Shown: positions 1-64,000 of the stretch, piece by piece
How the letters are laid out: each line of letters begins with the position of its first letter
How positions within the stretch are numbered: the stretch's first letter is position 1
Origin: Rosistilla ulvae
Lineage (GTDB): Bacteria > Planctomycetota > Planctomycetia > Pirellulales > Pirellulaceae
Reading direction: 5' to 3'
NCBI RefSeq assembly: GCF_007741475.1
Contig: NZ_CP036261.1
Coordinates: 1,302,001 to 1,366,000 of the forward strand
Length of the DNA stretch: 64,000 nucleotides
Made by a program: the position numbers and the translations under genes
The notes under the pieces: generated by a model
Told to the model about the DNA's origin: nothing
Databases searched by the model: none
Seen by the model: the letters and a program-made list of their open reading frames with translations, nothing else

Positions 1-1
1 G

Positions 2-259
2 AATCGGGCCGCGCGGCAGAAGGAGGATGTCCACCGTGCCGAAGCGGCGTTGCAAGCGTTGCACGACGACATGGCTGACCTGGAAGAGGATTTGAAGCGG
101 GAGATCGATGAACTGGCCGAACGCTTTCATATCGATAACCTGAAGCTGGACGAGACGCTGATCAATCCACGCAAGGGGGATTTGCGAGTCGATTCGCCCG
201 TGCTGCTGTGGACCCCGTGGCAAGTCGATTCGGTGGGGATCGCCCAGCGGCTGTTTTAG
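2..259 (+). CDS. C-terminal end of an unidentified protein (cut by window edge)
   Basis: An open frame enters from the left edge and stops at 257-259, giving about 85 residues. The first half is charged and helical (repeated Glu, Lys, Asp, Ala), as in a coiled coil, and the tail holds a hydrophobic strand LLWTPW. An internal TTG at 50 could act as a start but the frame is open upstream, so this is read as the end of a longer gene. The layout of a helical segment followed by a short strand and a WxPW-like end is loosely reminiscent of the tail of HerA/DUF87-type ATPases, but the visible part is too short to name the family. Confidence 0.55.
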   Translation, partial: NRAARQKEDVHRAEAALQALHDDMADLEEDLKREIDELAERFHIDNLKLDETLINPRKGDLRVDSPVLLWTPWQVDSVGIAQRLF

Positions 260-567
260 GGATCGCCGCGATGGTCGCCTTTCGCTCCGCGAAAGTGCGG
301 ATGCCGAATAAGCGCTTCGCGAACCGGCTGCTAACGCGTGGCGGCTGATGGTCGCCTTTCGCTCCGCGGAAGGCGCGTCCGGTGCATACAGGGGCCGCAC
401 TTTCGCGGAGCGAAAGGCGACCTTGGGCAAATTCGCAGGCTTGCTGCGAGTGCAACGTTACCTGCTTTTTACGGTGCCAAATGCCGCAGCGCTCGGCGGT
501 CGAGAGGACCGTTGTCGCGCGACGGCCCCTTTGCTGCAACTTGGACGCTCGTTAGGATTCGGCAGCT
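260..567. other. Intergenic region with REP-like palindromes
   Basis: Between the first gene and the helicase gene there is no credible coding sequence; short frames here are low complexity and overlap the repeats. The content is a cluster of three related palindromic units (listed separately) and about 140 bases of unremarkable sequence before the helicase start. Confidence 0.6.
273..422. repeat. REP-like palindrome cluster, three units
   Basis: The 28 bases at 273-300 recur as an exact reverse complement at 395-422, and a third, direct partial copy lies at about 348-368. Each unit is itself a hairpin, CTTTCGC-TCC-GCGAAAG, so the cluster can fold either as small hairpins or as one long stem. 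The two facing units with a degenerate copy between them resemble REP/BIME elements of other bacteria. Whether they act as terminators of the upstream gene, protect mRNA ends or are mobilised by a REP-associated transposase cannot be told here. Confidence 0.8.
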
Positions 568-2538
568 ATGTCACATGGTCTGAACCCCGCTCAACACGAA
601 GCCGTTAATACGCTCTCTGGTCCGCTGCTGGTCTTGGCCGGAGCGGGTACGGGGAAGACGCGCGTCGTCACCTTTCGTATCGCCAACCTGATCCGCAACG
701 GCACCGCCGCCGATCGGATCCTTGCGGTGACGTTCACCAACAAAGCGGCGGGCGAGATGCAGGAGCGGATCGCCGAGCTGTTGGGGATCTCCAAACGCCC
801 GTCTAAAAAAGACGATCGGCCGCGGCCGGTGATCGGCACGTTCCACTCGCAATGCGTTCGCATCTTGCGGCAACATGCGACCAATCTGGGCTACCCGAAG
901 AAGTTCGCGATCTACGATCGATCGGATCAAGAGAGCATCGCGCGGAGCGTGCTTCGCGAATTGCGTTTGCCGACGGCGGCGCTGAAGCCGGGCGATCTGC
1001 TGTCGATCATCGGCCAATGGAAAAACGGCTCGATCCATCCCGACGCGGCGGTCAACGAAGCGCGCACCGACAAAGAGCACCTCGCGGCGGCTGGTTATCG
1101 GCGGTATCAGAATTCGCTGAAGGCCTGCGGCGCGATGGACTTCGACGATCTGTTGCTGAACACCGAGGTGCTGTTTACCGAACACGAAGAGGTTCGCCAA
1201 TCGGAGGCCGATCGCTTCGATCACATCCTTGTCGATGAGTATCAGGACACCAACGGCAGCCAGTATCGGATCATCAAAGCGCTCGCCGATGCGCACCGCA
1301 ATCTGTGTGTCGTGGGGGACGATGATCAATCGATTTATGGCTGGCGTGGAGCCGACGTTCGCCACATTTTGAACTTCAAGAAAGACTGGGAAGATGCGAC
1401 CGTCGTCCGCTTGGAGGACAATTATCGCTCGACCGGTTCGATCCTCGAAATGGCCAACCGGTTGATCCAGTACAACACGGTCCGGCACGACAAATCGCTG
1501 AAGCCGGCACGTCCGGCGGGACAGCGGCCGCGGATCTCGCAGTTCAAAGACGAGACCGAAGAATCGCAGCGCGTCGTCGGCGAGATCGGCCGGTTGATCG
1601 AATTGAATCACTACCAACCGGGCGAGATTGCGATCCTGTTCCGGACCAAGGAACAGCCGCGGTTGTTCGAGCAGGAGTTGCGGAAGGCCGCCCTGCCCTA
1701 CGTGATGATGGGCAGCCAGTCGTTTTTCGATCGACGCGAAGTCCGCGATGTCGTGGCGTATCTGAAGTGGGTCGAACAGCCCGACGATGAGGTCTCGCTG
1801 ATGCGCGTCGCCAACACGCCGCCGCGCGGGCTGGGCCAGGGAACTGTCAAGTTGTTGATGGACGCCGCGGTGAAGCGAGGCCAGCCGATCTGGCAGGTGA
1901 TGTGCGACGACACGGTCACATCGACGCTGCCGCCAGCGGCTCGCCGCGGAATCGACGACTTGCGTGGCATCCTTGTCGATGTGCAGAATCGGATCCGCGA
2001 CGATGGACTGACCGAAGCGGTTAACACGCTGATCGCGCGAACGCGTTATATGGACGAGATTCGCACGCGTTACAACGAGCCCGAAGAGTGTGAAGCGAGA
2101 ATCGCGTCGATCGGCGAAGTCGTCAACGCTGTCGATGCGTATGCCGATCGCGCCAAGAAACCCAGCCTGACCGACTTCCTCTCGGAGATCGCTCTTTCGG
2201 GACGCGAGATGGGGAACGAAAAAGATCGCGCTGCCCAACAGAACGCGATCTGGTTGCTGACGATGCACGCCGCCAAGGGGCTCGAATTCCCTGTCGTCTA
2301 TATGGTCGGCATGGAGGATGGCCTGCTGCCTCACCACCGCAGCACCAAGGGGGACGACGACGCGATCGCTGAAGAGCGGCGGCTGTGCTACGTCGGGATC
2401 ACCCGGGCGCAGGAAAAGCTAACTCTTTCGCTGGCGCTGACGCGTCGTAAATGGGGTAAGCCCCGGCCGACGACGCCCAGCCGGTTCCTGTACGAGATTA
2501 CCGGCCAAGCCGATAATCCAAACCGCTACCGCAAGTAG
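568..2538 (+). CDS. ATP-dependent DNA helicase, UvrD/PcrA/Rep family (SF1A)
   Basis: A 656-residue superfamily 1A helicase, expected to unwind DNA 3' to 5' during repair or replication restart. All main motifs are visible: Q-motif LNPAQHEAV (5-13), Walker A GAGTGKT (25-31), motif Ia AVTFTNKAAGEM (53-64), Walker B VDEYQDTN (222-229), motif III GDDDQSIYGWRGAD (250-263), motif IV DNYRST, motif V LTMHAAKGLEFP and motif VI with GITRAQEKL near residue 600. The length is slightly short of typical PcrA/UvrD (about 720), and the C-terminal RecBCD/UvrD partner-binding tail looks reduced. The ATG at 568 has an AGGA-like site about 11 bases upstream and starts directly at the Q-motif. PcrA, UvrD and Rep cannot be separated by eye, so no symbol is given. 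The HisA-like gene follows after 18 bases. Confidence 0.95.
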   Translation: MSHGLNPAQHEAVNTLSGPLLVLAGAGTGKTRVVTFRIANLIRNGTAADRILAVTFTNKAAGEMQERIAELLGISKRPSKKDDRPRPVIGTFHSQCVRILRQHATNLGYPKKFAIYDRSDQESIARSVLRELRLPTAALKPGDLLSIIGQWKNGSIHPDAAVNEARTDKEHLAAAGYRRYQNSLKACGAMDFDDLLLNTEVLFTEHEEVRQSEADRFDHILVDEYQDTNGSQYRIIKALADAHRNLCVVGDDDQSIYGWRGADVRHILNFKKDWEDATVVRLEDNYRSTGSILEMANRLIQYNTVRHDKSLKPARPAGQRPRISQFKDETEESQRVVGEIGRLIELNHYQPGEIAILFRTKEQPRLFEQELRKAALPYVMMGSQSFFDRREVRDVVAYLKWVEQPDDEVSLMRVANTPPRGLGQGTVKLLMDAAVKRGQPIWQVMCDDTVTSTLPPAARRGIDDLRGILVDVQNRIRDDGLTEAVNTLIARTRYMDEIRTRYNEPEECEARIASIGEVVNAVDAYADRAKKPSLTDFLSEIALSGREMGNEKDRAAQQNAIWLLTMHAAKGLEFPVVYMVGMEDGLLPHHRSTKGDDDAIAEERRLCYVGITRAQEKLTLSLALTRRKWGKPRPTTPSRFLYEITGQADNPNRYRK

Positions 2539-2556
2539 CTCGTCGGTTCCCTTGCC

Positions 2557-3321
2557 ATGCTCAGCACCACCGCAGAATCGACCGACGACGATCCGCTGGC
2601 GTCGGTCTTGGGAGTCATTGATCTGAAGGGGGGCAAAGCTGTCCATGCGGTCCGCGGCAATCGCGACAGCTATCGGCCGGTTTGCTGTGCCGCGACAAAT
2701 GATGGCGATCCGATCGCGTTGGCTCAAATGTATCTCGATTCCGGCGTCGGCGGGTTGTACGTCGCCGATCTGGACGCGATCACGGCGGGGGCTCCTCACG
2801 ACAAGCTTCTGAATCGCTTGGCTGATTTGGGAGCTCCGATTTGGATCGACGCCGGCGTCGTCGAATTGCAACTGCCCGCGTCCGATCGGATCGTCCGCGT
2901 CGTCGGGACCGAATCGATAGCCTCTTTGGAAGAACTGGTGCCGCTGCGCGAGCGGTGGTCGGCTCGGCGGCATGGGATCGTTTTGAGCATCGATCTGCGC
3001 GAGGGAGTCGTTTTGGGGGGATCGCCGGCTTTGGCAAGTCAAACGGCTGTCGAGATCGCTAGCGAAGCGATCGACAGCGGTTTCGATCGCCTGATCGCCC
3101 TGGATCTGGCTGCTGTTGGAGCCGCTTCTGGCACCCTAACGTTGCCGATTTGCCAGGCTATCGCCGAGAAACACCCCCATGTGGAATTGACCTCCGGCGG
3201 CGGGATTCGGACGCTCGCCGACATCCAGATACTAAAAGAGGGGGGCTGTCGATACGTATTGGTCGGTACGGCCCTCCATGGTGGGCGAAAGAAGTTGTCC
3301 TTTGGCAGCGGAACTTGTTGA
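2557..3321 (+). CDS. HisA/HisF-family TIM-barrel protein
   Basis: A 254-residue (beta/alpha)8 barrel of the HisA/HisF family. HisA isomerises the ProFAR intermediate in histidine synthesis. The two acidic positions of the family are present (VIDLKGG, Asp22; LSIDLREG, Asp146), as are both C-terminal phosphate-binding segments (SGGGIRTLADI at 214-223 and VLVGTALH at 234-241). It differs from a standard HisA by a Ser/Thr/Asp-rich N-terminal extension and a shortened end after the second phosphate loop. There is no other his gene nearby; it follows the helicase gene by 18 bases. HisA-like paralogues occur in C1-carrier (methanopterin) gene sets of methylotrophs and planctomycetes, so this may be such a paralogue rather than the true histidine enzyme; that is inference. 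Confidence 0.75.
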   Translation: MLSTTAESTDDDPLASVLGVIDLKGGKAVHAVRGNRDSYRPVCCAATNDGDPIALAQMYLDSGVGGLYVADLDAITAGAPHDKLLNRLADLGAPIWIDAGVVELQLPASDRIVRVVGTESIASLEELVPLRERWSARRHGIVLSIDLREGVVLGGSPALASQTAVEIASEAIDSGFDRLIALDLAAVGAASGTLTLPICQAIAEKHPHVELTSGGGIRTLADIQILKEGGCRYVLVGTALHGGRKKLSFGSGTC

Positions 3322-3427
3322 CACACGCCAGTTTGCGGCGATAGTCTGTTTATAGGGATTTGTGTCCCGAATCCCTTCTTATCCCTTGGCGATTGCCGCC
3401 CCTATCGCTCCAGCCCTCGAGGTTCCG

Positions 3428-5014
3428 ATGTCGCATCGCGTCGAAGCTACCCATGCCGCCAGTCTCCAGCATTCCCATCGCGCCCGACAGTTGTTGGCAG
3501 CATGGTTTATTGGATTGATCGCTGCAGTGGCGTTTGGGGCGATCGCCGCGCCGGCTTGGGGCCAAGCGGCAGCTGGAAAGCCTCAATACGACGTGATGAA
3601 GTACCAGCCGAACTGGTTTACGGAAAAGTCGATCGTCAATCGGATCAAACAGATTCGCGGCCAGATCGTCAACGATCCGGCACAGTTGAGCGAGCAGAAG
3701 GACTTCTTCGTCAAGATCTACCAAAACATCTTTGCATCGATGACCGACCCGGCGGAGTTTTCGAATCTGCAACCGCGTCGGGCCGAGGTGATGAAGGACA
3801 TTTACAACGCCGCTCGCCGCGGCAACACGCAGGTCTCGCGCGGCCTGTCGATCATGTCGTTCCAGCAATGCAAAGCGATCGCTCAAGGAAACTACTACCC
3901 CGGGGCGCGGATCAACGCTGTCTTTATGATCGGCGAACTCAACGACCGTGAACCGAACTCCTTGGAAAAACAGGCACCGATCCCGATGCAAGCGGCGCTT
4001 CCGTTGCTGTTGGAGATCGTCGAAGACGCCAAGTACGACGATGGTTTGCGAGTCGCGGCGATCCAGGGTATTCAACGCCACGCTTCATTGAACGCCGAGC
4101 GTTGGAAGCCGGAATTGCAGGACAAGGTCGCTGACCTGATGATCGCGACCGCTCAACAGGACGCTCCGAAAGATCGCAATCTGGACGCTCACGGCTGGGT
4201 GCAGATGTTGGCGATCAACACGTTGGTCAGTCTGAAAAACCCGCGCCGCGTCGACCAAGTGGCCAAGCTGGTGATGGAGATTCCAACCAAGGAGGATTCG
4301 TCGCAGTTGGCCCTCGTTTACGCCGCCCGTGCGACTCCCAATATCCAGATTCCCAAGGAGTTCAAGCCACAAGCGGATACCGTTTTGAAGCGTTGGGCAG
4401 CGGAGGTGAGCGAAAGTATCGCACGAGAGGCGAAGCGGATCGAAGACCTCGAAAAGCCACGTCCCCAGGCCTCGATGGCTGGTATGGGGATGGGCATGGA
4501 AATGGGGATGGGAGGCGGTGAGGCCTATTCCGATATGGGCATGGAGATGGGGATGGGCATGGGAATGGGCATGACCGCTCCAGGTGCCGCAAAACCACAG
4601 ACCATCGAGATCATCCTCGCCCGTCGGATGCTCAACGATACGATCGAATCGTTCCATCTCGGATTGACCGGCACGCGAGCCAAGACCGACGCCGCCAGCG
4701 CGGCCAAAGGATTGGTCGCCAGTCTCAGCGATGAGAAGGAGAAAGCCGATGCGATTCGATTGGTTTCGATCATCGATGAGGTGAAGGCGGGGGTCAACGA
4801 CACGATGATTTCGAAGAATCTCGAGTATGCCGAGAAGCTTCGCGAGCTCGAAAAGAAGCTGCAGGCCTTCGTCGATCCCGACGCCGCGGCCGATGCGAAG
4901 CCGGGGACAAATACGAGCCCATTCTTCGATGGCCCGTTTTCTAGTGCTCCTCCGGCGCTCAACCGCAGCGAACCCAACGTCGCTTCGCGCACTAAGGCAG
5001 CTGGACAGAACTAA
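3428..5014 (+). CDS. Exported protein with Met/Gly-rich tandem segment
   Basis: Unrecognised protein of 528 residues. The frame is open from 3362, but the ATG at 3428 is preferred because it gives a short basic N-terminus, a hydrophobic segment (AWFIGLIAAVAFGAIAAPAWGQ) and a likely signal peptidase site after AWGQ. The middle is alpha-helical with HEAT/ARM-like spacing (paired helices such as ALPLLLEIVEDAKYDDGLRVAAIQGI). At nt 4480-4575 lies a low-complexity run of alternating Met and Gly (GMGMGMEMGMG type), followed by another helical region and a Pro/Ser tail. A Met-rich run in an exported protein could bind soft metals such as copper, but could equally be a flexible linker. The 3' end overlaps the convergent rsmD gene by 23 bases. 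Confidence 0.75.
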   Translation: MSHRVEATHAASLQHSHRARQLLAAWFIGLIAAVAFGAIAAPAWGQAAAGKPQYDVMKYQPNWFTEKSIVNRIKQIRGQIVNDPAQLSEQKDFFVKIYQNIFASMTDPAEFSNLQPRRAEVMKDIYNAARRGNTQVSRGLSIMSFQQCKAIAQGNYYPGARINAVFMIGELNDREPNSLEKQAPIPMQAALPLLLEIVEDAKYDDGLRVAAIQGIQRHASLNAERWKPELQDKVADLMIATAQQDAPKDRNLDAHGWVQMLAINTLVSLKNPRRVDQVAKLVMEIPTKEDSSQLALVYAARATPNIQIPKEFKPQADTVLKRWAAEVSESIAREAKRIEDLEKPRPQASMAGMGMGMEMGMGGGEAYSDMGMEMGMGMGMGMTAPGAAKPQTIEIILARRMLNDTIESFHLGLTGTRAKTDAASAAKGLVASLSDEKEKADAIRLVSIIDEVKAGVNDTMISKNLEYAEKLRELEKKLQAFVDPDAAADAKPGTNTSPFFDGPFSSAPPALNRSEPNVASRTKAAGQN

Positions 5015-5639
5015 GTTCGGTCAACGCCAGCTGGGTAATTCCGTATTTCCGCACGTCCCATTCGGCTGCGGTTAGTTCGGCGGTATCAAAAAAGTTGTCG
5101 CATTCGGCAACCAGTACGCCGTGCGGATGGGCTTCGGCGGCAAAGCAGATCATCCGGTTCAGGTCTTTGATCCGCGACTGGAACATTTCGTACGGCGGGC
5201 ACATCAAAAACACCCACGGCGATTCGGGCTCTTCGGCGTGCGCTTGGTGCATCAACGCTCCCAGGCCACGAAAGGCGTCTCCCGCGGTCAACGAGATGCG
5301 GTCGGCGAGGTCGAGATCGGCGACGTTTTGGCGGATCTGTTCCAGCGTTCGGCGGTTTTGCTCCATCGTCACGGCGCGGCTGGCCCCGCGGCTGATCGAT
5401 TCGATCGCTAGCACGCCGGTGCCGCCAAAGGGATCGAATACGATCGCTCCTTTGATTCGTTGGCCGATCAGATTAAACAGGCTCTCACGCACCGAGTCTC
5501 GCATTGGACGCGTGCTGCGGTCGCCGTTGTAGCGGACCTTGCGGCCCCGCATATCGCCCCCGATCACTCGCAGCGTGGTCGCTTTGGACTTCAGACCGCG
5601 CTTCGCCTGGGACGCCTGGTAGGGTTTTGATTTCTTCAA
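4992..5639 (-). CDS. rsmD: RsmD-type 16S rRNA (guanine-N2) methyltransferase
   Basis: A 215-residue Rossmann-fold methyltransferase of the RsmD family, which methylates G966 of 16S rRNA. Family signatures are clear: LRVIGGDMRGRKV near residues 23-35, TRPMRDSVRESLFNLIG at about 43-59, and the SAM-binding FDPFGGTGVLAIESISRGA. The catalytic motif IV, usually (D/N)PPY, reads MCPPYE here, so the conserved Asp is replaced by Cys. A basic N-terminal extension (KKSKPYQASQAKRGLKSK) precedes the domain. The frame and flanking motifs are intact, so the substitution does not look like a frameshift, but activity is uncertain. The gene converges on and overlaps the upstream plus-strand gene by 23 bases. 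Confidence 0.88.
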   Translation of the reverse strand: MKKSKPYQASQAKRGLKSKATTLRVIGGDMRGRKVRYNGDRSTRPMRDSVRESLFNLIGQRIKGAIVFDPFGGTGVLAIESISRGASRAVTMEQNRRTLEQIRQNVADLDLADRISLTAGDAFRGLGALMHQAHAEEPESPWVFLMCPPYEMFQSRIKDLNRMICFAAEAHPHGVLVAECDNFFDTAELTAAEWDVRKYGITQLALTELSSVQLP

Positions 5640-5781
5640 GAATTGTCACGTTTCGCAAGGATTTCACTGAACCGCCCAGGCAATTGCGTTCGTACAGCCT
5701 GGATTCTACGGTCTATCATGACGTCGCGTGGTGTGGCCATCAATGGGAGCCTGGGATAGGGCTGTGGATTCGATCTTGAAG

Positions 5782-7089
5782 ATGAGAGTTGAAATGGGAT
5801 TACGAAACCTGGCCGCGCCGCTGTTGCTGACGATCTGCTTTGGCACCGTGGCCGATGCGCAAGAGTCTGAGGCCGATGCCAAACCGGCCGCGGAACAACC
5901 GGCAGCGGAAGAGGCGAAACCGGCAGTGGAAGAGCCGGCGCCCGATGAGCCCAAGCCGGCTGTAGAGGAAGCTGCAGCGAGCGAGGAAAAGCCGGCGGGG
6001 GGGAAGACCGAAGCGGCGAAGAAGGCGCAGGCGGTCTTTGACCAACGGGTTGAAGAGTGGCGGAAAGCGACTCAAGCGTTGTGGACCGAGGTCAACGAAT
6101 TTCACACCGCCCGCGGCGATGTGAAGTTCAGCGAACAGATCCGCTGGGCCGAGCGTGAATCGGCGGCTCGCGATGCGATGCAAGCTGCTTTTCTGGCAGC
6201 GTCCAACTTGGTCTTCGAGGATCACGAGAATCGCGACGGGCGAACATTTTTGGCGCAGTCGATCCTCTACCATGCGCAAACCGACTGGTACGAAGGGCTC
6301 AAACAGGGTGCGCTGGCGATGCTGGAAGCTGGCGTCAAGGATATCCAGTTGAACGTGATCGCCGGTGTCTCCGCGGCGGCGACGGGAGACTTTGAAGTCG
6401 CCAGAGGGCATCTGAAAGAAGTTCCCGACGGTGATGAAGGACTTGCCGAGGTTGGGCAACGGATGAAATTTATTCTCGATCCGTTGCAGGAGAGTTGGGA
6501 GAAGGAACAGAAGTTGCGAGAGGCGGAGGCAAAAGCGGACGACCTGCCGCGCGTTCTGCTGAAGACGACGCGAGGCGAAGTGTTGGTGGAACTGTTTGAA
6601 AACGAAGCTCCCAACACGGTCGCTAGTTTCATTTCGTTGGTCGAAGATGGCTTCTACGACAATGTTCCGTTCTACCAAGTGGTCGAGCATGAGTTTGCTC
6701 AGACGGGCGATCGCGACGGCGATGGATCGGGCACCGCTGACTACCGTCTGCCCGATGAAGCGATTGGCGAGCGGGGGATCTTTCGCGGATCGTTGGTGAT
6801 GGCCAAGATCCCCAATCCCAATGCCGCACGCGATCCCGATGCGTCGGGCACCATTCCCAACACGGGCAGCAGCCAGTTTTTGATCACTCTGTTGCCCTTT
6901 AATCCCGAATACAAAGAACTCTGCTGCTTTGGTCGCGTGGTAAGCGGGATGGGAGCGATCTCGACGCTCAATCGCGCCAAGGTCGAAAAGGAGAAAGACG
7001 CGCCGGTCGTATTGCCCGATTCGATCATCGAAGCGGAAGTTGTTCGGAAGCGGGACCACGAGTACAAGCCCGAGACGCTCCCCTACTGA
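5782..7089 (+). CDS. Exported cyclophilin-domain protein (PPIase-like)
   Basis: About 435 residues from the ATG at 5782 (ATG at 5794 is also possible); both give a hydrophobic signal ending VADAQ. After the signal comes an Ala/Glu/Pro/Lys linker with repeats such as KPAAEQPAAEEAKPAVEE, then an alpha-helical, TPR-like region, then a cyclophilin-type peptidyl-prolyl isomerase domain (about residues 255-425). Cyclophilin landmarks are FENEAPNTVASFI, DGFYDN, FAQTGD, GSLVMA, GSSQFLI and FGRVV. The position of the catalytic Arg (R55 of human CypA, normally F-x-R-V/I) is Gln299 here (FYQVV), so catalysis should be weak or absent and the domain may only bind peptides. It is likely to act outside the cytoplasmic membrane. 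Confidence 0.88.
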   Translation: MRVEMGLRNLAAPLLLTICFGTVADAQESEADAKPAAEQPAAEEAKPAVEEPAPDEPKPAVEEAAASEEKPAGGKTEAAKKAQAVFDQRVEEWRKATQALWTEVNEFHTARGDVKFSEQIRWAERESAARDAMQAAFLAASNLVFEDHENRDGRTFLAQSILYHAQTDWYEGLKQGALAMLEAGVKDIQLNVIAGVSAAATGDFEVARGHLKEVPDGDEGLAEVGQRMKFILDPLQESWEKEQKLREAEAKADDLPRVLLKTTRGEVLVELFENEAPNTVASFISLVEDGFYDNVPFYQVVEHEFAQTGDRDGDGSGTADYRLPDEAIGERGIFRGSLVMAKIPNPNAARDPDASGTIPNTGSSQFLITLLPFNPEYKELCCFGRVVSGMGAISTLNRAKVEKEKDAPVVLPDSIIEAEVVRKRDHEYKPETLPY

Positions 7090-7110
7090 TCCCCTTCGAC
7101 GGTCGCCGAT

Positions 7111-8148
7111 CTAATCGACGAAGATTCCATTGAGCCGCTCGGCGAGCGGTTCCCAGCGATCGGCCGCCACTTCGAAGTCGGCGTCGAGCCAACGGACCGA
7201 TTCTTCGGGCATCACCCGTGGCTGTTCCTTGACGCTGCGGAACAACGGGATCTGGGAACTGTTTCCCATCGCCAGCCGCTTCTCGGTCTCGGGGCTCATC
7301 AAAAACAACGCCAACTGCTCCGCCGCGACTGGGTGCGGTGCGTCCTTTAAGACAGCCAACGTGTTGGGAATTCGCAGCGTTCCCATCTGATCGGGCTGCT
7401 GGTCGGGGTAGACGATCGCGACGGGAAAGCCCAGGTCGCGTTCGATCACCGCGTCGTCGGTATCGGTCAGCCCCCAAGCGACTTGCCCGGCCGAGACCGC
7501 TTGTGCGACCTGCTTGTTCCCCGACAGCGTGACGGCGTTTTGCTGGATCTCGCGAAACAGAGCGTCCGCCTTTTCCTGACCTAACTGATTCTCGAGCACC
7601 GCCGCGTGCGTGGCCGTGGTGCCGAACAGCGGCCGCGCGATCGCCCCCTGCCCTTTCCATTTTGGATCAGCTAGATCCAAGACGCTTGTCGGCCATTGAT
7701 CCGGATCGGGCAATAGTTTTTTGTTGACGATCAGCACGCGAGCGCGGGCGGCAAACCCGCACCAAGTGCCATCCGACGCGATGCAGCCGGCGGGCCAAAC
7801 GGTATCGACAGGCCAGTCGATCTCTTTCAGTAAGCCAGCTTTCTGCAGCCGCACCGTGTGGATGATCTCGTTGTTCCAGAACAGATCGCAGACCGGGCGA
7901 TCGCGTTCGCCGAGGATTCGGTTGACCAGCCCAATCGTCTTGGTCGATTCGATGTCGAACCGCGCGTTGACTTGGATCTTGCTGTCGACATGCCGGTCGA
8001 AGCTGCTCAACATCGGCGCGGCAAACTCTTGGTCGAGCGCCGAATAGACGACGACTTCGTTTTCGGGACGCGGCACACAGCCGCCGACCAACAGAATCAA
8101 CGGAGCAATCAAACGGCAGCAATCGAGAGGGCGTTTCGTGTTGGGCAT
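7111..8148 (-). CDS. Iron-type ABC transporter substrate-binding lipoprotein
   Basis: A 345-residue periplasmic binding protein of the bacterial extracellular solute-binding family, FbpA/FutA-like (class D). The N-terminus is a lipoprotein signal with lipobox LVGGC (Cys24). Family features include VVVYSALDQEFAAPMLSSF, the GIL-like segment TIGLVNRILGE, DLFWNNEIIHTVRLQ, GFAARARVLIVN and the late LADPKWKGQGAIARP. This family binds Fe3+ or small anions and passes them to an inner-membrane permease. No permease or ATPase gene is next to it in the window, so it may be an orphan receptor or its partners lie elsewhere. It diverges from the peptidase gene across about 40 bases, so the two promoters must overlap. 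Confidence 0.82.
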   Translation of the reverse strand: MPNTKRPLDCCRLIAPLILLVGGCVPRPENEVVVYSALDQEFAAPMLSSFDRHVDSKIQVNARFDIESTKTIGLVNRILGERDRPVCDLFWNNEIIHTVRLQKAGLLKEIDWPVDTVWPAGCIASDGTWCGFAARARVLIVNKKLLPDPDQWPTSVLDLADPKWKGQGAIARPLFGTTATHAAVLENQLGQEKADALFREIQQNAVTLSGNKQVAQAVSAGQVAWGLTDTDDAVIERDLGFPVAIVYPDQQPDQMGTLRIPNTLAVLKDAPHPVAAEQLALFLMSPETEKRLAMGNSSQIPLFRSVKEQPRVMPEESVRWLDADFEVAADRWEPLAERLNGIFVD

Positions 8149-8187
8149 GTATCCAGCTATGATGGAGGGCTACGGAGAATCATCGTT

Positions 8188-9501
8188 TTGTTGTTCGACA
8201 ATCCAACCATTGTTGCAGGTTTCTCGCCGCCGCGAATCGGGGCCGCGCTGGCGTTATGCCTTTTCGTCGCCCCTTTTGCCGCTGCGCAGACGCGGCAATT
8301 CAGCGGCCGACACGTCACGATCCACACCGATCTGCCCGCTTCGGCGGCGCTCGATCAATTGCCGGCCGCCTTCGATGCCGCGGTCCCGCAGTGGTGCGAA
8401 TTTTTTGGCGTCGATCCCGATCGGCTCGCCGACTGGCATGTGACTGCCTATCTGATGACCAGCCGCGACGCGTTCAAGCAGCGTGGTCTGTTGCCCGATC
8501 ATCTCCCCGATTTCGCTCACGGCTATCAATACGGCAACTCCGTTTGGGTTGTCGATCAACCGTCGGACTACTACACCCGGCATCTGCTGTTGCACGAGGG
8601 AGTGCATGCGTTGATGTTCCAGTTGTTCGGCGGTGCCGGACCGGCATGGTACATGGAGGGGATGGCGGAGTTGCTGGCGACGCATCGCTGGAGCGACGGC
8701 GAGATCGCGTTGCCGGTGATCCCCGAGTCGCGGGAGGCGTTCCCGTTTTGGGGCCGTTTAAAAGTCATTCAATCGGCTTGCGACAAGAGCCAAGCGTTGC
8801 CGATCGATGCGGTGATGCGATACAGCCACAAAGCCCATCGGCAAGTCGAACCGTATGCCTGGAGCTGGGGAGCGCTGACGCTGTTGAACATGTATCCCGA
8901 ATATCGCACCGCCGCGATCGCGGCGACCGATCGGGCGGGCCAACCTCCGCTGCAGTTCACTCGCAATTTTTACAGCGAACTCAAGGACCAGTGGCCTCAA
9001 TTGCAGCTGCGTTGGCGGATGCTTGTCGACGGGCTCGACTACGGTTTTGATCCGCTGCGGAACCGGATCGATCTGACCAACTTTCCCGCCGCCGCCGAAT
9101 CGTCGGTCGAGACCAAACAGCTGGAGATCGCGGCCGATCGCGGCTGGCAATCGAGCGGGATTCGCGTCGCTACAGGCCAATCGATTCGGATCACCGCCGA
9201 AGGACGCTACACCTTGGCCGACGATCCTCGCCCGTGGGAATGCGAACCTCAAGGAGTGACGATCCAGTATCACCGCGGCCATCCGTTGGGGATGCTATTG
9301 GCGGCTGTCGCTCCGACAAGCGATGCCGACGCGACGCGGATGACAAATCCTCAGATCGTCGGCGTCGGCCGCGAGGGGATGTTTGTCGCGGAGTTCGATG
9401 GCCTGTTGTTGCTGCGGATCGGCGACGATCCCGCCTCGCTGGCCGATAACCGCGGCAGCGCGTCGGTCACCGTCAGTGTTGCCGCGGCGGAGCGGCCGTG
9501 A
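8188..9501 (+). CDS. Exported HEXXH metallopeptidase-like protein
   Basis: The frame is open from 7858, but that part is antisense to the binding-protein gene; the TTG at 8188, with GGAG about 10 bases upstream, gives a hydrophobic signal peptide ending APFAAAQ. The product has about 437 residues. A zinc-peptidase motif LLHEGVHAL (HEGVH, His136-His140) is followed by a possible third ligand in WYMEGMAELLATH, as in gluzincins (peptidase MA-like). The C-terminal half contains a beta-rich domain (GWQSSGIRVATGQSIRITAEGRY) resembling the galactose-binding LecA/PA-IL fold, which may anchor the enzyme to sugars. The stop overlaps the GTG of the next gene (GTGA), so the two are translationally coupled. 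The substrate is unknown. Confidence 0.72.
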   Translation: MLFDNPTIVAGFSPPRIGAALALCLFVAPFAAAQTRQFSGRHVTIHTDLPASAALDQLPAAFDAAVPQWCEFFGVDPDRLADWHVTAYLMTSRDAFKQRGLLPDHLPDFAHGYQYGNSVWVVDQPSDYYTRHLLLHEGVHALMFQLFGGAGPAWYMEGMAELLATHRWSDGEIALPVIPESREAFPFWGRLKVIQSACDKSQALPIDAVMRYSHKAHRQVEPYAWSWGALTLLNMYPEYRTAAIAATDRAGQPPLQFTRNFYSELKDQWPQLQLRWRMLVDGLDYGFDPLRNRIDLTNFPAAAESSVETKQLEIAADRGWQSSGIRVATGQSIRITAEGRYTLADDPRPWECEPQGVTIQYHRGHPLGMLLAAVAPTSDADATRMTNPQIVGVGREGMFVAEFDGLLLLRIGDDPASLADNRGSASVTVSVAAAERP

Positions 9502-10214
9502 GTCGGCATGCGGACGACGCGGGACAGCTTCCATCGCCGCCGCGGCGTGCGGGCTGGCGGTTCAGTCTGCGCGGGCTGCTGGGGTTGGTTGTGGTCGTCA
9601 CGATGGTCGGTTCGCATTTTTATACGAGCTGGAAATTGAGGCAGGCGATGGTCCAGCTGAAGCAGCTGCGCAGCGAAGTCGGCTACCTCAACGAGACCGA
9701 TCGATCCAAGCTGGTCGTGGCGGTGGTGCCGACCGACGAACCGCTGACTTGGAAAATCCGGGTCCGCACGCCGGCGTTGCAAACGTACCAGATCGCCTAC
9801 AGCACGCTCTGGGCCGCGGGATCGGCGGAACCGACGTGGTACTCGGGGCAGCCGTTGCCCGGGGGGGAATCGCTGGTCACGCTGCGGTTGTTCAGTGACC
9901 CACGGGACAACCGCTGGAAAATCATTACACTGGTACGCAATCAGGGGAATCTGTGGCGAATGGCGACAGCCCTGTCCGATCGCCAGGCGACGCTGTTTCG
10001 CGGATCGCACGATACGATCCGCGGCGGCATTCAAGCCGAGACGGTCGTCGCCGCCGGGCGTTCCCTGCGCGTGATCGAAGAGAAGTGGTTCGCTGGCGAA
10101 GGGGGCCTGATGCTGTTTGGCCAAGAGGCTCCCGACGACGACATCGACGGTCTCTTTGCCGAACTGCAACCGCTGCCCGGCCTGCCATTTGATGTCCAAG
10201 AGAATCGACGTTAA
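9498..10214 (+). CDS. Single-pass membrane protein of unknown function
   Basis: A 238-residue protein starting at a GTG that overlaps the stop of the preceding peptidase gene by four bases. One membrane segment lies at residues 23-43 ([23 protein letters not shown]) after a polar N-terminus, followed by a short coiled coil ([19 protein letters not shown]) and a beta-rich domain with no motif I recognise. The layout (short cytoplasmic tail, one helix, extracytoplasmic domain) and the translational coupling suggest it works with the exported peptidase. No function is assigned. Confidence 0.7.
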
Positions 10215-10234
10215 CCTCCTATTTTATAAGCCCA

Positions 10235-11668
10235 ATGCCCAAAGACTTTCTTGCCAAAGCGGCCGATGAATACGACGTGATCGTGATCGGCAGCGGACTT
10301 GCGGGACTGACAACCGCCAACATCCTCGGTCGCCATGGCCATCGCGTGCTGCTGTTGGAACAGCATTACAAACTGGGCGGTCTGGCGACTTGGTTCCGCC
10401 GTCCCGGAGGGCATATCTTCGATATCTCGCTGCACGGCTTTCCCGCTGGGATGATCAAGAGCTGCAAGCGGTATTGGAACGACGACATCTCCGATCGGAT
10501 CGTCCAACTGAAAAACGTCCGCTTCGAGAACCCGATGTTCTCGCTGACGACGACCTTCAATCGCAAGGACTTCACCAAACTGCTGACCGAACAGTTTGCC
10601 GTCGAACAGTCCGCTGTCGAAGGGTTCTTCGACACCGCGCGTAGCATGAACTTCTACGACGATCAAACGACGACCACCCGTCAATTGTTCGATCGATTTT
10701 TCCCCGGCCGCGAGGATGTGATCCGGTTGCTGATGGAACCGATCACCTACGCCAACGGTTCGACGCTGGAAGATCCCGCGCTGACCTACGGGATCGTCTT
10801 TTCGAACTTCATGTCCAAGGGAGTCTTCATCTACGAAGGAGGCACCGAGGACCTGATCGGCCGGATGCAGAAGGAGCTGAAAAAGAACAACGTCGACATC
10901 TGCATCAATTGCCCCGTCGATAAGATCAACGTCAAAAACGGGCAAGTCGAATCGGTCGAGGTGCACAACCGAACGATCCGCACCAAGTCGGTGATCAGTA
11001 ATTCCAATCTGCGATCGACGATCTTCAACATGGTCGGCAGCGAACATTTTGATCCGTCGTTTGTCGAAGAAGCCGAAGCGGTTCGCTTGAACAACAGCAG
11101 CACGCAGGTCTACATGGCGATGAAGCCGGGTGTGGAGATCGATGAATCGTGCGGCGATCTGTTGTTCACCAGCACCGCCCCGCTGTTCCGCACCGAAGCG
11201 TTGCTCAGCCGCGATATCACCAGCCGCACGTTCAGCTTCTATTACCCGCGAACACGCCCCGAAGGGAAGCGACGCTATGCGGTCGTCAGCAGCACCAACG
11301 CCCGCTGGGAGGATTGGTCGGGACTGAGCGAGACGCAATACGAAGCGAGCAAGCAGGAGTTGATCGAGACGACGGTCGCCGCGTTGGACAAGTTTGTCCC
11401 CAACGTGCGCGAGAAGATCGATTGGGTTGAAGCCGCCACGCCGCGGACTTTCAACCACTACACTCGACACCAACTCGGCGCCAGCTTTGGCACCAAGTTT
11501 GAAGGACTGGCGGTCAGCCGCAAGCTGCCCGAACAGATCGGCGGACTCTACCACGCCGGCAGCGTCGGGATCATCATGAGCGGCTGGTTAGGAGCGATCA
11601 ACTACGGCGTGATCGTTGCCAACGACGTCGACCAACGCCTGATGAAACAAGAAGCCGCGCCGGCTTAG
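10235..11668 (+). CDS. FAD-dependent oxidoreductase, CrtI/phytoene desaturase-like
   Basis: A 477-residue flavoprotein with an N-terminal Rossmann dinucleotide-binding motif [14 protein letters not shown] (19-32), the ribose-binding acid in [11 protein letters not shown], and a C-terminal FAD segment [23 protein letters not shown]. The overall plan is that of the carotenoid desaturase/isomerase and all-trans-retinol saturase group (CrtI, CrtISO, RetSat). The family oxidises, isomerises or saturates polyene chains; the exact substrate cannot be read from the sequence. No crtB or crtE is next to it. Pigmented planctomycetes carry several paralogues of this type. Confidence 0.8.
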
Positions 11669-11898
11669 TTTCACTGAAGATGGGCCACCGGTGAAGACTC
11701 GATCTCCGCCTTTTGAGATGATCGAGCGTGGTCGATGGTGAAGCCGATCGGAAACTGGGACGATTGATTCGGTTATGCCGATGCTGGATCGTTTGCCTTT
11801 GTTTCTTCAATCCGTTCGCTCATGATGCGGCAACCGACGTTCCGATCTCCGACAGGGTGAGGGGCGGGCCGCAAATGTAGGCGAGCAAGGATGTTGAA

Positions 11899-12939
11899 AT
11901 GAAGCGATTGAATGTCACGTTCTTTATGCTGCTAGCGGCAGCAAATGTTTCCAGTGCGCACGATGAATATCGGTCGCGAGCCGACAAGCATGCGCCGGCT
12001 GGTTTGATGGGAGATCATCTGCACGCTCCCGGCGAGTGGATGGTCGAATACAAGTACATGAACATGTACATGGACGGCAACCGCGCCGGCACCCAGCGAT
12101 TGAGCGACAGCGAGGCGATCGATTTCGGTGCGACCAGCAACCCCGTCACCAATCGCATGGCATCGCCCAATAACATGACGCACGAGATGCACATGGTGCA
12201 CATCATGCGTGGAATGACCGAGGATATCACGCTCTACGCGATGGTCATGCTGCCAAGCATTACGATGGACCACACCCGCGGTCCGATGAATCCCGCCGGT
12301 GGCGGCCCGGGCAGCCTGTTCACGACGCATAACAGTGGATTTGGCGACACGACGATCGGGGCACTGATCGGTTTGTATACCGACAGCAACGACGACGTGA
12401 TCTTGAATCTCGGCGGATCGCTGCCGACCGGCGATATCTTCCGGACCACGAGCATTCCTTCGGGCGGAATGATGGAGCAACCGATGCCCTATCCGATGCG
12501 TCTCGGTTCGGGAACCTTTAATGCCCGCCCAGGCATCACCTGGAAGCACTACTTCGATTTCGGTTCGTTTGGTACGCAGTTTCAAACCGACCTGCCGATC
12601 GGCCGCAACTATCGCGGATATTCGGTCAGCGATGAATTCCGACTGAACAACTGGTACAGCCAGTTGATTACCGATAACTTCACGACCAGCATTCGCGTCG
12701 AAAATCTCTGGCGGACCAACTACGACGGCGCCGATCCGATGAGCCCCGACTCGATGATCAGCACCAACGTCGAAAGCTTCCGCGGCGGATATACGCTGAA
12801 CCTGGGACTCGGTGCGGCGGCATTGGTCCGCGGCCATCTGTTGAATGTCGAATTTGTGCCGATGCTGCACCAAGACCTGAACGGCATCCAACTGGAAACC
12901 GATTGGTCGATCGTCAGCAGTTGGTCGAAGAGCTTTTAG
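11899..12939 (+). CDS. Exported beta-barrel 'transporter' family protein, Met/His-rich
   Basis: A 346-residue protein with a signal peptide (MKRLNVTFFMLLAAANVSSA) and a Shine-Dalgarno AAGGAT about eight bases before the ATG at 11899. The mature N-terminus is rich in Met, His and acidic residues (DHLHAPGEWMVEYKYMNMYM; EMHMVHIMRGM), and the rest consists of alternating amphipathic strands ending in Phe, as in outer-membrane beta barrels. It resembles the family annotated 'transporter / phenol MetA degradation-like' (PF13557), whose members often lie near copper or other metal-handling genes. The Met/His enrichment fits metal contact but this is inference. It stands alone, followed by a repeat-bearing spacer. 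Confidence 0.68.
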   Translation: MKRLNVTFFMLLAAANVSSAHDEYRSRADKHAPAGLMGDHLHAPGEWMVEYKYMNMYMDGNRAGTQRLSDSEAIDFGATSNPVTNRMASPNNMTHEMHMVHIMRGMTEDITLYAMVMLPSITMDHTRGPMNPAGGGPGSLFTTHNSGFGDTTIGALIGLYTDSNDDVILNLGGSLPTGDIFRTTSIPSGGMMEQPMPYPMRLGSGTFNARPGITWKHYFDFGSFGTQFQTDLPIGRNYRGYSVSDEFRLNNWYSQLITDNFTTSIRVENLWRTNYDGADPMSPDSMISTNVESFRGGYTLNLGLGAAALVRGHLLNVEFVPMLHQDLNGIQLETDWSIVSSWSKSF

Positions 12940-13373
12940 GGATAACCTAGTTCTCTAAGCACGTGACAAGACAGCCCTCGGTTAAACCGAGCGGCTATTG
13001 AGCCGGGCAGGAAGTGAGAAGCGCGGGGCAATGTCCACGCGGTCAAACGAAGGAACCTTGGACCGTCGAAAGAATTAGCGGCGGGACGTAGTGGACGAGG
13101 TTACGAGTCCCAGCGATTTGGTCTGATGCAGAAGGACTCGTGACCTCGTCTACTACGCTTCGTTGAACGGCATTGCGGTTAAATGAGAAGACTACCGAGC
13201 GGTTGCTTGGCTGTTCTCGTTTGAGCGACTGAAGGGCAGCGGACCTGCGATTGCATCGCCCCCAAACGTAGCGATCGACGAAGCGAGCCTAGGCTCACTC
13301 CGTCGATCGTATTGTTTTTGCTGCGACGCTTACCGCGCCGCAGCTAGATCGATTGGGATTCTCCCGATCGGGA
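12940..13373. other. Intergenic region with palindromes and possible repeat relic
   Basis: About 430 bases with no credible gene. It holds a perfect short palindrome (CTCGGTTAAACCGAG, about 12976-12990), a stretch near 13020-13060 resembling a degraded unit of the tandem palindrome family found at 33.6 kb and 54.9 kb (GCGGGGCAA ... CACGCGGTCAAACGAAG), and a strong hairpin at 13087-13157 listed separately. Confidence 0.5.
13087..13157. repeat. Large imperfect hairpin, 24-base arms
   Basis: The arm at 13087-13110 is the reverse complement of 13134-13157 with two mismatches over 24 bases, leaving a 23-base loop. It lies between two convergent genes, where a bidirectional terminator would be expected, but no U-tract follows either arm. 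It could instead be a small palindromic mobile element. Arms are GC-moderate and read CGTAGTGGACGAGG / CCTCGTCTACTACG at their outer ends. Confidence 0.75.
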
Positions 13374-16300
13374 TCACTCCGCCGATGGTTCGTCACCCGA
13401 GAGGATGAACATCAACGGGCCCTGTTGCTGGTTGCCGCTGTTGAAAACGTATCCAGCGTTCAGCGCCTGTTCGATCCGCGATTGGCACTCCGACAGGTGG
13501 GCTTTGGTGTAAGCGTCCATGTCGTCGCCACACTTGCCCAACGATTTGTCGATCTCATCCTTCAGCTCTTTCGTCTGCATCATCGCCAGGTTGCTGATAG
13601 GTTTCGCGGCCGCACTGGTGTCGGTCTTCTTCAGCATCAGGTCGATCAAACGATCCAGATGCTCGCGTTGCAAGTTGCGTCGCAAGCTGGAGATCATCGG
13701 ATTGCGAGAGTTGCAATCAGCGGGACACTTTTCGCCCAGTTCAGTCCAAACGGCCGTGCGAATCGTGGCCAACAGTTCGGGCAGCGTCAACGTGTCCTGA
13801 TCGGCAGGCAATCGGAATTCGTTGTCGTAGACGCGTCGCAACGTCGTCGGGTTCATGATCATCGTCAACGCCGAGGCTTGCAGACCGAGGATTCGGTCGT
13901 GGATCGGCCAGGTCGCTTCGTTGGTCATCGCCCGGCTGAAGCCTTCGTCGAGCCATTTGTCGACGCTCATTCGAGCCAACAGTTCGGGAGTCAGTCCATA
14001 AGAATCGTCGTTGAACGAAGTCTCGATGACAAAGTTGAGGGCAGCACGCTGTTGCTCTGCCGGAACCACTTCGATCGGGCTGCGATCCTCGGGATCACCC
14101 TTCTTGTCGCGATGCACAAACGCACCGCCAACCCAACCGGCCATCATGCTGATCGCGCTGGTCTGCTTGCTTAGCGTCAATTCGTAACCGCGACGCGCCT
14201 TGGCCCAGCTGTCTCCGTCTTTGACGAATTTGTCCAGGATCCGGCTGCGGTACAACTGCACCAGCTTCATCTGCTCCTTGGCGTAATCCAACGGATCGCG
14301 ACCGAAGTCGTATCGACGCGCCAGCGGGTCGGGACCCGATGTGTCTTCGTCGGTTGCAAACTGCAGTTCCGGTTCGTGGCAACGCTTCAGGATCTTCGGT
14401 AGATCGGCGTCGGTGAAGGTGTAACCATATTCGACGGCCCAATAATCGTAGGGACCGATCTCGATCATCGCGTAATCGCCTTGGACGTCTCCCGATTCCA
14501 AGCGGAAGTTGATCGGCGTGTAATCCATCACCGAACCGGTAAAGGTCTTTTTCCCCTTGACCGCTTCGCTATTGATCTCGTCCAAGGAATGAACGCTGGA
14601 GGCTTTGAAGTTGTGGCGAAGGCCCAGTGTGTGGCCGACTTCGTGAGCCACCAGGTCGGCCAACAACGGTCCAACAAACCACTCCGGAATCCCGTCGAGC
14701 AACTGGTCTTTCGGCTTGTCGTCCTTCTTCTCTTCCTTCTTGTCGTCCGTTTTGGCTACGGCTTCTTCATCCTTAGCATCATCCTTCTTGTCGTCCTTCG
14801 CTTCATCGGACTTCTTATCTTCATCCTTGGCATCGTCCTTTTTCGCTTTCGCAGCTTCCGCCTTTTTCTTCTCAGCAGCCGCTTTCGCTTCCTCTTCCTT
14901 TTTCTTCTTGTTGGCGTCCGCTTTTTCTTCTTCCAACAATGCCAAGGTCCAGTTCATGCGAGTCAGTGCGAGGTCCATGCGGCGACCATTGGCTGCCATG
15001 CACAATCCGTTTTTCTGGCTGATGTTGCCATACAGGCCATCGTATTCGTCGTCCCCCATCAATTGAGGATTGGCGGCGGCAAAGCTGTGGCCAGCCATCG
15101 GCGAACGGGACGAACGGGCGACCGATTCGCGAACTGTCAATCGTTCCGCAGGGTGGGCCAAGCGAACGCGAGGGTCCCAGCTGGGGTTGTTGGCAAGCCA
15201 AGCCAGCGTTTCGGGGCTCATTCCCTCCATCGCTAGTTCAGGCATCAGGTCGTAATAGTTGAAGTTGAAATAACGAATCCAACCATCGGTCAAGATGATG
15301 TCGGCATCGAGAATCTGTCCCGTTTCAGGGTGAACGCGGCTGGGGCCAATCGCTGTGCCGACGTTATTGTTGAGCCAGCGGATGAAATTGTATCGCACGT
15401 CTTCAGGGTCTTTTTCCATATGAGCCCCGCTCTGCGCATCCTGGTATTCGATCACGATCGCATCGACGATGCCAACCTTCTCGAACGCTTTGTTCCAATA
15501 GTCAACGCCCTGCTTGATCCAACGACGGTAGCGAACTGGTGCTGTATGTTCGACATAAAACCGGATCGGATTTTTGGGTGGGCTCAGCTGCAGCTTGGGA
15601 TCTCGCTTCTCCAAGTGCCAACGATTGATGTACCGCACGCGCGTCTCATCATCGGTGTACTTGCTCAGATCGGTGAAGGCGGTGGTGAAATAGCCAATCC
15701 GTTCGTCTGCCTTCCGCGGTTTGAAACCGTTGCTGGTCGCAGGGACTTCGCTGAACGAATAATGAATCGTTTGCAGTTGTCCGCGGCTGCCGACGATCTC
15801 GTACGCCAGTTCGACGTTTTCTGGAAAGACCTTGGCCTGTTCGATCTTGAAAATTTTCGGCTTGCTGATCCGCACTTGGTTGCCAAAAAAGTTCGAAGCG
15901 TTGTTGATCAGCAGGCTGTCCATATCGATCACGGGGCCGCCCGAAGGCCCTTTGGCCAGCACGGGGACATCCAACAGGACGCGATCGGTGAACAGTCGCT
16001 TGACCGATGCGCTCGCTTCGGCTTCTCCTTTGGCGGTAAATTCCAAGTTCGGCAGCACCAGTGCCAATCGTTCGTCGTACTGACGCCATTGGACGACCAT
16101 GTCGCCCGATTGGAGGCCGGCGTAGCGGTCGCCGCTGCCGACGGTCAAGGCGATAAAGTAGCGTTTGCCAGCAAATGCCTTGGGCAATTCGGCCAACATC
16201 TGGCCATCTTTCTCGCGAGTCCAGACATTAAATAGAGTCTTATCGCTCTGCTGATCCGAGGAGGTCAGTTTCTTGTAGCCTTCGGAGACTTTGTCGAATG

Positions 16301-16394
16301 CTGGCAGGTCGGCAAACGCCGCTCCAGGCACTAACAGCAACAGGGCCAAGCTGGCACTACGGCGCAGCGCGAACTGGAGATTCCGAAATTTCAT
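13374..16394 (-). CDS. Secreted zinc-dependent metalloprotease (DUF5117/DUF4953 type)
   Basis: A 1006-residue exported protease. A good signal peptide (ASLALLLLVPGAAFA) follows a basic start, and a GAGGGA ribosome site precedes the ATG. The N-terminal half (substrate-like barrel with DRVLLDVPVLAKGPSGGPVIDMD) matches the DUF5117-like region, and the catalytic metzincin-type motif HEVGHTLGLRHNF (HEXXHXXGXXH) lies near residue 580, followed by SVMDYTPINF as the Met-turn. Immediately before the motif, at about residues 485-563, is a long Lys/Glu/Asp/Ala low-complexity insert that would project from the catalytic domain. Such proteins are known in planctomycetes and Bacteroidetes as large extracellular peptidases. 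Substrate unknown. It is transcribed alone. Confidence 0.9.
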   Translation of the reverse strand: MKFRNLQFALRRSASLALLLLVPGAAFADLPAFDKVSEGYKKLTSSDQQSDKTLFNVWTREKDGQMLAELPKAFAGKRYFIALTVGSGDRYAGLQSGDMVVQWRQYDERLALVLPNLEFTAKGEAEASASVKRLFTDRVLLDVPVLAKGPSGGPVIDMDSLLINNASNFFGNQVRISKPKIFKIEQAKVFPENVELAYEIVGSRGQLQTIHYSFSEVPATSNGFKPRKADERIGYFTTAFTDLSKYTDDETRVRYINRWHLEKRDPKLQLSPPKNPIRFYVEHTAPVRYRRWIKQGVDYWNKAFEKVGIVDAIVIEYQDAQSGAHMEKDPEDVRYNFIRWLNNNVGTAIGPSRVHPETGQILDADIILTDGWIRYFNFNYYDLMPELAMEGMSPETLAWLANNPSWDPRVRLAHPAERLTVRESVARSSRSPMAGHSFAAANPQLMGDDEYDGLYGNISQKNGLCMAANGRRMDLALTRMNWTLALLEEEKADANKKKKEEEAKAAAEKKKAEAAKAKKDDAKDEDKKSDEAKDDKKDDAKDEEAVAKTDDKKEEKKDDKPKDQLLDGIPEWFVGPLLADLVAHEVGHTLGLRHNFKASSVHSLDEINSEAVKGKKTFTGSVMDYTPINFRLESGDVQGDYAMIEIGPYDYWAVEYGYTFTDADLPKILKRCHEPELQFATDEDTSGPDPLARRYDFGRDPLDYAKEQMKLVQLYRSRILDKFVKDGDSWAKARRGYELTLSKQTSAISMMAGWVGGAFVHRDKKGDPEDRSPIEVVPAEQQRAALNFVIETSFNDDSYGLTPELLARMSVDKWLDEGFSRAMTNEATWPIHDRILGLQASALTMIMNPTTLRRVYDNEFRLPADQDTLTLPELLATIRTAVWTELGEKCPADCNSRNPMISSLRRNLQREHLDRLIDLMLKKTDTSAAAKPISNLAMMQTKELKDEIDKSLGKCGDDMDAYTKAHLSECQSRIEQALNAGYVFNSGNQQQGPLMFILSGDEPSAE

Positions 16395-16725
16395 CTATGC
16401 AATCCCTCGTACAAAGGTGGGTAAACTTGTTTGCGCGTCGGTTTCAAAGCGCTGCGGAGCGACGTGGAACCTTACGTCATAACCGCAGGTCGTTCCGAGC
16501 CGACCGATAGGCAAGCAGCTTTTCTTTTATTCTACGCCCCGTTTCGAGCGATTGCGACTTTGCCGACTCGCGGGACGACCGATCCAGGCGGGAGATCCTT
16601 CCCAATTGAACCTATTTGCGTCTTTCTCGCATCTTCTTTGATCGGAAATTTCCGAAAAATCCGACCGCGACAGATCGCGTCGCCGCAGCGTTAGAAGGCG
16701 GAGACGGCCCCCCGCCGGGAAGCAA
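16395..16725. other. Spacer between metalloprotease start and hemG end
   Basis: About 330 bases without a gene. The part next to 16395 must carry the promoter of the metalloprotease gene (minus strand); the rest is the 3' flank of hemG. No palindrome, tandem repeat or RNA-like structure stood out. Confidence 0.4.
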
Positions 16726-18189
16726 TTAGAGGGGCGAATCGCCGAGTTGGCTCGCCAGATGTTTGCCGATCCGGTCAGCCGCCGCGCGGGCGGTGCGGAT
16801 GCAGTGAGCGATCCCAACGCCATGTAGTGCGTTGCCAGCCAGTTCCAATCCTGGCAACTGGCCGGTCGCCCGCTCGACGCGATCGCGGCGATCGCAGTGG
16901 CCGACATGGTATTGCGGCATCGCGTTGTTCCAGCGGGCGACCCGCTGGATTTTCGCCGGTCCTTGCAGACCGATCATCGCTGCCAATTCGCGGCGTGCGG
17001 TTTCGATCAACTCATCGTCGCTGCGTTCCAACAGATGCGATTGCATCGCCCCGCCGATGAAGACTCGAATCAGATGCATGTCGTCGGGGGCGCGGTCGGC
17101 GAACTTGCGATTTAGAAAACTCGCGGCGATGATCTCCCGCTTCTCGATCGCTGGCACAACCATCCCGAAACCGTCCAGCGGATGGGCGACCTGGTCCTTG
17201 CCGACGCCCAACAGCACCAGCGCCGAGCTTGCATACGGAATCTCCGCAAGCTCGTCAGCCGCCTCTTCGGCAAGCGGCCTCAGCAGCGTCGAAGCAGCCG
17301 GGCCGGGCAGGGCGACGATCACTGCATCATAAGATGTGGCTTCGCCTCGATCCGATTCGATGTTCCAACTGTCGCCCTCTCGCTGCAGCGAAGCGATTCG
17401 TTGCCCGCGGCGGATGTTGGATTCGCCGATCCGATCGACCAATGTATCGAACAGCTCTCCCATCCCACCGGGCAAGCTGCGGAACTGTGCGTACCGAGCT
17501 CCGCTGGCCGACCGCGCCGCATCGTCTTTGCTCTGTTTTTGCAGGGCCCGCGTCGCGCGGACCATCCCGCCATGTTCGGTTTCCAAAGCGACAAACTGCG
17601 GCATCGTCGCCTGCATGCTCAACTTGCTGGCGTCGGCGGTATAGATGCCCGCGACCAGCGGTTGGATCAAGCGGTCGAAGGCTTCGCGGCCGAAGCGTCG
17701 GATTGCAAAGCTCTGCAGACTCTCGTCGGAGTCATCCGATTTGCCTCGAATGAACGCCTCGGCAACCAATCGCAATCGCCCGGGAATTGTCAGCAGCGGC
17801 GAAGCCAGCAGCTTCTTCAGATCGGTCGGCCTCAGCAGCGCAAAGCCCTCGGGGACCGGAACCAGCTTGCCGGCGTGCAGGATAAACGCCCGGCGGTTGG
17901 CTTCCAGCGGATCGACCAATCGATCTTCGATTCCCAAGTCGCGGCACAACTGGATCGCACCGGGAGGCTGGACTGAAAAGCTATCGGCACCAAACTCCAG
18001 CAGAAAGTCATCCTGCCGGAGCGTGCGAATGACACCACCGACGCGATCGCTCGCTTCGTACAGCACCACATCCCATTCGGGATGCCGGTGCCGCAGATCG
18101 AAAGCGGCGACGAGGCCACTGATCCCGCCGCCGATGACCGCAACGCGGGCATGGCGGGGAGGTGTCGGTTGAGGTGCTTGATCCGGCAA
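16726..18189 (-). CDS. hemG: Protoporphyrinogen oxidase (HemY/HemG, PPOX type)
   Basis: A 487-residue flavoenzyme that oxidises protoporphyrinogen IX (or coproporphyrinogen III) in haem synthesis. The FAD-binding motif VIGGGISGLVAAFDL lies at 18-32, followed by YEASDRVGGVIRT and FGADSFSV, typical of PPOX. Other family landmarks are RRFGREAFDRLIQPLVAGIYTADASKLS and the C-terminal ELAGNALHGVGIAHCIRTARAAAD, which closes the FAD site. It starts 12 bases after the gyrA stop, so it is probably cotranscribed with gyrA. Some planctomycetes and other bacteria use this protein as coproporphyrinogen oxidase (HemY, CPD pathway), which sequence alone does not settle. Confidence 0.9.
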   Translation of the reverse strand: MPDQAPQPTPPRHARVAVIGGGISGLVAAFDLRHRHPEWDVVLYEASDRVGGVIRTLRQDDFLLEFGADSFSVQPPGAIQLCRDLGIEDRLVDPLEANRRAFILHAGKLVPVPEGFALLRPTDLKKLLASPLLTIPGRLRLVAEAFIRGKSDDSDESLQSFAIRRFGREAFDRLIQPLVAGIYTADASKLSMQATMPQFVALETEHGGMVRATRALQKQSKDDAARSASGARYAQFRSLPGGMGELFDTLVDRIGESNIRRGQRIASLQREGDSWNIESDRGEATSYDAVIVALPGPAASTLLRPLAEEAADELAEIPYASSALVLLGVGKDQVAHPLDGFGMVVPAIEKREIIAASFLNRKFADRAPDDMHLIRVFIGGAMQSHLLERSDDELIETARRELAAMIGLQGPAKIQRVARWNNAMPQYHVGHCDRRDRVERATGQLPGLELAGNALHGVGIAHCIRTARAAADRIGKHLASQLGDSPL

Positions 18190-18201
18190 TCGAGGTTCGC
18201 C

Positions 18202-21006
18202 TTACTCCGCGCCGTTTTCGTCATCGGGCGACGCGGTGTCGTCGGATGTCGCTTCGCTGTCGGATGCAGCTTCCGGAGCGGCCTCGCCATCGCTAGCCGG
18301 TGCCGAGGCATCAGCTGCGGTGACGGGAGCTGCCGCGGCAGCCTCTTCCTCTTCGGAAACCTCTTCCTTCGGAACGCGAACGATCGCCGCCAGCGAATCG
18401 CCTTCGCCAAGGTTCATGATCCGCACCCCTTGGGTGTTACGGCCGATCACGTTGATCTCTTCAGCGGCCACGCGTTGGATCTTGCCCCGCGCGGTCATCA
18501 TCAAGATCTCCTCGTCGCCATCGACTCGCAAGCTGCCGATCACCTGACCGTTTCGGTCGGTCGTCTTGATGTCGCGAACGCCTTTGCCGCCGCGATTCTG
18601 GACGCGGTACTTCGCCGACGACGATGTTTCGTCTTCGGTCGGGTCGGTGTCTCCGTTGGGGCCAAACGGCGTTCGCTTTCCGTATCCGCGTTCGCAGATC
18701 GTCAGCAGCGTGGCGTTTGGATCGGCCACGACCAAGCCGACCAAATGATCGTCTTTGCCCAGGCTGATTCCCTTCACGCCCGACGTGTTGCGGCCCATCG
18801 GGCGAGCGTCCGATTCGGAGAACCGGATCGCCATTCCCTTAGACGTCGACAGCACGACTTCGTCTTCGGGTTTGATGATCACAGCTTTGACCAATTCGTC
18901 CCCTTCACGCAACTTGATCGCGATGATCCCGCCTCGCTTGGGCCGACTGTAGTTTTCCAGCGGCGTCTTCTTGACCAATCCGCCCTGAGTCGCCATCAAC
19001 ACGAAGTGCCCGGGCAGATTGAAGTCGCGAACCGGCAGGCAGGCGGCGATCTTTTCGTCTTCAGCCAGCTGCAACAAGTTGACGATCGCGCGCCCGCGGC
19101 TCTCGCGGCTGAGGTTTGGCAGATCGTAAACCTTCTGCCAGTAGACCTTTCCTTTGGTGGTCAGGAACAGCAGATAAGCGTGCGTGCTGGCGACGAACAA
19201 GTGTTCGATCGGATCCTCTTCTTCGGTCGCCGCACCCTTGAGTCCCTTGCCGCCGCGACGCTGCGCCCGGTAGGTGCTCGAAGCGACGCGTTTGATGTAC
19301 CCGCGATGGCTGATCGTGACGACCATCGTCTCTTCGCGGATCAGGTCTTCCAAGTCGATATTGCCCAGCTCTTCGCCGCTGATCTCGGTGCGGCGGTTGT
19401 CGCCGAAGCGACGCATGATCTCTTCGAGATCCTCTTTGATCATGTCGTAGATCAGCTGTTGATCGGCCAGGATCTCGAGGTAGCCGGAGATCTCGATCAG
19501 CAATTGAGCGTGCTCTTCGCCCAGCTTTTCCTGCTCCAGGTTGACCAACTGGCCCAACCGCATTCGCAGGATTTCGTCAGCTTGAACGCTTGTCAAACTG
19601 TACGTATCGGAGACACCACGCTCCTGCTGGAACTGGTTGAATCCGGAGTCGCCCAAGGCGCGGGCCATCAGCGACGCAGGGCACTCGACGCCCATCAGTC
19701 CGATCTTCGCTTCGGGCTGCGTGCGGCTGGCGCGAATGATTTGGATGATCTGATCGATGTCGGCCAATGCCAACAACAGACCTTCGACCGAGTGCTTGCG
19801 GCGACGCGCTCGAGCCAACAGGAACTGAGTCCGGCGGCGGATTACGGTCACGCGATGGCGGACGAATTCCTGCAGGATCTCCCGCAAGTTCAATTCCCGC
19901 GGCTTGCCGTCGACCAGCGCCAACAAGATGATCGAGAAAGTGTCCTGCAGCGGCGAGAACTGATACAGCTGGTTCAGGACAACATCGGGATCGGCGTCGC
20001 GTTTGAGATCGATCACCAATCGGACCGGCTCTTTCAGATCGCTCTCGTCGCGGATCCCCGCGATCCCCTTGATGCGATCTCCGGTAACCAGGGCGGCGAT
20101 CTTTTCGACCACGCGGTCGCGAGCCTGTTGGAACGGGATCTCGTTGACGACGATCCGGTTGCGTTTCTTTTCCGTTTCGATGCGGCAGCGAGCGCGAACG
20201 ACCACGGTGCTGCGGCCGGTGTAATACCCGCGACGAATGCCTGCCCGGCCACAGATGATTCCGCCGGTCGGGAAGTCGGGGCCCTGGACGGTGTCCATCA
20301 ATTCGTCGATCGAAATGTCGGGATTTTCGACCAATTGAATGATCGCCGTGCAGATCTCTCTCAGATTGTGGGGCGGGATGCTGGTCGCCATACCGACCGC
20401 GATACCGTTGGATCCGTTGACCAGCAGGTTGGGGAACCGGCCGGGCAAAACCGTCGGTTCGGTGCGAGCCTCATCGTACGTCGGAACGTAATCGACGGTG
20501 TCCAGCTTGAGATCGTCCAGCATCATCGCGGCGACGGCGCTCAAGCGAGCTTCGGTATACCGCATCGCCGCGGCGGGCAGACCGGCGATCGAGCCGAAGT
20601 TTCCCTGTTTGTCGATCAACAGGTGCCGCATGTTCCATTCTTGCGCCATCCGAACCAAAGTCGGATAGATCACGCTTTCACCGTGCGGGTGGTAGTTACC
20701 CGACGTATCACCGGAGATCTTCGCACACTTGACCCGCCGCGATTGGGGGCCCAGGTTCAGATCGTTCATCGCGACCAAGATCCGGCGTTGGCTCGGCTTC
20801 AAACCGTCGCGAACGTCGGGCAACGCTCGGCTGACGATCACGCTCATCGCGTACGTCAGATAGCTCTCCCGCAACTCATCTTCGATCGGCAGGTCGACCA
20901 TTCGCAGGGCACCGTGCCCACCGCTGTCACCTCCGATGGGGATCGATGAACTGCCGCCGTTTTCGTTTTCGTCGCCGCTACCGTTTCCGTTCTCTTCGTC
21001 AGCCAA
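18202..21006 (-). CDS. gyrA: DNA gyrase subunit A
   Basis: A 934-residue type IIA topoisomerase A subunit, which with GyrB introduces negative supercoils. After a Gly/Asn/Glu-rich N-terminal tail come [29 protein letters not shown], the winged helix with catalytic Tyr150 ([11 protein letters not shown]), and the C-terminal six-bladed pinwheel, with GyrA-box-like QRRGGKG in the region after [13 protein letters not shown]. The presence of the GyrA box favours gyrase over topoisomerase IV ParC. In the quinolone-resistance region ([17 protein letters not shown]) the Ser equal to E. coli Ser83 is kept, but Asp82 is Glu and Asp87 is Pro. The acidic C-terminus is Ala/Glu/Ser-rich. hemG follows after 12 bases. 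Confidence 0.96.
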
Positions 21007-21317
21007 TGAAGCGTCCTTTGATTACTCTTTCACCACTGTCGCTGTCCGCACCGATCACCGGGTAAACGCCTAGGGTGGCACTTCAGATCGGGCGATTCAA
21101 AACTCTCGCATCCGGTGGAATCACCGTCGGCGCGAGCGATCATGGAACAGACCAAGAAAGACCTCGGCTTACCGCCATAAAACGGGCGGTTGGGACAAGG
21201 TATATCAGCAACACTATCGAGGCGGAAATTCTAACCGATTTCCGCCTGATTGACAACGGGCCAAGAGCTTCCGCGTTGAGTCGTAAGTGCTACGCGATAA
21301 AGAAGTTGCGTCGTGAT
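21007..21317. other. Spacer upstream of gyrA
   Basis: About 310 bases between gyrA and the GspE-like gene, both on the minus strand. The gyrA promoter should lie here. No convincing -35/-10 pair, repeat or RNA gene was recognised. Confidence 0.4.
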
Positions 21318-22661
21318 CTATTTGTTGCCGCTGCTAAAGATACGCCGCATCTCCTCGAGGCTCGTCGTGCCGCGAGCCACTGCCATGATCCCCTCGTCTT
21401 GCAGATTGCGATGCCCTTCGGCTTTTGCCACCTGCCGCAGCTTGTTGACGTCGCCGGTTTTCAGCAGCGCATCCTTCAGTTTTGGGCCGACGGTCAGCAG
21501 TTCATAAATCCCAAATCGGCCGTAATAGCCGCGATTGGCACACTTTGGGCAAGGGGGAAGCGGAGCGGGATTCCCCTTCTCATCGACCTGTTGTTCGATC
21601 GGCGGCGGCACAAACGGCTGGTACATCATCGCTACGCGGCCCTGCGGAATTCCCAGCTTTTGCAGCAATTGCGGCGGCGGAGTGAAGCCTTGGCGGCAGG
21701 TTTCGCACAACCGACGGGCCAGTCGCACGTTGGTGACGTGCGACAGCATATCGACGATCTCCTTGGCGGTGCCGCGATATTTGTGGACCAACCGGGCACA
21801 AGCTTCCACGGCATCGCTGGCCACGATCCGCGAGATCACCTGTTTTTCGATCTTGGTTTGCCCATGCAGCAGCTTGATCGTTTCCTCGTCGTACAGCTCT
21901 GGCATCACAAACACGTCGGGCTCACGCAGCGAAAGCGCCCGCACGGCATCGCGAGCTGTGTCGTTTTTGGCGTCGGGGCCAAAGTAGTTCGGGCTGACGT
22001 TGATGATGTCCGGTTCGTCGCTCCCCTTCGGCTCGATCGCCTGGAAATCGCTGACAAATTTATCGGCAGCTTCCAATGCGATCGTCCACGACGTCGTCAG
22101 ACCGCCCCCCTTGGGAGCACTGATCACGACCATGTGCCCTTTATCGTTGAGCGCTTCTTTCAGCTGGACCTGCATCTTGTCGCGCATCCCCAGATCGTCG
22201 AGCGTCTTGAAGGGGATTTCCTTCTTGTCCAGGGTCAGCATCACCCGCTCGCCCGTCGGAACCCCCTGGCTCTGAATCTTGACGTTGTATTTGTCGCGCC
22301 CCAGGATCGCCAGCGTTTTGCCTTGCTGAGCGTTCTTGCGATCGGCGGGATTCATCCGGCACAACGTTTTCGCGGCGACAAGCATCGCGTCCCCCGCGTC
22401 GCGCGGCAGCGGCGGCAATTGCTCCCACATGCCATCGATTTGATAACGCATGTTGACCATTTGAGCGTTGTAATCGAGCATCAGATGGGTCGCTCGATTG
22501 GCAAACGCGTGCCCCAATTGCCCCGCCAAAACGGGAAAACCTGGCGACTGGCGCGCCGAGATCAGCAAGCCTTGGGCGAGCCCCGAATCCTCGTGAATCC
22601 CTTTAAATTCGCAAGGTGCTACGGTCTGCCAAAGTTGGGGTTCTTCTTGTTGCTTGGCCAT
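21318..22661 (-). CDS. GspE/PilB-like ATPase homologue with degenerate nucleotide-binding site
   Basis: The frame extends to 22727, but the ATG at 22661 (MAKQQEEPQLW) is preferred; product 447 residues. The fold is that of type II secretion/type IV pilus assembly ATPases: an N2-like domain (NRATHLMLDYN), a core, and the zinc-binding CETC (319-322) ... CPKCANRGYYGRFGIYELL (about 359-377), which is diagnostic of GspE/PilB. The Walker A loop reads APKGGGLTT (182-190), with Leu188 where the essential Lys should be, and the Walker B region LREPDVFVMPELYDEET lacks the GE(I/M)RD signature. Frame and reading are clean, so this looks like a conserved non-hydrolysing paralogue rather than a broken gene. 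No secretion genes are adjacent. Confidence 0.85.
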   Translation of the reverse strand: MAKQQEEPQLWQTVAPCEFKGIHEDSGLAQGLLISARQSPGFPVLAGQLGHAFANRATHLMLDYNAQMVNMRYQIDGMWEQLPPLPRDAGDAMLVAAKTLCRMNPADRKNAQQGKTLAILGRDKYNVKIQSQGVPTGERVMLTLDKKEIPFKTLDDLGMRDKMQVQLKEALNDKGHMVVISAPKGGGLTTSWTIALEAADKFVSDFQAIEPKGSDEPDIINVSPNYFGPDAKNDTARDAVRALSLREPDVFVMPELYDEETIKLLHGQTKIEKQVISRIVASDAVEACARLVHKYRGTAKEIVDMLSHVTNVRLARRLCETCRQGFTPPPQLLQKLGIPQGRVAMMYQPFVPPPIEQQVDEKGNPAPLPPCPKCANRGYYGRFGIYELLTVGPKLKDALLKTGDVNKLRQVAKAEGHRNLQDEGIMAVARGTTSLEEMRRIFSSGNK

Positions 22662-22896
22662 AGAGATCAAAGAAAAGTGGGAATGTGAGGGGGATTCAAG
22701 GGGTTCAGAGCCCGGAAAAGCTTGCAATTCCTATTGTCGCTCGAATCGAGCCTGCGAACAAGAGCAGCCCAAACAGCAAGTTCCCCTTGCGGGGGTGGCT
22801 CTGCAATATCGGATCGGCAAAATCCGCCGTGCTACAATAGCCGCTCCGCCCCCGCTGGCAACGATTCCCCCTACCCCTATACCTCCGACAGGCAAG

Positions 22897-24171
22897 ATGA
22901 AACGATCCTTCGCGTTGATGCTGGTTCTGCTGCTCCCCCCCGTCCTACTAACCGCCCAAGAGGCGAAGGACGAAGACGTTTCCCAAGCTCTGACCGCGAT
23001 GGTCGCCTCGGCGAAGCAGACGCCCGAGATGCGGTGGGTCGACCAATCAGGCCCCGTTCACTCGTTGCTCTACGCGGGCGAAGACTATCGCGGCAAGCCG
23101 ACCGAGGTTTTCGCCTTCTACGCCTCGCCAACCACCCTTGGCGAAGGGACTGCCGATGCCAAGTACCCCGCCGTGGTGCTGATCCATGGTGGCGGCGGGA
23201 CCGCGTTTGCCGAATGGGTTTGGTTGTGGGCCAAGCGAGGCTACGCGGCGATCGCGATGGATCTTGGCGGCAGCCGCCCCAGCGCTCCCAAGTTCAATCC
23301 TCAGACAGGAGTTCCGATTGCCAATCAGGGCTACCCCGCCAACACGCGGACTCGACTGGAAAACGGCGGCCCCAACCAGGGACACGTCGAAAAGTTTGAT
23401 TCGATCGGCGGCGAGGTCTCCGACGACTGGCCCTTCCACGCTGCGGCCTCGGTCTTGCGAGCTCATTCGCTGATCCGTTCGTTCGAGGACGTCGATGCCG
23501 AGCGGATCGCAATGACGGGGATCAGCTGGGGCGGGTACACGACCTGTCTGGCCGCTTCGCTGGACGACCGCTTCAAGGCGGCAGTCCCTGTCTACGGCTG
23601 TGGCTTCTTGCACGAAGGGGAGTCGGTGCAGAAGCCGTCGATCGACCGCTTGGGCGACCGCCGCGACGACTGGGTCGCGGTCTATGATCCGGGCAGCCAG
23701 TTGCGTCATTGCCGCGTCCCGATCCTGTTCGTCAACGGCACCAACGATGTCCACTATCCACTGGACAGCTACCAGAAAAGCTTCGACGTCGTCCCTGGGA
23801 CCAAGCAGATGCGGATCGAAGTGAAAATGGGACACAGCCATCCCGCCGGCTGGAAGCCTCGGGAGATCGGCCAGTTCATCGATTCGTATTGCCGTGACGG
23901 AAAGGCATTGCCCGTGCCAGGAACTCCGCAGATCGATGGCGATGTCGTCACGTTGCAATACGCCAGCGAGGTGCCACTGAAATCAGCCAGTCTGCATTAC
24001 ACCACCGACAGCGGCCCGCGAGCGAAACGCGACTGGCAGACAGTCGTCGCCAAGATCGATGGCCCAACGATCACCGCTCCCAAACCACCCGCCGATGCGA
24101 ACACATGGTTCTTGTCGTTAACCGACAACCGCGACGCGATGGTAACGACCGCCGTGCAGTTCGAAGATTAG
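22897..24171 (+). CDS. Secreted alpha/beta hydrolase (dienelactone/acetyl-xylan-esterase-like)
   Basis: The ATG at 22897 begins a signal peptide (KRSFALMLVLLLPPVLLTAQ); upstream open frame is ignored. The product has 424 residues. The alpha/beta hydrolase core shows the oxyanion segment VLIHGGGGTAFAEWV, the nucleophile elbow GISWGGY (Ser210) and a candidate catalytic His in MGHSHPAGW (His313 or His315). The core is followed by a small C-terminal beta domain. Such proteins are exported esterases or S9-like peptidases; in planctomycetes many act on deacetylation of algal or plant polysaccharides. A strong hairpin follows the stop at 24198-24216. Confidence 0.82.
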   Translation: MKRSFALMLVLLLPPVLLTAQEAKDEDVSQALTAMVASAKQTPEMRWVDQSGPVHSLLYAGEDYRGKPTEVFAFYASPTTLGEGTADAKYPAVVLIHGGGGTAFAEWVWLWAKRGYAAIAMDLGGSRPSAPKFNPQTGVPIANQGYPANTRTRLENGGPNQGHVEKFDSIGGEVSDDWPFHAAASVLRAHSLIRSFEDVDAERIAMTGISWGGYTTCLAASLDDRFKAAVPVYGCGFLHEGESVQKPSIDRLGDRRDDWVAVYDPGSQLRHCRVPILFVNGTNDVHYPLDSYQKSFDVVPGTKQMRIEVKMGHSHPAGWKPREIGQFIDSYCRDGKALPVPGTPQIDGDVVTLQYASEVPLKSASLHYTTDSGPRAKRDWQTVVAKIDGPTITAPKPPADANTWFLSLTDNRDAMVTTAVQFED

Positions 24172-24919
24172 AACGCTGCGGAATTCAATCGGCTTCACCC
24201 GCCGCGGCGCGGCGGGTTTGTTGCCTTTCCAACTGGCTAGCTACGATTCTCCATTGTGGATGACCGGAATCATCGACGTGTTGATTCACTTCGCCGTGGG
24301 AGGACGCTTGCCTGTTTGCGTTGTCGCCAGGTGCTTTTCACCTGCTCCTTGGGCCGGTCCAACAGACAAACGCTGCATAAGCATCCAGCCGTCGGCGCGA
24401 TGTTCCGCCTTCTGCGACCGATAGCGCCCTTGTCCTGAACCGTTAAGAGGACAGGTACACGACCGGCAGCGCGGCAATCAATTGTCCGCCTCTTCTCTGC
24501 TGATCCCTTGCGTCCCCTCGCACTGCGGGAATCACGTGAGCAAGCCTGGCAACCGACGAGGCTGTTGTGCCTTTGGGTCCCAGATGTTGTCTCATTCTTT
24601 GCCCTGTAGATTAACCGTCACCCCATGAAAGGAACCACCGATGTGCTGTGATGTTTTGTCCACAATGAGGTGAAGGGCGGGTGAAGATTGGCGCAATAAA
24701 TGTTTCTTCCCAGTCAAACATGTTGACCAAATTTTGCGAGGGGCCGATATTTCGAGCGTCGGAGATAACCTTCCTCACCGTGCAAATTGCCGGTACCAGC
24801 GCAGCGAGGAACTCGAGGCTTTGCGAGATTGCGTTCTTCTCAAGTGTTGAGAATGCATTCCTCCGATCAAGCCTGCCATCTTCACTTCACCTTAACGCAA
24901 ATTGAACCTGGAGCCATCC
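24172..24919. other. Long intergenic region before the DUF1559 gene
   Basis: About 750 bases with no supported gene; all frames are short and of poor coding character. It holds the 24198-24216 hairpin repeat at its left end and the promoter and GGAG ribosome site of the DUF1559 gene at its right end. The sequence becomes more AT-rich from about 24600. Confidence 0.5.
24198..24216. repeat. GC hairpin repeat, copy 1 (terminator-like)
   Basis: CCCGCCGC-GGC-GCGGCGGG, an 8-bp perfect stem with a 3-base loop followed by TTTGTTG. It lies 26 bases after the hydrolase stop and looks like a rho-independent terminator. About 30 flanking bases are shared with copies at 26577 and 30424, so it belongs to a dispersed repeat family. 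Confidence 0.8.
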
Positions 24920-25915
24920 ATGAAAGTTCGTTCTCGTAAATCCGCTTTCACACTAGTTGAGCTGCTGGTCGTGATCGCGATCATTGGTATCCTCGTCGGT
25001 CTTCTGCTTCCCGCCGTACAAACCGCGCGGGAGGCCGCCCGCCGAATGCAGTGCACCAACCACCTGAAGCAACTTGGTTTGGCGCTACACAATTACCACG
25101 ACACGCACCGCTATTTCCCCTACGGGTATCGGCTGGGAGAAATTGGAAATCGCGATTGTTGGTATCAGCGGATTTTGCCATACGTCGAACAGAGTGCACT
25201 TCAAGACACATACGAACTTTGCATTCGCACTCCGACATCCGCTGGTGGGAACTTGAGTGGAGGTTCTTCGCCCGTCTACACCATTCCACCAACTTTCCAA
25301 GGCAAGCCTCTGGGAAGTGCAGTTGTCCCGACATTTGCGTGCCCTTCGGATCCCTCGGGACCCGCCCGATGTCGTGGCAATCAAATTGGCAATTACGTGT
25401 TATCCAACGGAAGCGACTTTTTTAAACGGACCAACAGTCCATCGAGTTCCACCAAGGGAATGTTCTACTTCGAATCGTCGACGGGATTTAATAATTTGAT
25501 CGACGGAAGCTCCAATACCGTGATGGGCAGTGAAATCATTATTCGGGGCAACAATCGAGACGGGCACGTTTACGATGGAGGAGCTTATTGGCAAGGAGCC
25601 AATCACGGTGAAGGCTTCTTCTCAACCCAGCAAGCCCCCAACACAACACTTCCCGATCTGATTGTTCGCAGCGACACCAATTTCAACGAATGCACCAATG
25701 GCAACTGGGACCGATTTGCTCCATGTGAAGATGTTGGCTATAGCGATGCCAACGCCAGCGGCGGCTATCGAAACTCGGCCCGTAGTTTTCACCCCGGTGG
25801 TGTCAACTTGTTGATGGGAGACGCTTCGGTCCGGTTCATGAGCGAGACCATCGATCTCAACACGTGGCGTGGATTGGGGACGATGCAGAATGGTGAAGTT
25901 CTTGGTGATTTCTAG
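24920..25915 (+). CDS. DUF1559 pseudopilin-like protein
   Basis: A 331-residue protein of the DUF1559 family, characteristic of planctomycetes. The ATG at 24920, with GGAG seven bases upstream, gives [22 protein letters not shown], a type IV prepilin/GspG-like signal (cleavage before F, Glu at +5) and N-terminal helix. The helix continues into [31 protein letters not shown], the DUF1559 hallmark, and the C-terminus has [17 protein letters not shown]. Processing by a prepilin peptidase and assembly into, or anchoring in, the inner membrane is expected. A small lipoprotein gene follows. Composition is more AT-rich than the flanking core genes. Confidence 0.93.
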
Positions 25916-26024
25916 CCTAGAGATTCGAATTGCACCGAGATTGACAGCTGCAGGATCCGTATGCGATCGATCTTCAACAAAACTCCGTCCGCAACATTGT
26001 TCAATTTATCAAGTGAGTACGTTC

Positions 26025-26486
26025 ATGACGAAACTTCCTAACCCTAAATCCAATACCTCCGGCATGAAAGTATGCATTTTCCTGTACGGCGTCTTGGTGG
26101 TTCTTTGCACCGGATGTTCAGGGGATAACAACTCGGGATTGGTCGCCGTTTCCGGGACGGTGACGATCGACGGCAGCCCGTTGCCTCAAGGCAAGATCGT
26201 CTTGGAGCCATCAACGGATGCTGGCGAGCGGCCCTTTGCAGGCTCGATCAATGATGGCAAGTTTCAGATCGAAGCTTCGCCGGGCAATAAGACGGTGCGG
26301 ATTACTGCTACGCGTGTCGAATCGCCCGCGAAGATCTCTCGAAAGATGCAACGCGTTATGGAATCTGATGTCGCGGGATCGATGCCAGTGCAGTACATTC
26401 CCACGCATTACAATCGCGATTCGGACCTGACGGTGGAAATTACTGCCGAGGGGCCCAATGATCTCAATTGGGAACTGAAAAAGTAA
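26025..26486 (+). CDS. Small exported lipoprotein paired with DUF1559 gene
   Basis: About 153 residues from the ATG at 26025 (ATG 26064 is an alternative start closer to the signal). The signal KVCIFLYGVLVVLCTGCSGD ends in a lipobox-like TGC, giving a lipid-anchored Cys. The mature part has a beta-sandwich (transthyretin/carboxypeptidase-regulatory-like) pattern: VAVSGTVTIDGSPLPQGKIVLEPS, and a C-terminal HYNRDSDLTVEI. Its position 110 bases after a DUF1559 gene, repeated with a second pair at 58.7-60.3 kb, suggests a functional unit. The molecular role is unknown. Confidence 0.82.
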   Translation: MTKLPNPKSNTSGMKVCIFLYGVLVVLCTGCSGDNNSGLVAVSGTVTIDGSPLPQGKIVLEPSTDAGERPFAGSINDGKFQIEASPGNKTVRITATRVESPAKISRKMQRVMESDVAGSMPVQYIPTHYNRDSDLTVEITAEGPNDLNWELKK

Positions 26487-26781
26487 GTGAGTCGTCAGGT
26501 CGGAGGCTCTGGCACACCAGCAGCAAATCTTGCTCCACGTCGGATCATCGACGGCCAGCCGACTCATTCAGGTTCACCCGCCGCGGCGCGGCGGGTTTGT
26601 TGGCGTCCCAGGTAGATCGCCAATTGAGATCGCCTGTTGCGAACGTTCAGTTCGCGCCAAATGCCGAGATTTCAAACGCACGATACAGGTGAGCGCGCCT
26701 GTCGCGTTCGGAGTCTGTTTGTGTTTCGGAATTTCCACAGAATTCGCAGCGTGCTTGGCACAAACTCGGAATCCACGTCAC
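26487..26781. other. Intergenic region carrying repeat copy 2
   Basis: About 295 bases between convergent genes. It contains the GC hairpin repeat at 26577-26595 and about 25 further bases also shared with the end of the transporter gene at 30.4 kb. No gene is supported. Confidence 0.5.
26577..26595. repeat. GC hairpin repeat, copy 2
   Basis: Same 8-bp stem, 3-base loop hairpin as at 24198. Here the match to the 30424 copy extends to about 47 bases (26575-26620), running on through GGCGTCCCAGGTAGATCGCC, with one or two differences. Read on the minus strand, the copy would encode LAIYLGRQQTRRAAAGE followed by two residues and a stop, the same end as the transporter gene. Confidence 0.8.
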
Positions 26782-27585
26782 TTAGATTTGGCTTGCAATA
26801 TTTCTGAACTTTCGCGGAAGCATTTGTTGAATGCGACGGCCCGTCGACAACGGGATGGTTTTCACTAAATCAACGCGACTCATCACCCCCTGCCTTAGCA
26901 GCAAATTCCTCCACTGGTTTTTCCAGTGCCGACCTGCTCTTCGATTGTTTTCGGGGCGTGCAATCAACCATTCGAAATCAATTGTGGGCATCGCGCAGCG
27001 TCTCGCATTTTTTGCAAATTGGTGAACAACCGACGGCATGCTTAAAAAAGGCTCGTCCGTCGAAAAGACGCTGATTAGTCGCATTTTGGGATGGGCGTAC
27101 TTGCGATCCATCATCTCCATAAACTCTAGAGACTCGTCTATCAACTTTTGCGTCCTGTCTGCCACCGTAGATTCGCAAAGCAGCTCGGGGCCTTCATCGA
27201 AACGACGATAGTAAACAAATACGATTTCTCGTTGCGGGTCCGTTAGGATTCTGGTTAACCGATCGATCCTTCGGTTCAAGGTCTCCTTTGCGTGCGAATC
27301 TTCCAACGGATTGCCGTGCACGTGCGCTATATTTGGATAGTTTCGAAAGACAACGACTTCTTGGTTGGGCCAGCGAAAGTGAGGTGATCGGATATATGCA
27401 TCGCGACTGCGAACCTCAAGGAAGTCATTTGCAATAATAGAAGTTACTGCCCGAAGCCCATCGTGTAAGTTCCACAACCAATCAAATGGAAGACTTGCTT
27501 GCCGTAGATAAAAGTGGCGAAGGATCAAAGCGACATCGCATCCGCCTCCGAGGGAAACCACAACCTGATTTCGCGTTCTGTTCAC
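26782..27585 (-). CDS. DUF1796 papain-like cysteine peptidase family protein
   Basis: A 267-residue protein starting at a GTG at 27585 with AGGGGG upstream. The N-terminal signature VVVSLGGGCDVALILRHF (candidate catalytic Cys16) followed by LPFDWLWN is that of the DUF1796 family, predicted to be papain-like cysteine peptidases and often found in surface-polysaccharide clusters. Conserved-looking segments include VYYRRFDEGPELL and LISVFSTDEPF. It lies with an FkbM methyltransferase pseudogene and a GT61 glycosyltransferase, which supports a link to cell-surface glycans. Whether it really cleaves peptides is not established. Confidence 0.78.
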   Translation of the reverse strand: MNRTRNQVVVSLGGGCDVALILRHFYLRQASLPFDWLWNLHDGLRAVTSIIANDFLEVRSRDAYIRSPHFRWPNQEVVVFRNYPNIAHVHGNPLEDSHAKETLNRRIDRLTRILTDPQREIVFVYYRRFDEGPELLCESTVADRTQKLIDESLEFMEMMDRKYAHPKMRLISVFSTDEPFLSMPSVVHQFAKNARRCAMPTIDFEWLIARPENNRRAGRHWKNQWRNLLLRQGVMSRVDLVKTIPLSTGRRIQQMLPRKFRNIASQI

Positions 27586-27908
27586 AACTCATTCCCCCTA
27601 ACGATTTCCATGGCTATTGGGCTCGCACATGATTTATTTAACACGCCACTCGCCTCTCCCCCTCGTTTGGTAAGTCTGGTTCTCTAGCAAAGTCGTAGAT
27701 CGTACGTCAACAAGCGTTGTAAACTTTTACAATTCGAAACAGCGAAATAGAAACTCCTTTCATCAGCAACGCCTCCCACCTTTTGCGATGACGAGTTCGA
27801 TGGGCGGGCGACGCTGTGATTTACCGTGGAAGCGGCTATGGGGTCTGCTATCGGTCTCGAGTTTTCGGACAACTCAAAAGGTGCATGTTTTCCTGAGAGA
27901 CAGGGTTC
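27586..27908. other. Spacer before the FkbM pseudogene
   Basis: About 320 bases with no intact gene. The DUF1796 promoter (minus strand) should lie near 27600. The right end may include the lost 5' end of the FkbM gene, but no clear homology was seen before about 27909. Confidence 0.4.
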
Positions 27909-28615
27909 CCAACCGGAAACGAAGTCAAGCACGCTCACGCTCGCATCTTGCGCAGGATCGGGCTAGCACGCACTCGATAGCCGTGTATCCTGGTCGATCA
28001 ACCCGAGCTTCGTTTGGGTAGCGTGGTTCCCTTGGCACGTACGGAACAAGTCATTTAAAAGGGCCGGATTGTTTTTGTGCAGGTTGGTGCGTTCGACGGT
28101 GCGCAGAATGACGAAATCTTACGGATTGTGAGATATTACCTGGTAAAAAGGATTCTTGTTGAACTTCAGCCAACGTATATAAACGTTTGTAGGCACTTCA
28201 CGGATGAAACAAGGTTCTGGCTCTCGGCAACACAGCCATCGATAAAACTAGCGGATCACGTCCATTCTACATGTTTGAAGGTGGAGACTTGGAACGTGCT
28301 TCGTTCGACCGCAATCACCTCCTCAAGCATGGCGCCGAACCGGCAATGATTTACTCCGAAATCGTGCAATGCATGACTTTCCATGAAATGCTCGAAAAGG
28401 AAGACTTTGATACTGTCGACTTGTTGCAAATCGATGCCGAAGGATACGACTACGAGATCATCAAGACGATTGACTTCAATCGTCTCGCGCCGAGCATCTT
28501 GCGCTTCGAATATCGCCCTCTTTCCAACAGCGATCTTGACGAATGCCTGATTATGCTTGGGCGACACGAATACCGATTCATCGTGGAAGACCTCGACCCG
28601 ATAGCAAGCCGTTAA
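27909..28615 (+). pseudogene. FkbM-family methyltransferase, pseudogene
   Basis: Reading one frame from about 27909 gives RILRRIGLARTR, a TAG at 27978-27980, then GSVVPLARTEQVI, a TAA at 28056-28058, then KGRIVFVQVGAFDGAQNDEI and ILVELQPTY, which is the SAM-binding start of FkbM methyltransferases. At about 28211-28219 the coding frame shifts: LALGNTAIDKTSG and PFYMFEGGDLERASF continue in another frame and run to 28615 through VDLLQIDAEGYDYEIIKTIDF and PSILRFEY, all FkbM hallmarks. Two in-frame stops and a frameshift make it non-functional. The family O-methylates sugars or polyketides, so this fits the neighbouring GT61 and DUF1796 genes. Confidence 0.88.
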
Positions 28616-29005
28616 GCAGGCACAACAGTATCTCCGACCGGGCGTCTTGGACAACTCGCGGCTTAGCCGGCCAGCAGCGGTGCACGTCGGACGGCCTGTC
28701 GTGTCATCCAACGCGAGCTGCAAAGGATTACCGGACGCCACGCACAGGCGATGCAAACAGCCTCGATTTGCGAGAGCAACGATTGGTTCTGCGATATCTC
28801 AAGAACCGGGCAATGCCGTGCTCAATCACGCCAAGGCTCGCTGCGTGACGAAAGCGTCGCGCTTTGAAAGTTCTACGGAGCAACCGTTTCTAAGCAGGAC
28901 TTCCGTAAGACGCACGTCCTTGGGCCTTGCATCAGTCCGTGGCGACGAATCCATCCGCTAGAACCAATTTGAACCTACCTTGCTAACAGTTCGCCAGTAC
29001 CGTGC
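28616..29005. other. Spacer between pseudogene and GT61 gene
   Basis: About 390 bases with no coding frame that looks real, no hairpin of note and no repeat shared with other sites in the window. It may be decayed sequence of the surrounding glycan gene patch. Confidence 0.4.
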
Positions 29006-30250
29006 TCAGCCGGTTCGACGCAAAGAAGCCTGACTCTCGCTGGTGGCGATCGCGTGAACGACTGCCGTCTCGAGCCGTTCCAAGGGGCATTGCCATGGGG
29101 CCCGCCACCAACCGCGGCCCGCGGTGACCCGCCGGTACGATACTCCGAGTTCATTGGCAAGTAATTCAAAACAATCGCGATGACAGCTCTCGGGGCGGAT
29201 CTCAATCAGGTTCAGTGGTCGCCGCGTTAACAGGATGTTGACCAGTCCCGCGCCATGCATGCCCACGACGATCGATGCGTCGCGGAATAGGCGAATCTGA
29301 GCTTCTAAATTGTACTCTTCCAAGCAATGGGACTCGAAACCATGCTTTGCAAGCATTCCGGCTACTTCGGCATCGTTGCCCAACGAACGTTTTTTGGCAA
29401 TTCGACGGCTGACATAGACACGCTGACTCGGCTTGGAATCTAGTGCTGCCAAAGTATTGTCGGTTTGACTTTGCAAGCGAATTCCGAGGCGACGTCGCGA
29501 TCCCGCGGTTGCAATGGATGGCACGATCAAACGATTGGCTTGAAGCATCAAGCCCTGATGAGGCTCAATGATCTTTTCCGCTGGAATGCCCAACAACTGC
29601 AGGGCTTGCCACTGGAACGACTTGTAGTTGTCGATCACGTAGGCGTCCGCTTGCATGATCCCCGCTTGGCGGACCAACTCCAGACGCGGCAGCGTTTCAC
29701 GCAGCCAGTGATAGTAGTTGTGCGATCCAGGCGAGTTGAGAATGACGACATCGCCATCGACTTGCACAGGCTTCGGGAAACGGCGCGAGGTCGTTAACCG
29801 ATGACGGTAGTAACGTGGATTAAGCGGCCCGCTGGGAGGCATCTCAGGTATTAGCTGACTGCCATCGCCGTGCAGGTCTGCCAGTGCACGATCGTCGATT
29901 CCGATCCAGTCGCAGCGCCGACCGTAACACCATCCCCCAGCAATCTCAATTACGGAGCCTCCCTCGGCCGGATCGTGCCATAGCAACCGCATCCGGTCAG
30001 GATATTCCGCTAGCAAATCACGCGACGCATCGAGCCGCTGTGGTTTTTTGGCGCCTCGACGAACGGGCAGCAAACCCGTTGGCGCAAACACATATTTGCC
30101 GCGATGAATCAGCTTGCGGTTATGTTTGAGAATATCCATTTCCAAATAGTCTTTCGCGCTTTCAGAATCCGATTGCAGGCGAAATTCCTCTTGGTGTCCA
30201 GCCTGGACATGCCCACAAACCTCCTGAACAGTAGTGCCATCGCGAGCCAC
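29006..30250 (-). CDS. Glycosyltransferase family 61 (DUF563) protein
   Basis: A 414-residue protein of the DUF563/GT61 family, which transfers sugars such as xylose or GlcNAc in surface or extracellular glycans. Hallmarks are HNYYHWLRETLPRLELV, YVSRRIAKKRSLGNDAEVAGML and VGMHGAGLVNILL. A GTG at 30250 opens the frame, but the ATG at 30139 (MDILKHNRKLIHRGKYVF) is also possible. No signal peptide is seen, so it probably acts in the cytoplasm. Together with the FkbM relic and DUF1796 gene it marks a small, partly decayed polysaccharide gene patch. Confidence 0.88.
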   Translation of the reverse strand: MARDGTTVQEVCGHVQAGHQEEFRLQSDSESAKDYLEMDILKHNRKLIHRGKYVFAPTGLLPVRRGAKKPQRLDASRDLLAEYPDRMRLLWHDPAEGGSVIEIAGGWCYGRRCDWIGIDDRALADLHGDGSQLIPEMPPSGPLNPRYYRHRLTTSRRFPKPVQVDGDVVILNSPGSHNYYHWLRETLPRLELVRQAGIMQADAYVIDNYKSFQWQALQLLGIPAEKIIEPHQGLMLQANRLIVPSIATAGSRRRLGIRLQSQTDNTLAALDSKPSQRVYVSRRIAKKRSLGNDAEVAGMLAKHGFESHCLEEYNLEAQIRLFRDASIVVGMHGAGLVNILLTRRPLNLIEIRPESCHRDCFELLANELGVSYRRVTAGRGWWRAPWQCPLERLETAVVHAIATSESQASLRRTG

Positions 30251-30368
30251 CCGTCAAGGTCAGCGCGTGGCCCGAATTGGGTAGCCATCGCCGTGCTGCC
30301 TATTCCGCCGATCCTGAACGTGAGCGTTGGGCAGACGGGTACTCACTTTCGGATCCTTCGGGGCAAAC

Positions 30369-31745
30369 TCAAACGTTCTCAATCGACGCAACACCATCGG
30401 CTTTGGCTTTCGACTCGCATTCCCCCGCCGCGGCGCGGCGGGTTTGTTGGCGTCCCAGATAGATCGCCAAGATTCCCCAAACGATCACGACGGGGATCAT
30501 CAACGCGTTCATCGCGGCCAGTCCCAGATGCCACTGTCGGATGAAAGCAAACGCTTGGCCGCTGATCGCATCGCCGCCACGGACCACGACCGTGTCGATG
30601 AAGCTTTTCGATTTGTATTTGTCGGCGCGATCGACCACCGTGAACAAGACCTCTCGCGATGGAACCGTCACGCCGTAGACGACCCCGCGGCGGACGACGT
30701 CGCTGATCGCTAGAACGGCGATCGATGGGAACAGCCCCAGCCCGATCAACGCCAGCAAGCAGACGACCGGCAGCAGCACTAGCGCCGCCGCGACTCCCAT
30801 CCGTCGCAGCACGAGCCCGACCACACCGGCTTGTAATCCCAGCGTCAGCAGCTGAGTAAACAGATTCAGCTTGCCAAACAGAGCGGTCTGCGCGTCGCGT
30901 TCGGGAATGAACTCTTTCACAAGTTCCGCTTGCACCAGATAAAAATGCGTGCCGGTCAATTGGCCCAGCAACAGGAACAGACAGATCATCGCCAGGTAAG
31001 GCGAACGGGCGACGTGTGTGATCCCTTCGAAGATCCCTCCGCCCGGCGCCGGTTCGTCGTCGGAAGACTTTGAATCGGTCGACGCTCCCGATTGCACAGA
31101 CTCATCGGCAGCGGAAACCTCGGTCGCGGGCGGTTCGGCTTTCATCATCCGTCCGGCGCAAAAGACGCCGACTTCCAACAGCACGATCGGCAACCACAAC
31201 AGGTTCTGCACGCCCAGGATCGTCGACAGCAGCGAGGTCAACAGCGAACCGACGATCGCTCCCAACGTGCCTCCGACAGCGATCATTCCAAAGACGCGTT
31301 TGGCTTGGCGACTGTCATAGAGATCGGCCAACACGCTCCAGAAGACCGATGTGTTGAACAGACTGAAGACGCTGGTCCAGATGAAGAAACATCGCGCGAC
31401 CCAAACGTGGACCTCGGCACTCTCGACGTGCATCGCCAACCAGAACAGCAGCAGATTAAGGGCAAAGAATCGGTAGACGATCGGCACCAAACGTTTGCGT
31501 TGGCAGCGAGCCACAACAAAGGAATAGATCGGCACCGCGATTAGCATCGTTGTGAAAGTGCCCAGGAAAAGCCACGGCAACTGTTTCGTGCCTCCTTGAA
31601 TCCCCATCGTCTCGCGGACCGGGCGGATCACAAAGTAGGCCAACAGAATGCAGAAGAACCAAGCGAATGCCCAAGCCGCCCGCCGCCGCTGGTCGGTCGA
31701 CATCGCAGTCCACTGCGTTTGCCATTGGCGAATGAAGCCCATCAT
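30369..31745 (-). CDS. NTP/NDP exchange-type MFS transporter (TlcA/NTT-like)
   Basis: About 458 residues from the ATG at 31745, preferred over the upstream GTG because GGGGA lies about six bases before it. Eleven to twelve hydrophobic segments are visible, with the family signature YFVIRPVRETMGIQGG early and VGGTLGAIVGSLLTSLLS later; a hydrophilic Ser/Asp/Glu loop (about residues 230-250) splits the two halves. The family includes ADP/ATP translocases of intracellular bacteria and many free-living homologues of unknown substrate. The C-terminus (GRQQTRRAAAGE) is encoded by the GC hairpin repeat. It diverges from the AAA+ gene across about 90 bases. Confidence 0.82.
   Translation of the reverse strand: MMGFIRQWQTQWTAMSTDQRRRAAWAFAWFFCILLAYFVIRPVRETMGIQGGTKQLPWLFLGTFTTMLIAVPIYSFVVARCQRKRLVPIVYRFFALNLLLFWLAMHVESAEVHVWVARCFFIWTSVFSLFNTSVFWSVLADLYDSRQAKRVFGMIAVGGTLGAIVGSLLTSLLSTILGVQNLLWLPIVLLEVGVFCAGRMMKAEPPATEVSAADESVQSGASTDSKSSDDEPAPGGGIFEGITHVARSPYLAMICLFLLLGQLTGTHFYLVQAELVKEFIPERDAQTALFGKLNLFTQLLTLGLQAGVVGLVLRRMGVAAALVLLPVVCLLALIGLGLFPSIAVLAISDVVRRGVVYGVTVPSREVLFTVVDRADKYKSKSFIDTVVVRGGDAISGQAFAFIRQWHLGLAAMNALMIPVVIVWGILAIYLGRQQTRRAAAGECESKAKADGVASIENV
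30424..30442. repeat. GC hairpin repeat, copy 3 (inside a coding end)
   Basis: The same CCCGCCGC-GGC-GCGGCGGG hairpin as at 24198 and 26577, here inside the last codons of the transporter gene, where it encodes TRRAAAGE on the minus strand. The matching segment extends to about 30470. Confidence 0.8.
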
Positions 31746-31838
31746 GCTGTCCCCGGTTGATTCCACGCCAATGCAAATGCTGATATTCTAGCGAGACGCT
31801 GGCGTTTGTATCACCGCATATCAATTGGACCACAGGCA

Positions 31839-33572
31839 ATGGACACTCCCAACGACGACGCCATCTTGGCTTCGATCCGCACCTACCGCGAAGCCTTGCA
31901 ACAGACGCGCGACCTGTTCATCAGCAGCGGTCGTCAGATCGTCGACCACGACGCCTGGATGCTCGACGGTGGCGAGACCGATTTTGTCAGCCAGATGGAC
32001 GACCTGCACAGCGGATTCATCATGAAAGTCTTCGCCGTCGGTGCCTCCAGCCAAGCGGCCAACCTGATCGAACAGCGGCAACTGGGCCGCGTGCTGCTGA
32101 CGCATCTGTGGGGCAAACCGATCATGGGGGCACAGTTGCGTGAGGCGGTCGATTGGCTGTTGGATGAAGCCGAGAACTTCGAGTGGCACGACCTGATCCA
32201 ACCCTTTATCGTCCTGCCGCCGCTGCGCGATCGCTGGGGTGAAGTCATGGCGTTGGCGATCCGGATGGCGAACATCGTCGCCAAAGCGGACGGTTTGATC
32301 GGCACCGCCGACACGGCGCGGCTGCGTCAATTACAAGACGATCTCGATCAAGCGGCGGCGCAAACCGAAGCTCATTTTGCTGGCGACAGTCGAACCGAGC
32401 GCGAGGTGGTTCGCAAAGTCGGCGAGGACTCGCAGCGGCTGCGCAAAAATCCAGAGCCTCCGCTGCGACAGGCACCGCCAGCGCCGACGGCTTCTGCGCA
32501 GGCGGGGCCCACGACGGCCGGGCCGGCTGCCGAACCGGAACCTCAGCTGTCGCCCGAGGAGCGGTTGCAGAAGTCGCTGGCGAAGCTGAACGAGTTGATC
32601 GGGCTGGAGAACATCAAAGAACAAGTCTCCACGCTGACGAACTTTTTGAAGATGGAAGCGCGCCGCGTGGCCGAGGGTTTGCCGACGACCGAACCGAGCC
32701 TGCACATGTCGTTTGTCGGCAATCCGGGAACCGGCAAGACGACTGTCGCCCGGATCATCGCCGACATCTTTGGAGCTCTTGGCGTATTGGACAAAGGCCA
32801 ATTGGCCGAGACCGACCGCAGTGGATTGGTCGCCGAATACGCGGGGCAGACCGGTCCCAAGACCAACGCCAAGATCGACGAAGCGCTCGACGGCGTGCTG
32901 TTTATCGACGAGGCGTACACGCTGATCGATGCCAGCGGGCAGGATCAATACGGCCGTGAAGCGATCCAAACGCTGCTGAAACGGATGGAGGATCAACGCA
33001 ATCGATTGGTCGTGATCCTGGCCGGTTATCCCAACGAGATGAACACGATGATCCGGTCCAACCCCGGGCTCAGTTCACGGGTCGGCACGACGATGGAGTT
33101 CATCGATTACACGCCGGGCGAATTGAGTCGCATCTTCGGTTTGATGTGTGGCAAGGCGAAGTACGAACTTCCCAGCGAAACCCGACGCCGCGTGCTGCAT
33201 GGGCTGACGTTCCTGTACGCCACGCGTGACCGACACTTCGGCAACGGCCGAACGGCACGTAACGCTTTCGAGCGAACGGTCCGCCGACTGGCAAATCGAC
33301 TGGCCGGAATCCAGGAGATCACGCGCGAACTGTTGGTGACGATCGCTCCCGAAGATATCGAGATCCCGGACCTCTCCGACGAACAACTCGACGCATTGGG
33401 CAAGCTGCCGATGAACCTGGAAGTGCCGTGCGATCACTGCCAAGCCAAACAAACGATCGCCGACACCTGCTTGGCGACCGAAGTCGTCTGCACCGCGTGC
33501 AGCAAGACGTTTGAACCCGGATGGGGCGAACCAGTCGCCGAAGCGACGGAAGCTGAAGAGCCAATCGTTTAA
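31839..33572 (+). CDS. AAA+ ATPase (CbbX/SpoVK-like) with TerB-like N-terminus and zinc ribbon
   Basis: A 577-residue protein. Residues about 1-165 are helical and end with MANIVAKADGLIGTADTARL, resembling the TerB/tellurite-resistance helical domain. A Pro/Ala/Glu linker follows. The AAA+ module has Walker A GNPGTGKTT (294-302), Walker B GVLFIDEAYTL (about 352-362), sensor-1 region VVILAGYPNEM and arginine-finger region NPGLSSRV, as in CbbX and the SpoVK clade. A C-terminal treble-clef-like ribbon has CDHC (531-534) and CTAC about 20 residues later. CbbX remodels Rubisco, but no Rubisco genes are here, so a different client is expected. Divergent from the NTP transporter. Confidence 0.85.
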   Translation: MDTPNDDAILASIRTYREALQQTRDLFISSGRQIVDHDAWMLDGGETDFVSQMDDLHSGFIMKVFAVGASSQAANLIEQRQLGRVLLTHLWGKPIMGAQLREAVDWLLDEAENFEWHDLIQPFIVLPPLRDRWGEVMALAIRMANIVAKADGLIGTADTARLRQLQDDLDQAAAQTEAHFAGDSRTEREVVRKVGEDSQRLRKNPEPPLRQAPPAPTASAQAGPTTAGPAAEPEPQLSPEERLQKSLAKLNELIGLENIKEQVSTLTNFLKMEARRVAEGLPTTEPSLHMSFVGNPGTGKTTVARIIADIFGALGVLDKGQLAETDRSGLVAEYAGQTGPKTNAKIDEALDGVLFIDEAYTLIDASGQDQYGREAIQTLLKRMEDQRNRLVVILAGYPNEMNTMIRSNPGLSSRVGTTMEFIDYTPGELSRIFGLMCGKAKYELPSETRRRVLHGLTFLYATRDRHFGNGRTARNAFERTVRRLANRLAGIQEITRELLVTIAPEDIEIPDLSDEQLDALGKLPMNLEVPCDHCQAKQTIADTCLATEVVCTACSKTFEPGWGEPVAEATEAEEPIV

Positions 33573-34130
33573 CCGCGGTGGCAACGCCCCGCGCGTTTAC
33601 GTCGATAGATACGTGTTTGTCACGCCCGGACGCGCGGCCCGCTGGGCACGCGGTTAAACGAAGTGGCTGGGTCGCTCCGATCGTTTAACCGCGCGGGCAA
33701 CGCCCCGCGCGGTTACATCGATAGATACCCGGTTGTCGCGACTGGACGCGCGGCCCGCTGGGCACGCGGTTAAACGAGGTGGCTGGGTCGCTCCGATCGT
33801 TTAACCGCGGCGGCAACGCCCCGCGCGTTTACGTCGATAGATACGTGTTTGTCGCGACTGGACGCGCGGCCCGCTGGGCACGCGGTTAAACGAGGTGGCT
33901 GGGTCGCTCCGATCGTTTAACCGCGGCGGCAACGCCCCGCGCGTTTACATCGATAGACACTCGTTTGTCGCGACTGGACGCGCGGCCCGTTGGGCACGCG
34001 GTTAAACGAGGTGGCTGGGTCGCTCCGATCGTTTAACCGCGGCGGCAACGCCCCGCGCGTTAGTGTTGATAGATACGCGTTTTTCGCGCCCGGACGCGCG
34101 GCCCGCTGGGCACGCGGTTAAACGAAGGGG
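33567..34130. repeat. Five-copy tandem array of a 116-bp palindromic unit
   Basis: Units begin at 33567, 33682, 33798, 33914 and 34030 (periods 115, 116, 116, 116). Each starts CGTTTAACCGCG and ends CGCGGTTAAACG, exact reverse complements, with matching GC-rich arms (GCAACGCCCCGCGCG facing CGCGCGGCCCGCTGGGC) around an AT-richer centre (GATAGATAC). The first unit overlaps the last codons and stop of the AAA+ gene. The units are nearly identical, differing by a few substitutions, so expansion is recent. The same unit family occurs at 54882-55145. Confidence 0.92.
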
Positions 34131-34145
34131 CCGTGGAGGTCGGTA

Positions 34146-34817
34146 CTACGGGCGGCCGAAGGTGCTTTGCACCAGGACCGACATGCTTCCTTTATTGTCG
34201 CGCGGATCGACGTCGAACATCCGCAAGACGAGCCTGCCTGTTTCGGGAGCTATGAAATCGGTCCCCGTGCCGATCGGGAACGGCTTTAATTTGCTGACGT
34301 CCGGCTGGCTGACGATCATCCCGATCAGCGTCCCCAGCTTGATCTTGTTGTTCTTCGGATCGATCTCTTTGGGAATCACCAAGCCGTTGGCGTCGGTTTC
34401 ATTGACGACAAACCAAGTTCCTTTGGCTTCGATGTGGACCGGGTTCCCTTTGACAAGAATGATCTGCGTATCCTGCCAGTCGCGGTTCGCTTGGACCTCG
34501 ACCACCTTGCGATCCTGGGTCGATTGAGCGTTCAAGATTCGCTTCAGCCCCAGCTGAGCCGCTTCGTATTCGGGAATCAAACGGGTCATCGATTCGTAGA
34601 CCTCGCGGGCCCCGTCGAGGTTCTTCTTCCGTTCGTATTCCGCTGCCAGTTTCTCCGCTTTGGAAACGAACTCCTTATGCAGCCCCAACAGTTCGGGATC
34701 GCTGACGGACGAATCGCCTGTCGGACGCGCACCGCGGCCTGGCCGTTGAGCCGACGCGATGGAAGCGATGCTGACGACAAGCAGCACAACGGCAGTGAAA
34801 AGATAGCGAGGTGACAT
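34146..34817 (-). CDS. Exported protein with LecA/PA-IL-like beta domain
   Basis: About 223 residues from the ATG at 34817, chosen because AGGACC lies eight bases upstream and a signal peptide follows at once (YLFTAVVLLVVSIASIASAQ). A helical, TPR-like segment (AEKLAAEYERKKNLDGAREVYESMTRL) leads into a beta-rich domain with WQDTQIILVKGNPVHIEAKGTW, LGTLIGMI, DFIAPETGRLVLRMFD and DNKGSMSVLV, a pattern of the PA-IL/LecA-like galactose-binding fold. A similar domain closes the peptidase at 8188. Sugar binding is predicted, not shown. Confidence 0.72.
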   Translation of the reverse strand: MSPRYLFTAVVLLVVSIASIASAQRPGRGARPTGDSSVSDPELLGLHKEFVSKAEKLAAEYERKKNLDGAREVYESMTRLIPEYEAAQLGLKRILNAQSTQDRKVVEVQANRDWQDTQIILVKGNPVHIEAKGTWFVVNETDANGLVIPKEIDPKNNKIKLGTLIGMIVSQPDVSKLKPFPIGTGTDFIAPETGRLVLRMFDVDPRDNKGSMSVLVQSTFGRP

Positions 34818-34904
34818 GCTCAAAGGTCCTGGGGAGGCAGACAAAAGCGGGGCGGTTGGCAAACGGAGAACGATCGCGTTGAACATTCTAATTGCTCGCC
34901 GCGG

Positions 34905-36038
34905 TCACTTCCAATCGAGTCCTTGATGCAGCGTGCCGAAGACGACCGGTCCGTCGGTGGTTGCGGCAACCATGTCCTCAACGCGGACACCGCCGAGGCT
35001 GCGACCATACAAACCGGGCTCGATCGTCAGGACTTCATTCGGCAGGATCTCCGGGCCGCCGTCGTCCAACAGAATTGGTTCGTGAATCTCCAGCCCGATC
35101 CCGTGCCCGGTGCCATGTTGAATCGATGGATGGTCGGTGACCGTGCCGCGCGACAGCGGATAACCGCGGTCGAGCAAGACGTCGGTCGACGCTTGGTGCA
35201 CCGCGTCGCCGGTGTTTCCCACTCGCAGCGCAGCCGTCGCAGCGGCTTTGGCCTGAACCACCGCCGCGTGCATATGCTTGACCTCTTCGGACGCTTGCCC
35301 GTGAACGACAGTCCGCGTGCAATCGCCCCAGTAACGGCTGGACAAATCGCGCGGGAACAGATCGACGACGATCGGCACCTCGGTTCTCAGCGGCCCGGCG
35401 CCGGCGTGGTGACAGTCGGCGACTTCGGGAGCCGTCGCGACGATCGATCCGTGTTCCATGGCAAAGTTGTACTCGAGAAAGAACTGCGCGGCGATCGCTT
35501 TGACGCGTTCGCTGGTCAGCAATTCCCCTTCGTGCACCAATTGGCCGCTGGCATTGGCGGTGCTTGCGGCGATCGTGCGGCACGCCAACTCCATCGCCCG
35601 CTGCGTCATCTCTTGAGCCGTTTGCAAACACTCCAGCTCGCGGTCGCTCTTGCTGCGGCGATCGATCACGCCCAGGTCGGCGTTGTAAGCGATCTCGATT
35701 CCCGCTTGCTGGATGTGCCAAGCGAAGATGAACGGCAGTGTGCGATCGGTTTGAATCGATGCGATCTTTTTGCGAGCCAAGAACTCGGCAACTGCTTGAG
35801 CCGTCGCGGTCGCGCGATCGGGACTCAGCCCACCGGCGGGAGCGTATTCGCCGGGCGAACCGAAGTGGTTGGCGGTCAGTTGTCGCCGCGCGCGGTCGAC
35901 TTCGATGTCCCGCACGATCACCGTCGTCTCGTCATCGACTTGGATCCAAGCCGCCGGATCGCCGACGGACAACGGCATGCGGTGAAACAGCGAGGCGTTT
36001 TCGGCGGGGATTCCGGCTAACAGCGTGGTGGTTTGCAT
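34905..36038 (-). CDS. M24-family Xaa-Pro aminopeptidase-like protein
   Basis: A 377-residue pita-bread-fold metallopeptidase. The five metal ligands of the family can be placed in order: Asp in IVVDLFPRD, Asp in YWGDCTRT, His in HGTGHGIGLEIHE, Glu in VLTIEPGLY and Glu in GVRVEDM. The creatinase-like N-terminal domain is present but short. It is expected to remove N-terminal residues before proline in the cytoplasm. Its ATG at 36038 is the first in frame and no signal peptide is seen. The Nudix gene lies about 57 bases upstream on the same strand, so the two may be cotranscribed. Confidence 0.9.
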   Translation of the reverse strand: MQTTTLLAGIPAENASLFHRMPLSVGDPAAWIQVDDETTVIVRDIEVDRARRQLTANHFGSPGEYAPAGGLSPDRATATAQAVAEFLARKKIASIQTDRTLPFIFAWHIQQAGIEIAYNADLGVIDRRSKSDRELECLQTAQEMTQRAMELACRTIAASTANASGQLVHEGELLTSERVKAIAAQFFLEYNFAMEHGSIVATAPEVADCHHAGAGPLRTEVPIVVDLFPRDLSSRYWGDCTRTVVHGQASEEVKHMHAAVVQAKAAATAALRVGNTGDAVHQASTDVLLDRGYPLSRGTVTDHPSIQHGTGHGIGLEIHEPILLDDGGPEILPNEVLTIEPGLYGRSLGGVRVEDMVAATTDGPVVFGTLHQGLDWK

Positions 36039-36094
36039 GATGACTTATGAGAGGCGAGGTGTTCAGAAAAGAAAGGCGTCGACAAGAGGTTCGG

Positions 36095-36619
36095 TTAGCG
36101 GTTTTGGCGGTCCAGCCAACGGCGAACCCACAGCAGTCCGGTCAGCGTTTTGCCATCTTCGAATTCGCCGCGATCGATCATCGCGTCGATCTCCGCCCAG
36201 GTGGTGATCCGGTTCACGATCGCTTCCCCCGCTTCCCGCGCATGATCCCCTTCGGTCAGATCCTCGGCGATAAACAGATGCATCAATTCGTCGGTGATCC
36301 CTGGCGAAGCGTAGAACTGGAGAGCTCGCGTCAGTTTGCCAGCGCGATATCCAGTCTCTTCGATCAACTCGCGAGCCGCTGTGACTTCGGCAGCTTCGTT
36401 GGGTTCGCGCGTCCCGGCGGGCAACTCCATCAACGTCTTGCCGACGGTCGCTCGCGTGTTTTGAATCAACACAACGCGATCGTTGTCCAACAGCGGCGCG
36501 ATCACCACCGCGCCGGGATGCCGAGCGACATGCCGCTTGATCGGGCTGCCGTCAGCCGTCGGCACATCGATCTCATGGACGTTAAATCGGATACCTTCAA
36601 AAACGATGCGGTCGGCCAC
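36095..36619 (-). CDS. Nudix hydrolase, ADP-ribose pyrophosphatase-like
   Basis: A 174-residue Nudix protein beginning at a GTG. The Nudix box GX5EX7REUXEEXGU is perfect at residues 69-91 (Gly69, Glu75, Arg83-Glu84, Glu87-Glu88, Gly90). The N-terminal part (FEGIRFNVHEIDV ... HVARHPGAVVIAPL) and the downstream FYASPGITDELMHLFIAEDL match the ADP-ribose/NDP-sugar pyrophosphatase subgroup. It would hydrolyse ADP-ribose or a similar nucleoside diphosphate derivative. The M24 peptidase gene follows on the same strand. Confidence 0.92.
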   Translation of the reverse strand: MADRIVFEGIRFNVHEIDVPTADGSPIKRHVARHPGAVVIAPLLDNDRVVLIQNTRATVGKTLMELPAGTREPNEAAEVTAARELIEETGYRAGKLTRALQFYASPGITDELMHLFIAEDLTEGDHAREAGEAIVNRITTWAEIDAMIDRGEFEDGKTLTGLLWVRRWLDRQNR

Positions 36620-36704
36620 GACGTGACTCTCTGGGGTAGGTGGAGCGATGCAGAGAAGCCCAAGCGTAACACGATTGAGAATCGGGAGCTATAAGCCGGG
36701 GTGA

Positions 36705-36759
36705 GCAAGCAGGGCCGCTGCCTGTGTGGCAACGAGATGCGATCGAAAGCCCTGCTTGC
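36705..36759. terminator. Perfect 11-bp inverted repeat between hppA and Nudix genes
   Basis: GCAAGCAGGGC at 36705-36715 pairs exactly with GCCCTGCTTGC at 36749-36759 across a 33-base loop. It lies downstream of the hppA stop (36789, minus strand) and upstream of the Nudix gene start. With no U-tract it is not a classic terminator, but it may end or stabilise the hppA transcript. Confidence 0.5.
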
Positions 36760-36788
36760 AAATTGAAATACGCTTCTCACCAAGCACG

Positions 36789-39269
36789 CTACAGAATGCC
36801 CATTGCGACCAGGCTGAAGCGGACGACGAGGCCGGCGACGACGACGCTGACCATGCTCATCAATTTGATCAGGATGTTCAGGCTGGGGCCGCTGGTATCT
36901 TTGAACGGATCGCCGACGGTATCGCCGACAACTGCCGCTTTGTGCGCCTCGCTCCCCTTGCCGCCATGCGCCCCGCTCTCGATGTATTTCTTGGCGTTAT
37001 CCCAAGAACCACCCGCGTTGGACATGAAGATCGCCAGACAGAACCCGCTAGTCAAACATCCCGCCAACAAACCGATCACGCCCGCCACGCCCAACACCAA
37101 TCCGATCACGATCGGCAACAACAACCCGATCAAGCTTGGCAACACCATCTCGCGCTGCGCCGCTTTGGTGCTGATCGCCACCGGCCGCTGGTAATCGGGT
37201 TTGACTTCGCCCGTCTTGATCCCCGGGTTCTCTTTCAATTGACGGCGGACTTCCAGGACCATCCCTTGAGCGGCGCGGCCGACAGCTTTCATCGTCATCG
37301 CACAGAACAGGAACGTCGCCATCGCACCCATGAACATCCCGACCAGGACGCGCGGATTCATCAGCGAGCCGTCGTAATAACGCATGAAGTCGCGGATCGT
37401 CGCGGTTCGCGTGGAGATCAGGTTTTCCTGAGTCGACGCGAGCAGAGGGGCACCGTTTTCGATTTGTGAGACTACCGCCGCGTCGATCCGCGCCGGCCCC
37501 GTCGACGTGTCGATCGCATTCCAGCCGTCCAGCGACGTCGGATCGAGCGATGTGGTTGGCATCAACAGCAGAGGGGTGATCTCTTCGCCCGCCTTTTCGA
37601 GTGCAAACGACGGTGCGATCTTATACAGACCATCTTCATCGATCTGGACCACTTCCGCCGTCGCCCAGCGATCGAAGCCGTCGCGGACTCCTTCGACATA
37701 CGCCGCCAACAACGCCAACGCCGTTAGCGCTGCCGAACCGATCGCAAAGCCTTTACCGGTGGCCGCCGTCGTGTTGCCCAAGCTGTCCAACGCGTCGGTC
37801 CGTTGGCGAACGGTTTCTTCCAGTCCCGCCATCTCCGCGTTGCCGCCGGCATTGTCAGCGATCGGTCCGTAGGCGTCAGTCGCCAGCGTGATCCCGAGCG
37901 TGCTGAGCATCCCGACCGCGGCGATGCCAACGCCGTACAGGCCCAGCGGGAAGTATTGAAAGTTGTTGAAGTGACCGCCACAGGCGAAGCCGTACGCGGC
38001 CAGCGTCGCAGCACAGACGATGATCACCGGCACCCAAACACTCATCATGCCGTCGGCGATGCCGCAGATGATCAGCGTCGCCGGCCCGGTCTCCGCTTGT
38101 TCGGCCAGCTTCCGCGTCGGTTGCTCTTCGTCGCTCGTCGCGTATTCGGTCCACTTGCCGATCAACCATCCAGCTCCCAGTCCCACGATGATGCTGACCG
38201 CCACGCCGGGCAACACGCCCCACAGCATGGTGCCGGGAATACGAGGCATCAGCCACAGACTGACCAACACCGCCGCGACGACGACCAAGGCGGCTGAAAA
38301 ATTGATACCGCGAGCCAACGCGTGCAGCAGTTGTGTTTGCGAAGTGTTTTCGCCGGTCCGGACACGATAGATGCCAGCGATCGACAACAGGATGCCGACG
38401 CCCGAGATCGCCATCGGCAACAACATCGCGTCCAACTGGGCCGATTCGACCGAGACCCCTTCGGGCATCAGCGCCGGATTGCTCATCGCCGCCACGCCGA
38501 GGGCCGATGCGGCCAGGATCGAACCACAATACGACTCATAGAGATCCGCTCCCATCCCCGCGACATCGCCGACGTTGTCGCCGACGTTATCGGCGATCGT
38601 GGCCGGATTTTGCGGCGAATCCTCTCGCATGTCCGATTCGACTTTGCCCACAAGGTCGGCTCCGACATCGGCCGCTTTGGTAAAGATTCCGCCGCCGACG
38701 CGAGCGAACAGCGCTTGCGCACTGGCTCCCATCCCGAAGCTGAGCATCGCGATCGAGATCTGTTGCAGCGACAGGGGATGCCCCAACATCGGGCAGATCC
38801 AATACAGGATCGCAAACCAGACGGTGATGTAGATCAGCCCCATTCCGACGACTGTCAGCCCCATCACCGCACCGCTGCGAAAGGCGATCTGCAAGCCTTG
38901 GTCTAAGGAATGGCGAGCCGCGGCGGCGGTCCGGCTGCTCGCCTGCGTCGCCGTCTTCATCCCAAACCAACCGCACAGCCCGGAGAAGAAGCCGCCGGTG
39001 ACAAACGCGATCGGCACAAATCCGCTCTGCAAACCGAAGCCGTATGCCGCCACCGACAGCAGCGCCGCGACAACAACAAAGACGATCGTGACCCAGCGGT
39101 ACTGTTGCTTCAGATAGGCGTCAGCCCCTTGGCGAACACTCTCTGCGATTTCTCGCATCAGATCGGTTCCTTCATCGGCCTCCATCATCGCGGTATAAAA
39201 CCGCCGCGCCCAAACGAGGGCTGCGATAGCCGATGCAAAACAAACCAACCATACAATGCCTGCGTTCAT
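36789..39269 (-). CDS. hppA: Membrane-bound ion-pumping pyrophosphatase
   Basis: An 826-residue integral membrane PPase that couples pyrophosphate hydrolysis to H+ or Na+ pumping. The catalytic blocks are intact: [16 protein letters not shown], then [37 protein letters not shown], and the C-terminal [38 protein letters not shown]. The cation-site segment reads [10 protein letters not shown], with Ala where K+-independent enzymes have Lys, so it should be K+-dependent. Pumped ion not determined. Length exceeds the usual 660-770 residues because of an inserted soluble segment at about residues 526-631. A strong AAAGGAAG ribosome site precedes the ATG. Confidence 0.94.
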
Positions 39270-39802
39270 TGCTGACTTCCTTTGTCTCAGTTGTCTACGT
39301 GCTGGGGCAGCACGCCGCCGTGAAGCGATCTTGTGGGGAGGGGGATTGCGAGCGACGCAACGAAATCGACTGCTACCCCGCAGCTGCGAGGCCGTTGCGT
39401 TTGCCCCAAAATTTACCTCAGATTGAGTGGGCGTCGAGGGGGTGCTGAGACAGTTATGTCGCGGGAGGTGTCTTTAGTGGTGCTGCAGTGGGGTGGCGTG
39501 GCCCCTTGTTGCCTGGCCACTTCGCTTAATGGGGAACAACTCGGCGAATGAAAACTTTTGTGTTCGGCGAGGTTCACCGCGTTTATTGTACTAATGTTTC
39601 GAGGCGGATTGTTACCTAGCAAAGGTTTGCTACCTCAGGACAAATCACTGTTTGGGGTTAGGCACTCTTGATAACCCGCGATGCGTAAGCGAGGCACCGC
39701 GTGAATTCCTCGCTTACGCGTCGTGTTACCATTTTCAGAGACGCTCCAGTTCGAAGCAGTGAATAGCCCTGCAGCCCTGTGTCCGTGAGGGGCGTGCTGC
39801 GG
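39270..39802. other. Intergenic region upstream of hppA with a repeat-like hairpin
   Basis: About 530 bases. The hppA promoter lies at the left; no gene is supported. A stem-loop at 39683-39719 is listed separately. The middle (39400-39660) is featureless. Confidence 0.45.
39683..39719. repeat. 12-bp stem-loop (GCGTAAGCGAGG palindrome)
   Basis: GCGTAAGCGAGG at 39683-39694 and its exact complement CCTCGCTTACGC at 39708-39719 flank a 13-base loop; weaker pairing continues outward (GATAACCCGCG against CGTGTTACC). It lies downstream of the DUF1559 gene on the minus strand, at the end of the GspF operon, and could act as its terminator. The motif resembles short palindromes I associate with planctomycete intergenic repeats. 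Confidence 0.7.
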
Positions 39803-40693
39803 TTATTCCCAGCCTGTCAATTCGCCATCGCGACGGTTGCCATAGCGACGAAGCAGTTCTGGATCGATCGATTGGTTCAAGAACCGCGTCGAACCATCGG
39901 CGAAGGAAAACTGGGCGCCGCCGGGATGGCAGCTGCCGAAGCCCCCTACATATAAAGGCTCCTCCGACGGGGCGGGTTGCTCTTGATCGACCAATTGGTG
40001 CCGCGGGTTATACGCAGCGATCGGTGTTCCCGTGTTCCGCAGCGTCGCCCGCGTGCCAGAGGCCCAGCCGAGATCGTTGGCAAACGGCAACGATTCGCCC
40101 AATAGGATCGTCTGGGTGCTGCCGTCGGGAATCTGGCTGTAGCGGATCTCGCTGTTGAGGAACAGCAATCCGTTGTCGTTGGCATCGATCGGAGCTTCGA
40201 CGTCGTGGTGACATCCGGCGTAGTTGCCACTGACAATTTCTCCCGCTTCGGTTCTGCCGCCATAATTGTTGCCTGGATACGAGGGGCAATACATCGTCGC
40301 GATCCGTTGTTCGCGGGCCTCGCGATTGACCGCGGCGTACGCGCCGGCCGCCTGATCGAAGTGGTTGTACAACGCATGCTGTTCGATAAATGGCAAGATC
40401 TGCACGACCCAACTGATGTGTTGCCCCGATTCTGCGCTGCGGATTGGTCCATCCGGATTGATCACTCCCGACGGAAGATGTTCGGTGCTGAATTCATGAT
40501 GATGCATCGCCAAGCCCAGCTGCGTGAGGTTGTTCATGCATTGGCAGCGGCGAGCTGCTTCGCGAGCCGCTTGCACAGCCGGCAGCAGCAGCCCGACCAA
40601 GATGCCGATGATCGCGATCACGACCAACAGTTCGACCAGGGTGAAGCCGCGACGGCGGGCACCGCCGCGATAAAGATCTGACACTCGGTTCAT
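39803..40693 (-). CDS. DUF1559 pseudopilin-like protein, last gene of the GspF operon
   Basis: About 296 residues from the ATG at 40693 (upstream in-frame sequence is not protein-like). [18 protein letters not shown] is a textbook prepilin signal, followed by PAVQAAREAARRCQCMNNLTQLGLAMHHHE, the DUF1559 hallmark, and near the end FGSCHPGGAQFSFADGSTRFL. The gene lies 71 bases after the GspK-like gene, so it is the seventh and last member of the operon of three GspF-like and three minor-pseudopilin-like genes. This is direct context linking a DUF1559 protein to secretion-type assembly genes. A stem-loop follows at 39683-39719. Confidence 0.92.
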   Translation of the reverse strand: MNRVSDLYRGGARRRGFTLVELLVVIAIIGILVGLLLPAVQAAREAARRCQCMNNLTQLGLAMHHHEFSTEHLPSGVINPDGPIRSAESGQHISWVVQILPFIEQHALYNHFDQAAGAYAAVNREAREQRIATMYCPSYPGNNYGGRTEAGEIVSGNYAGCHHDVEAPIDANDNGLLFLNSEIRYSQIPDGSTQTILLGESLPFANDLGWASGTRATLRNTGTPIAAYNPRHQLVDQEQPAPSEEPLYVGGFGSCHPGGAQFSFADGSTRFLNQSIDPELLRRYGNRRDGELTGWE

Positions 40694-40764
40694 GATTGTT
40701 CTCGTGGTTGAAGGGGATTTGGATCGAGGGAGGATTTCAAAAGAAAAGGATGGGCTTGAACGAT

Positions 40765-41175
40765 TCATCGCGATCGGTTCGACGGCCAGGGGAATTCAAG
40801 ACGCGTCGAGCGTTGAGTTCGCGCCGAAAAATTGCTGTCGGGTTCGATGCTGGCAACGACATGCACCTGGGGCGCTTCAGCATCGCCGGAAACGTCGATC
40901 TTCACGACCGCATCGCCATCGTGTGGCATGCTGTTGGTTGGACGCCAGGTCTCCCCGCGATAGGTTCGGTCGCGCGTCCATTTCTCTGCCGCACGCAATA
41001 TCCCGGCATCCAGCAGCAATTCGGTCTGTCGCAGTTGCCGCATTCGCCCCGTTTCCCGGCGGCTGTGCAGGGCGCTATGCAACGTGCTGGCTGCCAGGGT
41101 GGTCGCGATCAACATGCAGACCAACATCGCAACCGCGATCGCGCCGCGGCGATGTTGGCATTTCAAAGCGTTCAT
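40765..41175 (-). CDS. Minor pseudopilin-like / GspK-like small protein
   Basis: A 136-residue protein with a basic N-terminus, RRGAIAVAMLVCMLIATTLAASTLHSALHSRRE, in which a helix follows RRG as in GspK and PilX. GspK proteins lack the Glu at +5, as here (IAVAM). The rest is helical then beta. Its ATG overlaps the stop of the preceding GspJ-like gene by four bases, so it is translationally coupled. It is far shorter than classical GspK (about 320 residues), lacking the large head domain; a role at the pseudopilus tip is therefore only a guess. Confidence 0.65.
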   Translation of the reverse strand: MNALKCQHRRGAIAVAMLVCMLIATTLAASTLHSALHSRRETGRMRQLRQTELLLDAGILRAAEKWTRDRTYRGETWRPTNSMPHDGDAVVKIDVSGDAEAPQVHVVASIEPDSNFSARTQRSTRLEFPWPSNRSR

Positions 41176-41774
41176 CGAGCTTGGTCTCCTGCGTCGGATG
41201 TCTCTTCCGCGTCGGGCGGGCTTGTGTCCCGATTGGGCAATTGTTGGTACAGCAGGCCGGGGACGGCCACGATTTGTCGGTCGGTTCGTTGCGGTACGCC
41301 CTGCAGGCCCGTGTCGCTGCGAACCACGATTCCCAGCCGCTGTGGCGCGTCGAGCATTTGCAGTTCGATGGTCGATCGGTCGTCCAGCAAAAACAGTTCG
41401 CGGTCTTGCTGTTTGCCGTCGTCCGCGGTGTGGCGTTGGATCTGGTTTTCATCGATTGCATAGACGACACGGCGGTTGTCGTCGATCGTCAGTTCCACCG
41501 TCTGACGATCTGTCAATTCAAAACCGCGACTGCGATGAACGTCGTTTCGAAACTGGCGGTCCAGTCGAACCAGGGTGCGATCTTGATCCGCCCTCCCCTG
41601 CCCCAATTTGGAAAAGGTCAGCGCCTGATGGACCACACCGATCGCCAACAGCATCAATACACTGCCGATCGACATCGCCATGATCAGTTCGATCAATGTG
41701 AAACCAGGGCGAACGATCGCGCTGCGGCGGCAGGTTGTATAGGCATGTTGGGATTGGACGGTTGGATTATTCAT
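41172..41774 (-). CDS. Prepilin-like protein, GspJ-like
   Basis: A 200-residue protein with prepilin signal RPGFTLIELIMAMSIGSVLMLLAIGVV (Gly before the cleavage site, Glu at +5) after a 22-residue leader. The body (ADQDRTLVRLDRQFRNDVHRSRGFELTD) resembles the GspJ/PulJ pattern, with a C-terminal Asp/Pro tail. It overlaps the upstream GspI-like gene by eight bases and the downstream gene by four. A prepilin peptidase must process it; none is in the window. Confidence 0.8.
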   Translation of the reverse strand: MNNPTVQSQHAYTTCRRSAIVRPGFTLIELIMAMSIGSVLMLLAIGVVHQALTFSKLGQGRADQDRTLVRLDRQFRNDVHRSRGFELTDRQTVELTIDDNRRVVYAIDENQIQRHTADDGKQQDRELFLLDDRSTIELQMLDAPQRLGIVVRSDTGLQGVPQRTDRQIVAVPGLLYQQLPNRDTSPPDAEETSDAGDQAR

Positions 41775-42198
41775 CGTGGGTCCCCCGGATCCATCCTGTC
41801 AGCGACAGAGGCTGCGCTGGCGTTTGTCGTTGCCAGTCGATTTGGATCGTTAAACGAACGCCATCGCCATCGCTCACTTCGACCGCCGTCAAACGGGCGT
41901 CGGGCAGCGCGGCTTGCGCGGCTGCCGATGGCTCCAACGACTCGATCTCCGCATTGCGTTGGTCCTCGGGAAGTGCGAGCAAGCGATCCAAGTGATTTGA
42001 GAGTTCGTCGAGCGCCAGTTGATGATGGCGCGTCTGCTGCCACAACCGTCCTGCGCTCAGCGACATCGGCGCAAACGTACCGATCAACGCGACAAGCAGC
42101 GTCGCGGAGACGACAAGTTCGATCATCGAACCACCGCCGCGTCGACAACCCCGCCGCGGCGGCGATTGGCAGCGATTGAAGGTGTGGCGAAAACACAT
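41767..42198 (-). CDS. Prepilin-like protein, GspI/H-like
   Basis: A 143-residue protein with signal RRGGGSMIELVVSATLLVALIGTFAP; the cleavage position GGG-SMIEL keeps Glu near +5. A helix continues to LDELSNHLDRLLALP, then a beta domain (ARLTAVEVSDGDGVRLTIQIDW) typical of minor pseudopilins. It follows the third GspF-like gene by 69 bases and overlaps the GspJ-like gene by eight, so it belongs to the same operon. Confidence 0.75.
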   Translation of the reverse strand: MCFRHTFNRCQSPPRRGCRRGGGSMIELVVSATLLVALIGTFAPMSLSAGRLWQQTRHHQLALDELSNHLDRLLALPEDQRNAEIESLEPSAAAQAALPDARLTAVEVSDGDGVRLTIQIDWQRQTPAQPLSLTGWIRGTHDE

Positions 42199-42267
42199 GA
42201 TCGTCGGAACTCCTAAATCAAATCTTCACAATGCAATCGAAAACAATGACGTCGACAAAACGTAAGC

Positions 42268-43428
42268 TCACGCCAAGATGAGGATGATTCCGCTAAGGAA
42301 CCCAAAAAACGCAAATCCAATCCAAGCCACGATCGCGGCCATCGCGAGCACGATCGCCGGTTGTAGCAGCGACAGCAGTAACGTGACGCGACGTCCAAAC
42401 TGACGTTGATGTCGATCGGCCAGACGGTGCATCAACCAGGCACGCGTCCTGTTGGATGTCGAACCGGCCAACGCCTGGGACTCATCGCGTTGTAATAGCC
42501 CGGCCACCGACAACGAACTCCACGGGTCGGATCCCTGCTCGACTTCGTTTCGGGCGAACAACAGTTTGGCTCGTACGTTGCGGTCGTAGTGGTGGCGTGC
42601 CAGCGTCGACAACGCACCTCCCAAAGGCCGGCCCGAGGCAACCGCTGGCGACAACAATCGCAGCAGCTCCGCCGAACGCAAACGAACGACCGGACGCAGC
42701 AGTCGCGAGGCCCAGACGCGTCGATAAAATCGTTGCATCACGCCCGATGTGACCAATCGTAGAGCGGCAAATCCCAGCAACACCCATAGCAAAAAAGTGC
42801 TTTCGAAGAAGCGACCTGCGGCGACCAAAGTCCGTATCGCCGCCGGGGGCTCCCATTCAAACTCGTTGGCGATTTGCAGCAGCGTTGAGAGGATCCTGAG
42901 GAATAGGAAACTGACGATCAAAAAGTACATCAACATCGATCCCGCCAGGTAAAACATGCTGTGACGAACTGTCGGGATCGCCCCTCCGTCGTCGGCAGGC
43001 GTTGCCAATAATTGATCGAATGTCTCCCGAAGCGTTCCCGATTGATAGCCAAACCGAATTGCGAGGACCATTTGGTCGCTGAGCGCATCGGGGGTCTGTT
43101 CCAACGCGTCGACAAGCGACGCTCCCGATTCTAGGCGGCGTGTCAGACGCAGCAAGCGGCGTCGATAGCGACCGTGATGTTCATCGGCCAAGTTTTCAAC
43201 CCACTGGGGCGTCGGCTGTCCTTCGCTGTGGGCGATGGCTAAGACGCGAAGCAGCGTTCGTTGCTTTGCCGCCAACGGTTCGTTGGCAATTCGCGACGAA
43301 AGTCGCCATCGCCGTCCAGGAAGGTTTCCACCGATTTCCAGGCGACCGATCGCCCGCAGCCCTCGTGCAAGCTTGCGGCCGGCACGATTTGCGGTGGGGA
43401 AGTTCTGTTCGTTGAATGGAAGTTTCAT
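42268..43428 (-). CDS. GspF-like inner-membrane protein, third copy (C)
   Basis: A 386-residue protein of the type II secretion/type IV pilus F family, which forms the inner-membrane platform around the assembly ATPase. Two GspF repeats are visible: LLRLTRRLESGASLVDALEQTP with a membrane segment near HSMFYLAGSMLMYFLIVSFLFL, and ELLRLLSPAVASGRPLGGALSTLARHH with hydrophobic helices near LLWVLLGFAALRL and the C-terminal LLSLLQPAIVLAMAAIVAWIGFAFFGFLSGIILILA. It is third of three divergent GspF genes in a row, 82 bases after copy B. Confidence 0.85.
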   Translation of the reverse strand: MKLPFNEQNFPTANRAGRKLARGLRAIGRLEIGGNLPGRRWRLSSRIANEPLAAKQRTLLRVLAIAHSEGQPTPQWVENLADEHHGRYRRRLLRLTRRLESGASLVDALEQTPDALSDQMVLAIRFGYQSGTLRETFDQLLATPADDGGAIPTVRHSMFYLAGSMLMYFLIVSFLFLRILSTLLQIANEFEWEPPAAIRTLVAAGRFFESTFLLWVLLGFAALRLVTSGVMQRFYRRVWASRLLRPVVRLRSAELLRLLSPAVASGRPLGGALSTLARHHYDRNVRAKLLFARNEVEQGSDPWSSLSVAGLLQRDESQALAGSTSNRTRAWLMHRLADRHQRQFGRRVTLLLSLLQPAIVLAMAAIVAWIGFAFFGFLSGIILILA

Positions 43429-43510
43429 CTACAAAACGCACTTGAATGGTTGCGTGAGCTGGCGGGGAATTGAACTTGGAAACGATTGGGGAAACGGCCG
43501 AGGAACGTTG

Positions 43511-44506
43511 TCACAACGCGACGATCAGCGAACCCCAAGGCATGAATAGAGCGACAACAACAAATATGACAATCGACGCGACGGCAACCAGTGCCAGCGG
43601 ACCGATCAACCATCGCAGCCAATCGATCCGTTGCGTGGCACGCTCGTGATACATCAGCGCCAGTTCGCGCAGCAGGCGAATGTTGGGAAGGCCCGCGTCG
43701 TTGGGGTGCAGGGCCAGCAGTAAGTTGGCTGGGAAATAGATGGTTGCGTTGATCTGAGTCCAGTCGGCGCTGGAGGTTTCCGCCGCCGTCGCCAACGATT
43801 CGAGTTCGCGTTGATACAGTGGATGTCCGCAGCCACGACCGCTGATCCGAAGCGCTTCGGGTGGCGACGCGCCGATGCTGATCAGTTCGGCGACCGATCC
43901 GATCGCTTGCGCCATCGCTTGCACTTTGCGCGTGCTCCCCTTGAGGCTGAAGAGTTGCGCGCACAGCGGACTTCGTAGCCACCAGCGGTAGATCGCGACG
44001 GCCGATGCAATCGCTGCTGCGGCGATCAACAACTGTTGCAACGGGGCTTGGATCAATCGGTCGGAGATTGCCACGGCGATCCGCGTCGGCAGAGGCTGAT
44101 TCAAGCCAAAATCGCGGTACATCGCTGCGAAGGTCGGGACAACAAACCAGCTCAACGCCAGCCCTACGATTCCCGTCAGTCCCAAGATCAACATCGGGTA
44201 CAGCAAACTCGCCCTCCGTTGCCGCTGCCGCTGTTGTTGCCGCATCGTTTGAGTAAATAGCGAATGGATCCGCTGTGGCGTTTCGGCGGGATTGAAACCG
44301 CCGACGATCACCGGCAACCAAGCCGCAGCTCGCGGATGTTGCAGCCACGCCTGGACATCGGTTTCATTGCGCAGCAGATCGATCAACTCATTCAGGTCGC
44401 GTTTGCCCCAGCCAGCAGACATCTCGTCGGCCATCGCGACCAGCGGCGGAATGAGAAGCTCGCGTCGAGCAAGCGTCGCTTCGATTTGATCATGAAACGT
44501 GGACAT
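43511..44506 (-). CDS. GspF-like inner-membrane protein, second copy (B)
   Basis: A 331-residue GspF-like protein. Hydrophobic segments are at LYPMLILGLTGIVGLALSWFVVPTF, LLIAAAAIASAVAIYRWWL and the C-terminal LIGPLALVAVASIVIFVVVALFMPWGSLIVAL, the classical GspF ending. The soluble repeat MAQAIGSVAELISIGASPPEALRISGR is typical. The N-terminal repeat is reduced, so it is more divergent than copies A and C. It begins four bases after the stop of copy A. Confidence 0.82.
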   Translation of the reverse strand: MSTFHDQIEATLARRELLIPPLVAMADEMSAGWGKRDLNELIDLLRNETDVQAWLQHPRAAAWLPVIVGGFNPAETPQRIHSLFTQTMRQQQRQRQRRASLLYPMLILGLTGIVGLALSWFVVPTFAAMYRDFGLNQPLPTRIAVAISDRLIQAPLQQLLIAAAAIASAVAIYRWWLRSPLCAQLFSLKGSTRKVQAMAQAIGSVAELISIGASPPEALRISGRGCGHPLYQRELESLATAAETSSADWTQINATIYFPANLLLALHPNDAGLPNIRLLRELALMYHERATQRIDWLRWLIGPLALVAVASIVIFVVVALFMPWGSLIVAL

Positions 44507-44510
44507 TGGG

Positions 44511-45566
44511 TTAATCGGCCACCTGGGTTGCGATTTTGTAAAGCAAGTCGATGTAGGGAAGCATCAGTCCAAGCGCGTATGCGAGCACCAACAGGCCGCC
44601 GATCCCACCGCTCAACACCATCGGTAACATCACACGCCAACGCCTTGCCTGATCTACCGCCGAATCGCTGTAGATCGCGGCAACTTGCCGCAACACCTGC
44701 GCCCGCGACTGGTTTTCCAGCCGACCGACCAATCCCCATCGCAGCATCGGCGGCAATGCCGCGATCGCTGGGTCATCCATTGGAACCTGTTGGCCGATCT
44801 CCTCCGCCGTGCTCAGGTAGACGTTGGCTGTAGCCAGGTCGCCATCGAGATCGTCGTTCTGTAGACGCAGCGGACCGACGCTCGCCAACGCTTGCCCGGT
44901 CGAATCGCCAGCGTCCAGCAAGGCCGCGACATGTCGGGCGTAGGCGGCGGTTTGAATCGACGTGAAATAGTGTCGCCCCCCAAGCAACCATCCGAACCGA
45001 GAACGCATGGGCCGCAACGACCACCAGGCGATGGCAGCAATCGTGACGATCGGCACCCCAGGCACCCAAATCGGCATCGCGTCGCGCAGCATCCCAACCA
45101 ATCGCAGGCTGCCGCTGATCGGTTGCCACAGTTGTTCGTATAGAGATTCCAGTTGCGGGGCGACAAACAAACATAATGAGATTAACCCCAGATAGACCAA
45201 CGCGAGGACGATCAACGGGCCAAGCATTGCGATCCCCATCTCGCCATGCAATTCGCGGCGAGCTGCGGCGGCATCGGACAACTGGTCGAAGACTTCGGTC
45301 GGTTGTTCGCACTGAATCCAAGTGCTCAACGCCGATCGATACGGTTTGGGTAGATCGGGGTCGCTGGCAATCGCTTCGGTGAGCTCGCCCTGCCGTTCGA
45401 TTCGCAATGCCAACCGGCGTTGGATTTGCGCCAGCTGCGCCGGAAGCTTGTGGGCAGGTCCGGCAAAACCGAGTTCCAGCGGCAAGCCCAGTCGCTGCAT
45501 GGCGAGCAGTTCGGTGTGGAAGTCGGCAATCTTGGAGAGCGAATCGATGGACATCGCATCGTGCAA
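44511..45566 (-). CDS. GspF-like inner-membrane protein, first copy (A)
   Basis: A 351-residue GspF-like protein, first gene of the operon. It starts FHTELLAMQRLGLPLELGF and has membrane segments at MLGPLIVLALVYLGLISLCLFVAPQL, VPGVPIVTIAAIAWWSL and MVLSGGIGGLLVLAYALGLMLPYIDLL, with the second repeat YARHVAALLDAGDSTGQALASVG. Known T2SS and pilus systems normally have a single GspF, so three distinct paralogues in line is unusual. The promoter should lie in 45567-45795, which it shares with the divergent antiporter gene. Confidence 0.84.
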   Translation of the reverse strand: MHDAMSIDSLSKIADFHTELLAMQRLGLPLELGFAGPAHKLPAQLAQIQRRLALRIERQGELTEAIASDPDLPKPYRSALSTWIQCEQPTEVFDQLSDAAAARRELHGEMGIAMLGPLIVLALVYLGLISLCLFVAPQLESLYEQLWQPISGSLRLVGMLRDAMPIWVPGVPIVTIAAIAWWSLRPMRSRFGWLLGGRHYFTSIQTAAYARHVAALLDAGDSTGQALASVGPLRLQNDDLDGDLATANVYLSTAEEIGQQVPMDDPAIAALPPMLRWGLVGRLENQSRAQVLRQVAAIYSDSAVDQARRWRVMLPMVLSGGIGGLLVLAYALGLMLPYIDLLYKIATQVAD

Positions 45567-45795
45567 AGAGAAGGATCGGGACCAGAGGTTTGGCTGTCTC
45601 TGTGATGCGCCGGTGGCGAAGATTTATCTAAACATTCACAAAAGCTCTCAGGCGAGAATGTTGGACTACCCCGACGCATTCGAAATTCTCAGCTGTCCCT
45701 TGCCGTCGCCCTGAGTTAACATTTGGTCTGACGAATGGTTGTCCGATGGCGACAACCGCAGTGGGAACGGACTTCCTGCAAGGCAACGAGGCTCG

Positions 45796-47481
45796 ATGGC
45801 TGACTTTCATCTCCACATTACCGGCACTCTCGGATTGCTGCTTGGCGCTTGCCTGGCTGCGGGGGTGTTTGCTGATGTGTTGCATCTGCCCAAAGTGACT
45901 GCGTACCTGCTGGTGGGGTTGCTTGTCGGCCCCAGTTTGATGGATTGGGTCCCGCAGGAGCACCTTGAGCATTTCGATCCGATGCTCAAGCTGGCGATGG
46001 CTGTCGTCTTGTTCAATCTTGGCTGCGAGTTCACGTTCACCAAATTTCGCCGCATTGCCGGCCGCTGTTTGGTCCTTTCCGGAGCGGAGATCTGCGCCAC
46101 GTTTGGTTTGGTGTTGGTCGGTCTGTTGATGTTTGGCTGCTCGGGAAGCATGGCCTTGTTGTTGGCATGCTTGGCGGTCGCGACCGCGCCGGCGACGACA
46201 ATCTTGGTGCTGAAAGAGTTTCGTTCCGAGGGGCCGGTCACCGAAAGCACCGGTTTTTTGGTGGCGATAAACAACTTTGCCTGTATCGTCTTGTTCGAAT
46301 TTGGGTTCCTCGCGATCCAGCTGACCCAAGGGCAGCTCGAATCGTCATTGTGGGGGCAAGTTGGCAATGTGTTGCTGAATATCGCGGGCTCGATCGCCCT
46401 GGGCGTGGTCGGCGGTGTCATCGTCAGCTATGGCTGCGGGTTGCTTAACATCAAGCGTTGGCTGGTGCTGTTGGTTGCGACGGCGACGTTTTTATTGGGC
46501 GTCAACGAATCGCTGCAGATTCCTTATATGTTGACCTTCTTTGTGATGGGGGTGACGGTCGCCAATACGTCCGATTCCAAATCGAAGATTGGGGACGAGC
46601 TCGACCATCTCTCCGGACTTCTGGCCGTCTTGTTTTTTGCCGTGCATGGAACCGAACTCGATCTGCACGCCTTTCTGGCCGCTGGCACCTTGGGGGCGGT
46701 GTATGTCGTCTTTCGACTCGTTGGTAAATGGTCGGGGGTCTATCTGGCGGCACGGCTGACGCGGCAACCGTTGGAAGTCCGGCATTGGTTGGGCAGTTGT
46801 CTGTTTGCGCAAGCGGGAGCGGCGATCGCGCTCTCGACGATCGCGGTGGCCCGCAACCCCGAACTGGGCAAACCGGTCCAAGACATCATCCTCGGATCGG
46901 TTGTTTTGTTCGAAATCATCGGTCCGTTGTTCATTCGCAAATCGTTGTTGGAAACAGGCGAAGTTCCTTTGGCTCAAGCGATCAACCACGCCCCACGCTC
47001 TCCTTTGGAGCAGGTTCGCAGTGTTGGCGACCGCTTTCGATCGGCGGTCTGGGGAACGGCGGCTCCCAACGGGGCCATGAATGGAGTGAGTGTGAACAAG
47101 TTAGTTCGCAAGACCAAAGGGATTCATCAATCGGCCCGCTTCGACGACGTGATCGATCATATCGAACACAGTCACGACAATACCTATCCGGTCGTCGACG
47201 ATCGGATGAGTGTCGTTGGAGTGATTCGTTATCCATTGTTGAGCGATGTGATGTTCGACCTCAGTGCTTCGCAACTGGTTCGCGCCGAAGACCTTATCAG
47301 CGAAACGACGGTGATGTTGTATCCCGACGAACCCGCTTCTCGCGCGTTCGAACTTTTTCAAGCTGAAACCGACGACTGTATTCCCGTGGTCACCAGCGCC
47401 GAGCCGCATGAATTGCTAGGGGTCGTCCGCCGCAGCGATGTCGTGCATGCCTTGATCACGCAACGTCGCAAGAAGAAATAG
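45796..47481 (+). CDS. CPA2-family cation:proton antiporter with CBS domains
   Basis: About 561 residues from the ATG at 45796 (the open frame begins at 45739). Twelve or so hydrophobic helices carry Kef/NhaS3-like landmarks: GVFADVLHLPKVTAYLLVGLLVGP, VLFNLGCEFTF and a cytoplasmic GSCLFAQAGAAIALSTIAV. The C-terminal third has a CBS pair (about residues 435-555; FDDVIDHIEHSHDNTYPVVDDRMSVVGVI and DDCIPVVTSAEPHELLGVVRRSDVV), which would regulate transport by binding nucleotides. It diverges from the GspF operon. Exact ion (K+ or Na+) unknown. Confidence 0.88.
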   Translation: MADFHLHITGTLGLLLGACLAAGVFADVLHLPKVTAYLLVGLLVGPSLMDWVPQEHLEHFDPMLKLAMAVVLFNLGCEFTFTKFRRIAGRCLVLSGAEICATFGLVLVGLLMFGCSGSMALLLACLAVATAPATTILVLKEFRSEGPVTESTGFLVAINNFACIVLFEFGFLAIQLTQGQLESSLWGQVGNVLLNIAGSIALGVVGGVIVSYGCGLLNIKRWLVLLVATATFLLGVNESLQIPYMLTFFVMGVTVANTSDSKSKIGDELDHLSGLLAVLFFAVHGTELDLHAFLAAGTLGAVYVVFRLVGKWSGVYLAARLTRQPLEVRHWLGSCLFAQAGAAIALSTIAVARNPELGKPVQDIILGSVVLFEIIGPLFIRKSLLETGEVPLAQAINHAPRSPLEQVRSVGDRFRSAVWGTAAPNGAMNGVSVNKLVRKTKGIHQSARFDDVIDHIEHSHDNTYPVVDDRMSVVGVIRYPLLSDVMFDLSASQLVRAEDLISETTVMLYPDEPASRAFELFQAETDDCIPVVTSAEPHELLGVVRRSDVVHALITQRRKKK

Positions 47482-47551
47482 AGTCCCACCGAGAAGCCTT
47501 CGCGACACCATGCGCCGGAAGATTGGTGAACTCGCCCGCTGCGGTCGTGTT

Positions 47552-48949
47552 CTATCGAATCAAAAGTTTGGCGAGCCAGGACGTCGCCAACGCCGGCTGC
47601 TCATTTCCGCAGGGCCGCCCCAAGGTGTCGGCGATCTGGTCGGCCGCGCGATAGCCGCCGATCACGGCCGATTCCATCGTCGCGGGCCAACCGGTGGCGG
47701 TCCAGTCGCCAGCAAGCCACAGATTTGGCAAGCGTGTCGTCGCGGCGGGGCGACGTTTTTCAGTCTCCCGCGAGACCGAGAAGACCGATTTGGGATCGGT
47801 CACGATCCGCGAATCGACAACGTTGGCGTCGCGGGCTGCGGGTAGCAATTCGCGAAGTTCGTTGACGACTTGGTCCAACAGTTGTTGCCGCGGCGGCAAG
47901 TCGCGCGATCCGCTGATCACGATTTGATGATAGATCCTACCCGTTTGATCGCTTGCAAACGTGGGACGGAACAGCCACTGGATCGTTCGGTCGACAAAAA
48001 CTAAGTGATCCGCATCGGTCAGCGGCCGGTCGCACCACAAATGGATCCCCGTGATCGGCGACGCGGGGATCAATGCGATCGATTCGCCATCGTCGACCGC
48101 ATCGCTGGCGTCCCCCAATACATTTTGCAATTGGTGCCACGGTGTCGCGATCAGCAGATAATCGGCGGCGATCGTCGAACCATCGCTCAACCGCACGCCG
48201 GTCGCCCGTCCGCCGTGACTCTCGATCCCGGTTGCCCGCGCCGACAATCGGATCTCGACGCCACGCCGGGTTAAGTCGTCGGGCAAGCGTTGACCAAACA
48301 GGACCGAAAGAGGCAACTGAGGCACCCAGACGTCACCCGCATCGCGGTGCGAAAGGAAGCCGTCGACAAGGACCTTCCGGGCCGGAGCGACAGCGACGCG
48401 ATCGGTCGCCTCCCCGAGGGCGCTGACCAAAATCACGTCCCAGAATTCCCGGATCGCCGATTCGGATTGCCCCGCGGCGGTCAACCAATCCCGCATCGTC
48501 GGCCAGTTCGCTTGGTCTTCCGGACGCAGACGCATCAGTTTCCAAATTCCATGAGCGATCGTTTTGCGAAGATCTTGCGACAGGTAGCTTAAGCCCGAAA
48601 ACGCCTTCATCAGATGCAGCGGAGCGGGCATCCAACGCGATCGGGCAAATGGACAGACTTGCCCCTCGGGACCGATGAACGTCAGTGATCGATAACGCCG
48701 CCAAGCGTCCAACTGGCCCGTCCGCTTCAAAAGGTCCAGCAGGTTCGTGCAGCAGCCCATACCGACGTGTTGGCAATAATCGATCTCCGCCCCCGTGGTA
48801 GGATCGATGAAGGAACCCGCGCGGCCGCCGGTTTTGCTGCGAGCTTCGATTAGCGTCACCTTGAATCCGGCCTGCGACAGTCCCAGCGCAGCGGCCATCC
48901 CGGCCAATCCTCCTCCGACGATCGCGACGCGTGGCGGTGCCGTCTCCAT
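47552..48949 (-). CDS. hpnE: Hydroxysqualene dehydroxylase
   Basis: A 465-residue FAD-dependent amine-oxidase-like protein. The Rossmann start RVAIVGGGLAGMAAALGLSQ, then EARSKTGGRAGSF, HVGMGCCTNLLDLL, and the C-terminal LWLAGDWTATGWPATMESAVIGGYRAA match HpnE, which reduces hydroxysqualene to squalene. It begins three bases after the hpnD stop and closes the hpnC-hpnD-hpnE cluster, which makes squalene from two farnesyl diphosphates for hopanoids or other squalene-derived lipids. A squalene-hopene cyclase is not in the window. Confidence 0.93.
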   Translation of the reverse strand: METAPPRVAIVGGGLAGMAAALGLSQAGFKVTLIEARSKTGGRAGSFIDPTTGAEIDYCQHVGMGCCTNLLDLLKRTGQLDAWRRYRSLTFIGPEGQVCPFARSRWMPAPLHLMKAFSGLSYLSQDLRKTIAHGIWKLMRLRPEDQANWPTMRDWLTAAGQSESAIREFWDVILVSALGEATDRVAVAPARKVLVDGFLSHRDAGDVWVPQLPLSVLFGQRLPDDLTRRGVEIRLSARATGIESHGGRATGVRLSDGSTIAADYLLIATPWHQLQNVLGDASDAVDDGESIALIPASPITGIHLWCDRPLTDADHLVFVDRTIQWLFRPTFASDQTGRIYHQIVISGSRDLPPRQQLLDQVVNELRELLPAARDANVVDSRIVTDPKSVFSVSRETEKRRPAATTRLPNLWLAGDWTATGWPATMESAVIGGYRAADQIADTLGRPCGNEQPALATSWLAKLLIR

Positions 48950-48952
48950 CGA

Positions 48953-49915
48953 TCAAGCCTCTTCATCGCGGCGAGTCGCCACAACGGCAAGCCGCCGCGG
49001 ATAGCCGGGGACAAAGTGGCTAGCGGCGATGTTCATTTTCTGCCGCCACGTCAGTCGCACACGTCGCTGCAAAACCTGCAGCGGTTGCTGGCGGATCTTC
49101 TTCAACAACGCGTGATAGCTGTGCCACATCATGCTGAACATCGGTCGCCCGTCGGCATGGATGCCATCCCAAGCGAGCCAACCCTGCTGGTAATACGACT
49201 CGGCGCGGTCACCGTAATACCTCAGCAGTTCTTCCCAAGCTGGCTGTTGTTCGTCGGCGGGCCGCTGCGGATCGACGCCAAACCGCTGCAGATCCGCCTG
49301 CGGCAGATAACATCGCCCACGCTGCAGGTCTTCGCGGACGTCGCGCAAGATGTTCGTCAACTGGAACGCTTTGCCACAATCGATCGCCGCCTGCTGAGTC
49401 GCTTCCCCTTGGAACTCCCAAATCTGCAGACAGACCAGCCCAACAGTCGATGCGACTTGGTAGCAATAGGTGTCCAGTTCCTGTTGCGTTGTGATCGATT
49501 GGTCCTTCTGGTCGGCGAGTGCGCCGTCGATGATTTCGAGCAGCAGCGTCGGAGCGATCGCGTAGCGTTGCTGCGCGTGCTGCAACGCGGGCAGGATCTG
49601 CATTGCCTGCTCGGACCGCTGCAGCGATTCGGCATCCGCAGAATGTGTGGGAAACGCTTGCGGGAGCTGATCCTCCGCGACGGTTGACTCGATCAACCGC
49701 CTCCAATCCTCCAGCCAGCGTCGCTTGTCGGCGATCTCCCCCGCCGCATCGGCGGCGTCGTCGGTCAGTCGAGCAAAAGCGTAGAACGCGCACATCGCTT
49801 GTCGCTTGGCTCGCGGTAGCAGCCAGAACGAAGGATAGAAGCTGCTGGCTGCTTGCCGAGCCACGCGAGCGGCTACGGCATAGCTGGCGTCGATCGAAGC
49901 GGGAGAATTGTTCAT
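48953..49915 (-). CDS. hpnD: Presqualene diphosphate synthase
   Basis: About 320 residues from the ATG at 49915; frame upstream overlaps hpnC and is not coding. The squalene/phytoene synthase signature is clear, with the first Asp-rich motif in FARLTDDAADAAGE and the second in LTNILRDVREDLQRGRCYLPQ. HpnD joins two farnesyl diphosphates to presqualene diphosphate. Its ATG overlaps the hpnC stop (ATGA), and hpnE follows by three bases, so the three are translationally linked. Confidence 0.94.
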   Translation of the reverse strand: MNNSPASIDASYAVAARVARQAASSFYPSFWLLPRAKRQAMCAFYAFARLTDDAADAAGEIADKRRWLEDWRRLIESTVAEDQLPQAFPTHSADAESLQRSEQAMQILPALQHAQQRYAIAPTLLLEIIDGALADQKDQSITTQQELDTYCYQVASTVGLVCLQIWEFQGEATQQAAIDCGKAFQLTNILRDVREDLQRGRCYLPQADLQRFGVDPQRPADEQQPAWEELLRYYGDRAESYYQQGWLAWDGIHADGRPMFSMMWHSYHALLKKIRQQPLQVLQRRVRLTWRQKMNIAASHFVPGYPRRLAVVATRRDEEA

Positions 49916-50811
49916 CGGGCAGACCACTGCAGCCAAGCGGTACGCGCGACCCAGGCGAACCGCGTCTTCAACGGCACTTTGCACCGATTGCCCAGGATAT
50001 CAAAATCGGCATCGCGGATCGCTTGCAGTGCCGCTTCGCCGCCCGCAAGGATCAACTCCAAATCCAACCGCAGCCAGCGGGGAACATGTTCCAACAGCGG
50101 GCGGCCATCCTCAAACAAGCGGCTTGCGATTTCGACCTGCTCGGAAACGAGCGCCTTCAATTCCGTGGACGCTGTCGGCGCGGCGAGCATCGCTTCGGTA
50201 ACGCCCAACGCCTCGCAGCGGTCTTGCGGCAGATAGATTCGCCCGCGACGAAAATCCTCGCCAACGTCCTGCCAATGATTCGCGAGCTGCAACCCGGTAC
50301 AGATCGAATCGGAGAGCGATGCCCGCGAAGAATCGAAGGCATCCGCCAAGTGCAGGATCAAATGGCCGACCGGGTTGGCGGAATAGCGGCAATAATCGGC
50401 CAGCTCTTCTTGAGTCGCGTATCGCGATTGGTCTTGGTCGCGGCGAAAGGCTGTCAATAGATCCAGAAACGGCTCACGCGGAATCGAAAACCGCTCGATC
50501 GTCGACTGCAACGCCACAAAAGCGATGTGGGGCGGTTGATCGTCGTAGCAGCTTTCGAGCTGTTGTTGCCAGAGATCCAACAGGTAGAGACTCTCGGCGG
50601 GCGAAGCGATCTCGTCGGCCAGATCGTCCGCGGTGCGACAGTAGGTGTAGAGGTTGTAGAAGTCCTGGCGGAGATCGCGCGGCAGACAGCAACTGGCGAC
50701 GACAAAGTTCTCCCGTCGCGCGCGCGCATAACGTCGGCAGTAGGCCTGGCTTTCAGCGAGGCTTGGCGGCGCGGCGTTCGGATTTTCGAGCGGGCTGGCG
50801 GGGGAGGGCAT
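49912..50811 (-). CDS. hpnC: Hydroxysqualene synthase
   Basis: A 299-residue squalene-synthase-like protein, first gene of the hpnCDE operon. Motifs: YCRTADDLADEIAS for the first Asp-rich motif and LANHWQDVGEDFRRGRIYLPQD for the second. HpnC converts presqualene diphosphate to hydroxysqualene. The ATG at 50811 is the first sensible start; a Pro/Ser/Ala N-terminal tail precedes the domain. Overlaps the hpnD start by four bases. Confidence 0.94.
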   Translation of the reverse strand: MPSPASPLENPNAAPPSLAESQAYCRRYARARRENFVVASCCLPRDLRQDFYNLYTYCRTADDLADEIASPAESLYLLDLWQQQLESCYDDQPPHIAFVALQSTIERFSIPREPFLDLLTAFRRDQDQSRYATQEELADYCRYSANPVGHLILHLADAFDSSRASLSDSICTGLQLANHWQDVGEDFRRGRIYLPQDRCEALGVTEAMLAAPTASTELKALVSEQVEIASRLFEDGRPLLEHVPRWLRLDLELILAGGEAALQAIRDADFDILGNRCKVPLKTRFAWVARTAWLQWSAR

Positions 50812-50888
50812 TGAAGATTTCAGGTCGCGGCCCGGGAGCGGACGCTCGCGATCGCAGATCCGCGACCGCGGAGAGGCGGACGTGGAGA

Positions 50889-52628
50889 CTAAGGCTCGGG
50901 ATTTTCAGGGGCTACCGCGTCGACGGCCGGCTGGTTGAGCATCGGCAGGTCGATGCAAGCGGCTTCCAAATCGCTGCGGACAAGCAGCTTCGATCCGTAC
51001 AGACAGAGCGTGTTCCAACAGATGCCGTCGATCGTTTTGATCTCGCCGTACTCGTGGTACTCCTCGGGCGAAGCGTCGATCAAATGCAGCGTTCCCGATT
51101 CGCTGTGAATCAAGATCTTGTCGCCGACCAACAGGATCTGGCCGTGCCCAAACCGGCCGCGCTGTTTCCAGTTCCGCGTTCCATCGCTCAGGTCGGTCGA
51201 TTCCATGAAGCCGTTGGAAAGCGAATAGCCGTGGCCGTCATAGATCACCGGGCTTGTAAGTTTCGTTTTTAGAACGCTGGCGTTATACCAGACCGATTCG
51301 GGCGTGATCTTCTCGCCGTCGACGCTCAATCGAATCCGTTCGCCACCCCCGCCGGGATAGCCTTTAGTCGTCATCACGTCAGTCTCTGAAACGACCGACA
51401 ACTGCGAAGTGTTCGCGCCGCCGTCGCTGTCGCCGCTGCGTTCGAACGTCCACAACACGTCGCCGGTTTTCGGATCAAACCCCATCGCCTGACTCTCGGC
51501 GGTCATCAGGATCTGCCGGATGCCAGAGACCGCCGCGATCGTGGGCGATCCGTAAGCGATCATCTCGTCGCCGCCGCGCCACTTCAGTTCGCCCGTCTGC
51601 AGATCGAAAGCCATCAGTGTCGCTTTGGTTCCTTCGCGCGGTCCGCCCCCGGCGATGATCACGCTGTCGTCGACGATCAACGGCGAATTACTTCTGCCCC
51701 ACGCCAGCGATGTGTTCGCTTCGTATTGAACCGTCAGCCCATCATTGTCGGTCGTCTCGGCCAGTTCGATTTCCAACAGCTCGTTCAAATCGACTTGCCA
51801 GAGCGGCGTCCCGTCGGCCCCGTCCAGGCAGACCAAATTGCCGACCGCTCCAACAGCGTAGACCTTGCCATCGTGGATCGTTGGCGTCGACCGCGGCCCG
51901 ACGTGCCCCAGGTTCATCGCGTCGCGGTGCCGAGCGGGATGTTCGTACAACCAAACCAGTGTGCCATCGTCGATCCGGTAACAGCTGACACATTCGTTGA
52001 CGCCTCGCTGTTCCATCGTGACAGCAAAGCCATTGCGAGCGACGAAGCCGGGCCACCCTAGTCCGATCGTCTGCTTCCAGAGGATCGGGCTGTCGGCGAA
52101 TTTTTCGGGATCGATCTGCGCGTCGACGCTGCCCGTCTGCTCGCGCCCCAGAAACTGAGCGAAATCGTTGGGGGTTTCGGTTTTCAGATCGACGGTCACC
52201 ACCGCGGCGTCGTCCGTCAGCGCCGCCGGTTGGGCTCGCTTGGTCCAGACCGGTTCGAACCGCAGGAAATCGATGTCGCCGCCGCCAACCGGACGGAACA
52301 GACTCAGGAATCCAATCGGCAGTCCGATCAGCATCACCGCCACGGCGATCCGCTGCGGCCACCGCCAACCGCTCATCAGCAAGGCCCAGCCTGCCCATCC
52401 CAACAACAGCGCCGCGGTGCCGAACAAGGTGATCACGTTCAGCACATCCATGCTGATGCCAACCAAGTCTTCCAGTTCGATGATGAAGTAGCGACCGCCG
52501 ATCGTGAAGGCGGCGAACAACAGCGTCAGCGCGACAAGGATCACCGGTTTCCGCCCAGGCTTGCGTGCCGGTGGGGCGGTCGCGTCGGTGGCAGCCGGTT
52601 CGTTTTCGGGAGTGACATCGTCGGACAT
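50889..52628 (-). CDS. Membrane-anchored PQQ-type beta-propeller protein
   Basis: About 579 residues from the ATG at 52628. After a polar Thr/Ala N-terminus come several hydrophobic segments (PVILVALTLLFAAFTIGGRYFII, VITLFGTAALLLGWAGWALLM, IAVAVMLIGLPIGFLSLF), then a beta-propeller with PQQ-like repeats: DGTLVWLYEHP, VYAVGAVGNLVCLDGADGTPLWQVDL, LMAFDLQTGELKWRGG, MGFDPKTGDVLWTFER. BamB-like proteins of this kind act as scaffolds; no dehydrogenase cofactor residues were recognised. It is 78 bases upstream of hpnC on the same strand and may share its transcript. Confidence 0.82.
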   Translation of the reverse strand: MSDDVTPENEPAATDATAPPARKPGRKPVILVALTLLFAAFTIGGRYFIIELEDLVGISMDVLNVITLFGTAALLLGWAGWALLMSGWRWPQRIAVAVMLIGLPIGFLSLFRPVGGGDIDFLRFEPVWTKRAQPAALTDDAAVVTVDLKTETPNDFAQFLGREQTGSVDAQIDPEKFADSPILWKQTIGLGWPGFVARNGFAVTMEQRGVNECVSCYRIDDGTLVWLYEHPARHRDAMNLGHVGPRSTPTIHDGKVYAVGAVGNLVCLDGADGTPLWQVDLNELLEIELAETTDNDGLTVQYEANTSLAWGRSNSPLIVDDSVIIAGGGPREGTKATLMAFDLQTGELKWRGGDEMIAYGSPTIAAVSGIRQILMTAESQAMGFDPKTGDVLWTFERSGDSDGGANTSQLSVVSETDVMTTKGYPGGGGERIRLSVDGEKITPESVWYNASVLKTKLTSPVIYDGHGYSLSNGFMESTDLSDGTRNWKQRGRFGHGQILLVGDKILIHSESGTLHLIDASPEEYHEYGEIKTIDGICWNTLCLYGSKLLVRSDLEAACIDLPMLNQPAVDAVAPENPEP

Positions 52629-52785
52629 GGGACTTCGCTCGTTAGTTTTTTGTTCTTGGGGGATCGATACGGGGATCGTCCGTCTCAATTAAACAGCAGC
52701 ACCCTGGGGTTCGTATATGGGGATCCATTCTTGGCGGCGGTTTGAGCGGAGGTTCGTTTTTGCAGGGCTGCGACAGCGGCAGAGG

Positions 52786-53715
52786 CTATCGCAGCGGCAG
52801 ATAGATATCGGTGACAAGGTCTTCGTCCGCCGTATCCTGCGGCGTGTTGCGGTAGATCTCCAACGTCTCGGTCTTTGCGAGTTTTTGTTTTCGGTAGTTG
52901 GCAAACTGGTGAGCACCGCTCCACGCATTGCCGAGGTTTTCGTAGCTGCCGACGTGTTTGACGTGCAGCGCCTTGGCCGCTGGGATCGAGCACTCGACAA
53001 GCCCCGGCGGCAGCGCGACGCCGGAATCGACGACATATCCGCAGGTGAATTCGAACTGCCCCTTCATCATGTCGCTGGGGTGGTAGACGCTCAGCATCTC
53101 ACCGTCCAACGGCAGGTTGTGTCCAGAAAACTCTTCGGCTACGCGGGCGAAGGTCTTGCCCATCACCGGGCCGATCTCCTCCAGTTGGCACGACTCGCGA
53201 AGCCCGACGACTCGGCGAGCCGGAATTTTTTCGATCCCCTCGACGGTGCTCTTCGACAACACGCGGCCGGTCTGGATGTACTCGCGGACCATTTTTAGGC
53301 CGCGGGCGTAGTCCGTGCCTATATATGTCTCCATGTTGCGGCGCATCCAGAACAGGAACCAGGGGAGACTGCCATTCATCACCCAGGAGAGCCGCGTCTG
53401 GCCCGCTTCGCTTTGCACGAGGAATTCGACCTGCGACGTCGATTTAAACGGCTTCTCGAACCGCAGCGTGTCGACGATTTTGCGAGGACGGTCCAGTTGG
53501 GCGTGTTCGACCTCCCCCCGCCCGACAAATTCACCGTTCCAGCGATAGATCGATCCGACGCTGTTGGGATCGTCGGTGACGGTCACGACAGCTTCGTGGG
53601 CGATCACCAACCAGGGGGACCAGATATTCCAGGTGTTGAAATCGGCGACGGTATCAAAGACTTTTTCGGCGTCCGCATCGATCAAGATCGAACGCTCGAC
53701 ACGATAGGCTGGCAT
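52786..53715 (-). CDS. SRPBCC-domain protein fused to GyrI-like effector-binding domain
   Basis: A 309-residue two-domain protein. Residues about 1-150 form an SRPBCC/START-type ligand pocket (MPAYRVERSILIDADAEKVFDTVADFNTWNIWSPW; later SLPWFLFWMRRNMETYIGTDYARGL), and residues about 160-309 match the GyrI-like/AraC effector-binding domain (GIEKIPARRVVGLRESC, then CSIPAAKALHVKHVGSYENLGNAWSGAH ... DIYLPL). Such fusions bind small hydrophobic or drug-like ligands; the fused protein could sense or sequester a compound. An AGGATC ribosome site precedes the ATG. It stands alone. Confidence 0.87.
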   Translation of the reverse strand: MPAYRVERSILIDADAEKVFDTVADFNTWNIWSPWLVIAHEAVVTVTDDPNSVGSIYRWNGEFVGRGEVEHAQLDRPRKIVDTLRFEKPFKSTSQVEFLVQSEAGQTRLSWVMNGSLPWFLFWMRRNMETYIGTDYARGLKMVREYIQTGRVLSKSTVEGIEKIPARRVVGLRESCQLEEIGPVMGKTFARVAEEFSGHNLPLDGEMLSVYHPSDMMKGQFEFTCGYVVDSGVALPPGLVECSIPAAKALHVKHVGSYENLGNAWSGAHQFANYRKQKLAKTETLEIYRNTPQDTADEDLVTDIYLPLR

Positions 53716-53921
53716 GGCGAGATCCTATAGAAGGAATGGAATTTGGACGGGGAATTCGCCGCCGCGGCGTCAGCCCCCTCGGGGGGATGCTTGCAAAGCA
53801 ACAATGGCTTGGCCTTAGGAGAACGCGAAAAGGGCGTTAGGCAGAAAATCGTTGTCCGGTTATCCTATCGGTAGCGGAACTTCGACGAAATTGATGACCT
53901 CGGGATAAAGACGATTCTACT

Positions 53922-54854
53922 ATGAAAATTCACCTTGCTGCGCCGCGAGGGTTCTGTGCGGGCGTGAACATGGCTGTCGAGAGCCTTGAGATCGCCTTGG
54001 AAGCGATGGGCCCGCCCGTCTACGTCTATCACGAGATCGTCCACAATCAATACGTCGTTCGCACGTTCCGTTCCAAAGGAGCGGTCTTTGTCAACGAATT
54101 GACCGACGTTCCCGAAGGGGCCACCGTTCTCTTCTCCGCTCACGGCGTCGCCCCCGCAACGCGTGAACTGGCCAAGCAGCGGAAACTGACGGCGATCGAC
54201 GCCACCTGCCCGCTGGTGACCAAGGTCCATCTGGAAGCGATCCGATACGCCAAGCAGGGCTACACGATCTTCTTGATCGGGCACGATGGGCACGACGAGG
54301 TGATCGGCACGATGGGGGAAGCTCCCGAGGCGATCATTCTTGTCGAAACCGAAGAGGATGTCGACAAGTTGGACGTGTCGGACGAGGCGAAGCTGGCTTA
54401 TCTGACTCAGACCACGCTGAGCGTCGACGATGCGACGCGGATCATCAACCGCTTGAAGGCTCGCTTCCCTGAACTCAAGGGGCCGCCCAAAGATGACATC
54501 TGCTACGCGACGCAGAACCGTCAGGAGGCGGTTCGATTGTTGAGCGACGAGGCCGATGCGGTGATCGTGCTGGGGAGCCAGAACAGTAGCAACAGCCAAC
54601 GCCTGCGCGAGCTCGCCGAATCGCCCGATCGCCCCGCCTTCTTGATCGACGGTCCGGAAGACCTCTCGGTCGACCAGTTCCAAGCCGATTGGACCGTCTT
54701 GGTGACCGCCGGTGCCAGCGCCCCCGAATCGGTCGTCAACGCCACGATCCAGTGGCTCGAAGAGCACTTTGCCGCCGAAGTGGAACTGAAAACCGTCCGC
54801 GAGGAAAAGGTCTCGTTCCCGTTGCCCAAACCGCTGCGTCAATACGCGAAGTAG
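53922..54854 (+). CDS. ispH: 4-hydroxy-3-methylbut-2-enyl diphosphate reductase
   Basis: A 310-residue iron-sulphur enzyme performing the last step of the MEP pathway, giving IPP and DMAPP. The three cluster cysteines are in place: Cys12 (RGFCAGV), Cys96 (DATCPLV) and Cys194 (DDICYAT), close to Cys12/96/197 in E. coli. Other landmarks are YHEIVHNQYVV, FSAHGVAP, HDGHDEVIGTMGE, TQTTLSVDD and NSSNSQRLRELA. It would feed the squalene genes hpnCDE a few kb away. A tandem palindrome array follows the stop. Confidence 0.97.
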   Translation: MKIHLAAPRGFCAGVNMAVESLEIALEAMGPPVYVYHEIVHNQYVVRTFRSKGAVFVNELTDVPEGATVLFSAHGVAPATRELAKQRKLTAIDATCPLVTKVHLEAIRYAKQGYTIFLIGHDGHDEVIGTMGEAPEAIILVETEEDVDKLDVSDEAKLAYLTQTTLSVDDATRIINRLKARFPELKGPPKDDICYATQNRQEAVRLLSDEADAVIVLGSQNSSNSQRLRELAESPDRPAFLIDGPEDLSVDQFQADWTVLVTAGASAPESVVNATIQWLEEHFAAEVELKTVREEKVSFPLPKPLRQYAK

Positions 54855-54881
54855 TTTTTATGTTGGTGCGCGTCGTTTGTT

Positions 54882-55145
54882 CGTTTAACCGCACGGGCAA
54901 CGCCCTGCGCGTTTTCAATGCGTCTCATCGGTTCGCGTTCCAGGTTCTCGCAACGCGCGGCCCGCTGGGCACGCGGTTAAACTAGATCGCAATCGTTTAG
55001 CCGCATGGGCAACGCCCTGCGCGTTTTCGAAGCGTCTCGCCGGCTGGCGTTCCAGGTTCTCGCAACGCGCGGCCCGCTGGGCACGCGGTTAAACTAGATC
55101 GCAATCGTTTAGCCGCATGGGCAACGCCCTGCGCGTTTTCAGAGG
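54882..55145. repeat. Second tandem array of the palindromic unit (112-bp period)
   Basis: Units begin at 54882, 54994 and 55106 (period 112), the third being partial and ending about 55145. Unit ends match those at 33.6 kb (CGTTTAACCGC ... GCGGTTAAAC and the shared CGCGCGGCCCGCTGGGCACG), but the central AT-richer part differs. Finding the same unit in two arrays in 64 kb indicates a dispersed family that expands locally. Confidence 0.9.
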
Positions 55146-55175
55146 TTCGTCGGCTGAAGCCTCGACTCCAGCGGA

Positions 55176-55586
55176 TCAGCAGGCGGACCCGTGCTTGTAT
55201 TGTCCCGCGATGAGCTCGCGGAGGATGTCGAGGTCGACGTCGTCGAGTTTGTTGATGTACAGACAGGCGACCGAGCGTTTGTGTTTGCCCAGCCGCTGGT
55301 ACAGCGAATCGGCACCGTCGAAGCTGTCGGCGACGTAGAAGGTCATGTTCGACTTCCGCGGCGAGAAGGCGGCTGCCGGCATATCTCCCTCACGCCCCGT
55401 CGCGTAGACGTAGTGATACGTCCCGAAACCGATGATCGATGGCCCCCACATCACCGGCGGCAGGCCCGTGATCTCTTTGTAGATCGCCAAGGCTGTCAAA
55501 GCATCCGCCTGCCGTCGCGGGTTCTCGATCGCTGCTATAAAATCGTCGACGTTTGCGTCGGTTGGCTGGGTCTTGTTTTCGGACAT
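55176..55586 (-). CDS. DUF1801 domain protein
   Basis: A 136-residue cytoplasmic protein of the DUF1801 (YdhG-like) family. The pattern is typical: DVDDFIAAIENPRRQADALTALAIYKEITGLPPVMWGPSIIGFGTYHYVYATGREGDM, then AAFSPRKSNMTFYVADSF and a C-terminal HKRSVACLYINKLDDVDLDILRELI. Function of the family is not firmly known; members are small and widespread, related to the frataxin/iron-sulphur-like fold. A GGAG ribosome site precedes the ATG. Confidence 0.88.
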   Translation of the reverse strand: MSENKTQPTDANVDDFIAAIENPRRQADALTALAIYKEITGLPPVMWGPSIIGFGTYHYVYATGREGDMPAAAFSPRKSNMTFYVADSFDGADSLYQRLGKHKRSVACLYINKLDDVDLDILRELIAGQYKHGSAC

Positions 55587-55766
55587 CGACGTTTTGCTCC
55601 AGGATCGTGGTTGGGGAACGTTGCCTGATGCAGCCTGTGGGCCGCCGGGTGGACTAGCGGATCTTCGCCCGATCGATCAGGCTAATAGGCCAAATCCGCT
55701 TTGGATGCGACGCTGATGGCGTGCGTTTTTTGCCCTTCGTTTTCTTCGACACCTCCCGTCAATTCT

Positions 55767-57320
55767 ATGATCCGCACTCGCTTTGCTCCCAGTCCGACCG
55801 GTTACCTTCACATCGGCGGTGTCCGCACCGCGCTGTTCAATTGGCTGTTGGCTCGGCAGTCCGGGGGACAGTTCATCTTACGGATCGACGACACCGATCA
55901 ACAGCGGAACGTTGAAGAAGCGTTGCAGCCGATTTTGGATGGCTTCCGCTGGTTGGGAATGGACTGGGACGAAGGCCCCGAAGTCGGCGGACCGCACGCT
56001 CCCTATTATCAGTCGCAGCGAGCCGATCGCCATCGCGAAGCTGTCGACCAATTGCTGAAGTCGGGCCACGCCTACCGCGACTTTGCCAAGCCGGAAGAAT
56101 TGCAGCAGCAGCGCGAGGCGGCTGAGAAGGCGGGGGGCGCGTTCGTCTACGACCGACGCTGGATGGCGGAAACCGAAGAGCAAGCAGCGGCGTTCGAGGC
56201 CGAAGGACGAGCGGGCGTGGTGCGGTTGAAGATGCCTCGCGAAGGGGTTTGCCAAATCGACGACCTGGTCCGCGGCGAGGTCCGCGTCGACTGGGCGGCC
56301 GAGCAGGACCACGTGATCCAACGGGCTGATGGTTCGTGCCTGTATCACCTGGCGACCGTCGTCGACGACCACGATTTTGAGATCACGCACGTCGTTCGCG
56401 CCGCCGAGCACCTGCCCAACACGCCGCGGCAGATCTTCATCGCCCAATCGCTTGGGTTCGAATTGCCGCAGTTCGCGCACCTGCCTTACGTGGCTGAACC
56501 GGGCGGGTCGGCGAAGCTGAGCAAACGGAAGCTGGACAAATATCTGAAGCAGCGCGACTTCGCGGCGCTGACCGACTACGGAAAACGGATCGCCGACCGG
56601 ATCGGAATGGATACCGATGCCAACACTTTTAATCCCGTGATCGTCGATTTCTATCGCGAGATCGGTTTCCTGCCCGATGCGATCTTGAACTATCTGATGC
56701 TGCTGGGATGGTCGCTGGACGGTTCCACCGAACGGTTCACTCGCGAGGAGATGATCAAACACTTCACTTTGGCTCGGGTGAACAAGAGCCCGGCCAGCTT
56801 CGATCCGCAGAAGCTGTTGGCTTTCCAAGCCGATCACATGGCCGACTTCGACGTCGATCGAAAGGTCGAGATGGCGCTGCCGTTCCTTGTCAAAGCGGGG
56901 TGGGTTGCGGAAGCCGACGACGCGACGCGGTCGCGCGTCCGCCAGATCGTGGCAGCGGTCGGCGATCGCTTGAAAGTAGCCGGCGATATCATCGATTATG
57001 AATTCTGCTTCATCTCGGCCGATCAACTTACCTACGTCGAGAAGGATTTCGAAAAACGAATCCGCAAGCCCGAAGAGGCTGTGGGGCTGCTGAAAGACCT
57101 GGCCGTTGAACTCGGTAAAGCCGACGACTTCAGCGTCGCCGGAACCGAAGTCGCCGTGAAGGCGTTTGTCGAAGCCAAGGGGATCAAGATCGGCCAGATC
57201 ATCCACGCCTTGCGCGTTGCCACGACCGGTCAGGCTGTCGGATTTGGAATGTTTGAAACGCTAGCAATTCTGGGACGCGAAGAAGTATTGCAGCGGATCG
57301 AAATCGCGGTTAATCGATAG
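55767..57320 (+). CDS. gltX: Glutamyl-tRNA synthetase
   Basis: A 517-residue class I aminoacyl-tRNA synthetase. The ATG at 55767 begins [18 protein letters not shown], with the HIGH motif at residues 15-18 (HIGG), and the KMSKS loop is KLSKR (250-254). [24 protein letters not shown] follows the first motif, and [31 protein letters not shown] matches bacterial GluRS. The C-terminal anticodon-binding domain is complete. The open frame from 55701 adds 22 unrelated residues and was not used. The length and full set of blocks suggest a discriminating or non-discriminating GltX, which sequence alone does not separate. Confidence 0.97.
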
Positions 57321-57393
57321 ATCGCCATTTGGCCGAAATAGACGGCTGAGTCGATGCGTCGCGTTCCCTTGTATTGCTAGCAGGGTTGCCAGG

Positions 57394-57636
57394 ATGGAGT
57401 CTTCTGAACAGCTTGATTTAACGAGTGATCCCAACGGTTCGGCCCGTCGCGGCGGCGACAGCAAAGCCAAACCGTTTTTGGGCGTGGTCTTCTCTTGCTG
57501 CAACATCTACGTGCGGGTCTATCGCGACCGCAAAGGGGGAGCGTTTTACGAGGGACGCTGCCCGCAGTGTTTTGCTAAAATCCGGTTTGTCGAAGGCAAT
57601 GGCGGCCGCCGCGATACGTTCTTTCGGACGCAGTAG
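57394..57636 (+). CDS. Small zinc-ribbon-like protein
   Basis: An 80-residue protein in which CCNIYVRVYRDRKGGAFYEGRCPQCFAKIRF holds two Cys pairs (CC and CPQC), a likely zinc-binding ribbon; the N-terminus is polar and Ser/Gly-rich. It follows gltX by 73 bases. A small basic zinc protein of this kind is known as a conserved hypothetical in planctomycetes. The ATG has only a close AGG upstream, so the start is not strongly supported. Confidence 0.6.
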   Translation: MESSEQLDLTSDPNGSARRGGDSKAKPFLGVVFSCCNIYVRVYRDRKGGAFYEGRCPQCFAKIRFVEGNGGRRDTFFRTQ

Positions 57637-58718
57637 GCATGCGTGGAGCAATCGGCTGAAGCCCAAGACCGCTAAGTTAGGGGACAAATGGTTTCGTCGA
57701 ATTTGTGAATTAGGAGCGGGGATCGCGGTGTTTTTGGCGTTTCACGGCGTCTTATGACGCGTAGATTGACGCGGTTCAAGCCCTTGCAAACTGATCTCGT
57801 CGATCAAATTGTCAGTACCACTGACGGAACAGTACGGGGGATTGCGAAGCCTCACCTAGATTGTTGCGGAGGACTTTGACCGTCGTGGTGAATGAAATGC
57901 GACGAGGCGACAGGGCCTGCGAGGGCCGACGATTCGACTTCCAGTTTGCGAATCACAAAATGTGCGATCAGTTAAAGCCGTAGGTCTCTTGAACCACTCC
58001 GGCGGGACGATGTATGCGCAGTGGCGGACTGCAACGCAACTGGGGTATTGTTTCGTCAATCGCTATCTCCTCTTCATAACGCTCGCGATACAGAACGATA
58101 ATCGTCTGCCTCGGATTGGTTTCCTCGTCCACTATTGGACTCAACAAACGAGGCGTCTCACCGTGGCCGGTCCGCTGAGGATCATCCAGGGTGTATTCGA
58201 TTGCACGAACATCGATGCCGCGTCGAACGTGCAGTCGGTGGCGTAAATTTTTGAAAGACAAGACCCGTCTGTCAGAACTTTCGTCTTGCCGAAGAGGGAC
58301 TGTTGTTTTGACCGTCCCAGGAGGTCGGATCGCCCGTCGATGACTTGCTTCATTAGGCCCTTCTGCAAGCTCGGCCAGCTCCCCTCTTTAATTCATGCCC
58401 AAAAGCCGCTGCATTTGGCTACCACGAGCTCTACGTGCAGAGATTAACCGTGAAACCGCACATGGGGGTGGATTTCCCTCCTGTCTGGTGTAATATGCCG
58501 CCAGTACTACTATCTTGTTGCCGGTTGCGGCATCGAAATGGAGACGCTCGGAAATAACGGAGCAATGATCGATCGGTTCCAGCCCATTCGGCACTGCAAT
58601 AGTGACGCATTTTCATTGAAATCATCATGGCTGTTGAAGTGTTACCGTTCAATGTGGCGGCATTTTCCGTGTGTTTAAATGTTAGGTGTCTGTCTCTTCC
58701 CTGTGAAAAGGTTTTTTT
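57637..58718. other. Long non-coding region with a transposase relic
   Basis: About 1,080 bases between the zinc-ribbon gene and the DUF1559 gene. The part from about 57835 to 58370 is a decayed transposase gene on the minus strand (listed separately). From 58370 to 58718 nothing is recognised beyond the promoter of the DUF1559 gene. Confidence 0.55.
57835..58370 (-). mobile_element. IS4-like (DDE) transposase gene, decayed remnant
   Basis: On the minus strand, pieces in different frames together give the C-terminal half of an IS4-family transposase. From 58370: LLGRS ... KTKVLTDGSCLSKI; a frameshift near 58240; then RAIEYTLDDPQRTGHGETPRLL, IIVLYRERYEEEIAIDE and GVVQETYGFN; a further shift near 57965 gives LIAHFVIRKLEVESSALAG; another leads to RISFTTTVKVLRNNL. 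The order and content (YxxR-x3-E block, then a Ser-Phe-Thr C-terminal helix) are those of IS4 transposases. The N-terminal half is gone, and at least three frameshifts show it is inactive. No terminal inverted repeats were recognised. Confidence 0.8.
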
Positions 58719-59732
58719 ATGTATCTATCTCCTATGAAACCGCGACGTGGATTCACTCTAGTCGAACTGCTGGTAGTGATTGCGATCATCGGAATTCTCG
58801 TAGGCTTGCTTTTGCCTGCAGTCCAGGCCGCCCGCGAAGCGGCTCGTCGTATGCAATGCACAAATAACCTCAAGCAGATCGGCTTGGCATTGCATAATCA
58901 CCATGACACCTACAAGAGATTTCCGCCTGGTGGAGCTCAAGATCAAGCACCGTTTGGGACCGACGCGACAGCGACAACAAATTGGGGTAGCAACTGGTTG
59001 GTTTACATCCTGCCGTTTGTAGAAGGAAACACGATCTATGACCAATGGCAATTCTACGGCAGTTCTGGAGTCTTCAACAACAACAACCGGGCTGTTGTCA
59101 GCGGTAACAAGATGGAACAGTATCGCTGCCCTTCCTCGCCACTGCCAGAATTTTGCGCCAACATTTCAACTTCGGCAGCAGTCGACTATGTTGGAATCAG
59201 CGGTGCCGACAACGGCTTGATTCCCGGGTATACCGAATCGCGAACGATCCATGCCCCCAGTGGCGGGAAAATGAGCGCTGGCGGCTTGCTCTACCCGAAC
59301 AGTAAAACCCGTTTTGCTGACATCGTCGATGGCACAAGCAATTGCTTAGCCGTCAGCGAACATAGCAATTTCCTGACGTCCTCAAGTGGAGCAAAGCTTG
59401 ACTACCGCACTAGTCAATCGTGGGGTTGGGCGATTGGCGTGAAAAGTTCCGATTCGCCGCCCAACATGACACTCAACTCCGATAATCGCTCGTTTGCCAT
59501 GTCGACGATTCGCTACCCTATCAACAAGACAAGGGGTTGGAGCAATGACAGGTCAGGGACCGGTGTTGGGAGTGATGGAGCTGCCAATATCCCCCTCAAC
59601 TCGCCCCACCCCGGCGGCGTTGTTGCGTTGATGGGGGATGGTTCAATTCGCTTCATCGCCGAAACCATTACGCTCGATACTCTGGCGAGGCTCGCAACCC
59701 GCGACGATGGTCAGGTGATCGCAGATTATTAG
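58719..59732 (+). CDS. DUF1559 pseudopilin-like protein
   Basis: A 337-residue DUF1559 protein. The ATG at 58719 has GAAAAGG about eight bases upstream; the ATG at 58734 has no such site. The signal [19 protein letters not shown] and the helix [31 protein letters not shown] are family hallmarks, and the C-terminus has SPHPGGVVALMGDGSIRFI. It sits next to a transposase relic and is followed by a terminator-like hairpin and a small lipoprotein gene, repeating the gene pair at 24.9-26.5 kb. Confidence 0.93.
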   Translation: MYLSPMKPRRGFTLVELLVVIAIIGILVGLLLPAVQAAREAARRMQCTNNLKQIGLALHNHHDTYKRFPPGGAQDQAPFGTDATATTNWGSNWLVYILPFVEGNTIYDQWQFYGSSGVFNNNNRAVVSGNKMEQYRCPSSPLPEFCANISTSAAVDYVGISGADNGLIPGYTESRTIHAPSGGKMSAGGLLYPNSKTRFADIVDGTSNCLAVSEHSNFLTSSSGAKLDYRTSQSWGWAIGVKSSDSPPNMTLNSDNRSFAMSTIRYPINKTRGWSNDRSGTGVGSDGAANIPLNSPHPGGVVALMGDGSIRFIAETITLDTLARLATRDDGQVIADY

Positions 59733-59765
59733 CCAACAACGAATCACGATGGTTCGAATCCTACA

Positions 59766-59800
59766 CTGCTAGCGGCAATTCCAGCCGCTAGCAGTTTTGT
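59766..59800 (+). terminator. Rho-independent terminator after the DUF1559 gene
   Basis: CTGCTAGCGGC (59766-59776) pairs exactly with GCCGCTAGCAG (59784-59794), an 11-bp stem with a 7-base loop, followed by TTTTGTT. It lies 34 bases after the DUF1559 stop and 73 bases before the lipoprotein start, so the two genes of this pair may be partly or wholly separate transcripts, or the lipoprotein is expressed at a lower level by read-through. Confidence 0.88.
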
Positions 59801-59866
59801 TCACATTCATTGCACAATGACAGTATTGCGATGGCGATTGGAAAATTACAATTGAGGACAAGCAAA

Positions 59867-60262
59867 ATGTTACCACGAATCTGGCTGATACTTTTGGTCG
59901 CGTCATCCGCAATTTCGCTCGGTTGCACTCAGGAAAATTCCGAACCAACACGCGTCGACGTCAGCGGTGAAGTGATGATCGACGGCAAGCCGCTTCCGAA
60001 GGGATTTATCTATTTCAAGACAATCGCCGAAGGGGTAATTGATAGCACTGAGATCGTAGATGGAAAATATGCAGGCCAGGTGGAACCAGGGTCGCGACGC
60101 GTCGAAATCGTAGCCTATCGCCCAGTAAGTGGCGGCACGCCTGGGATGGATGCCAGCGAGGAAAACTATATCCCCACTAAATATAACCTCGAAAGTGAGC
60201 TAACGGCGGACGTTTTAACCACCGGCCCGAATACCTTCCAGTTTGAAGTTACGTCGAAATAG
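59867..60262 (+). CDS. Small exported lipoprotein paired with DUF1559 gene
   Basis: About 131 residues from the ATG at 59867, chosen because GAGGA lies nine bases upstream and the lipoprotein signal (IWLILLVASSAISLGC) follows at once. The beta-sandwich pattern VDVSGEVMIDGKPLPKGFIYFKT matches the lipoprotein at 26025 (VAVSGTVTIDGSPLPQGKIVLEP), and both end with a KYN/HYN ... (S)DLT/LTADV segment. It is the second DUF1559/lipoprotein module of the window. Confidence 0.85.
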   Translation: MLPRIWLILLVASSAISLGCTQENSEPTRVDVSGEVMIDGKPLPKGFIYFKTIAEGVIDSTEIVDGKYAGQVEPGSRRVEIVAYRPVSGGTPGMDASEENYIPTKYNLESELTADVLTTGPNTFQFEVTSK

Positions 60263-60745
60263 TATTCGACAAATAGCCACGATGCTATCTTGCAACATGG
60301 GGGCTTGACAGGGTTTCCGAAACCGGGTTCGACGAGGCTGATTCGCATCGCTGATTCGCATCGCTGATTCGCATCGCTGATTCGCATCGCTGATTCGCAT
60401 CGCTGATTCGCATCGCTGATTCGCATCGCTGATTGCAGGAACAGGGCAGACAGTCAGAATAGGGAGGTGCGTGCCAACACTCGCTTGCTACAGAGACGGA
60501 GATATTTGCAGCTCGCTAACTCACGTCGCCCCCGCAGTTTCTTGCCAAATTTGGGTTTCGATCGCTTCACGTAGCGCCGTTGCTAGCATGGTGCAAACAC
60601 AGCCATGCCCCCGACTCCTACGCCTTTCATGTCTATTGCTTTGCCTGTTTCCGATTTGGTAGAAGCTCAGGTCGTTGACCATTTGCTAGTGGCCGGGAAA
60701 ACGTTCCGGCCGCCGGAATCGGCTGTTGTTTGAGGCACTTCTGTC
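60263..60745. other. Intergenic region with a 13-bp tandem repeat
   Basis: About 480 bases with no supported gene. It contains the 60338-60438 direct repeat, then unremarkable sequence up to the TTG start of the next gene. Confidence 0.45.
60338..60438. repeat. 13-bp direct tandem repeat, seven full copies
   Basis: CTGATTCGCATCG is repeated head to tail seven times from 60338 to 60428, then a partial copy CTGATTGCAGG. The copies are identical, so slippage expansion is recent. Because 13 is not a multiple of three the run cannot be coding in a stable way. Such arrays often vary in copy number between strains. Confidence 0.93.
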
Positions 60746-61240
60746 TTGTTGTCGGAATATAAAGTTAGCCGTTGTTCGCGACGCTGCAGCGTCCTGGATC
60801 GGCCGCTAAAACCTGGCGAAACGTTCTATTCGGTCGTCTTCGAAGACGATGAGGACTTCGCGCGCAAAGACATCTCGGCGGAGGCTTGGGAAGGACCGCC
60901 CGAAGAGGCGATCGGTTGGTGGCAGGGCAAAATGCCCGAGGCTGGAGCGGGCCGGATGAAGCTGGCGCCCAACCATGTCCTGCTGGATTTGCTGAAACAA
61001 ATGTCCGAACAACCGCATCGCGAAGCGGTCCGCTATCTGCTGGCACTGATGTTGATGCGGAAGCGGGTCGTCCGCCCGTTGGACCATGAAGAAGGGGCAG
61101 TCGAAGGGATGTTGGTGGTCCAGGTGATCGCCGACAACTCGCAAATCGAAGTCGCCGAGTGCGAGATCCCGCGGGAAGAGCGGGATCAGATCCGCGACGA
61201 ATTGACCGAACTGCTCTACTGTGAAGTCGAGGAATCATGA
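60746..61240 (+). CDS. Conserved small protein of unknown function
   Basis: A 164-residue protein from a TTG start (LSEYKVSRCSRRCSV). It begins with two close Cys, then has a well-conserved-looking block PLKPGETFYSVVFEDDEDFARKDISAEAWEGPPEEAIGWW and a helical, acidic second half (HREAVRYLLALMLMRKRVV, DQIRDELTELLYCEVEES). I do not recognise the family. Its stop overlaps the ATG of the following lipoprotein gene, so the two are translationally coupled and probably act in the same process. Confidence 0.75.
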   Translation: MLSEYKVSRCSRRCSVLDRPLKPGETFYSVVFEDDEDFARKDISAEAWEGPPEEAIGWWQGKMPEAGAGRMKLAPNHVLLDLLKQMSEQPHREAVRYLLALMLMRKRVVRPLDHEEGAVEGMLVVQVIADNSQIEVAECEIPREERDQIRDELTELLYCEVEES

Positions 61241-62412
61241 ATCCACGGGGCCCCAACTCGGAACCATCGCATCGCCAACGCTGGCTGCAGATTTTGCTGA
61301 CGCTGTCCGTGACCTGGGTCGCCGGTGGTGCAACTTGTTATCGTGGCAAAGCGGTCACCGATTTCAGTCCGCCGCCGGAGATCTTCGAAGGGACTCCGTC
61401 GCGCGAGGAATTGGCGGCAGCTGTGAATCGAACCGACCGGATCGAGAAACTGCAAAGCACGTCGGCATCGATCAAGGTCTTGAGTATGCCGGCGCTGCCG
61501 AGCCTGCGCGCGAACCTCGCTCTCGAACGTCCGCGGCGAATCCGAATGCGAGCCAGCCTGCCGGTGGTGATGGGGAGCGGGATGGATCTAGGGAGCAATG
61601 AAGAGCTGTTCTGGATGAAGATTCCCGAAGGGATGGGAACCAGTCTTTATTTTGCTCGACACGAAGATTACCAACGGCAATTGCAGCGAGCGATCCTGCC
61701 GGTCGACCCGACGTGGTTGGTCGACGCCTTGGGGATGGCTCACATCGACGTCAATCAAATCGAAGAAGGGCCGACGGTGCGAGCCGACGGCAAGCTGGAA
61801 CTGAAGCTGTCGCAACCGATGGTCGACGGGACGTATCGCCGCGTGATGGTGATCGACCAGCGGCAGGGTGTTGTCACCGAATTGCTGCTGTACGGTCCCG
61901 ATGGTCGCTTGCTGGCAAACGCGTCGGGAGAGGATTTTCGCTACTTCGAGGAAGTGCAATGCAGCCTGCCGCACGATGTTCAACTGCGGTTGACACCCAA
62001 CGGAGGCGAACCGCTGGCGCTGAAGATCGAAATCGGTTCGTATTCGGTGAACCAGTTGTTGTCGGACGATCCGCGACTGTTTGCGATGCCTGAAGATGGC
62101 AACGAGCGGCCGATCGATCTAACCCGGATCGGCCAGCCGCCGATGAGCCCGGTGCCGCCAACCTACACCGTCCCGCCACCGCAAGCCAGCTACGCGCCGC
62201 TGCCAGGTTTTCCGCCGGCAACCGCTAGTCCGCCACCAGCAAATTACCCGCAGCCAAACTCCCCACCGCCGCAGGCTCAAGCGGCGATTCCGGCGGCAAG
62301 CTATCCGCCGCCGCAAGCGCAATACGCGCCCCAACAGCCACCCTACGCGCCGGCCAGCGGCTACGTCCCGCAGGTCAGCCAAGGAACAACCTATCGCGGC
62401 GTCTATCGGTGA
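61237..62412 (+). CDS. LolA-like outer-membrane lipoprotein with Pro-rich tail
   Basis: A 391-residue lipoprotein with GAGG seven bases before the ATG. The signal (ILLTLSVTWVAGGATC) puts a lipobox Cys at residue 34. The mature part (IKVLSMPALPSLRANLALERPRRIRMRASLPVVMG) resembles the LolA/LolB-type lipid-binding fold, and the last 90 residues are Pro/Gln/Ala/Tyr-rich, with repeats such as YAPQQPPYAP and QAQ. The start overlaps the upstream stop by four bases. Function unknown; a role in envelope lipid handling is only suggested. Confidence 0.72.
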   Translation: MNPRGPNSEPSHRQRWLQILLTLSVTWVAGGATCYRGKAVTDFSPPPEIFEGTPSREELAAAVNRTDRIEKLQSTSASIKVLSMPALPSLRANLALERPRRIRMRASLPVVMGSGMDLGSNEELFWMKIPEGMGTSLYFARHEDYQRQLQRAILPVDPTWLVDALGMAHIDVNQIEEGPTVRADGKLELKLSQPMVDGTYRRVMVIDQRQGVVTELLLYGPDGRLLANASGEDFRYFEEVQCSLPHDVQLRLTPNGGEPLALKIEIGSYSVNQLLSDDPRLFAMPEDGNERPIDLTRIGQPPMSPVPPTYTVPPPQASYAPLPGFPPATASPPPANYPQPNSPPPQAQAAIPAASYPPPQAQYAPQQPPYAPASGYVPQVSQGTTYRGVYR

Positions 62413-62500
62413 TCCGTTGACTGGATCAATCGAGCTCAACGAGAAATGATGTTGGCGGATCTGGTTTTTCGGTCTCTTGCGTTCCCAGCCGCTGCGAAGA

Positions 62501-63637
62501 CTACTGGATCGCCATGTCGGCGAAGACCATCAAGTGATCGCTGGCAGCGCGGGAATCACCGAAGTTCAACGGCTCTCCGTATTTCCGCAGTCCCGCATTC
62601 GGGTCGCTGACTTCGGAATTGAGCACTTCGTGCCCTGCAACCTCAACGCCCTCGCTGTGGGCGATGTAATCGATTTTCACGGCGGTCTGCAGCGCCGGAT
62701 TCGGCGTTCCAGCCCATACCGTGTTGCGGTTGCCATCGGTGTCGGTCGATTCCAGCAACCGTAGCCCAGCTTGCTCACATTGGTAATTGGGATACGGAGC
62801 GTGCTGGACGGGAAAGTCGATATCCGCACCCAACGCAAACCCGCCGAACACTCCTTCGGGCTCAGACGCAAACGCGTCGGTTTGCGGGCTGCGATTATCG
62901 TCGTTCCAATCTCCCATCACGACGACCTCGAGATTGGGATCTTGCTTGAGCTTCGCTTGGATGTGTTGCTTGAGCCGAATCCATTCGATCGCCCGCGGGA
63001 ACTCCAACGCGGGTCTTTTGACGTTTGCACACGGCCCCTTGTAACACCACGATTCGGTGTGAACGACGTAGACCAGCAAGTTCCGATTCTCGTGCCCCAC
63101 ATCGAGTACTGCCCACAAGTGCTTGCGTCGGAATTCGTTCGCTGGTGCGTTGGAGCCAAGCGATCCGGACGACAGTACCGGATAACGGGTGAGCAACGCC
63201 GGCTGCAAGCCGCCGGGCTGAGTGACCACGTTGGGCAGCCCCGGGACCAACGTCCGCAGCATTGAATGGTCCGCGTCGTTGATCTCGCTGAGCCCCATGA
63301 TATCCGGAGCAGTGCGTTGGATCTGACGCACAACGGCAGCGCGATGCGATGCATTGGCCAGTCCCAAATAGATATTGAAAAATCCAATTCGAAACTCAAC
63401 CGGCGGCGCCGTCTCCTCGGCTACGACTGTACTCATCGTACTCGTTAGCAAGGTTGAGACAGCAGCCCCGACGAACAGGAGCAACGCCAACGTTCGGATC
63501 GCAACGGCAATCGACCGGCGGGCAATCGTGTTTGTCTGCGATGCCAAACGCTGCGGCATGTTTGTCGAGAGAAGGCGTTCGCGAGCCTTGTTTCCTCGAT
63601 GGATTGTCGGCTGCGTTGCGGGCGATTGAGAGTTCAT
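62501..63637 (-). CDS. Exported endonuclease/exonuclease/phosphatase family protein
   Basis: A 378-residue EEP-superfamily protein with an N-terminal membrane or signal segment (IRTLALLLFVGAAVSTLL). The catalytic plan is present: FFNIYLG for the first Asn, DIMGLSEIND for Glu, VYVVHTE, VVVMGDWNDDNRSP for Asp-Asn, KIDYIAHS and a final SDHLMVFADM with the catalytic His. Members are secreted nucleases or phosphodiesterases. Substrate unknown. The AAGGAT upstream of the ATG at 63637 supports the start. Confidence 0.85.
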   Translation of the reverse strand: MNSQSPATQPTIHRGNKARERLLSTNMPQRLASQTNTIARRSIAVAIRTLALLLFVGAAVSTLLTSTMSTVVAEETAPPVEFRIGFFNIYLGLANASHRAAVVRQIQRTAPDIMGLSEINDADHSMLRTLVPGLPNVVTQPGGLQPALLTRYPVLSSGSLGSNAPANEFRRKHLWAVLDVGHENRNLLVYVVHTESWCYKGPCANVKRPALEFPRAIEWIRLKQHIQAKLKQDPNLEVVVMGDWNDDNRSPQTDAFASEPEGVFGGFALGADIDFPVQHAPYPNYQCEQAGLRLLESTDTDGNRNTVWAGTPNPALQTAVKIDYIAHSEGVEVAGHEVLNSEVSDPNAGLRKYGEPLNFGDSRAASDHLMVFADMAIQ

Positions 63638-63926
63638 CGTGTTATCCTTAGATGTTTAGCCGATTGCCTGAGACGGTCCAGTTTGGGGGACGTGCGACGC
63701 CCTAGGCTAGAGACAACCAAAGCGCCGCTCAATCACACGATCGACGAATCTTAATGATCCGCGACGGCGATGAGAGATGCGGTGATGACTTTGAACCGGG
63801 GGGCAGTTGGGGGCAGCAGGGCGAAACGTTATATTTTGCGGTTCGGAAGACGCAGGCAATCGAAATCGGCTAGCCTACAGTTTCCGTTTCTTGGATCCTT
63901 GAATCGCCGGTTGATGCAGAACGATT
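63638..63926. other. Spacer before the last partial gene
   Basis: About 290 bases between divergent genes. The promoters of the EEP gene and of the partial gene should be here. No repeat or RNA structure stood out. Confidence 0.4.
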
Positions 63927-64000
63927 ATGTCAGACTACCGCGAGGCATTTGCGACCTTTATCAAACCGTTTGCCGAATATCCGTCGCTGCAACAACGCGT
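63927..64000 (+). CDS. Start of a gene cut by the window end
   Basis: An ATG at 63927 opens SDYREAFATFIKPFAEYPSLQQR, an open frame to the window edge (24 residues). The coding character is plausible (Ala/Phe/Pro-rich start with no stop) but there is no clear ribosome site, and the family cannot be named. Confidence 0.4.
   Translation, partial: MSDYREAFATFIKPFAEYPSLQQR

Follow-up and report, generated by a model that had tools for sequence, protein, structure and literature searches.

The window, the 64,000-nucleotide stretch of Rosistilla ulvae DNA analysed here, encodes a homologue of the GspE/PilB ATPases that, judged from its sequence, is unable to act as a normal ATPase. We hold with high confidence that it is a selected pseudo-ATPase, apparently derived from an active ancestor, and with moderate confidence that this dead GspE has a role as an adaptor of PilT. 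On balance we favour a lineage-conserved pseudo-ATPase that would act as a non-hydrolysing adaptor or regulator of the PilT motor of its operon. The dead state is kept across the order, usually beside an intact gene for a motor of the pilus-retraction type, which suggests a former motor turned structural or regulatory part.

A GspE/PilB fold with degenerate motifs

The reading frame is clean, with an ATG at 22661 and a stop codon ending at 21318 (Table 1). A longer mechanical open reading frame begins at a TTG 22 codons upstream, but the alignment with relatives begins at the ATG. The Pfam profile PF00437 (T2SSE superfamily) matches the protein almost end to end (E=3.8e-36, 125 bits against a gathering score of 24.9), and chains in the PDB match it as well, those of PilF and PilB at about 1e-32 and also GspE. 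An AlphaFold model (pLDDT 87.5), computed from an alignment of 27 window and named-locus sequences, has PilB 5zfr_A as its best structural match (Z=34.0 over 381 residues at 3.3 Å). Because PF00437, the PilF/PilB chains and the PilB structure all match, the resemblance in fold is not a chance one, and the model has the predicted GspE/PilB architecture of an N2D, an ATPase fold and a zinc CxxC domain. The initial annotation had described a GspE/PilB homologue in a single clean frame that keeps the overall fold and both zinc-binding cysteine pairs and carries Leu in place of the catalytic Lys of its P-loop, and each of these statements is borne out.

The protein shares its fold and its N2D and zinc domains with the assembly ATPases PilB, GspE and PilF (PF00437, TIGR02538, TIGR02533), among which Geobacter PilB (5zfr/5tsh) is the best match. 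It differs from them in its degenerate Walker A Lys and Gly, Asp box, Walker B and His box, and in scoring far below all of the NCBIfam equivalog cut-offs (122-143 bits against 617-850 for GspE, PilB and TfpB). Similarly, it scores 23.6 bits against the PilT/PilU family TIGR01420, the cut-off of which is 319.1. No MshEN/N1 domain was found in it, no regulatory N-terminal domain was found by the Pfam search, and its hydropathy reveals no transmembrane segment.

Table 1. Features of the pseudo-ATPase gene, in window coordinates
Feature	Coordinates	Strand	Remarks
GspE/PilB-family pseudo-ATPase, short form without N-terminal membrane anchor	21318..22661	-	447 aa
Degenerate Walker A, residues 182-190, APKGGGLTT (canonical GPTGSGKTT)	22092..22118	-	Lys to Leu188
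Degenerate Walker B, residues 248-258, PDVFVMPELYD (compare PDxxxxGE(I/M)RD)	21888..21920	-	GE-IRD lost
First zinc CxxC, Cys319/Cys322	21696..21707	-	near-invariant in the order
Second zinc CxxC, Cys371/Cys374	21540..21551	-	invariant in the order

The Walker A Lys binds phosphates. Where GxxxxGK(S/T) is the pattern, the window protein reads APKGGGLT, with Leu188 encoded by CTG (window 22100-22098); where Walker B is GE-(I/L/M)RD, it reads MPELYD; and Val280 stands in place of the His-box His. Also missing are the first Gly of Walker A and the greater part of the Asp box. Loss of the Walker A Lys together with the His box should abolish hydrolysis. Thr189 and Thr190 persist beside Leu188, and a Glu of the catalytic type (Glu255) and Asp258 survive in Walker B. 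Thus the earlier remark that Walker B lacks the usual GE-(I/M)RD holds for the motif, which reads PELYD, but not for its Glu.

Conservation and origin of the dead state

Is the loss of the Lys peculiar to this gene? A family member is present in all 60 of the order-level genomes searched, and the alignment of planctomycete relatives that had been advised as a check finds the Lys absent from 63 of 65 order members, replaced mostly by Leu and in some by Phe, Met, Tyr or Thr. Motif patterns were read from the alignment of close relatives, the broad alignment being too divergent for the purpose; a scan of the genome contigs with the single protein gave no match. Among 61 tallied order sequences, the Lys occurs in 2 and the first Walker A Gly in 3, and the second N2D Arg has been lost along with these residues and the His box, the commonest residues of whose column are Arg, Val, Asn, Pro, Ala and Gly, with no His among them. 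Other positions are retained: Gly187 in 60/61, a Thr or Ser following the Lys site in 56/61, a Glu or Asp at the position of the Walker B Glu in 51/61, and the zinc cysteines in 58-61 of the 61. Likewise, the Lys is found in 0/27 of a second set of sequences, mostly from named contigs of Roseimaritima (Pirellulaceae, Pirellulales), Rhodopirellula, Rubripirellula and Neorhodopirellula. The order-wide dead clade is monophyletic with a shared Lys loss (SH-aLRT 100). Within the window genus, the CTG codon is identical in all three congeneric genomes, and comparison with a congener at 96% protein identity gives a dN of 0.025, a dS of 0.79 and a dN/dS of 0.031 (0.040 in the ATPase core). The alignments and substitution rates show that strong purifying selection maintains the Lys-less state throughout the order.

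In many families outside the order, the gene at this position carries GPTGxGK(S/T), GEIRD and the His box. These active proteins are also matched by an HMM of the N-terminal membrane anchor (up to E=2.6e-39), and the evidence of homology therefore extends beyond the ATPase domain. Since the same gene is often intact outside the order, the ancestor was probably an active, membrane-anchored GspE-type ATPase, which probably lost its activity around the base of the order and, separately, in other lineages. Parsimony, applied to a tree from which the motif columns had been left out, gives at least four changes between Lys and non-Lys, one of which is a regain shared by two short copies (G018, G032). 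Support is weak (73) for the deepest split, which parts the dead clade from the active orthologues, and any order of the losses is tentative for this reason.

Five genomes contain tandem long and short copies of the gene. Nested within the dead clade are two short tandem copies (L053:8911-10230 and L060:9434-10750) that have regained the Walker A Lys (PGDGKST/PGDGKTT), with Walker B and the His box still degenerate, a regain hinting that the pocket may still matter. Elsewhere, independent loss of the Lys is seen in a phylum-level clade with GVTT, GRTT or GQTT (L125, L127, L128, L129, L130, L131 and L132); an f26 member with GRT is a separate erosion, and in some members the Lys is present and Walker B is damaged. 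Family f22, also of this class, has a further GspE-like paralogue, short and likewise dead, outside the pilT locus (L108, L110, L112, L114, L140); its neighbour is a dapA-like gene in L108 and L114, and two GspF-like genes lie near it in L110.

The pilT locus, the membrane anchor and the proposed role

The usual locus in the order consists of hisF, a gene for a PilT-type ATPase, the dead gspE, a CvpA-like gene (PF02674) and a gene for a DUF4190-type membrane protein, and pilT is directly upstream in most loci. A hisF-pilT-gspE-cvpA-like locus was seen across the phylum; we found no description in the literature of this phylum-wide combination (as pilT-cvpA-hisF) or of a dead GspE/PilB, in a coverage from which subscription journals were mostly absent. 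The PilT-type neighbour scores 377 bits, above the pilT cut-off of 319.1, and in the 43 copies checked Walker A is intact in all, the GE(M/L)RD pattern is present in 42 and the His-box pattern in all. The dead GspE evolves much faster than this neighbour: in the same genome pairs, identity is 35-58% for the dead GspE against 65-86% for PilT. In the window genus the dead gspE has moved out of this locus, a context that the window alone does not reveal: hisF-pilT remained at 3.01 Mb (genome size 7.48 Mb) with no dead gspE beside it, and the dead gspE adjoins gyrA (window 18202-21006) in all three genomes of the genus. Because the two genes are unlinked there, a partnership with PilT in the window genus rests on other genera.

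Long forms of the protein (about 590-620 aa) have an N-terminal region with a signal-like segment and further hydrophobic segments that the window protein lacks; a long-form structure model of moderate confidence (pLDDT 74, pTM 0.50) was used only to view the anchor helices. Among 60 loci, the anchor and the CvpA-like gene are both present in 37 and both missing in 20. Of the three remaining loci, L095 is cut by a contig edge, the gene lying on a different contig, one is a canonical PilB locus and one (G022) is a real exception. No short-form genome tested has a CvpA-like gene anywhere, and the anchor domain as a separate gene, sought genome-wide in the short-form set, was not found. The membrane anchor and the CvpA-like gene have been lost together. 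In a test for phylogenetic independence, the association comprises about 4 to 5 changes with only two well-supported independent pairs, too few for significance; with few independent losses behind it, the pattern suggests that the anchor and the CvpA-like protein work together.

We propose that the dead GspE/PilB-type protein no longer hydrolyses ATP and would serve as a static or regulatory ring, or as a ring partner, of the intact PilT-type motor that the locus also encodes. For most of the order we envisage a form held at the membrane together with the CvpA-like protein, and for the window genus a soluble form encoded apart from pilT. The order-wide clade, the pilT linkage, the intact PilT, the retained fold, the active orthologues outside the order and the coupling of anchor and CvpA argue for an adaptor; against it, Glu255 and Thr189/190 leave room for a weak, non-canonical nucleotide site, and the locus has no recognised GspF/PilC platform or pilin gene. 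That a dead ring can still serve has a precedent, because Walker A/B-mutant PilT supports retraction of pili by PilU, which does not retract them when PilT is absent (PMC6821130, PMC6762196). The PilT/PilU pair of type IVa pili likewise consists of two paralogous rings; in contrast to that pair, the dead partner here is of the PilB/GspE type, its dead state is natural and spans an order, and its ancestral form had a fused membrane anchor and linkage to a CvpA-like gene. The polar fibre apparatus of related planctomycetes, which its authors likened to type IV pili (PMC8303584), could be the setting in which it acts.

More tentatively, the phylum may have a membrane machine, so far undescribed, in which a PilT-type motor is combined with a membrane-anchored GspE-type ring and a CvpA-like protein and whose locus lacks a recognised platform or pilin; in the window order, the GspE ring of this machine would have become PilT's stator or clutch, fixed and non-hydrolysing. 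If so, such a ring would be a new type of part in the ATPase superfamily. Natural, long-conserved dead members of the secretion and pilus ATPases would show a ring role separable from hydrolysis. Such a role is testable because the motifs are gone from several lineages and active orthologues persist in sister orders, which allows one gene to be compared in its active and its dead version within the same operon.

Alternative readings and neighbouring genes

The dead GspE could instead function in signalling: as a PilB-like ring free of nucleotide, it would report the state of the envelope or pilus and act, independently of PilT, on processes such as exopolysaccharide production. In Myxococcus, PilB K327A, which is dead in Walker A, supports and over-supports exopolysaccharide production without ATPase activity (PMC5544727); it is thus a catalytically dead PilB with a function, although a laboratory mutant rather than a natural conserved lineage. 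The separation from pilT in the window genus would fit a signalling role as well, but pilT linkage is usual in the rest of the order and the Pfam result gives no regulatory N-terminal domain, and we regard this explanation as rather doubtful.

We think it unlikely that a rebuilt P-loop, formed by GGL(S/T)T and the Walker B Glu/Asp, still binds nucleotide and perhaps hydrolyses it slowly. The frequencies of Gly187, of the Thr/Ser after the Lys site and of the acidic Walker B residue, and the regained Lys in two members, are what such a site would lead one to expect; however, the Lys, first Gly, His box and second N2D Arg were lost together, and the Lys was also lost separately in other lineages of the phylum.

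Three consecutive GspF-like ORFs, with no GspE alongside, lie at 42268-45566 on the minus strand of the window; the ORF at 44511-45566 has only 75-78% identity between congeners, against 96-99% for the dead GspE. The initial annotation had raised the idea that the dead GspE pairs with this orphan operon; we considered such a pairing within a reduced secretion system. The genes are about 20 kb apart in the window genome, and G061, from another family of the class, has a short dead paralogue near two GspF-like genes. Nevertheless, in the two congeneric genomes the genes are separated by about 0.45 and 0.9 Mb, and a relative of one GspF-like ORF was found in only 17/40 genomes against 60/60 for the dead GspE; we reject the linkage, and the pairing is highly improbable. 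Finally, a decaying copy or a sequencing error, to which the motif loss and the move away from the operon in the window genus might have pointed, has next to no probability given the shared CTG codon, the low dN/dS and the order-wide Lys loss, and with it fall all of the objections named at the outset (intact close orthologues, a single decaying gene, an erroneous base).

A 955-codon open frame antisense to gyrA (18082-20949, plus strand) is probably a codon-bias shadow of the real gene.
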